From the NCBI GenBank assembly GCA_030631665.1, contig DAOVKU010000005.1, positions 1 through 32,782 of the forward strand: DNA of 32,782 nt. Direction: 5' to 3'. The notes below the pieces were generated by a model. It searched no databases and had not been told where the DNA came from. It saw nothing but the letters and a program-made list of their open reading frames with translations. Numbering within the stretch: position 1 is the first letter of the stretch; every line of letters starts with the position of its first letter. Shown in pieces: positions 1 to 32,782 of this stretch. The DNA comes from Candidatus Omnitrophota bacterium (lineage in GTDB: Bacteria > Omnitrophota > Gorgyraeia > DAOVKU01). The position numbers and the translations under genes were made by a program.

Positions 1-1
1 A

Positions 2-568
2 TGTAAAGTAGAACTTAATAAATCGAAATTTTATTTTTTTAGAGGCCTTACGGCCGAATCCATCAAGCTTATCAAGGACAGTCAAGTAATTTTGACCTGC
101 GAAAAATTAAAGTTGGAATATGGGGCTCCACTAATACTTATAGGCAGAGGCAAATTGAAGTTGACTTCCGGTGCCTTGAATATAAAAAAGTCTTTAGTGG
201 CATCCAAGTTTTCAAATTTTTTGTTTAAAATTATTGGTCCTTCTTTCGAAGATGAACTCATTTTTAATAGTTTTTTGCTTGAGTCAGATATCAATAGAAA
301 CAAAATAATTATACACTCTTTTAAAGCTACAGGCAAAGATCTAAAGATAGTAGCCGCTGGTGAGGTTGAGAAAGGGCAAAAAGTTGATTTTACGGTCGAC
401 ATTTTTCTTTCCAAGAGAATCACTGAAACAATGTCTGAAGGGACTAAAAAATTTTTATTTGAGTCTCAAAAAGACGGTTTTAGTAAAATTAGATTTGAAA
501 TTTATGGTTTACCCAAAGGGCCTTTTTTTAAGATAAAAACTCAGTTTTTGGAGTTGAATGTTAGTTAG
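2..568 (+). CDS. AsmA/TamB-like envelope protein, C-terminal part (5' end outside window)
   Basis: Frame 2 is open from the window edge (CKVELNKSKFYFFRGLTAESIKLIKDSQVIL...) to the stop at 568; the track's TTG start at 92 is internal. Beta-rich repeats suggest AsmA-like. Confidence 0.5.
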   Translation, partial: CKVELNKSKFYFFRGLTAESIKLIKDSQVILTCEKLKLEYGAPLILIGRGKLKLTSGALNIKKSLVASKFSNFLFKIIGPSFEDELIFNSFLLESDINRNKIIIHSFKATGKDLKIVAAGEVEKGQKVDFTVDIFLSKRITETMSEGTKKFLFESQKDGFSKIRFEIYGLPKGPFFKIKTQFLELNVS

Positions 569-761
569 TTCTTGCTGGAAAAATATCAAGAACTTATCCC
601 TTATGGTAGGGGAGTAGGCAAGGATTATACATTTGTCATAAAGACAAGATGGGGTGGATTGCGTGATTCACCGCAATGAGCTCAATTAGACCCTCCCCTA
701 AGACCCCTCCTTCAGGGGAATTAGGAAGGTTTATCCCTGTGGATTAAAAAACTTTTTTTAT

Positions 762-1346
762 ATGTTTGCCAGAAAAGAACGTAAACAACTTGAATTTTTT
801 GAGGAACTTACAAAGTTGCCCGCGAAAAGATTTAAACGTTTTAAGCTGCCTTCCGTGGGCGAAGAAAAAATAGTTCTTAAGGTCTCTTATGAAAAAATAG
901 TTTTAGCCAGTATTTTTTTTGTTTTAATTTTGACTTTAGTTTTTTCTCTAGGCGTAGAACGCGGCAGAGCTTTGAGGCAGTCTAAAGCGGAACAGGAAAT
1001 AATAAGTGTAGTTGAAGTTTTTCAAAAAAAAGAGAGTCAGCTTAAAAAAGAAGACATAAATTCCGCGCCTATTGAAAAAATAAAAGAGACCAACCTAAAA
1101 AATAAATTTTATACTATACAAGTTGTGGCTTACAAAAATTTAAGCCGAGCACTTAAGGAAAGAAAGAAAATAGAAAAGAGAGGACTCCAAGCATTTATTT
1201 TAAAGAAAAAAAAAGGTTGGCTTTCGGTCTGTGCCGGCAGTTTTAGCGATATTTCTTTAGCTAAAAAACAACTTTTAGTTTTAAGAAAGACTTATAGCGA
1301 TTGCTTTATTAAAGAGATAAAAAGAAAGGATCTTTATAATGAGTAG
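762..1346 (+). CDS. Membrane-anchored SPOR-domain protein
   Basis: N-terminal cytoplasmic stretch, one TM (IVLASIFFVLILTLVFSLGV), C-terminal FYTIQVVAYKNLSRALKERKKIEKRGLQAFIL SPOR signature. Confidence 0.8.
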   Translation: MFARKERKQLEFFEELTKLPAKRFKRFKLPSVGEEKIVLKVSYEKIVLASIFFVLILTLVFSLGVERGRALRQSKAEQEIISVVEVFQKKESQLKKEDINSAPIEKIKETNLKNKFYTIQVVAYKNLSRALKERKKIEKRGLQAFILKKKKGWLSVCAGSFSDISLAKKQLLVLRKTYSDCFIKEIKRKDLYNE

Positions 1347-2289
1347 ACGTTATTTTGTGATTATAATCTTAGTAATAATTCTTGTTTCAAGCTTTTTTTT
1401 AATTACGAAAAGGATTTCCAAAAATTTCAACGATAAGTCTTCTGCTTTGCAGGCATTTGTCGAAAAAGAGGAAGACCCTGGGTATGAAATATCAGTTCAA
1501 AAAATTAAAAAATTGAATCAAAATTTGCCAATAGCTTCAGAAAAGTTTGCTCTTAAGCAAGAGCAGGTAAAGCCCGAAAAAGAAAAGATAATTTTGAATA
1601 AATTTGATTTTCAGGAAGATGAAACAGATGTCTTAAAATTAAACCAGCAAGCCCAGAAACTTGAGGCAGCCGGTGATTTTGAAGGTGCAATCAAAAAGTA
1701 TAAAAAAGCTATAAACTTGAACCCCGATCTTGATATGATTTACAATAATTTAGGTGATCTCTATTACAAAAAAGGTGATTATTCTAAAGCTATTGAAAAT
1801 TTCAAAAAAGCATTAAAGATTAAAAGGCGTGCCGCCTATTATAGTAACTTGGGAAATGTCTATTATAAAAAAGGTGAGTATTCCAAAGCCATTTTAAGAT
1901 ATGAAAAGGCATTAAAAATTGAACCGGAGGCAGCTTATATTTACAATAATTTAGGCGATGCTTATTTAAAAAAAGGGTCTTCGCTTATAGCTATAAAGTA
2001 TTTAAAAAAGGCTATTTCGTTAAAACCCGATTTTTTATTAGCTTATATAAATTTGGCGCAGGCCTATATGCAAAGAGGTAAATCAGGGGAAGCGGAAAAA
2101 ACGTTGCGCCAGGCTATAGACGATAACCAAAATGAACTTATTTTCTATCTCGAACTGGCCAATTTATATGAAAGGCAGGAGAAATACGAAGAAGAGCTAA
2201 ATTTATTAAAGGAATATTTGATTTTCAATCCAGGCAACAAAATTGTGGAATCAAAGATTAAAAGTTTGGAACATGCGCTGTATAAATAA
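1339..2289 (+). CDS. TPR-repeat protein with N-terminal signal anchor
   Basis: Tandem TPRs (YNNLGDLYYKKGDYSKAIENFKKALKI...); 8 nt overlap with upstream SPOR gene. Confidence 0.9.
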   Translation: MSRRYFVIIILVIILVSSFFLITKRISKNFNDKSSALQAFVEKEEDPGYEISVQKIKKLNQNLPIASEKFALKQEQVKPEKEKIILNKFDFQEDETDVLKLNQQAQKLEAAGDFEGAIKKYKKAINLNPDLDMIYNNLGDLYYKKGDYSKAIENFKKALKIKRRAAYYSNLGNVYYKKGEYSKAILRYEKALKIEPEAAYIYNNLGDAYLKKGSSLIAIKYLKKAISLKPDFLLAYINLAQAYMQRGKSGEAEKTLRQAIDDNQNELIFYLELANLYERQEKYEEELNLLKEYLIFNPGNKIVESKIKSLEHALYK

Positions 2290-2385
2290 GTTATATTTCA
2301 TAACATACATCTATATCTCTGCTCACCGGCACGCTGGTGGCAGGGATAACTTGTATTGTCGTTAATTAAAGGAGGTAAAAAAGAA

Positions 2386-2688
2386 ATGGCTCAACATCCA
2401 AGTTTGCGTTCAAGCAGTAAAAGCAAACAGCATCGCAGTGTTTTAAAAAGGTTTGAAAAAATAGAGATTTTAAAAAAGAAAGGATTGTGGGAAGAAGATA
2501 AAGATTCAGCTTTTGGCCTGCCAAAAGTAAAGGTGGTTCGATTTAAGGTAAAGAAGGAAAAGGCATCGGAAACAGCTGAGACAGCGCAGGCACAGACCGG
2601 AGAAGCAGCTGCCGGCACTGAACAAAAAACTCAAACTCAAGGTGAAAATAAGCAGCCGCAAAGCAAAAAGCAAGCTAAAAAAAGTTAA
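2386..2688 (+). CDS. Small basic protein (TIGR04137-like) with low-complexity C-terminal extension
   Basis: MAQHPSLRSSSKSKQHRSVLKRFEKIEILKKKGLW core; ATG at 2386 preceded by AAAGGAGG, so the track start at 2356 is too far upstream. Confidence 0.75.
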   Translation: MAQHPSLRSSSKSKQHRSVLKRFEKIEILKKKGLWEEDKDSAFGLPKVKVVRFKVKKEKASETAETAQAQTGEAAAGTEQKTQTQGENKQPQSKKQAKKS

Positions 2689-2785
2689 TCCTAAAGGATG
2701 CCCCCAAGGGGCACAGGTGGGCATAGATAGACCTTACTAATTCATCTTAAAGAAGGGTCTAATTTATGATAATCTTATTTAAAAA

Positions 2786-3754
2786 ATGAAACAGTTACGG
2801 TCAATTTTTTTTGCTTATTATTTATTAATGACTGGTATTCCATTTTTATCAATTGCAAGCGCCAGTCAGGGGGAAAATTTTTTTCTGGGCAAGATAATAA
2901 AAGACAATGTTGCTATTAGAAGCGGCTACAATAAAAATTTTAATCCTGTTCTTTTTTTAAATAAAGACGACCTTGTAATAATTTGTGGTAAGAATTTCTC
3001 CTGGTATAAAGTTATGCTTCCGCCAGACGCGGATTGTTACATTTGTGCTGATTTCGTAGAAGAGAACGGTAAAACCATGGGTTTTATTAAGGTAAACAAG
3101 CTGAATATTAGAGGGGGGCCAGATACCAAATTTGGCATAGTCGGACACTTAAAGAAGAACGATGAGGTTATTATTAAAAAAAGAGAAAGCGGCTGGTATA
3201 AAATTTTTCCCCCAGAAACCGCTTACGGCTGGATTTATGAAGATTATCTGTTCAATGCCGGCAGCGCCCAGGCCTTTCTTGAGGAAAGAAAACTTTTAAG
3301 TAAATTTGAAGAAAAATTTAGAAAACTTGAAAGAGATTATCAAGAATCTTTTTCTGCGCAAGATCAACTTCTTTCCCCGAAAGATGTTTTAAAAAAATTA
3401 GATTCTTTACTCGCAGAATATTCCAATTGCAAAGAAATTGTTGTCCGACTTCAAAAAAAGAAAGACATTATTTTAGAAAGAATAAAAAGTTTTAGTTTGG
3501 TAAGAGAAATTTCCCAGATAAGAGAACAAAATATAGTAGAGGCGGAAGGAAAAATACAGGACTTGGGGAAATTTTTAGGCAGAAGAGGTACTCATAAACT
3601 TATTAAAGATTCAAAGACCATTTTTTATCTCGAGAGCGAGGAGATAAACCTGGATATTTTTTCAAACTGCCGTGTTAGAGTTTGGGGTTTTATTGAAAGC
3701 GACCATCAGGCAAGCGAGCCACTGCTTAGAGTTGAAAAGTTAATTCTTAAATAA
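2786..3754 (+). CDS. Secreted protein with two bacterial SH3 domains
   Basis: Signal peptide; repeated NVAIRSGYNKNF...WYKV and KLNIRGGPDTKFGIVGHLKKNDEVIIKKRESGWYKI. Confidence 0.8.
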   Translation: MKQLRSIFFAYYLLMTGIPFLSIASASQGENFFLGKIIKDNVAIRSGYNKNFNPVLFLNKDDLVIICGKNFSWYKVMLPPDADCYICADFVEENGKTMGFIKVNKLNIRGGPDTKFGIVGHLKKNDEVIIKKRESGWYKIFPPETAYGWIYEDYLFNAGSAQAFLEERKLLSKFEEKFRKLERDYQESFSAQDQLLSPKDVLKKLDSLLAEYSNCKEIVVRLQKKKDIILERIKSFSLVREISQIREQNIVEAEGKIQDLGKFLGRRGTHKLIKDSKTIFYLESEEINLDIFSNCRVRVWGFIESDHQASEPLLRVEKLILK

Positions 3755-3780
3755 AGATGCAACTCAAGGAGGAAGAAGCA

Positions 3781-4260
3781 ATGACAAGAGCTTTAGTTAC
3801 CTTTTTTTCTAAAAGTGGTCATACTAAAGAAATGGCCTTTTTTATTTCCGAAAATTTGAAGAAGGACAATTTAGATGTTAACATAAGACCCATAGATAAA
3901 ATTAAAGTGGACGACTTGCTCAAATTTGAGATCATTCTTATTGGTTCTCCGACCTATTATGGGGTAATGGCTAAGGAAATTAAAGAACTTTTGGATGAAA
4001 GTGTTCGCTTTCATGGGCAATTGAAGGGAAAAATTGGAGGTGCTTTTACTTCTGCTGCCAATATTGGTGGTGGCAATGAAACTACCATACTTAGCATTTT
4101 GAATGCTTTTTTGGTTCATGGTATGATAATTACAGGTAATCCTTTTGGCGACCATTATGGCCCTGTTTCTATTGGTAAGCCGGACAATAGAGCAAAAGAC
4201 CAATGTGTTCAATATGCCAAGATAATCGCAGAACTTGCTAAGAGGATATATAGAGAATGA
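3781..4260 (+). CDS. Flavodoxin / NAD(P)H:quinone oxidoreductase (WrbA-like)
   Basis: MTRALVTFFSKSGHTKEMA, GSPTYYGVMAKEIKE, AFTSAANIGGGNETT; ATG 3781 preceded by AAGGAGGAAGAAGCA. Confidence 0.8.
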   Translation: MTRALVTFFSKSGHTKEMAFFISENLKKDNLDVNIRPIDKIKVDDLLKFEIILIGSPTYYGVMAKEIKELLDESVRFHGQLKGKIGGAFTSAANIGGGNETTILSILNAFLVHGMIITGNPFGDHYGPVSIGKPDNRAKDQCVQYAKIIAELAKRIYRE

Positions 4261-4877
4261 ACTTTTTAGAATTCGGTCTATTTTTAGTGGTACTCATTCC
4301 CAGTGTTTCTTTACATGAATTATTTCATGGTTGGACGGCTTATCGACTTGGAGATCCAACCGCTAAACTTATGGGCCGCCTTACTCTTAATCCCATAGCT
4401 CATATAGATCCCATTGGTACCTTGCTTCTTCCTTTTCTAATGTTTTTATTTACAGGCTTTGTTTTTGGATATGCCAAACCTGTGCCAATAAATCCAGCCA
4501 ACCTTCGTGATCCAAAGCGAGATATGATCTTAATCGGCTTATCCGGGCCACTGGCTAATTTGTTACTAGCTCTGGTATTTTCCTTGATGATAAAAGCAGG
4601 ATTATTAACCGGACTTTTAACTAGTTTATCGGCTATGTATGTATTACTCCGTTTTGGCATTATTATCAATCTCATCCTGGCAATTTTCAACCTGGTGCCC
4701 ATTCCTCCCCTGGATGGCTCGCGGGTTTTGATGGGAATTTTGCCTTATCACTTAGCTGTTTCCTACTCTAAATTAGAACCCTATGGATTTTTGATAATAG
4801 TTGGATTGCTTTATTTAGGAATTATAGGTAAGATTATTTTTCCGGTTATAAATTTTTTAACAACAATACTATTGTAA
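4257..4877 (+). CDS. Site-2 protease family (M50) membrane metalloprotease
   Basis: HELFHG (HExxH), multiple TM segments, FNLVPIPPLDGSR (NPxPPLDG-type) motif; ATGA overlap with upstream gene. Confidence 0.88.
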   Translation: MNFLEFGLFLVVLIPSVSLHELFHGWTAYRLGDPTAKLMGRLTLNPIAHIDPIGTLLLPFLMFLFTGFVFGYAKPVPINPANLRDPKRDMILIGLSGPLANLLLALVFSLMIKAGLLTGLLTSLSAMYVLLRFGIIINLILAIFNLVPIPPLDGSRVLMGILPYHLAVSYSKLEPYGFLIIVGLLYLGIIGKIIFPVINFLTTILL

Positions 4878-4887
4878 TAAATGCATC

Positions 4888-4917
4888 TTGACATTAAAAA
4901 AAGTTTTAATATATACT
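4888..4917 (+). promoter_or_regulatory. Sigma70-type promoter for aroB
   Basis: TTGACA (4888-4893), 18 nt spacer, TATACT (4912-4917); ATG at 4932 leaves only a very short 5' UTR. Confidence 0.6.
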
Positions 4918-4931
4918 TAGTTTGAAGACTT

Positions 4932-6026
4932 ATGAAAAAAATTACTCTCCATTTACCAGGCCGAAGCTATCCTATAGTTGTAACTGATTCTTTTTCTCTC
5001 TTGCCGCGTTATCTGAAGAAAGTTGACGCAGGCAACCATGCCTGTATTGTAACTAACTCAAAGATAAAACGACTATTTGCCGGGCAAATTACTGGCGCTT
5101 TAAAAAAAGCTGCTATAGATTCAGATTTTTTCCTTATCCAGGATACAGAAACAAGTAAGTCATTTGAGGTCGCTTGTCTTCTAATAGAGAAAATTCTAAA
5201 AATGGACAAAAGGAAGAAAATTTTTATAGTTGCCCTGGGCGGCGGGGTAGTGGGAGACCTGGCTGGTTTTGTAGCTTGCATTTATAAGCGCGGCGTGCCT
5301 TTTATACAGATACCCACAACTTTACTGGGGCAGGTCGATTCTTCCATTGGCGGTAAGGTGGCTGTTGATGTAAAAGAAGCTAAAAATATAATCGGTGCTT
5401 TCTATCAACCATGTCTTGTATATAGCAGCCTCGCCACTTTAGAGACGCTGCCTTTAATTGAAATTAGGGCCGGCCTGGCTGAAATCATAAAATATGCTGT
5501 GATAGGCGATAAAAATCTTTTTAAAACTTTAGAAAATAAAATGGAACTTTTATTAAACAGGCAGAAGAAAATTTTAGAGCAGGTAATCTTTATATGTGCC
5601 CGAATCAAATCTTTAATTGTGGAAGAGGATGAAAAAGAAAAGAAGGGCCTGAGGACTATTCTGAACTTTGGACATACTTTTGGCCATGCCATCGAAGCCG
5701 CTTGTGCTTATTCAAAGAAAGTTAGTCACGGACAGGCTATAGCCATTGGCATGTTGATGGCATGCGACCTGTCTGTTTCTTTAAGCCTGTGTTCTAATGA
5801 GACAGGCGAGCGCCTTGAGGCCATTATCAAGAGAGCCGGTTTGCCAACTCACATTGTGGGCCTGAAATTAAAAGATATTTTATCGGCCATGAAACATGAT
5901 AAAAAATTTATCCATGGAAAAAACAGGCTTGTTTTGCCTATTTCAATAGGTAAAGTAGGAATATTTGAGGACATAGATGAGAGAAAAATAAAAGCAGCCT
6001 GCCGAGCAAGAATTAAAAATGGTTAA
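4932..6026 (+). CDS. aroB: 3-dehydroquinate synthase
   Basis: GGGVVGDLAGFVACIYKRGVPFIQIPTTLLGQVDSSIGGKVAVD, NFGHTFGHAIE. Confidence 0.95.
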   Translation: MKKITLHLPGRSYPIVVTDSFSLLPRYLKKVDAGNHACIVTNSKIKRLFAGQITGALKKAAIDSDFFLIQDTETSKSFEVACLLIEKILKMDKRKKIFIVALGGGVVGDLAGFVACIYKRGVPFIQIPTTLLGQVDSSIGGKVAVDVKEAKNIIGAFYQPCLVYSSLATLETLPLIEIRAGLAEIIKYAVIGDKNLFKTLENKMELLLNRQKKILEQVIFICARIKSLIVEEDEKEKKGLRTILNFGHTFGHAIEAACAYSKKVSHGQAIAIGMLMACDLSVSLSLCSNETGERLEAIIKRAGLPTHIVGLKLKDILSAMKHDKKFIHGKNRLVLPISIGKVGIFEDIDERKIKAACRARIKNG

Positions 6027-6438
6027 AGAGATTTTCATTTCTTCGACTCAAAAGAGACAGTTTATCGATATAACAGATAAGGTTTTATCGCTGGTGAGAG
6101 AGAGCGGCATAGAAAGTGGGATATGTTTTTTATACGTTCCCCATACAACCGCCGCCATTACCATAAATGAAAATGCCGATCACAGTGTTCAAAAAGATAT
6201 TTTAAAAGAATTGGAAAAAATAGTACCTCTTGATGATAACTACAGCCATAGCGAAGGTAATGCGGCCGCCCATATTAAATCAACTCTTAGCGGTATCACC
6301 CAGTATTTTTTTATCCAGGACGGAGAAGCAAAGTTGGGCACCTGGCAGGGAATATTTTTTTGTGAGTTTGATGGGCCGCGCAGGAGGCAGGTTTTGGTTA
6401 ATGTTGTCAATGAAGACACAACTTACGAAGCGAAGTGA
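6019..6438 (+). CDS. YjbQ family protein (UPF0047, secondary thiamine-phosphate synthase family)
   Basis: FLYVPHTTAAITINENAD, NYSHSEGNAAAHIKSTLSG, LGTWQGIFFCEFDGPRRRQV. Confidence 0.9.
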   Translation: MVKEIFISSTQKRQFIDITDKVLSLVRESGIESGICFLYVPHTTAAITINENADHSVQKDILKELEKIVPLDDNYSHSEGNAAAHIKSTLSGITQYFFIQDGEAKLGTWQGIFFCEFDGPRRRQVLVNVVNEDTTYEAK

Positions 6439-6448
6439 GGTAAGTTGT
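6418..6448 (+). repeat. Inverted repeat ACAACTTAC / GTAAGTTGT spanning the yjbQ stop codon
   Basis: 9 bp perfect arms 6418-6426 and 6440-6448, 13 nt loop; resembles the element at 8754-8787. Confidence 0.65.
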
Positions 6449-6536
6449 CTGTCTGTCCCGAATGTAGTAGCCTGCAATAGTATTACTTCGGGATCCCGAA
6501 GAGATTCTTCGAAGAAACACCTCATTCGGGAAACCT

Positions 6537-6558
6537 ACCCCGAAGTTTCGGGGTTAAT
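6537..6558 (+). repeat. Dispersed palindromic repeat ACCCCGAAGTTTCGGGGTTAAT (copy 1)
   Basis: Near-identical (20/22) to 8801-8822. Confidence 0.7.
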
Positions 6559-6560
6559 TT

Positions 6561-6603
6561 GTACTTATCAGTTATGTTCACTTGCGTTCTATAACTGATG
6601 TAC
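6561..6603 (+). repeat. Hairpin leader upstream of the EF-Tu-like gene
   Basis: GTAC(TT)ATCAGTTAT ... ATAACTGATGTAC: long inverted repeat with a 2-nt bulge. Confidence 0.6.
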
Positions 6604-6625
6604 TCACTAAATGGGGGTGAAATTA

Positions 6626-6895
6626 ATGGAAGAAATAGGTAAAATCGTAGCTTATTTTAAGATACCGCAGGCAGCCATAATAAAAATTGAGAAGGGAACT
6701 CTGGCAGTGGGTGATTATGTGAGAATTAAAGGTCATACGACAGATTTTATCCAGAAAGTTGAGTCTATGGAGATTGAACATAAAGCTCTGAATAAAGCCA
6801 GCGCGTCTCAGGAAATAGGATTGAAGGTCAAAGAAAAAGTCAGAGAGCACGATCTAGTTTATAAACTGGAGCCATCCGAAATAGAGGAGGTTTGA
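6626..6895 (+). CDS. Standalone translation elongation factor (EF-Tu domain 2)-like protein
   Basis: MEEIGKIVAYFKIPQAAIIKIEKGTLAVGDYVRIKGHTTDFIQKVESMEIEHKAL...GLKVKEKVREHDLVYK; ATG 6626 follows GGGGGTG. Confidence 0.75.
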   Translation: MEEIGKIVAYFKIPQAAIIKIEKGTLAVGDYVRIKGHTTDFIQKVESMEIEHKALNKASASQEIGLKVKEKVREHDLVYKLEPSEIEEV

Positions 6896-6909
6896 AAAAA
6901 ATTTAACCT

Positions 6910-7368
6910 ATGGAAGTCAAGCCCTTTAAAGACAGCGAACAGGAAAAGATCAAAAATTTTATTACCTGGATTTTAGAAAAAGAGTTTACCATCAAAAGCG
7001 AGGAATACCCCGAACAGGATTTAGATAATTTAAAAAAAATTTATCGACAGCCAGGCTGTATTATGCTGATAGCCGAAGAAGAAGGACAGTTGATTGGAAC
7101 AGTGGCCGTTAAAGACGAAAACAGAGAAATTGCTTTAATCAGGCGACTTTTTATTCATCCCGCCTATCGTCGTAGAGGATTTGGTTTGGTTTTACTTGGC
7201 CGAGCTATAGATTTTTGTCGCTTAAATGGCTATAAACAAGTAATCTTTCGTGCTACTTCCGGTATGTCGTCTGCTATTTCTCTTTGTCTTAGACAAGGTT
7301 TTAAAGAAACGGAAAGAATGACCCTTGAAGGTTCTGAGGTGGTAGCCCTTCATTATTCTCTTACCTGA
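6910..7368 (+). CDS. GNAT family N-acetyltransferase
   Basis: RRLFIHPAYRRRGFGLVLLGRAIDFCR acetyl-CoA motif. Confidence 0.88.
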   Translation: MEVKPFKDSEQEKIKNFITWILEKEFTIKSEEYPEQDLDNLKKIYRQPGCIMLIAEEEGQLIGTVAVKDENREIALIRRLFIHPAYRRRGFGLVLLGRAIDFCRLNGYKQVIFRATSGMSSAISLCLRQGFKETERMTLEGSEVVALHYSLT

Positions 7369-7382
7369 AAAAGGATGTTTTT

Positions 7383-8045
7383 ATGAAAGCTGTTGATCCC
7401 CGAATTGTTCAGGAGATAGACAGGAGAACTATGGAAGATTTTCTTTTTCCAAGGTTGATTCTGATGGAGAATGCCGGCAGAGAAGTAGCAAAAGAAAGCA
7501 CCGCTTTTTTTAAACCGAAGAAAATAATTTTATTCTGTGGCGGGGGTTTTAATGCCGGAGATGGTCTTGTGGCCGCCAGATACCTTTTGGAATACGCACA
7601 AAAAATAACTGTGATATTGACCAGCCAAGAAGACAAATTAAAAAGCGAGACAAGAATCAATCTGGAAATTTTAAAAAAGCTTGGTGTTAAGATAATTAAT
7701 TTAACCGCGTTGGAAAATTTCCAAAATTTTATCTTAAAAGAAAAAAGCGACTTAATTATAGATGCTATGATAGGCATAGGCCTTAAGTCGCAAATAGAGG
7801 GTTTTTTGAAAGAGGTTATAGAGAAAATAAATAAGAAGAAAGCAAAAGTTATTTCCGTTGATATACCAAGTGGCTTATCGGCCCAAACAGGTGTTACTTG
7901 CGGGGCATGCATTAAAGCCGATTTGACAGTTACTTTTACTTTTCCAAAAAAAGGCATGTATATAGGCCATGGCCCGGAATATTGTGGAAAGATAAAAGTG
8001 GTCAATATCGGAATCCCCAAAAGAATAATAAAGGAAATGTTATAG
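7383..8045 (+). CDS. nnrE: NAD(P)H-hydrate epimerase (YjeF N-terminal domain only)
   Basis: MENAGREVAKE, FCGGGFNAGDGLVAARYL, DAMIGIGLKSQIEG, VDIPSGLSAQTG. Confidence 0.88.
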   Translation: MKAVDPRIVQEIDRRTMEDFLFPRLILMENAGREVAKESTAFFKPKKIILFCGGGFNAGDGLVAARYLLEYAQKITVILTSQEDKLKSETRINLEILKKLGVKIINLTALENFQNFILKEKSDLIIDAMIGIGLKSQIEGFLKEVIEKINKKKAKVISVDIPSGLSAQTGVTCGACIKADLTVTFTFPKKGMYIGHGPEYCGKIKVVNIGIPKRIIKEML

Positions 8046-8749
8046 TGTTTTTTAAAAGAAGAAAAAAAGAAAAAGATTTTGATATTTTGACAGAAGCCGA
8101 GATTCAGAAAAAATTATACGGACATCTTAAAGAGGATAAACAGCAAGAGGCAAATGATTTTGAGAAAAAGGCGGAGATTATAGAAAAAGAGCAGGTCAAA
8201 AAAGAGGCAGAAGATAGAATAAAAGCACTCGAAAAAAAACTCGTTTTATCCAGGGAATCCGCTTCTGCTTCCCGTCATAAAATAAGCCAGTTAGAGAACG
8301 AAATTTTATCCAAAGAACAAAAATCCATCTTTAATAAACCAAGCCATTTTGCAAAAGTAAAGAACTTAGGAGTTTTTTTAATCTTGGTTGTGATTGTAGC
8401 CGTGGGATTGATTTTGTTGATTTCGAGAAAGAAAACGCCCACATTTTTAGATAGCACACAACTAATTTCCCCGGACAAAATTGAAGCCGAGTTTTCGGAA
8501 AACAATGTCTCCAGTGAATCTTTTTATACTATACAGGTTTGCCTTTATGAAAAGGAAAAAGACGCCAGGCATTTGGTTGAAGAACTAAAAGAAAAGAAAT
8601 TTGATGCTTATGTGTATTTATATAAGTCTAAATCTCGAACTAAATATAGAGTTTACGTTGGCAGGTTTTCTTCTGAAAAAAGCGCCTTAAGGGCGCTTAA
8701 GAGCCTAAAGAAGATTTTTAAAGATAGTTTTGTGCGGGTTATTAAATAA
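8045..8749 (+). CDS. SPOR-domain membrane protein
   Basis: Coiled coil, one TM (LGVFLILVVIVAVGLILLI), C-terminal FYTIQVCLYEKEKDARHLVEELKEKKFDAYVYL. Likely GTG start at 8045 overlapping the nnrE stop; the track start 7982 is inside nnrE. Confidence 0.75.
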   Translation: MFFKRRKKEKDFDILTEAEIQKKLYGHLKEDKQQEANDFEKKAEIIEKEQVKKEAEDRIKALEKKLVLSRESASASRHKISQLENEILSKEQKSIFNKPSHFAKVKNLGVFLILVVIVAVGLILLISRKKTPTFLDSTQLISPDKIEAEFSENNVSSESFYTIQVCLYEKEKDARHLVEELKEKKFDAYVYLYKSKSRTKYRVYVGRFSSEKSALRALKSLKKIFKDSFVRVIK

Positions 8750-8753
8750 GGAA

Positions 8754-8787
8754 ACAACTTATGGAGTGATGAACGAACATAAGTTGT
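8754..8787 (+). repeat. Inverted repeat ACAACTTATG / CATAAGTTGT
   Basis: 10 bp perfect arms 8754-8763 and 8778-8787, 14 nt loop. Confidence 0.75.
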
Positions 8788-8800
8788 ATTTCCGAATTCG

Positions 8801-8822
8801 ACCCCAAAGTTTCGTGGTTAAT
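8801..8822 (+). repeat. Dispersed repeat ACCCCAAAGTTTCGTGGTTAAT (copy 2)
   Basis: 20/22 match to 6537-6558. Confidence 0.7.
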
Positions 8823-8824
8823 GC

Positions 8825-8897
8825 GGGCAAATAACTTATGTTTCAGCCAGAGGCTGATCCGTTCTCCGGCGGACACTTCGTTTCGCAAGTTATGCCC
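8825..8897 (+). repeat. Large leader hairpin GGGCA(AA)TAACTT ... AAGTTATGCCC
   Basis: Outer arms 8825-8837 and 8887-8897 enclosing the inner hairpin CAGCCAGAGGCTG; followed by AAAGGAGG and ATG 8916. Confidence 0.6.
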
Positions 8898-8915
8898 TTA
8901 TTAAAGGAGGTTGCT

Positions 8916-9143
8916 ATGGCTTTAGCATACTTAAAGATCATTATTGAGCCGGGTCGGGAAGAAGTGGTCAAAGTTGCTCTTTCCAAAATGCCACAGATAA
9001 AAAGAGCAGACCTAACCAGTGGCCAGCAAGACCTAATCTGCCTGGTTGAAAGTGCTTCTTATGAAGAAATTTTAAATTTAGTAGTTAAAAAAATTCGCTT
9101 AATTGAAGGTATTACAAATACAGTTACCGACCTTATGCTTTAG
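8916..9143 (+). CDS. Standalone Lrp/AsnC-type ligand-binding (RAM) domain protein
   Basis: MALAYLKIIIEPGREEVVKVALSKMPQIKRADLTSGQQDLICLVESASYEEILNLVVKKIRLIEGITNTVTDLML; strong SD; track start 8838 is too far upstream. Confidence 0.75.
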   Translation: MALAYLKIIIEPGREEVVKVALSKMPQIKRADLTSGQQDLICLVESASYEEILNLVVKKIRLIEGITNTVTDLML

Positions 9144-9182
9144 TTTGCTCAATGTAGTAACCGCGAGAAAAGGAGATTTATT

Positions 9183-9890
9183 GTGTGGCAAAGACGTCAT
9201 TATCTTATAAAAAAAGGGTTTCAGTTTAGGGTTGCTATTTTCATAACTTTAATTTTGATTTTGGTTTCAGCTGGAATTACTTTGTCTCTCTATTTTGGAC
9301 TTATCGGTTCAATGATTCCTGAGTTTTCAGATGAGTCTATGGTTGCTAAGATCGAAGCTGCCCGCAGGATAAAAGATTATGAAATAGCAAGATACGGATT
9401 GCCCAAAACCGAAAGCATAGATATTTTTAAGGAGGCCCAGCTTTTAAGTACGCACGAAAAAGAAGTTATATTAGAGGTTTTGTCCAAGGTAAATTACCAT
9501 CTTTGGCCGCGCTTGTTTATCTTTCTGATTTTAATCGGCCTTTTGTCTTTGTTTCTTTCTCATCGCATAGCAGGTCCCATTTATCGTTTTCAGAAAATTC
9601 TCCGGGAAGCGGAAAAAGGTAATCTCTCCACGGCAGTCCATTTAAGAAAAACGGATGAATTTAAAGAGTTATCAAGAGATTTCAATTTGTTTTTTAAAAA
9701 TTTATCTTCCCAGCTTAATGAAATCAAGACCTTGGTTAGTACTTTGGGGATCGATATTTTTAATATGCAATCCCGAGTTCAAAAGGCCTCATTCCCCGGC
9801 AAGGAAGAGATAACCAAGAACATTCAGGGCATTATAGCTTGCCTTGAGAATTTAAAACAAAATTTGAATAAGTTTAATACCGGCAAATGA
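9183..9890 (+). CDS. HAMP-domain membrane protein (two TM, no kinase or MCP output domain)
   Basis: Two TM segments, HRIAGPIYRFQKILREAEKGNLSTAVHLRKTDEFKELSRDFN HAMP motif. Confidence 0.75.
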   Translation: MWQRRHYLIKKGFQFRVAIFITLILILVSAGITLSLYFGLIGSMIPEFSDESMVAKIEAARRIKDYEIARYGLPKTESIDIFKEAQLLSTHEKEVILEVLSKVNYHLWPRLFIFLILIGLLSLFLSHRIAGPIYRFQKILREAEKGNLSTAVHLRKTDEFKELSRDFNLFFKNLSSQLNEIKTLVSTLGIDIFNMQSRVQKASFPGKEEITKNIQGIIACLENLKQNLNKFNTGK

Positions 9891-11149
9891 AAAAACCCCT
9901 GTGTTTGCTTCTTTTTATTTTCTTTTTCTTTTGCCTGGTTGGTAGTTTTGTTTTTGGTTCTTTGGCTTTTTGTGAGAACTTAGCCGAGATTTGCGATGAA
10001 GAATTTCTGGATAAAGTCCAAAAAGATACTTTTAATTTCTTCTGGGACGAAGTTAACCGGGAAAATGGCCTGATAAAAGATAGTTCAAATAATGGGGCGC
10101 CCTCCAGCATTGCCTCCGTTGGTTTTGGCCTAACCTCTATTTGCATTGCCCATCATCGGGGATGGATAACATACGATGAAGCCTACACAAGAACATTAAA
10201 AACCCTTATCACTTTCAGAGATAAAGTTCCTTCCGAGCATGGTTTTTTTTATCACTGGATAAATACGAGAACCATCAGGCGTGCGTGGTCCAGTGAAGTT
10301 TCATCCATAGACACTGCTTTATTTTTAGCAGGTGCCCTATTTGCAGCTGAGTATTTTAAGGGTACTAAAATCGAAAGGGTTGCTTTTTCCATTTATGAAA
10401 AAGTTGACTGGCCGTGGATGTTAAATAAAAGGGATGTTTTGTGTATGGGCTGGAAGCCGGAAGAAGGATTTTTGCCGTATTACTGGGACACTTACAGCGA
10501 ATTGATGATTATTTATGCCCTGGCCATCGGCTCACCAACGCATCCTATTGCCCCGGAGATATGGAATAATTGGAAAAGGCCCATAGGCGAATATAAAGGC
10601 CATAAACTGGTTTATTGTATTACAGGCAGCCTTTTCACCTATCAATATGCCCAGGCCTGGATAGATTTTAGGGATTTAGATGATAATGGTGTAAACTGGT
10701 GGCATAATTCAATCGAGGCCACAAAAGCCAACAGGCAATTTTGTGTAGATAATAAAGACAAATTTAAAACTTATGAGGAAAATGTTTGGGGGATTACCGC
10801 TTCCAGCAGCTCAAATGGCTACAAAGGTTATGGTGCTAAGCCCGGTGTCGGTTTTAACGACGGAACTATCTGTCCTGCCGGGGCAGGGGGAAGCCTAGCC
10901 TTTACCCCGCAACTTTCTATTAAGGCCCTGAAATATATGTATAAAAAATACGGAAAAAAAATCTATGGAAAGTATGGATTCAAAGATGCCTTTAATATTG
11001 ATAAAAACTGGTTTTCAAATGAATATATCGGCATAAGCGAAGGCATTATTCTTCTGATGATAGAGAATTATCGCACAGGTTTTGTTTGGGAGTATTTTAA
11101 TCGCAGTCAACCTATTAGAAAATGGCGTAAGTTGGTTTTTGACAAATAA
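9887..11149 (+). CDS. Glycoamylase-like family protein (PF10091-like), secreted
   Basis: Signal peptide; FLDKVQKDTFNFFWDEVNRENGLIKDSS, IASVGFGLTSICIAHHRGWI, GWKPEEGFLPYYWDTYSELMIIYALAIGSPTHP. Confidence 0.85.
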   Translation: MKKPLCLLLFIFFFFCLVGSFVFGSLAFCENLAEICDEEFLDKVQKDTFNFFWDEVNRENGLIKDSSNNGAPSSIASVGFGLTSICIAHHRGWITYDEAYTRTLKTLITFRDKVPSEHGFFYHWINTRTIRRAWSSEVSSIDTALFLAGALFAAEYFKGTKIERVAFSIYEKVDWPWMLNKRDVLCMGWKPEEGFLPYYWDTYSELMIIYALAIGSPTHPIAPEIWNNWKRPIGEYKGHKLVYCITGSLFTYQYAQAWIDFRDLDDNGVNWWHNSIEATKANRQFCVDNKDKFKTYEENVWGITASSSSNGYKGYGAKPGVGFNDGTICPAGAGGSLAFTPQLSIKALKYMYKKYGKKIYGKYGFKDAFNIDKNWFSNEYIGISEGIILLMIENYRTGFVWEYFNRSQPIRKWRKLVFDK

Positions 11150-11213
11150 ATATTATTTTATTTGATTTTTTTACTATTTGGAGTAAAATAGATTTAATGT
11201 TTAATGAAATTTG

Positions 11214-11242
11214 AAGTTATGTTTGTTTGTGCTTGATAACTT
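11214..11242 (+). repeat. Leader inverted repeat AAGTTAT / ATAACTT
   Basis: 7 bp arms 11214-11220 and 11236-11242 upstream of the ATG at 11271. Confidence 0.5.
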
Positions 11243-11270
11243 ATGTGCATTCATTAAAGGTTATGGGCCA

Positions 11271-11765
11271 ATGAAAGAAGTTACTATAACAGAAGCTCTT
11301 AGCGCAAAATATCCCGAGGTTGTTTGTTTGCTTAGCTGTATCAGCAAAGAAGGCAAGCCTAATCTTATTCCTCTTGGTTGGTCAATGCAGACCTCTTTTA
11401 GCCCGCCAATGCTGGCTATATCGGTTGGGAAAAGCCGCTATAGTCATAAATTAATTTCAGAATCAAAAGAGTTTGTTTTTACATATCCCGGAGAAAATTT
11501 GCAGGATGTAGTTCTTTTTTGCGGGGCACATTCCGGAAGGGACATTGATAAAATAGCCGCAACCGATACCAAGCTTAAAAAGGCGCAATTGGTCAAGGCC
11601 TATTTGCTCCCCGATTGTCTTATAAATCTAGAATGTAAGGTGCGAGATAGCTTAGATTCCGGAGACCACACTATATTTGCTGGTGAGATACTCAAGGCTT
11701 ATAAAAATTTAAGCCCTTCAAAGAAGATATATACAGTTGGAAAAAATATGCTGGGAGCACTTTGA
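11271..11765 (+). CDS. Flavin reductase family protein
   Basis: MKEVTITEALSAKYPEVVCLLSCISKEGKPNLIPLGWSMQTSFSPPMLAISVGKSRYSHKLI; the track start at 11211 lies within the leader hairpin. Confidence 0.82.
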   Translation: MKEVTITEALSAKYPEVVCLLSCISKEGKPNLIPLGWSMQTSFSPPMLAISVGKSRYSHKLISESKEFVFTYPGENLQDVVLFCGAHSGRDIDKIAATDTKLKKAQLVKAYLLPDCLINLECKVRDSLDSGDHTIFAGEILKAYKNLSPSKKIYTVGKNMLGAL

Positions 11766-11882
11766 TAATTCGCAAATATCACAATAAATTGTTTATTGAC
11801 TGTTAGCTCGAATATACAAGAAAGTCACCGGGAAGGTTTTTGTGGGCAGTTAATGACTGTTTATAAAGGAAAGGGACGAAAT

Positions 11883-12221
11883 ATGAAAAAATTTATTTTT
11901 TTATTTTTAATATCAGCTGTATTTTTTAGCATTTTGGGTTGTGAGACTCTTCCGCCGCCAACACCCAGGCAAATTGTAACTAACCCGTTTGGAACCTCTT
12001 CGTTAAGGATAGGGATGAGCAAGGAAGAAGTGATATCTATCATGGGTGAGCCAAATGAGATATTTAAAAAAGGTCGGGATGAATTAGGCACTTCAAAGGA
12101 GGAATGGGTTTATGATCCCAGGTGGCCTGTTATTCCCGTAAACCGTGAAAATCTTTCTCGCACAAATAGGTTAACTTTTGCAGGTAATAATCTGGTAGGC
12201 TGGAAAGAAGAGGACAGATAG
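11883..12221 (+). CDS. Lipoprotein, SmpA/OmlA-like fold
   Basis: MKKFIFLFLISAVFFSILGCETLPPP lipobox; SLRIGMSKEEVISIMGEPNEIF...EEWVYD. Confidence 0.75.
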   Translation: MKKFIFLFLISAVFFSILGCETLPPPTPRQIVTNPFGTSSLRIGMSKEEVISIMGEPNEIFKKGRDELGTSKEEWVYDPRWPVIPVNRENLSRTNRLTFAGNNLVGWKEEDR

Positions 12222-12226
12222 TTTTA

Positions 12227-12712
12227 ATGACAAGCATAATAATTCTTGGCGTAGTTGTATTAGTTTTGATTGTTATTCTAGCATTGGTTTATTCACAGGA
12301 CTATGCCAATTTTATCAATAGAAGGCGCGGACGCCTGGTTACCTTTACCCAAAAAAAAGGAAAAGATAGACGAAAGACCCTGCGCTTGCCGGCTAATTTG
12401 GATATAAAATATATTCTTCTTGAAAAGGAGAATGCGCCTAAAATCTCACAGAGTTATAATATCAGCGTGGGTGGTGCCCAAATTATCATTTACGAAAAAT
12501 TAAAAAAGTCTACCAGGATAAACATGGAGATAGAAATACCTTATCAACCCGGGTTAGTAAGGACAGTTGCTGAAGTTGTCTGGTTGCGTGAGAAATTCTC
12601 GCTTAGTTTAAAGCAGAAACGGCGCGTTTTTTTCGCCGGACTTAAATTTATTAAAATCAATCCTCATGATGAGGCAAAATTATTGGAGTATATATATGCA
12701 ACCTTACCCTAA
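12227..12712 (+). CDS. Membrane-anchored PilZ-domain protein
   Basis: N-terminal TM; RRKTLRLPANLDIKYILL ... NISVGGAQIII. Confidence 0.75.
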   Translation: MTSIIILGVVVLVLIVILALVYSQDYANFINRRRGRLVTFTQKKGKDRRKTLRLPANLDIKYILLEKENAPKISQSYNISVGGAQIIIYEKLKKSTRINMEIEIPYQPGLVRTVAEVVWLREKFSLSLKQKRRVFFAGLKFIKINPHDEAKLLEYIYATLP

Positions 12713-13418
12713 AAAAAATTTTATTGCCCCCGTTTTAATTCTAGCTTTGATGGCTTTAGTAAGTGGTTGTGCCAAGCATGCTCTTATTGACGAAGAAATG
12801 AAGCATTCCCTTCTTTTTGAACAGGAGAAGGGGAAGATTCTAATAGGTGTTAAAAAGTTTACCGATATAAGATCAGAAGAAGAAAGAGAGGGCTTGCTTG
12901 ATATTTTAAAAAAGAAAAAAATTCTTTCTCTTGCCACCAAGGACAGCGATTTTAAAGAAAAGGTCGATAGAGGTATAACTCATAGGGTAAAAACTAAATT
13001 AGAAGAAGGAGGAATTCGCTGTGTTATATTAGATGATAAGTCATTTATTCAAAGTAAAGGCCACAAATATATCCTGGAAGGTGAAATAAGACATTTTTGG
13101 GCTGTGTTGAGATTGCCCAATACCACTTTCGTGCCTTATCTGGGGGTGGCGGCTACGGTAATTACCAAAGACGAATTTAATGTCGTTGTTGTCATAGAAG
13201 CCACGTTGCGGGATACTCAAAACAACAAAGTTTTGTTCAACGAGGTATTTGATGCTTCCGAAGATTTGCATCTTTCAACCGGCATCTTGAATTTTAACCG
13301 GTTTTTTAAGCGGGGATTAAATTACAGGATTAAACTTCTTGATAAGGCCCTCGATGATATCTGCGAACAAATCGTGAGGAAAGCAAAACTTACTATGGAA
13401 GAAGAATTGATACCTTAA
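12696..13418 (+). CDS. Lipoprotein of unknown function
   Basis: MQPYPKKNFIAPVLILALMALVSGCAKHA lipobox; overlaps the PilZ gene end. Confidence 0.65.
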   Translation: MQPYPKKNFIAPVLILALMALVSGCAKHALIDEEMKHSLLFEQEKGKILIGVKKFTDIRSEEEREGLLDILKKKKILSLATKDSDFKEKVDRGITHRVKTKLEEGGIRCVILDDKSFIQSKGHKYILEGEIRHFWAVLRLPNTTFVPYLGVAATVITKDEFNVVVVIEATLRDTQNNKVLFNEVFDASEDLHLSTGILNFNRFFKRGLNYRIKLLDKALDDICEQIVRKAKLTMEEELIP

Positions 13419-13454
13419 AAACGGGTTCTAAATTTTTTAGCAATCTTTAATTGT

Positions 13455-14468
13455 ATGATATTAATAACCGGCGCCGCCGGTTTCTTGGGCGGCTTTTTGG
13501 TAGATGAATTTTTAAAACACGGTTTTAAAGTGTGCGCTTTAGCGCGTCCAACCAGCGATTTATCCCACCTTAAAAAAACAACAGCCAACATAGTATTCGC
13601 GGATATAACAAATGCTCATCAGGTTAAAAATGCCTTGTGCGGTGTTGATGAAGTTGTGCATGCCGCGGCCATCCTGGGCGGTGGAGATAAAAAAAGAGAA
13701 ACTTTTTTAAAAGTAAATTACCAGGCCACTAAAAACCTAGCCCGTTGCTGCATAGAGAAAAAAATAAAAAGATTTACTTTTATTAGCAGTATAGCGGCTG
13801 TAGGGCCTGCCATAAACAAAAAGACATTCCTTGATGAAAACTCTCAATTTAAGCCGGGTAGTTTCTACGGTGAGAGTAAGCGTCTGGCCGAAGAATATCT
13901 TCTTTCTTTATCAAATAAAAAGAAACTCGAGGTAGTTATTATAAGACCCGCCCTCATCTATGGCCCAAGAGATAGGAGATGCGCTGTTAACTATTTCAGA
14001 ATAGCTAACCTTGGTTTTTTCCCCTTGCCTCTGCCGGCTGATAACAAAACTAGTTTTATATATGCAAGCGATGCCGCCAGAGCTATCTTCCTGGCGCACA
14101 CACAATCTGTGGCAGGTGAAATTTATATGTTGGCTAATGATGTAGTAACAGTCAAAGAATTCGCTGAAAAACTGCTTTTAACTAAAGGCGGAATTTCTCT
14201 GTTAATACCTATTTCACCTGTTTTGATAAATATTATAGCTTCTATAGCTGGTTTTATATTCAGGGGGAAGGGGCAGTTATCGGGCACCACAGGCAGAAGG
14301 ATAAAAGACATTGGTAGGGGCAATTGGGCAGTAGATAGTTCAAAGATAAGAGAAATGCTTAAATTTAGCCCCCAAGTTCATTTAACACAAGGCCTTAGAA
14401 AAACCTGGTGTTTTTATTCAAAACATAAAAAATTACTTAGTTTCAGATATCTATTAACAAATCTTTAG
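13455..14468 (+). CDS. NAD-dependent epimerase/dehydratase (extended SDR)
   Basis: MILITGAAGFLGGFLVDEF, FISSIAAVGP, YGESKRLAEEYLL, IIRPALIYGPRDRR. Confidence 0.9.
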   Translation: MILITGAAGFLGGFLVDEFLKHGFKVCALARPTSDLSHLKKTTANIVFADITNAHQVKNALCGVDEVVHAAAILGGGDKKRETFLKVNYQATKNLARCCIEKKIKRFTFISSIAAVGPAINKKTFLDENSQFKPGSFYGESKRLAEEYLLSLSNKKKLEVVIIRPALIYGPRDRRCAVNYFRIANLGFFPLPLPADNKTSFIYASDAARAIFLAHTQSVAGEIYMLANDVVTVKEFAEKLLLTKGGISLLIPISPVLINIIASIAGFIFRGKGQLSGTTGRRIKDIGRGNWAVDSSKIREMLKFSPQVHLTQGLRKTWCFYSKHKKLLSFRYLLTNL

Positions 14469-14482
14469 TTTAAAAAATTTAC

Positions 14483-14511
14483 TTGCTTTGTTATCAAAAA
14501 GGGTTTAGAAT
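14483..14511 (+). promoter_or_regulatory. Sigma70-like promoter
   Basis: TTGCTT, 17 nt spacer, TAGAAT upstream of the ATG at 14526. Confidence 0.45.
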
Positions 14512-14525
14512 ATAGAAGGATTATT

Positions 14526-15386
14526 ATGGGAAAAAGAAGAGTGAAATTAATAACTATAGTTCTTTTTGGCCTTATTTCTTTAACGTTGGCGAAAGCGAAT
14601 GCAATAGCCAGCGACTTTGGCTGGGAAGACGGCACCACCCAGGGCTGGATTGGTAATGTTAACAATTCGGGCACCTATTGTTATAATGGCCGGCATTCAC
14701 TGGCACTGGACTTAAACCTTAAAGGTGAAGGTTTTAAAAGTACTCAAACCAGCTTGACTGTTTATGATGGAAAACCGGGAGATCCCCTTATTTTTAAGGT
14801 TTATCTTCTTTCCACACCTGAGGTCCCCCTGGACTTAAAAGGCCAGATTTATATAGGAGATTCTCAGGGTAATATAACGCGCAGCCGTTGGTCCTTCTTG
14901 CTTAGTGACAGGTGGAATGACCTTTCCTTTAACATCCCGGCTGATTTCAAAGGGCCATTTACCATTGCTCTTAGTTTCGGCACGCAGTTTGAATATCAGG
15001 GCAGAATTTATATAGATCAAGTCCAAAAACCTTCAAAATTAACGCCTGGTGATGCCATTCCCGGTTGTTATAGTACTTACATTCCTGCACCTGCTGGAGG
15101 GACAGGTTTTGGACCTTTGGCACTGGCACCTCAATCCGGCAAGAGTGGCATTAGAAGGCTTGGTGGTTTTGCGTCTACTGAAAGCACAGGGGAAGAAGGG
15201 ACTACTTGGGAAGGAATTCCGTTTTCTGCCTCATCAACAACTTCCAGTGTGCCTGCCTCCTCAACCACAACTGTTTCAAGCAGTACTGATAAGTCCTCAG
15301 GCGGTGGCGGAGTTATTTTTGAACACAAGACTTTTTTGCTGCTTTCAGTGGGCCTGTTTATGTTCGGACTAAAATTTAAAAAGTGA
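14526..15386 (+). CDS. Secreted carbohydrate-binding-like protein with a tripartite C-terminal sorting-like signal
   Basis: Signal peptide; beta-sandwich-like FGWEDGTTQGWIGNV...IYIDQVQ; S/T-rich linker, GGGG, TM FLLLSVGLFMFGL, basic KFKK end. Confidence 0.65.
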   Translation: MGKRRVKLITIVLFGLISLTLAKANAIASDFGWEDGTTQGWIGNVNNSGTYCYNGRHSLALDLNLKGEGFKSTQTSLTVYDGKPGDPLIFKVYLLSTPEVPLDLKGQIYIGDSQGNITRSRWSFLLSDRWNDLSFNIPADFKGPFTIALSFGTQFEYQGRIYIDQVQKPSKLTPGDAIPGCYSTYIPAPAGGTGFGPLALAPQSGKSGIRRLGGFASTESTGEEGTTWEGIPFSASSTTSSVPASSTTTVSSSTDKSSGGGGVIFEHKTFLLLSVGLFMFGLKFKK

Positions 15387-15390
15387 CATC

Positions 15391-15419
15391 TTGACTTTTA
15401 AGTATTGTTATGCTATATT
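15391..15419 (+). promoter_or_regulatory. Sigma70-like promoter
   Basis: TTGACT, 17 nt spacer, TATATT upstream of the first TIGR04073-like gene. Confidence 0.6.
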
Positions 15420-15448
15420 TTTAGTAAGTTATGAGAAAGGGGTTTGAC

Positions 15449-15805
15449 ATGAGAGCAAAATTAACAGCTGCGCTATTGATATTGGTAGTAGTTGTAGGTT
15501 TTAGTAGTTTTGCTTATGCTGAAAACGCCCTGGTTAAGTTAGGACGAGGTCTTGTTAATGCCGCAACAGGATGGCTTGAAATTCCCCAGAAAATTTATAC
15601 GACTTCAAGAGATGAAAATGTTTTTGTGGGCGCGACAGTTGGAACTGCTAAAGGGATAGGCTGGAGTATTATTAGAACAGTCGCTGGTATTTATGAAGTT
15701 GTAACTTTCCCTTTTCCTATACCTAAAAGTTATGAATCTGTCATTGATCCCCCATATATTTTTGACTCTAAATCCGAGATTGAGTCTGAGTCTGAATCTG
15801 AATAA
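15449..15805 (+). CDS. TIGR04073-like exosortase-associated protein, paralog 1
   Basis: Signal peptide then ENALVKLGRGLVNAATGWLEIPQKIYTTSRDENVFVGATVGTAKGIGWSIIRTVAGIYEVVTFPFPIP. Alternative start at 15431. Confidence 0.75.
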   Translation: MRAKLTAALLILVVVVGFSSFAYAENALVKLGRGLVNAATGWLEIPQKIYTTSRDENVFVGATVGTAKGIGWSIIRTVAGIYEVVTFPFPIPKSYESVIDPPYIFDSKSEIESESESE

Positions 15806-15837
15806 AAATAAAAGCGAACTTGATTTGATTTTTTGAT

Positions 15838-15864
15838 GGGCTTTGAAGAGTTAAAGCCCTTTTT
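15838..15864 (+). terminator. Rho-independent terminator
   Basis: GGGCTTT GAAGAGTTA... AAAGCCC TTTTT hairpin plus T-run. Confidence 0.75.
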
Positions 15865-15993
15865 CTTTAGGGTTAAATATAAGACCCTTCCTTGGGCCCT
15901 TCCTTAAAAGGAAAGAGTGAGGTCTATCCTTTAGGATTAAAAGGAATATGAAGGTCTACCTGTACCCTTTAGGGTGTCCCTATGGATAAGTAG

Positions 15994-16362
15994 ATGAAAA
16001 AAAGAAATCTAACAATTTTAATCTTGGTTGTATCAATTTTTTTAATATCCGGAACTTCTTATGCTGATAATTTTTTTGATAAATTGATAAGGGGTATAAT
16101 TAATACCGCTACCGGATGGATTGAAATTCCAAAGCAGATCATAGAAACTTCTCGAGAAGAAAGCTTTTTTAAGGGTTTGACGGTTGGGTTGGCCAAAGGA
16201 ATTGGTAAAGGGGTTACCAGGACAGCCGTGGGCCTGTGTGAAACCACGACCTTTATAGCGCCTTTTCCCGGAGAAGGCTATAGCCCCATAATGACACCTG
16301 AAAGCGTTTTTCAAAAAGAGAAGCAAAAAGAAAAGGAAGAGGAAGAAGCAAAAGAAAAGTAA
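15994..16362 (+). CDS. TIGR04073-like exosortase-associated protein, paralog 2
   Basis: DNFFDKLIRGIINTATGWIEIPKQIIETSREESFFKGLTVGLAKGIGKGVTRTAVGLCETTTFIAPFPGEGY. Confidence 0.75.
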   Translation: MKKRNLTILILVVSIFLISGTSYADNFFDKLIRGIINTATGWIEIPKQIIETSREESFFKGLTVGLAKGIGKGVTRTAVGLCETTTFIAPFPGEGYSPIMTPESVFQKEKQKEKEEEEAKEK

Positions 16363-16394
16363 GTTTTTTAGGCATATTTTTTTGTTAATATTTG

Positions 16395-16427
16395 AAACCC
16401 CCAAGTTTTTTAGGGGGTTTTTATTTT
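16395..16427 (+). terminator. Rho-independent terminator
   Basis: AAACCCCC AAGTTTTTTA GGGGGTTTTTATTTT. Confidence 0.85.
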
Positions 16428-16464
16428 AGGCAAAAAAATCCTTTAAAAAAACAAAAAAATCTTC

Positions 16465-16492
16465 TTGCTTTTTTTAAACTTGCTGGTATAGT
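16465..16492 (+). promoter_or_regulatory. Sigma70-like promoter driving the riboswitch leader
   Basis: TTGCTT, 16 nt spacer, TATAGT; predicted start about 16499, just before the aptamer. Confidence 0.5.
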
Positions 16493-16509
16493 TTTAGTAG
16501 AGACATAAG

Positions 16510-16612
16510 TAATCCGAGAAAGGCAACCTATTTGAAAGAATGGGGCGCAAAGTTACGGCCTAAATCCGCCAGGGGCGGATAAGGCGGCAGAACTGCCGAA
16601 GTTGTCCGTAAA
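16510..16612 (+). ncRNA. Cyclic di-GMP-I (GEMM-I) riboswitch aptamer
   Basis: AAAGGCAACCTATTTGAAAGAATGGGGCGCAAAGTTACGGCCTAAATCCGCCAGGGGCGGATAAGGCGGCAGAACTGCCGAAG, read by eye against the Vc2 layout: GNRA-capped P2, GCGCAAAG, GGCCUAAA, terminal NCCGA. G at the position equivalent to Vc2 G20, C at C92. Confidence 0.87.
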
Positions 16613-16615
16613 TTT

Positions 16616-16653
16616 AAACCCTATTTTTTCAAAGAGAAGAAATAGGGTTTTTT
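16616..16653 (+). terminator. Intrinsic terminator of the riboswitch expression platform
   Basis: AAACCCTATTTTTT CAAAGAG AAGAAATAGGGTTTTTTG: ~14 bp stem with one mismatch, then T-run, 30 nt before the downstream ATG. Confidence 0.85.
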
Positions 16654-16682
16654 GTTTAAAAAGAAAAGAAAGGAGGAGGGAG

Positions 16683-17012
16683 ATGAAAAGGAAGAAAAAA
16701 ATAGCAACGGCTATAATGGCCGGGGTTTTAATAGTAGGTTTTGCTGCCGTTTCCAGCGCTGATAACTGCTTTAATAAATTAGGGCGCGGTGTGATGAATA
16801 CCGTTACCGGCTGGCTCGAGTATCCCAATCAGATAGTCGAGGTTTCCAAGGAATATAATCCCTTTGCCGGTGCAACTTTTGGTCAAGCCAAGGGAGTTGG
16901 CTATGGTGTATATAGGACTGGCGTAGGCGTCTTTGATACAGTTACTTTTCTAATTCCACCTTATGACGCGACTTATATGCAGCCAAAGTTCGTTTTTGGC
17001 CAAGAGGATTAA
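16683..17012 (+). CDS. TIGR04073-like exosortase-associated protein, paralog 3 (riboswitch-controlled)
   Basis: ADNCFNKLGRGVMNTVTGWLEYPNQIVEVSKEYNPFAGATFGQAKGVGYGVYRTGVGVFDTVTFLIPPYD; SD AGGAGGAGGG before ATG 16683. The track start 16602 lies in the aptamer/terminator. Confidence 0.8.
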   Translation: MKRKKKIATAIMAGVLIVGFAAVSSADNCFNKLGRGVMNTVTGWLEYPNQIVEVSKEYNPFAGATFGQAKGVGYGVYRTGVGVFDTVTFLIPPYDATYMQPKFVFGQED

Positions 17013-17045
17013 TTAAAGAAGAAATTTGATATCTATATAAAGATG

Positions 17046-17133
17046 TCAAAAAAAATCCGCCATCAAAGTAAATTAACGTTTTCTCATTTACTTCCTCCCA
17101 ACGCTAATTGAAATGATGACGGATTTTTTTTGA
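17046..17133. terminator. Complex structured intergenic hairpin (bidirectional terminator or small RNA)
   Basis: Outer 20 bp arms TCAAAAAAAATCCGCCATCA / TGATGACGGATTTTTTTTGA (one mismatch); inner AAGTAAA/TTTACTT. Confidence 0.6.
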
Positions 17134-17178
17134 TAAAATTAGATATTTTAAATTTTTAACTTAATTCAAATATAATTT

Positions 17179-17212
17179 AAAAGGGAGGTTTTTTAAAAGA
17201 CAGCCCTTTTTA
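17179..17212 (+). terminator. Weak hairpin/terminator
   Basis: AAAAGGG ... CCCTTTTT. Confidence 0.4.
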
Positions 17213-17216
17213 ATTC

Positions 17217-17245
17217 TTGTCAGATGTAAATTTTTCATTTATAAT
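17217..17245 (+). promoter_or_regulatory. Sigma70-like promoter
   Basis: TTGTCA, 17 nt spacer, TATAAT. Confidence 0.55.
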
Positions 17246-17280
17246 ATATATAACATTTTACGCAGAAAGGAGTAAGGTTA

Positions 17281-17600
17281 TGATAGGCTTTGAAGATTTT
17301 AAAAAAGTAGACATAAGAACTGCAAAAGTACTTGAGGTAAAAGACCATCCAAATGCGGATAAGTTGCTTATATTAAAGATTGAGGTGGGTGGAGAAGTGA
17401 AGCAGGTAGTGGCTGGTATAAAGGGACAATATGCTAAAGAAGATTTGCTTGATAAGGATATAGTCGTAATCAATAATTTAGAACCTGCCGTTATCAGGGG
17501 AGAAGAAAGTGAGGCCATGGCGCTGGTGGCTCAGGATGAAGGCATCATGTCTTTAGTGGTTCCCGATAAGAAGATTAAAAGCGGAAGTTTAGTGAAATAA
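17281..17600 (+). CDS. tRNA-binding (EMAP II-like OB-fold) protein, MetRS beta-subunit/C-terminal-like
   Basis: FKKVDIRTAKVLEVKDHPNADKLLILKIEVGGEVKQVVAGIKGQY...NLEPAVIRGEESEAMALVA; ATG 17281 after AAAGGAG. Confidence 0.85.
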
Positions 17601-17607
17601 CGAACTC

Positions 17608-18114
17608 ATGAAAAAAAAAGAAAAAAATTTCAAGTTTTCTGATAAAAAAGAAAATTTACATTTAATTATAGATATTGGTTGGCATCTAATTGTATCTTCC
17701 CTGGCTTTTATTATCATCTACATTTTTTTCAAATCATGGAAATTAGCACTCCTGGCTTTTTTTAGCGGCACTTTAATAGATATAGATCATTTAGTTGATT
17801 ATTTTTTAGTCTATAAGATTAATTTCAGGCTAGAGAAGTTTTTTAAAGGTTATCAATTTTTAGAATCCAGAAGAGTCTATGTCTTTTTGCATGGGTGGGA
17901 ATGGATAATCATAATATTATTAGTTGGTTTTTTGGCAGGTTTTATGCCTGCGGCCATAGCAATAGCTCTGGGTATATTTGGGCATCTTGTGGTTGACCAA
18001 ACTTTAGGATTTAGACATGAACCCCTTTTTTATTTTTTAACTTACAGAATTATTAAAAAATTTAAACTTGACGTTTTGGATAAAAATTTTAAAAAGAAAT
18101 GGAAACCGATTTAA
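17608..18114 (+). CDS. Polytopic membrane protein of unknown function
   Basis: Several TM helices; GTLIDIDHLVDYF and GHLVVDQTLGF acidic/His motifs. Confidence 0.55.
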   Translation: MKKKEKNFKFSDKKENLHLIIDIGWHLIVSSLAFIIIYIFFKSWKLALLAFFSGTLIDIDHLVDYFLVYKINFRLEKFFKGYQFLESRRVYVFLHGWEWIIIILLVGFLAGFMPAAIAIALGIFGHLVVDQTLGFRHEPLFYFLTYRIIKKFKLDVLDKNFKKKWKPI

Positions 18115-18386
18115 AACCTTTTGGTATAAGCCAGCAGGAATTTGAGGCCATCTGTAAGCACTGTGGCGCATGTTGCGGCTCAACAGACGGAGACCCCTGT
18201 ATTTATTTAGAAAAAAGAGGGGACGGAAAATATTATTGTCGTATATACCATTTTAGGTTAGGTCCTCGCATTACCGTTAAAGGCAATAAATTCAGGTGTA
18301 TTCCGATTGAGATAGCCATTAGATATCCTCATATAAAAAAGGTCTGCGCTTATGCTAAATTTTTAAAAAATAAAAAAATAAAATGA
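18099..18386 (+). CDS. YkgJ-like Cys-cluster protein
   Basis: CKHCGACCGSTDGDPCIYL...YYCRIY...FRCIP. Confidence 0.7.
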   Translation: METDLKPFGISQQEFEAICKHCGACCGSTDGDPCIYLEKRGDGKYYCRIYHFRLGPRITVKGNKFRCIPIEIAIRYPHIKKVCAYAKFLKNKKIK

Positions 18387-18838
18387 CAGACCAAATGAAA
18401 AAAATTACAATTCGCCGGATGGATATAAGCGATTATGAGGAAGTCGTTAAATTATGGAGGGAATCCGGTCTTAAAATTGAAACTGAGGGTACAGATAGTT
18501 ATAATTCAATTAGAAAAAGCTTAGAAATTATGCCCCAGCTTCACATAATAGCTGAAGATAAAGGTTTAATTGTGGGTGTAATTTTAGGCAGCTACGATTA
18601 TAGAAAAGGGTATCTTCATCGATTGGCAATCAAGAAGGAATACAGACGGCAGGGAATTGCAAAAAAATTAATGAATTATACGGAAGCAGAGCTCATTAAA
18701 TTGGGTGCCAGCAGGATAGATAGTTTGATGTTTAAAGATAACTCTATCTCAAAAAAATTGCTTAAAAAAATGGGATATGAACCGGCCTATAATGTAACTT
18801 ATTTTACCAAGTCCATTGTTAGGCACAAAGGGAGGTAA
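18383..18838 (+). CDS. GNAT family N-acetyltransferase
   Basis: LHRLAIKKEYRRQGIAKKLMNYTEAELIKLGASRIDSLMFKDN. Confidence 0.88.
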   Translation: MTDQMKKITIRRMDISDYEEVVKLWRESGLKIETEGTDSYNSIRKSLEIMPQLHIIAEDKGLIVGVILGSYDYRKGYLHRLAIKKEYRRQGIAKKLMNYTEAELIKLGASRIDSLMFKDNSISKKLLKKMGYEPAYNVTYFTKSIVRHKGR

Positions 18839-18840
18839 GC

Positions 18841-19221
18841 ATGGATGAGAAAAGACGAGGCATAAGAGTTGGCATTAAATTAAAAACAAAGATAAAAGCT
18901 GAAAAATACAGTTTTGAAGATGAAGTAGACTCTGTTAATATCAGTGGCGGCGGCATTATGATACCCATTACAAAAAAATTACCTATTGAAACTCAAGTTG
19001 ACCTTGAAATTTTTCTTCCAGATGAAAAACCACCCATAAAAACAAAGGGGAAGATTGCCTGGATCAAGTCTGTTTCTGAAAAAGAAGAAGATATTCGGCC
19101 TATTGATAAATTATGCAGCGGTATTGAATTTATTGAATTTACTAAAATAAACGATGATGATGAAGCGAGACTACTAAATTTTATACATCTAAAATTGCAT
19201 AAATCAGAGGAAAGAAAATGA
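18841..19221 (+). CDS. PilZ-domain protein
   Basis: KRRGIRVGIKLKTKI ... VNISGGGIMIPITKKLP. Confidence 0.75.
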   Translation: MDEKRRGIRVGIKLKTKIKAEKYSFEDEVDSVNISGGGIMIPITKKLPIETQVDLEIFLPDEKPPIKTKGKIAWIKSVSEKEEDIRPIDKLCSGIEFIEFTKINDDDEARLLNFIHLKLHKSEERK

Positions 19222-19840
19222 AAAAAATAGTTTTGATTTTATCAATTTTGGTTTTGGTCTTAGCTTGCAATAAAAGTTTTGGTGAAAACCGCAAGAAGCT
19301 TATTATTGATGATTTTATGTCAACTGAAACAAATTCAATTGGGGGCGAGTTCAGTACTTACGAAGAACCGCCTTCAAAAATCTCTCTTTCGCATAGAGAT
19401 GTAGAGAGAGGGGGCAAAATTACACAAGTGCTTCTCTTGAAGTATTATCGAGTCATGTCAGACGGTCCTTATGATAAGGGGGGATGGTGCGGTTATTATA
19501 CGCTTTTAAAAACAGAAGATATGCCCTATCTCGATGTCAGTAAATATAAATACCTAACTCTGTGGGTAAAAGGAGAGAAGGGCACCGAAAATTTTATGGT
19601 TAGCATGTCTGATACCTATCTTGATAAAAAAAACAAAGCAGAAAATCCAAACCCATTAGCGAGTATTTAAAAAGGGGAAAAATAACCAGGGACTGGCAGA
19701 AAGTCAGCATTCCACTTGATGAATTCTATCTCGATTTAAAAAAGATAATTTCTATAGCTATAGATTTTGAGAGGGAACTTTTTGCAAACGGTTCCAACAA
19801 AGGAACTGTATATATTAATAATATTGCTTTTGAAAAGTAA
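19218..19840 (+). CDS. Secreted carbohydrate-binding-like (CIA30-like) protein, split into two frames
   Basis: Frame 0 ORF 19218-19670; the -1 frame continues ...PISEYLKRGKITRDWQKVSIPLDEFYLDLKKIISIAIDFERELFANGSNKGTVYINNIAFEK to the stop at 19838-19840. A_AAA_AAC heptamer at 19628-19634. Confidence 0.65.
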
Positions 19841-19842
19841 TC

Positions 19843-20328
19843 ATGCCTAAACAAAATAACAGGAGCAAGTTTGTTGTGCAAAAACACCAGGCCAGCCACC
19901 TTCATTATGATTTTCGAATGAAAATAAAAGGTGTTTTAAAAAGTTGGGCCATACCAAAAGGCCCTTCGATGAACCCCCAGGAAAAGCGGCTGGCAGTAGC
20001 TGTTGAGGACCACCCTTTAAGCTATATTAACTTTGAAGGTATCATTCCTGAGGGTGAATATGGCGCTGGTGCAGTCTTAGTCTGGGATTTAGGAAAATAC
20101 AAAACAATAGGAGAGGATGGCATAGAAAAGCAATATAAAAATGGCAAAATGAAATTTAATCTTGAAGGCAAAAAACTTAAAGGCGGTTTTGCATTAATTC
20201 AAACTAAAATAGGTGGCAAAGATAAGAACTGGCTTTTGATTAAAGAAAAAGACAGATATGCCTTAAAAAAAGACATTTTAAAAGAAGAAAAATCTGTTAA
20301 AAGCGGAAGAAAAATAAAAGATTTGTAA
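19843..20328 (+). CDS. Standalone LigD-type 3'-phosphoesterase domain protein
   Basis: FVVQKHQASHLHYDFRMKIKGVLKSWAIPKGPSMNPQEKRLAVAVEDHPLSYINFEGIIPEGEYGAGAVLVWD. Confidence 0.9.
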   Translation: MPKQNNRSKFVVQKHQASHLHYDFRMKIKGVLKSWAIPKGPSMNPQEKRLAVAVEDHPLSYINFEGIIPEGEYGAGAVLVWDLGKYKTIGEDGIEKQYKNGKMKFNLEGKKLKGGFALIQTKIGGKDKNWLLIKEKDRYALKKDILKEEKSVKSGRKIKDL

Positions 20329-20330
20329 AT

Positions 20331-22271
20331 ATGATGAATGAAATTTTATATAAATGTTTAATTGACAAATTAAGCGATGGTGTTCTAATTTTAGATCTTG
20401 ATGGAAGAATCACCTATGCTAATCCTGCTCTTGAAAAATTAGTTAATATTCCGCTTGCTCAATCTAAGGGTACCCTGTTTAGTGAATATATAACCAGCGA
20501 AAATTCGGGTTTGGCCGGGGCGGCTTTCAAAAAAGCTACCAGAAATGAAGAGGTACGGGATTTGCAGGTGAAAGTAAAACACCGTAACGGAAATATAATT
20601 CCGGTAGAGTGTAATGCCACGCCTTTAATTAAAAACGGAAAACAAGAGGGTGTTTTAATTGTTATCCGTGACATTACAGAAAGAAAAAAAATAATCGAAG
20701 AATTAAAAATATCTCGACAAAAATATATACAATGTTTTGAAAATGCCAATGACGCCATATTTATTGCTGATCCCAAAACCGGGATGTTGCTGGATGCCAA
20801 TAAACAGGCTCAAAAATTAATTGGCCGTACAAAAGAAGAGATTAAAAAAATGCATCAGTCCAAACTTCATCCTGAAGGCAGAAAAGAATATCATGTGGAA
20901 GTATTTAAAAAACATGTTCAGGCAAAATCAAGGCAGAGCTATAACGTGGAAGTAACTTCTAAGGATGGGAGAATAATCCCGGTGCATTTAAGCTCCAGCT
21001 TGATAAAAATAGGAAATAAAGAAGTTCTTCAGGGTATATTCAGGGATGTGAGCGACTTAAAAAAATTGGAAGAAGAAAAAAAACAGGCCGAACGCTCTTC
21101 TTTAATAGATTTTCATACCCAACTATATAACTACCGCTATCTGCAACGACGCCTAATAAGTGAATTTGCAGCCGCCAAGCGTTATTTAACTCCATTATCT
21201 CTTTTAATGATAGATGTAGATTATTTTAAATCTATAAACGACACCTACGGCCATCAATTCGGAGATGAAGTCTTAAGACAGCTTGCCGGGTTGCTCACAG
21301 ATAATGCCCGTGAAGCTGATATCGTTTGCCGTTTTGGAGGAGAAGAATTTATTATTATACTCACCAATACTGACCGGCTGGGAGCGATGCGTTTTGCAAA
21401 ACGCCTTGGGGGAGTAATTAAAGACCATAACTTTAAGAGTATTGCCCCAAAATTTAAAATTAATTTAAATGTCAGTATGGGCATGGCTTGTTTTCCGGAA
21501 GATGGCATGAAGACCTCTTCCGCGCTTCTGGATTATACCGACAAGGCCCTGGCATATGCCAAAGAAAAAGGGACAGGTTCTATTTATCTTTATAATGAAA
21601 TAAATCAAGCTGAAATTTCCGGTTCGATAATTGAGGAAGCCGGTAAACAACACACTGAAATCTTAAGAAACAAATTTGCCAGTTTATCCAGAAGGATGAA
21701 TCAGACTGTTATAGAGTCAGTTTATGCTTTGGCAAGGACTGTGGGCGCCAGAGATGCCTATACAGAACACCATTCAGAAGAAATGGCAGAATATGCCACC
21801 CAGATAGCCGAAAAACTCAATTTGACCAAGGAAGAAACAGAAGATATTAAACATGGTGCCATGCTGCACGATATAGGAAAAATAGGTATACCCGATGAAA
21901 TACTCCTCAAGCCCGGCAAGTTAACCAAAGAGGAGATGAAGGAAGTCAGAAAACATCCTGAAATTGGTGCTGATATAGTTAGACAGGTTCATTTCTTAAA
22001 ACATGTTGTGCCCATAATTCTTCATCATCATGAAAGATATGACGGTTTTGGTTACGGTAGCGGCATGAGAGGACAGGAAATACCCCTTGGAGCTAGAATT
22101 GTAGCTGTGGTGGATGTTTACCAGGCTCTTGTTTCAGATAGACCCTATCGTAAAGCATATTTAAAGAAAGAAGCCATAAAAATCATAAGAGAAGGTGCTG
22201 GTAGTTTTTTTGACCCTAAGATTGTAGAAGTATTTTTAAACATTTTAAAAAAAGAAAAGCAAAGTACATAA
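20331..22271 (+). CDS. PAS-PAS-GGDEF-HD-GYP c-di-GMP turnover protein
   Basis: Two PAS domains; READ-IVCRF-GGEEF (I-site and A-site); HDIGKIGIPDEILLKPGKLTKEE...HHHERYDGFGYGSGMRGQEIPLGARIVAVVDVYQAL. Confidence 0.92.
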   Translation: MMNEILYKCLIDKLSDGVLILDLDGRITYANPALEKLVNIPLAQSKGTLFSEYITSENSGLAGAAFKKATRNEEVRDLQVKVKHRNGNIIPVECNATPLIKNGKQEGVLIVIRDITERKKIIEELKISRQKYIQCFENANDAIFIADPKTGMLLDANKQAQKLIGRTKEEIKKMHQSKLHPEGRKEYHVEVFKKHVQAKSRQSYNVEVTSKDGRIIPVHLSSSLIKIGNKEVLQGIFRDVSDLKKLEEEKKQAERSSLIDFHTQLYNYRYLQRRLISEFAAAKRYLTPLSLLMIDVDYFKSINDTYGHQFGDEVLRQLAGLLTDNAREADIVCRFGGEEFIIILTNTDRLGAMRFAKRLGGVIKDHNFKSIAPKFKINLNVSMGMACFPEDGMKTSSALLDYTDKALAYAKEKGTGSIYLYNEINQAEISGSIIEEAGKQHTEILRNKFASLSRRMNQTVIESVYALARTVGARDAYTEHHSEEMAEYATQIAEKLNLTKEETEDIKHGAMLHDIGKIGIPDEILLKPGKLTKEEMKEVRKHPEIGADIVRQVHFLKHVVPIILHHHERYDGFGYGSGMRGQEIPLGARIVAVVDVYQALVSDRPYRKAYLKKEAIKIIREGAGSFFDPKIVEVFLNILKKEKQST

Positions 22272-22282
22272 GAGAGAGGAAG

Positions 22283-22672
22283 ATGGCGAAGAAAAAGAAG
22301 AAAAAAGAGGAAAGAAATATCTGTCTTGAAAAATGCGATGCCGCCTGTTGCAAGAATCTGGCTATGGATATCCTGAAGCCTAAAGATAACTGGGATATAG
22401 AAGATTTAAAATGGAAGCTTTATTTTAAACATGTAAAAGTTTATATTGTCAATAATAGATGGCATCTTTTATTTGAAACTAAATGCAGGTATTTATTAAA
22501 GAATAATAGATGCAGTATCTATGAAAGGCGCCCTGAAGTTTGCAGGGAACATAGTCATATGGAATGTGGTGAGCGAGAAGGTGACTGGTACGATCTCCTC
22601 ATCTCCACTCCTGAAGAATTGGATGAGTATTTCAGAAAGGAGAAGAGGAAGAAAAAGAAAAGAAAGAAGTAG
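22283..22672 (+). CDS. YkgJ-like Cys-cluster protein with Lys-rich termini
   Basis: CLEKCDAACCKNL ... CRYLLKNNRCSIYERRPEVCREH. Confidence 0.7.
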   Translation: MAKKKKKKEERNICLEKCDAACCKNLAMDILKPKDNWDIEDLKWKLYFKHVKVYIVNNRWHLLFETKCRYLLKNNRCSIYERRPEVCREHSHMECGEREGDWYDLLISTPEELDEYFRKEKRKKKKRKK

Positions 22673-22771
22673 GTATTTTTGTATGTGGAAGATATGTTAA
22701 GAGTCCGTGAAATCCACGCTAAATCCATCCTTAATAAATCAAAACTCTCCGGTTTTACCTTAAATTGCTAC
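22666..22771 (+). pseudogene. Truncated 5' copy of the SPL-like radical SAM gene (left direct repeat)
   Basis: 22694-22771 matches 24040-24117 at 73/78 nt; encodes MLRVREIHAKSILNKSKLSGFTLNCY then diverges (NVSF stop). Confidence 0.88.
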
Positions 22772-22795
22772 AATGTAAGTTTTTAAGACAAATAC

Positions 22796-22824
22796 TTGAC
22801 AGATTTTATTACATATGCTATAAT
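22796..22824 (+). promoter_or_regulatory. Consensus sigma70 promoter of the TA module
   Basis: TTGACA, 17 nt spacer, TATAAT. Confidence 0.8.
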
Positions 22825-22853
22825 TATAATAATTCTAGAAGGAGAGATGTAAA

Positions 22854-23651
22854 ATGGCAGATATCTTTTATAAAAAATTAGGTATGCGAATTAAGGCTCT
22901 AAGAGAACAAGTTGGATATTCACAGGAGAAATTAGCCGCTTTACTTAAAATCAGCAGAGTTTCACTATCTCAAATTGAAACCGGAGATAGAAAAATAAGC
23001 GCCGGAGAAGTAGTGGAGCTTTCAAACATATTCAACATTGCTTCAGATATTTTGCTTGATTTAAAAAAGGATATAAAAGTGGTTTTAGGAAAAACAAACA
23101 AACCTAAAAAAACAAAACCGGAAATTCGCATTAACGTACCGCAAAAGAACTTAGATAAGTTTAAAGAAGTTTTGCTCTATATTCTTAATAAAGTGGGTTC
23201 AAAGCCGAATATAGGCGAGTCTGTATTATATAAGCTGCTTTATTTTATCGATTTTAATTATTATGAAAAATACGAAGAACAGTTTATAGGCGCAACCTAT
23301 ATAAAAAACAATTACGGTCCGACCCCCAGAGAATTTATAAAAATAATTGATGAAATGGAGGCCAAAAGAGAGATAGTTAAAGTTAAAGATAAATATTTTC
23401 AGTACCCTCAGAGAAAATATCTTCCCTTAAAAACGCCTGATTTATCTAAATTAAAAGCTAATGAATTAAAAATAATTGATGATGTATTAGATAAGCTTTC
23501 TGATATGAATGCTGCTGAAATCAGTAAATATTCTCATAACGATATTCCTTGGTTGGCTGCAGATAAGGGCCAGGCAATAGATTATGAGTCTGTTTTTTAT
23601 CGAGAATTTCCATATTCAGTAAGGACGTATAGTGACAAAGATTTTTCATGA
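22854..23651 (+). CDS. Antitoxin: XRE HTH fused to Panacea (DUF4065) domain
   Basis: RIKALREQVGYSQEKLAALLKISRVSLSQIETGDRKIS HTH; LYKLLYFIDFNYYEKYEEQFIGATYIKNNYGPTPREF DUF4065 signature. Confidence 0.82.
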   Translation: MADIFYKKLGMRIKALREQVGYSQEKLAALLKISRVSLSQIETGDRKISAGEVVELSNIFNIASDILLDLKKDIKVVLGKTNKPKKTKPEIRINVPQKNLDKFKEVLLYILNKVGSKPNIGESVLYKLLYFIDFNYYEKYEEQFIGATYIKNNYGPTPREFIKIIDEMEAKREIVKVKDKYFQYPQRKYLPLKTPDLSKLKANELKIIDDVLDKLSDMNAAEISKYSHNDIPWLAADKGQAIDYESVFYREFPYSVRTYSDKDFS

Positions 23652-24012
23652 TATACGATACCTCCCTGAATTTAGGCATGATCTAAAGAAGCTTTTAAAG
23701 AAATATTCAACGCTCGAAGATGATATAAACACGTTTATTAATACGGTATTAAAGCTCTACCATAAAGAAAAAGTTTCTCTTAGCGCTGTTGTGCAAATTT
23801 CGAATCTTGGTATCCATTCACCTTTACTATATAAAGTTCGAAAATTTACGTGTAAATCATTGAAGGGTAGGGGTGTTGCAAGTGGTATAAGAATAATTTA
23901 TGCCTATTTTAAAAACGAAGATCGCGTAGAATTTATTGAGATTTACTATAAAGGCGATAAGAAAAACGAAGACAGGGAAAGAATTCTAACGCGCTATAGT
24001 AAAGGAAGTTAA
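23632..24012 (+). CDS. RelE/ParE-like toxin
   Basis: FRHDLKKLLKKYSTLEDDINTFI ... SGIRIIYAYFKNEDRVEFIEIYYKGDKKNEDRERI; GTG start overlapping the antitoxin by 20 nt. Confidence 0.72.
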   Translation: MTKIFHDIRYLPEFRHDLKKLLKKYSTLEDDINTFINTVLKLYHKEKVSLSAVVQISNLGIHSPLLYKVRKFTCKSLKGRGVASGIRIIYAYFKNEDRVEFIEIYYKGDKKNEDRERILTRYSKGS

Positions 24013-24117
24013 TAAGTAGGCTTCTTGTGTGTGAAGGATATGCTAAAAGTCCGTGAAATCCACGCTAAATCCGTCCTTAATAAATCAAAACTCTCCGATT
24101 TTACCTTAAACTGCTAC
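24013..24117 (+). repeat. Right direct repeat flanking the TA module (5' end of the SPL-like gene)
   Basis: Matches 22666-22771 at an offset of ~1346 bp over the coding part. Confidence 0.85.
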
Positions 24118-24870
24118 GTTGGTTGTTCTCACCGTTGTCTTTATTGTTATGCCCGTTACATGAAAAAATTCAAAGAAAGGCCCGAAGATTGGGGTGAATT
24201 TGTGGATGTTAAGATAAACGCCCCTGAAGTGTTAAAAAAAGATATTAAAAGAATAAAGCTGCCTAAAGAAGTATATATGAGTACTGTCTGTGATGGTTGG
24301 CAGCCTTTAGAAGAAAAATATAAGCTTTCAAGAGCCTGCCTAAGAATACTTTTAGAGGCGGGCTTTAATATGTCCATACTTACCAAAAGTAGCCTTATTA
24401 GGCGTGATTTTGACCTGTTAGAGGCCCATAATAAGCAAGTTAGCCTGGGTATGACTATTACCACCTTAAATACAGAGCTTAAAAGGCTCTTAGAGCCTGG
24501 AGCTTCAGAGCCGCAAGAGCGCATAGACACTCTTAAAGAAGCCCGGCAAAAAGGCATAGAAATCTATGTCTTTTTAGGGCCGTTAATGCCGGAATTTACT
24601 GATACGCAGTCTAATTTAGAGGAAATTTTTAGTGCTTTAAAAAGTCTTGAGTTAGACAGAATCTATATTGACAGGTTAAATCCTCGCTGGGGCGTTCTGG
24701 AGAGCTTAAAAAAAGGACTTGAGGGAGTAGGAGGAGAGAGGGTTAGGTTATTGGTAGATAGTTATACCAATGATGGTAATTACCGCAATTATAGCCATAA
24801 ATTAAGATATAATGCTACTAAGTTTGCTTCTCAGTTTGGTTTGGCGGATAGGGTTAGGTTTTGTTTTTAA
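24040..24870 (+). CDS. SPL-family radical SAM protein
   Basis: CYVGCSHRCLYCYARYM (CxxxCxxC), TVCDGWQPLEEKYKLSR, LTKSSLIRRDFDLL; the track start 24025 is an upstream TTG. Confidence 0.85.
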   Translation: MLKVREIHAKSVLNKSKLSDFTLNCYVGCSHRCLYCYARYMKKFKERPEDWGEFVDVKINAPEVLKKDIKRIKLPKEVYMSTVCDGWQPLEEKYKLSRACLRILLEAGFNMSILTKSSLIRRDFDLLEAHNKQVSLGMTITTLNTELKRLLEPGASEPQERIDTLKEARQKGIEIYVFLGPLMPEFTDTQSNLEEIFSALKSLELDRIYIDRLNPRWGVLESLKKGLEGVGGERVRLLVDSYTNDGNYRNYSHKLRYNATKFASQFGLADRVRFCF

Positions 24871-24937
24871 AATTGCTTGCAAGATAGCGTAGAAAGATGT
24901 ATGTTGTATTTGTGGAGAATTTGCGAGTATAGAAAAT

Positions 24938-26275
24938 ATGAAAAAATTTAATAAAGATTGCACAACTTGTAAAGATTATATCGATTTCGTTATGCCAAAC
25001 GAGGTTATCAATGAAATTCATGGCGTAGTTTTATTTATTGGCGCAGGTGTTAGTACGGAAACCAAAAGAGTATTTCCTGATACTTTATATGAAAATATTT
25101 TAGAAGAGCTAGATTTGAAACACAATAATAGACCCTCGTTTTCTAAAGTCATGGGTTTGTATGTTAAAAAATGTGGTAGCAGAGCACCTTTAATGAGTAA
25201 AATTAAGGAAAGACTTGATTATTTTAAAGCATGGCCTGAATTATATAATCGAGCTACTGAATTTCATCAAGAAATTACCCTGTTTCCTTGTATTGAGCAG
25301 TTTGTTACTACTAACTGGGATGATTTTTTAGAGAATGAAGCTAAAGCGATGCCATTTGTCCATTCTAAAGACATACCTTTTTGGGATACCCCAGGTAAAA
25401 AAGTTTTAAAGATTCATGGTTCAATTAACGACTTTGGTTCAATTGTTGCAACAGAAGAAGATTATAAAAAATGCTATCGCGAACTGACTAAAAATACTAT
25501 TGGAAGTAAATTAAAGTTATTCTTGGCTCAAAATATTATTATTTTTATTGGCTATTCGTTTCAAGATGAGGACTTTCAAAGAATATACAAATATATTTCT
25601 AGAACAATGAGCGATTTCAAAAGACAAGCTTATATTATTACACTAGATAAATCAAATGAAAAACAATGGAAAAAATATAAACTGACACCTATTTATACTG
25701 AAGGTAGTTATTTTATTTATAAATTACGTAAAATTTTTGAACAAAGAAAATGTTTATTGCCTTTCAAAAATTTATCAAAAGTATTAAGAATACAAAAATA
25801 CATAACAAATGTGCATGATAAAACTTCAAGAAAATATAAACACACAAAATTTCCTGAAATTATTTATTGTCTCTCATATCAGGATGGCATTCTTCATGCT
25901 TTTCAATATCTAATAAATAAAATCAAAGGAGGGCCTTCTTTATGCACGAAATATTTATTAGATTCGATTAATACATATGAGAAACTTGTGAATAAATATA
26001 AGAAGAATTGGCTTGATCATTCTTATTTGGAAGGGTACTTAACAGGGCTATATCTATTTAATGGAGCCATGTTTCCTGATATTAAATTAAAGCATATTCC
26101 GATATTTTGCTATTACAATGAAGTTGATAATGAAAAATTTATGACCGAAAAAAAATTTGAAAAATCATTAAAATTTACGAAGATAAATAGCAGGAAAAGA
26201 CAAGACGCAAAGAAATTTATTGAGAAATTAAATATAGGTGATTCGGCCGTTTTCCATCATATTCCACGAATATAA
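24938..26275 (+). CDS. SIR2-domain protein (candidate NADase-type defence protein)
   Basis: VVLFIGAGVSTE, FVTTNWDDFLE, VLKIHGSI, IIFIGYSFQDEDFQRI; C-terminal ~180 aa not assigned. Confidence 0.8.
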   Translation: MKKFNKDCTTCKDYIDFVMPNEVINEIHGVVLFIGAGVSTETKRVFPDTLYENILEELDLKHNNRPSFSKVMGLYVKKCGSRAPLMSKIKERLDYFKAWPELYNRATEFHQEITLFPCIEQFVTTNWDDFLENEAKAMPFVHSKDIPFWDTPGKKVLKIHGSINDFGSIVATEEDYKKCYRELTKNTIGSKLKLFLAQNIIIFIGYSFQDEDFQRIYKYISRTMSDFKRQAYIITLDKSNEKQWKKYKLTPIYTEGSYFIYKLRKIFEQRKCLLPFKNLSKVLRIQKYITNVHDKTSRKYKHTKFPEIIYCLSYQDGILHAFQYLINKIKGGPSLCTKYLLDSINTYEKLVNKYKKNWLDHSYLEGYLTGLYLFNGAMFPDIKLKHIPIFCYYNEVDNEKFMTEKKFEKSLKFTKINSRKRQDAKKFIEKLNIGDSAVFHHIPRI

Positions 26276-26657
26276 AGCTATAAAAAATTAAATTCTACTG
26301 TTAGTCCTCATGAATATCCCAAAATACCCCCAAAATCACCTCTCAGAGCGAAGAACTTGAGGGAGGTGAATAAATCCCAATCTTGGCCAAAATGCCCTAA
26401 TTTGGCCTATTTTTTCAAAAATTTTCCCCCGAACAAACCCGGAAGCGAGAAGAATCAACATTTATCCACAAGTTATTATAAAATAACATAACTCCTTATA
26501 AATAAATGCTTTAAGTTGTTTTCCCATTTATGCCCAAGTTAACATAAGATATATTATAACAACAAGTGCGACATTGATAAATAGGGTTTTTTAGCCAAGT
26601 TTTTAGTTAATATTTCAGGTTTATGGTTTGGTTTTTCGGGAAAATTCCTAAGAATAT

Positions 26658-26873
26658 TTATATTTCTGCGGAAGGTAAATTTTCTTTGGTTTTATTTTTA
26701 AGGTAGGTTTCTATCTTCTTTAATTTATCCTTCGGAGGAGTGTTTTGCCCCCTCATCCATCGCTGGATGGTCCTTGCGTTGACCCCTATATATTCAGCAA
26801 GGTCTTTGGTTAAATATAGGCTGCCAAAGTAGAATTTGTGCAATTTTTTAAACTTTTCCAATGGATTTTCCAT
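26658..26873 (-). CDS. Small HTH DNA-binding protein
   Basis: LTKDLAEYIGVNARTIQRWMRGQNTPPKDKLKKIETYL. Confidence 0.72.
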   Translation of the reverse strand: MENPLEKFKKLHKFYFGSLYLTKDLAEYIGVNARTIQRWMRGQNTPPKDKLKKIETYLKNKTKENLPSAEI

Positions 26874-26921
26874 AATCAATTGTTATTTTAAACTTATCAT
26901 ATTTACGCTTTAAATACAAGC

Positions 26922-28457
26922 TTATTGGCCTTTTGTTTGACCTTTTTTAGTCCATCTATACCATTTTTCAGCCATAATATTGGTATAGTTAATCAATAAT
27001 TTTACAAAGCGTCCAAAGATCTTATGTTCCAGATTAGGACTTATATAATAGACTTTTTCTGAAATATTAGCTAAAATGAGGATAAAAATATAGGCCAAAT
27101 AAAGCAGCTTGCCTTTCTTTTTAATAGATTCCTTTCTGAAAAACTCCTTCGTTTTTAGCATCTCAAAAATCAGCTTCTTATCAAATGAATAGATATTTAT
27201 TATATTTGGGTCAAACACCAGCCTTTTAACTGTTTGATAAAATGGCGTATATTTCTGATAAAGCAAGGGATTTAAATACCAACCCCTAAGGTCTTTTTGG
27301 CTGACAGTCTCATATTCAACGGTTCCCGGCATGGGCATTAAAATAGAAGCTGATATTGTATCGGCATATTTATCAAGAAGCTGTTTAAAGGCTCTATTTT
27401 CTTTTTGTAGAAGTTTTATTGTCTCAAATGGAAAACCAATCAAATAGTTTATTTGTATTACAAAATCCAATTCTTTTAAGTTTTGAAGGTTTTGCATAAT
27501 AATGTCGTATTTTAACTTTTTGTTGATTCTTTTCTGGGATGCCTCATCCATCCTCTCAATACCCAATGATATGTAGTTAAACCCGCATGATTTCATTAAT
27601 TTCAGCGTCGATTTTTTAAAAGGTTTAAATGTATCGGATTGAATTAAAAACTTAAATTTATCACCAAGCCCTCTCTTTATTATCTCATTGCAAAAACTTA
27701 TCACTCTTTCATCTGAAAGCGTAAAATCAGAATCATTTATAGTGATAATATCAACGCCATATCTTGAATTTTTATACTCTAGTTCATCTATGACATTATT
27801 GACACTTCTATAGCGCACTTTTGTGCGGATAAACTCATCACTGCAAAACGTGCAGTTAAAAGGGCAACCTCGTTGAGTTAAAACTTCTCCTAATATATTC
27901 CTATCCACTTTCTCTCTTAAAAAGAGAGATAAATCATATAAGCTGTAATCAACAAGTGAATGATTATCTAAATTGCAAGATAATGGACAGATGCCTCCCG
28001 GAACTAATTTATTATTTTGATAATAAGACACCCCTCCAATATCACATTTCCTATCAGTAAGGATGGATTCCAATAGTGGAATAATAATTAAATCGGCTTC
28101 ACCTCTTACTGCATAGTCAGCCTTGTGCTCAAGGACTTCTTTGTAAACATTACTTACATGGAGCCCTCCTGCTATGATGGGCATTTCAGGATATTTGGCT
28201 TTTATTGCGGCTATTGTTTGATATGAGCTATAAGCATTTATGGTAGCAATAGAAAAGCAAATGGCAAGTGGTTTAAAATCATCAATTGTATTAAGTATAT
28301 CTTTTATAGAATAAATGACATACCTGGAATTATTATCAATGATTTTAACTTCAAACTGTTTACTTGCAATAGTAGCAATAACGCCCAATCCATAATTAAT
28401 TAAATTACTCCCGACGAATCCTTGCTCACGAATAAATAAAACACGACCTTTTTTCAT
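26922..28457 (-). CDS. Cobalamin-binding-domain radical SAM protein
   Basis: N-terminal B12-binding-like domain (VIATIASKQFEVKIID...PIIAGGLHVSN), CPFNCTFC cluster motif, GIERMDEASQKRINKK. Confidence 0.88.
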   Translation of the reverse strand: MKKGRVLFIREQGFVGSNLINYGLGVIATIASKQFEVKIIDNNSRYVIYSIKDILNTIDDFKPLAICFSIATINAYSSYQTIAAIKAKYPEMPIIAGGLHVSNVYKEVLEHKADYAVRGEADLIIIPLLESILTDRKCDIGGVSYYQNNKLVPGGICPLSCNLDNHSLVDYSLYDLSLFLREKVDRNILGEVLTQRGCPFNCTFCSDEFIRTKVRYRSVNNVIDELEYKNSRYGVDIITINDSDFTLSDERVISFCNEIIKRGLGDKFKFLIQSDTFKPFKKSTLKLMKSCGFNYISLGIERMDEASQKRINKKLKYDIIMQNLQNLKELDFVIQINYLIGFPFETIKLLQKENRAFKQLLDKYADTISASILMPMPGTVEYETVSQKDLRGWYLNPLLYQKYTPFYQTVKRLVFDPNIINIYSFDKKLIFEMLKTKEFFRKESIKKKGKLLYLAYIFILILANISEKVYYISPNLEHKIFGRFVKLLINYTNIMAEKWYRWTKKGQTKGQ

Positions 28458-28472
28458 ATTCTTAAGATTTTT

Positions 28473-28847
28473 TTAATATAAACCGAGATTTTTTAAACGC
28501 TTATCTGATATGCCAAAATGATGAGCAATTTCATGTTGAATGGTGTGTTCTACTATTTGTTTTATTTTGCCGGCCTCTCCCCTGCCAACCAACTCAATAT
28601 GCCGCTTATAGAGGGTTATTTTGTCCGGCAGGACGCCCTGGTAGTATGTAGTCCTTCGATTTTGCGGAACTCCCTGATATAGGCCTAAAAGCATGCCTTT
28701 TTTGGGGCCTATTTTGGGGTTATTTTTGATGGCTGGGCTTGGTATTTCCTCAACCACAATATCCACATTTTCGAGGCGTTTTTTGAAGTCTTCAGGCAGG
28801 TTTTCTACCGCTTTTTCAACTAATTTTGAGAATTCTTGTTTATCCAT
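28473..28847 (-). CDS. Zincin-like metallopeptidase family protein
   Basis: LLGLYQGVPQNRRTTYYQGVLPDKITLYKRHIE...HTIQHEIAHHFGISD (HExxH). Confidence 0.88.
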   Translation of the reverse strand: MDKQEFSKLVEKAVENLPEDFKKRLENVDIVVEEIPSPAIKNNPKIGPKKGMLLGLYQGVPQNRRTTYYQGVLPDKITLYKRHIELVGRGEAGKIKQIVEHTIQHEIAHHFGISDKRLKNLGLY

Positions 28848-28919
28848 AAAAAAATTATAACCAAAAATGACTATTTGTGAAATTTTTCCATAATTACATA
28901 ATTTAAATGGTCGTTATCC

Positions 28920-29732
28920 CTATTTATTTTTCTCTTCTGCGCCTATAGGTAGTTTGATATCTTCCAAGACGCCCTTTAGTTTTTCCCCTACTTCTTTAAC
29001 AGCCCCTTCTGCTCCCTCTCCCAGTTCCATGGCTTTAAGGGCAGGTTTTCCAAGGATGCCGGTTTGCCGGAGCAGGTTGCTTAAATTATGTTGGAGAAAG
29101 TCTATAGAGAAACCAGCCAGTTTGGCGATAGAGGTTTTAATTAATGCCTTGTAAAGTATAAGTTGAGCCAGTTGTTGTGGGTCTGTTATGTTGGTATATT
29201 TTTCATTTAGGTTGATATTATATTTTTTTATCATAGGAGGAGGCAGGCCCTTGGTGTAGTCTTTATAGATAACGCGCTCGATTTTTAAATGCAGTATATC
29301 CACTTGCATTTTTAATAAACCCTCTCTTTTTTCTTTCACCTCTTCCTTTTTACCTTTCTTGACGGTTTTTAATGAATCAATGTTGAGTTTTCCATCTTTA
29401 TTTTTGATGACCACAAATTCTTTTAGGTCAAATTTTATTTCCCTAAAGTAAATTTTTCTTTTTAGCAAAGCTCCCAAGCTATAATCAATATAAATTTGCG
29501 GTATATCTGCCATAATTTTGTCATGGAAACCGCGCGGATTATATAATTTTAAATCTTCAACATCTATATTAGTAGTGGTTATACCTAAATTTATACTCTT
29601 AATGCTTAAGTGAAGACCTGTTATAGATTTTACCAAGTTATTAATGACCGTTCTCGCGATTAAATTTTTGGAAAACATAACCAGTAAAATCAAAACTACA
29701 AAGATTATTATAAATTTGAATGATTTTTTCAT
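28920..29732 (-). CDS. AsmA-like envelope protein
   Basis: N-terminal TM; SIKSINLGITTTNIDVEDLKLYNPRGF...VVIKNKDGKLNIDSLK. Confidence 0.65.
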   Translation of the reverse strand: MKKSFKFIIIFVVLILLVMFSKNLIARTVINNLVKSITGLHLSIKSINLGITTTNIDVEDLKLYNPRGFHDKIMADIPQIYIDYSLGALLKRKIYFREIKFDLKEFVVIKNKDGKLNIDSLKTVKKGKKEEVKEKREGLLKMQVDILHLKIERVIYKDYTKGLPPPMIKKYNINLNEKYTNITDPQQLAQLILYKALIKTSIAKLAGFSIDFLQHNLSNLLRQTGILGKPALKAMELGEGAEGAVKEVGEKLKGVLEDIKLPIGAEEKNK

Positions 29733-29908
29733 AGCAATTTTATTCCTTCATACTTATTTCATTATATAATAATACGTTAAAGAAAGATATTCAAGAGAAA
29801 ATATTTTAATTTTAATGCACATTTTTTATTATGCTCAAAGTTTAATGATTTTAGCTTGCCTCTTTACATTGGGCTTAAGTTGTGATAATATTTAGAAGTG
29901 GTGATGAT

Positions 29909-30742
29909 ATGTATCTTGAATTTTATGGATTGAGAGAAAAACCGTTTAATGTAACACCGGATCCTGCCTTCCTTTTTCTTAGCGGAAAACACAAAGAAGC
30001 CTTTGATTATCTAATTTATGGCATAACTCAAAGAAAAGGTTTTCTGGAAATAACAGGTGAGGTTGGTTCTGGCAAAACAACACTCTGTCGTGCCCTGCTT
30101 AACCATTTTGAAAACAGCACCCCACCAATAAAAACTGCTTATATATTAAACCCGGCTCTTTCCGGTGTTCAGCTCCTACGCTCAGTCATTGAGGAATTTG
30201 GACTTGTACCTACCAAGAGAGATAAGGCCGCACTTCTATATCAATTGAACAACTTTCTACTTGAGCAGTTATCTATGAGCTACAATGCGGTTTTGATTAT
30301 AGATGAAGCTCAAAATTTAAAATCTTCTCATCTCGAAGAAATTAGAATGCTTTCCAATCTCGAAACAGATAAAGAAAAGTTATTCCAGATTGTTTTAGTT
30401 GGACAGCCGGAGCTGCGAGAAAAATTAAGGTTGCCGAATCTTTCACAATTAAGACAGCGTATAACTGTAAGGCTTCATCTTTTGCCGTTGGAATCTACCG
30501 AAGTTAAAACATACATAGATCACCGTCTTAGCGTAGCCGGCGCTAATAATAGTATTATTTTCTATGATGATTCTGTAGACGAAATCTACGCTTATTCCAA
30601 AGGAATTCCGCGTGTGATAAATACGGTTTGCGATAAAGCACTCCTTTTGGGTTATATACTGGAGACCAAAAATATAAGTCTTGATATAATTAAGCGCTCT
30701 ATTAACGAAATAGAGGATAATTTATATGAGTATAATCACTGA
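29909..30742 (+). CDS. ExeA/GspA-like AAA ATPase (PEP-CTERM/exosortase-locus type)
   Basis: MYLEFYGLREKPFNVTPDPAFLFLSGKHKEAFDYLIYGI, GEVGSGKTTLCRALL Walker A, AVLIIDEAQNLK Walker B. Confidence 0.85.
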   Translation: MYLEFYGLREKPFNVTPDPAFLFLSGKHKEAFDYLIYGITQRKGFLEITGEVGSGKTTLCRALLNHFENSTPPIKTAYILNPALSGVQLLRSVIEEFGLVPTKRDKAALLYQLNNFLLEQLSMSYNAVLIIDEAQNLKSSHLEEIRMLSNLETDKEKLFQIVLVGQPELREKLRLPNLSQLRQRITVRLHLLPLESTEVKTYIDHRLSVAGANNSIIFYDDSVDEIYAYSKGIPRVINTVCDKALLLGYILETKNISLDIIKRSINEIEDNLYEYNH

Positions 30743-31229
30743 GGCCTTAAAAAAAGCCCAGAAGGGGCAAAATCCTAATTTATCAGGTTACGTAAAGAGT
30801 CCCCGGCAGCCTATTTTGGGCCCTCGCCTTGGATATCAGAAGAAGCCTGGAAAGCATGGAGTAGCTAGGAAAAATAATTTTTTAGTTGGGGGAATGGTTT
30901 TCGGAACTCTCCTGCTTCTCTCTCTGGCACTGATATTGGGCTATATGCAGAACCTACAAAAAATATACATAGAAAAACCTGTATTGGTCGTTCCTCAAGC
31001 AAAAACAACAACTGCTGTACCAATTAATACCGTTAAGACATTCAAGGAAAGCCCTTTATTTAAATTAAACGGCATTGTTCATGATAAAAATAAACCCCTG
31101 GCAGTCATAAATGATAAGATTGTTGAAGCCGGAGGGATTGTAGACGGTGCTAAAGTAACCAAAATAAACAGCGATAAAGCCGAGCTTTCTTATAGGGGCA
31201 GAAAGATAATTCTTCAAATCGGAAAGTAA
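30726..31229 (+). CDS. GspB-like secretion-associated membrane protein
   Basis: MSIITEALKKAQKGQNPN, one TM, C-terminal FKLNGIVHDKNKPLAVINDKIVEAGGIVDGAKVTKI PDZ/GspB-like repeat. Confidence 0.75.
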   Translation: MSIITEALKKAQKGQNPNLSGYVKSPRQPILGPRLGYQKKPGKHGVARKNNFLVGGMVFGTLLLLSLALILGYMQNLQKIYIEKPVLVVPQAKTTTAVPINTVKTFKESPLFKLNGIVHDKNKPLAVINDKIVEAGGIVDGAKVTKINSDKAELSYRGRKIILQIGK

Positions 31230-31255
31230 GTGCCTCTTTTTATTCCAACCCTTTT

Positions 31256-31675
31256 TTAATATCCCATAAACTGCAGAATAATTTTTCTATCTCTGGAGCG
31301 ATTATCAAATTCTAGAAAGACTATCTGCTGCCAGGTTCCAAGAAGTAATTTCCCTTTGCTGAAAGGACAGGTAAAAGTAGGTTTGCAGATTGCCGAGCGC
31401 ACATGCGCGTAACCATTGCCATCATGCCACGCCATATTATGATGATAGTTCTTGCTCTTCGGGGCTAAACCTTCAAATAATTCTTTAATATCTTTATATA
31501 AACCCGGTTCAAATTCAAAAGTTGTCAGGCCCGCCGTTGAACCGCCCACAAAAATAGTTACGCTTCCTTCTTCTAAACCTGTTTCTTTAAGGCGGGTTTC
31601 TATGTGAGAGGTGATATTATGATAGTCTCCGTCTCCTTTTGTTTTTAACTCTAAGTATTCAGTAATTATTTTCAT
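31256..31675 (-). CDS. YjbQ (UPF0047) family protein, second divergent paralog
   Basis: FVGGSTAGLTTFEFEPG, NYHHNMAWHDGNGYAHVRSAI, LLGTWQQIVFLEFDNRSRDRKI. Confidence 0.85.
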   Translation of the reverse strand: MKIITEYLELKTKGDGDYHNITSHIETRLKETGLEEGSVTIFVGGSTAGLTTFEFEPGLYKDIKELFEGLAPKSKNYHHNMAWHDGNGYAHVRSAICKPTFTCPFSKGKLLLGTWQQIVFLEFDNRSRDRKIILQFMGY

Positions 31676-31707
31676 AAACTAAAAAAGCATCTTAAGTAAA
31701 AATTTTT

Positions 31708-32484
31708 CTATGAATTTTTCAAAACTCTAATCATATCTTTATGGATAAAACCATTTGAGGCAACAATATCTTTTTTGTAGTGACTAAAACCGCATCCGCT
31801 GAAGTTTGTTATTTGTCCTCCCGCTTCTTTAATTATTAATGTGGCTGCGGCGATATCCCAGGAATGTAAATCGAGTTCCCAGAAACCATCCAGCCTTCCG
31901 CAAGCTACATAGGAAGCATCCAAAGCCGCTGCCCCCGGCCTTCTCACGCCCTGACATTTTTTTAGAAAAGCAACAAAATGTCCTACATTGTCATCCGCTA
32001 TAGTTTTTATATTATAGGAGAAACCTGTTGCCAGAAGAGAGCTTTTAAGTTTTTTATTGTTTGAGGGGTGAATTTTTCTACCATTGAGAAAGGCGCCCTT
32101 TTTTTCCTGGGCTAAAAAAAGTTCATCTCGCATGGGATCATATACAACACCCAGAATAATCTCGTTGTTTTTTTCAAGTGCAATAGAAACGCAAAAAAAA
32201 GGAAAGGTATGAGCAAAATTATTTGTGCCGTCAAGTGGGTCTACTATCCATTTATAAATAGATTTACTACCTCTCTGTCCTCCCTCTTCTGCTAAAAAAA
32301 TGTGCCCCGGAAAATGGGTCTTTATTTTTTTTCTAATGATATCTTCCGCTTTTTTATCAACATCTGTAACCAGGTTAATTTCGCCCTTAAAAGAGATTTT
32401 CTTAATTTTTCCAAGGCGGCTTTTTATAAAATTACCTGCCTCAATGGCTGCGGTGATAGCTGTTTTTTTAAAAAGTTCTCTCAT
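31708..32484 (-). CDS. Inositol monophosphatase family protein
   Basis: LAEEGGQRGSKSIYKWIVDPLDGTNNFAHTFPFFCVSIAL, LDLHSWDIAAATLIIKEAGG. Confidence 0.93.
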   Translation of the reverse strand: MRELFKKTAITAAIEAGNFIKSRLGKIKKISFKGEINLVTDVDKKAEDIIRKKIKTHFPGHIFLAEEGGQRGSKSIYKWIVDPLDGTNNFAHTFPFFCVSIALEKNNEIILGVVYDPMRDELFLAQEKKGAFLNGRKIHPSNNKKLKSSLLATGFSYNIKTIADDNVGHFVAFLKKCQGVRRPGAAALDASYVACGRLDGFWELDLHSWDIAAATLIIKEAGGQITNFSGCGFSHYKKDIVASNGFIHKDMIRVLKNS

Positions 32485-32502
32485 TTTTTTCTGTAAAATT
32501 TT

Positions 32503-32782
32503 TTAAGAGTAGATATCGTTTCTTTCACCGACACAAATTATAGGAAGAGGCGAAATGCGCTCTGTTTGAATTAAGGCCACTGTTTCAAAAAACTCATCTA
32601 AAGTTCCAAAGCCACCCGGAAAAACTACCAGGGCCTTTGAGTATTTGGTAAACATTACTTTGCGGCAAAAAAAGTATTTAAAACTCACTAATTTGGTAAT
32701 GTGAGGATTTGCTTTTTGCTCGGAAGGTAATTCAATGTTTAAACCGATAGAATTGCCTCCGGCTTCCTTGGCACCTTTATTG
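32503..32782 (-). CDS. LOG family protein (TIGR00730-like), partial at window edge and C-terminally short
   Basis: Minus frame open to the window end (NKGAKEAGGNSIGLNIELPSEQKANPHITKLVSFKYFFCRKVMFTKYSKALVVFPGGFGTLDEFFE); PGGxGTxxE motif; stops soon after. Confidence 0.8.
   Translation of the reverse strand, partial: NKGAKEAGGNSIGLNIELPSEQKANPHITKLVSFKYFFCRKVMFTKYSKALVVFPGGFGTLDEFFETVALIQTERISPLPIICVGERNDIYS

Follow-up and report, generated by a model that had tools for sequence, protein, structure and literature searches.

A predicted toxin–antitoxin (TA) cassette in an uncultured member of the Omnitrophota probably entered a once-continuous junction between a ykgJ-like gene and a radical-SAM gene, with about 104 bp of the target duplicated in place. 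The window, by which we mean the whole 32,782-nucleotide (nt) stretch of DNA that was analysed, is contig C104 of a 1.53-Mb metagenome bin comprising 128 contigs, with 93% completeness and 6% contamination. The sequence-only reading of this DNA had taken the TA unit for an insertion, and our analysis agrees: the borders of the unit coincide with the ends of two direct repeats, and the genome has another TA pair, unrelated to the first, with a bracket of the same kind at a junction that is uninterrupted in relatives. The features of both loci are listed in Table 1.

Table 1 Features of the two bracketed TA pairs (window positions unless contig C10 is named)
Feature	Position	Strand	Remarks
ykgJ-like CxxCxxCC protein, intact upstream neighbour	22283..22672	+	PF03692 1.7e-9; stop codon inside left repeat
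Left copy of the proposed target duplication	22668..22771	+	ykgJ end, leader and first 26 radical-SAM codons, then stop
Inserted TA cassette (predicted)	22772..24013	+	about 1241 bp, without recombinase; GC 0.31 versus 0.385 in the radical-SAM gene
Conserved cassette left end, AATGTAAnnTTTTnnnnACAA	22772..22804	+	from alignment of cassette promoter regions
Promoter, TTGACA-N17-TATAAT	22805..22833	+	−35 box and TTACATATG spacer conserved across cassettes
Predicted antitoxin PanA, HTH_3 and SocA_Panacea/DUF4065	22854..23651	+	PF13274 2.4e-19, PF01381 1.1e-13
Putative RelE/HigB-superfamily toxin, 126 aa	23632..24012	+	overlaps panA by 20 nt; weak profile match
Right copy of the proposed target duplication	24014..24117	+	includes start of intact radical-SAM gene
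Intact radical-SAM gene, Rv2578c/PA0069/rSAM_mob_pairB-like	24025..24870	+	ATG at 24040; PF04055 6.8e-16
lplA|lipA junction copies on C10 (L145)	2033-2106 and 2896-2969		74 nt, 92%
Phd-type antitoxin on C10 (L145)	2329-2601		
ParE/RelE-type toxin on C10 (L145)	2585-2866		

The repeats around the cassette are direct and match at 91% over 96 nt without gaps (22676–22771 and 24022–24117, spacing 1346); within their 78-nt coding core (22694–22771 and 24040–24117), the five differences are all transitions. A gapped match extends the similarity to about 104–118 nt, up to the AAGTAGG that opens both copies, and TGCTAC closes both. The AAGTAGG contains the ykgJ stop codon in the left copy and lies just past the toxin stop codon in the right copy. 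The match scores 84 against a maximum of 24 in shuffled sequence, none of 200 Markov shuffles of both flanks reaching 84, and the 1.10 Mb of the genome examined contains no further copy of the repeat. On the left, the repeat forms an open frame (MLRVREIHAKSILNKSKLSGFTLNCY...) ending in a stop codon; on the right, it supplies the start of the intact radical-SAM gene. The sequence-only reading had described the repeats in these terms, from the transitions in the core and the weaker upstream similarity through AAGTAGG to the preceding stop codons, to the short, terminated frame on the left, and all of this was reproduced. Three of the five core differences are non-synonymous, and one of these affects a residue that relatives conserve; the left copy encodes G where the aligned Omnitrophota relatives have D.

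A domain search identifies the inserted unit as a TA pair and not a restriction-modification system. By its domains and gene pairing, it is predicted to be of PanAT type: the Panacea/DUF4065 antitoxin domain is present, and panA is paired with the 126-aa toxin gene in a conserved two-gene unit found in about 23 related cassettes. The conserved left end has a TGTAA and the promoter spacer a TTACA, possibly the two half-sites of an operator. The consensus promoter, the HTH/DUF4065 antitoxin and the overlapping second gene are all as previously noted from the sequence. The accompanying claim of a RelE-like toxin is retained as a putative assignment, on the basis of gene position, a conserved family motif (KGxG...SGIRxIY...IEIYYKGDKxNED) and a weak match of the family profile to HigB2/RelE-fold toxins (E 0.04); the toxin matches no model in Pfam, NCBIfam or PADLOC, and its single-sequence structure model (pLDDT 39) is not usable. 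No recombinase was found among the open reading frames or by domain search in the cassette or the window, as the earlier reading had also proposed for the unit.

The gene downstream of the cassette had been called SPL-like. We reject its identity as a spore photoproduct lyase (TIGR04070, 17.1 bits versus a cut-off of 400, E 0.002), since the Rv2578c, PA0069 and rSAM_mob_pairB models fit far better, with E values of 1e-44 to 5e-37, all with scores below their cut-offs. Relatives of this gene in other Omnitrophota are 60–66% identical, and each has one N-terminus and no TA pair; close relatives are single-copy. In distant relatives, ykgJ is not adjacent to the radical-SAM gene. Directly after the radical-SAM gene, at 24938–26275, the window encodes a SIR2-like protein (PF13289; ThsA/PDC-S25-like in PADLOC), probably a defence gene beside the TA pair. 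About 2.3 kb upstream of the insertion, at 19843–20328, lies a gene for a stand-alone LigD 3′-phosphoesterase (PF13298, 5e-44).

Of about 460 Omnitrophota genomes, about 30 encode relatives of panA (E ≤ 1e-40), which occur sporadically at unrelated loci in various families and classes, with identity of up to 77% in another class. Searches of phage, plasmid and viral collections returned weak Panacea-domain matches in four phage records and none in plasmids or viral contigs. To place the ends of the unit, about 25 other cassettes from Omnitrophota were compared. The DNA that the window shares with six of them (G011, G047a, G047b, G252, G263 and G282) begins at 22772/22773, the first base past the left repeat, and pairs of cassettes excluding the window have nearly the same left border, at a conserved AATGTAA that precedes the −35 box by about 24–30 bp. 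At the other end, the cassettes of G087 and G131, which are 86% identical, lose similarity 3 nt past the toxin stop codon. Because of where the shared DNA starts and where this similarity is lost, the unit runs from the operator-like end to the toxin stop, and the insert in the window is that unit plus almost nothing else, with the caveat that the mapped borders coincide with the functional limits of the module.

Most other panA cassettes have no bracket, as expected if old duplications decay. The cassette of genome G047 lies between 50-nt repeats of 90% identity, with no further full-length copies in that genome; at this locus (L070, G047:C7, 5987–7509), the toxin is deleted to its C-terminal tail and panA is a solitary antitoxin. 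Contig ends truncate, or come within 700 bp of, about 12 of 29 panA cassettes (G057, G100, G114, G213, G131, G263, G316, G248, G348, G002, G085 and G416), above the expectation from contig numbers, an excess that may reflect strain variation or border repeats. Just downstream of another panA cassette (L068, G160:C39, 2113–4137), identical 71-nt direct repeats flank a 501-aa gene, which we take to be a putative transposase. Two further candidate brackets were rejected, a 27-nt repeat at chance level (L045/G218) and a repeat formed by two response-regulator genes (L051/G316).

The second bracket, on contig C10 of the same genome, encloses a Phd and ParE/RelE pair that is not related to the TA pair of the window. 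Its left copy comprises the end of an intact lplA and a dead lipA 5′ end, the lplA stop and lipA start overlapping by 35 nt, and its right copy starts the intact lipA. Both genes are found at 27 of 29 class-level relative loci, spaced −53 to +251 nt apart, with a TA between them in 0 of the 27; many overlap by −35/−38, most are within about 40 nt, and the two widest gaps (162 and 251 nt) hold only short repeats. The empty site is thus seen in relatives at the level of gene order, and because both genes are adjacent or overlapping there without a TA, the junction on C10 must, by this comparison, have been continuous originally. Overlapping genes accept an insertion without loss only if the overlap is duplicated, and the C10 overlap is duplicated. 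In the right copy, five of six changes are non-synonymous in the abandoned lplA frame, with only synonymous change in the lipA frame, which suggests that this copy diverged after losing its lplA role.

On C10, the left copy and the antitoxin gene are separated by a stretch containing a GGGGACA...TGTCCCC palindrome. In G394, a genome of another family, a C10-type Phd–RelE pair with 89.8% nucleotide identity is located downstream of lplA (L241, 1–2300), compared with about 64–68% identity between the host genes of the two genomes. There, a putative RAYT-type transposase, recognized by eye and with GGGGACAGGCTACTTT ends, truncates lplA beside the TA pair, and the contig ends in the toxin gene. 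In G134, a congener of G394, lplA and lipA are in direct contact.

A scan of 1170 ORF ends yielded few non-paralogous gene-end brackets, two of which hold TA pairs; it covered the same 1.10 Mb, made up of the window and contigs up to C100, some of those longer than 20 kb being included without their ends. No bracket has identical copies, and searches with both toxins and the Phd antitoxin revealed no third bracketed TA pair. Repeat length differs by site (104 nt in the window, 74 nt on C10, 50 nt in G047), the window and C10 brackets share no core sequence, and each of their repeats has two copies only.

Other arrangements were observed in the scan. In a polysaccharide cluster (L189, G000:C54, 1563–4640), an FkbM methyltransferase gene is located between 155-nt, 88% identical copies of a GHMP kinase 3′ end; the differences at this non-TA bracket, nine synonymous versus two non-synonymous, fit allelic import rather than in-place duplication. 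At the same locus, two dead GT2-like 5′ ends (MNNLxFASIVVPVY) flank an ABC transporter, in nested insertions. At L190 (G000:C55, 590–3213), three inserted genes are flanked by a 39-nt, 90% repeat, with a small gene (MNKEFLQKTIDFWQPYSEEKL) intact on their downstream side and represented on the upstream side by a dead 5′ copy. Candidates at L151, L152, L158, L199 (galT), L204, L212 and L214 proved to be tandem paralogs or within-gene repeats, and the TGTGCGAGGTTAAGCCTCGCACA and GGGGACA families are dispersed repeats.

The end product is what we observe: a cassette with mapped borders between two repeats, a TA family recurring at unrelated loci, and a second bracket whose junction is empty in relatives. 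For the route to it, we propose that a compact TA fragment, consisting of operator and promoter, panA and toxin and ending at the toxin stop codon, arrived at a ykgJ|radical-SAM junction that was at first continuous. The fragment would have been caught at a staggered break with fill-in, or by an equivalent illegitimate duplicative recombination, and the fill-in would have doubled about 104 bp, comprising the ykgJ end, the leader and the first 78 nt of the radical-SAM gene. Neither gene would be broken, as the left copy would preserve the native end of ykgJ and the right copy the native start of the radical-SAM gene. The remainder of the left copy, a dead 5′ fragment, would be left to drift, and the insertion may have been retained by addiction, in which loss of the TA is punished, together with the lack of harm to its neighbours. 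Crossing over between the repeats would be expected to delete the cassette cleanly. The empty ykgJ|radical-SAM allele is one that we infer, the genomes compared sharing the class at closest and none of them the genus, family or order. A Ku gene was not found in the 93%-complete genome; its absence disfavours classical end joining and so weakens that route, although the LigD 3′-phosphoesterase gene is nearby.

A rather improbable alternative is homeologous import, in which a related strain supplied the TA pair with a radical-SAM 5′ end through homologous recombination within the radical-SAM gene on the right and illegitimate recombination on the left, the two copies being the native and donor alleles. 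The copies in the window, about 90% identical and not identical, would suit such an origin, and the predominance of synonymous differences at L189 is what two functional alleles would show. The TA brackets point the other way: the changes in the C10 right copy fall in the lplA frame, after it lost its role, and the window core has mostly non-synonymous changes, including the one at a conserved position. These changes on C10, and the G for D in the left radical-SAM copy, support in-place duplication followed by unequal constraint. Import also merely shifts the question to how the TA pair first arrived.

The sequence-only reading had favoured an att-like or homologous landing pad, with a replacement 5′ end brought in by the module. 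Site-specific integration of this kind, in which the repeats would be attL and attR, the integrase would act in trans and the element would have carried the 5′ end of the gene, is in our judgement unlikely. Its best case is in G087, where a panA cassette (L078, around 5600–7030) is directly downstream of an intact tmRNA gene, a classic integrase target, and a 19/21-nt copy of the tmRNA 3′ end follows just after the toxin. The match is short (score 17 versus a shuffle maximum of 16 in 200 shuffles) and gives weak grounds for an att route in some panA members. In the genome of the window, the only tyrosine recombinases are a XerC-like protein and one other (C119 and C66), in addition to the lack of a recombinase in the cassette and window. 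The two brackets have no common core, and the repeats show no attC-like hairpin, their folding z-scores of 0.47, −0.25, 0.36 and −0.22 being negative for such a fold. Furthermore, the right copy also contains the end of the upstream gene, AAGTAGG in the window and the lplA 3′ end on C10, as expected if the whole junction was duplicated in place.

Tandem duplication of the radical-SAM gene, with the TA pair later replacing most of the first copy, would account for a left copy that is the 5′ end of the same gene, and an ancient duplication with TA genes always between the copies had been named as what would overturn the insertion; we consider it very unlikely, as the left copy stops exactly at the cassette start with no further first-copy remnant seen, relatives of the gene are single with one N-terminus and no TA, and the C10 repeat is an overlap of two genes, not part of one. 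An assembly artefact, for which the fragmentation into 128 contigs and the 6% contamination might speak, can be set aside almost entirely: with about 9% of positions differing between the copies, there is no identical repeat to mis-join, the two cases are independent, and the TA family has the same borders in other bins.

In-place duplication of the target therefore remains our preferred account, and two unrelated TA pairs with the same bracket suggest that TA pairs enter tight operons without a recombinase of their own, leaving the neighbours unbroken. Whether recombinase-free TA cassettes generally share this route into tight operon junctions, possibly with preferred sites, as the Phd–RelE pair near lplA in G394 might hint, is a more speculative proposal, which we hold only tentatively. 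TA modules are commonly regarded as mobile. Here, two independent TA units have left the same scar; for one, the borders are placed to the base, and for the other, the ancestral junction is seen empty. The scar explains how an insertion among overlapping operon genes can be harmless, as the duplicated junction restores both. Moreover, a copied gene end lying upstream of a TA pair is a simple signature, and its occurrences can be counted across complete genomes that are closely related. Insertion with long target duplication was reportedly described for restriction-modification genes by Nobusato et al. in 2000 and Furuta et al. in 2010, and the pattern is now extended to TA genes.

Several known systems resemble these loci in part. 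As in elements that integrate at tRNA or tmRNA genes, a gene end is duplicated at both borders, which is also the arrangement in G087, but there is no integrase, and a 104-nt operon-junction duplication takes the place of a short core. Like integron TA cassettes, the TA unit in the window is compact and has repeats of about 100 bp on either side; unlike theirs, these repeats are coding sequence of a conserved protein without an attC fold, and no integron integrase is present at the locus. The HTH and Panacea/DUF4065 antitoxin with a small toxin gene is shared with PanAT systems (PMC8832971), whereas the toxin branch is one that Pfam, NCBIfam and PADLOC do not recognize; direct repeats around PanAT loci are not mentioned in the PanAT paper (PMC8832971). 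In the papers cited here, insertion with long target duplication emerged from comparison of two Helicobacter pylori genomes, often involved restriction-modification genes, and produced duplications of variable length, on the order of 100 bp, without a linked mobile element (PMC3874152, PMC3031569, PMC1643837). The TA units share with these restriction-modification units an addiction-type character, the lack of a recombinase and a long, variable target repeat at both borders, and differ in being type II TA pairs, in uncultured Omnitrophota, at tight or overlapping operon junctions where both genes remain intact.
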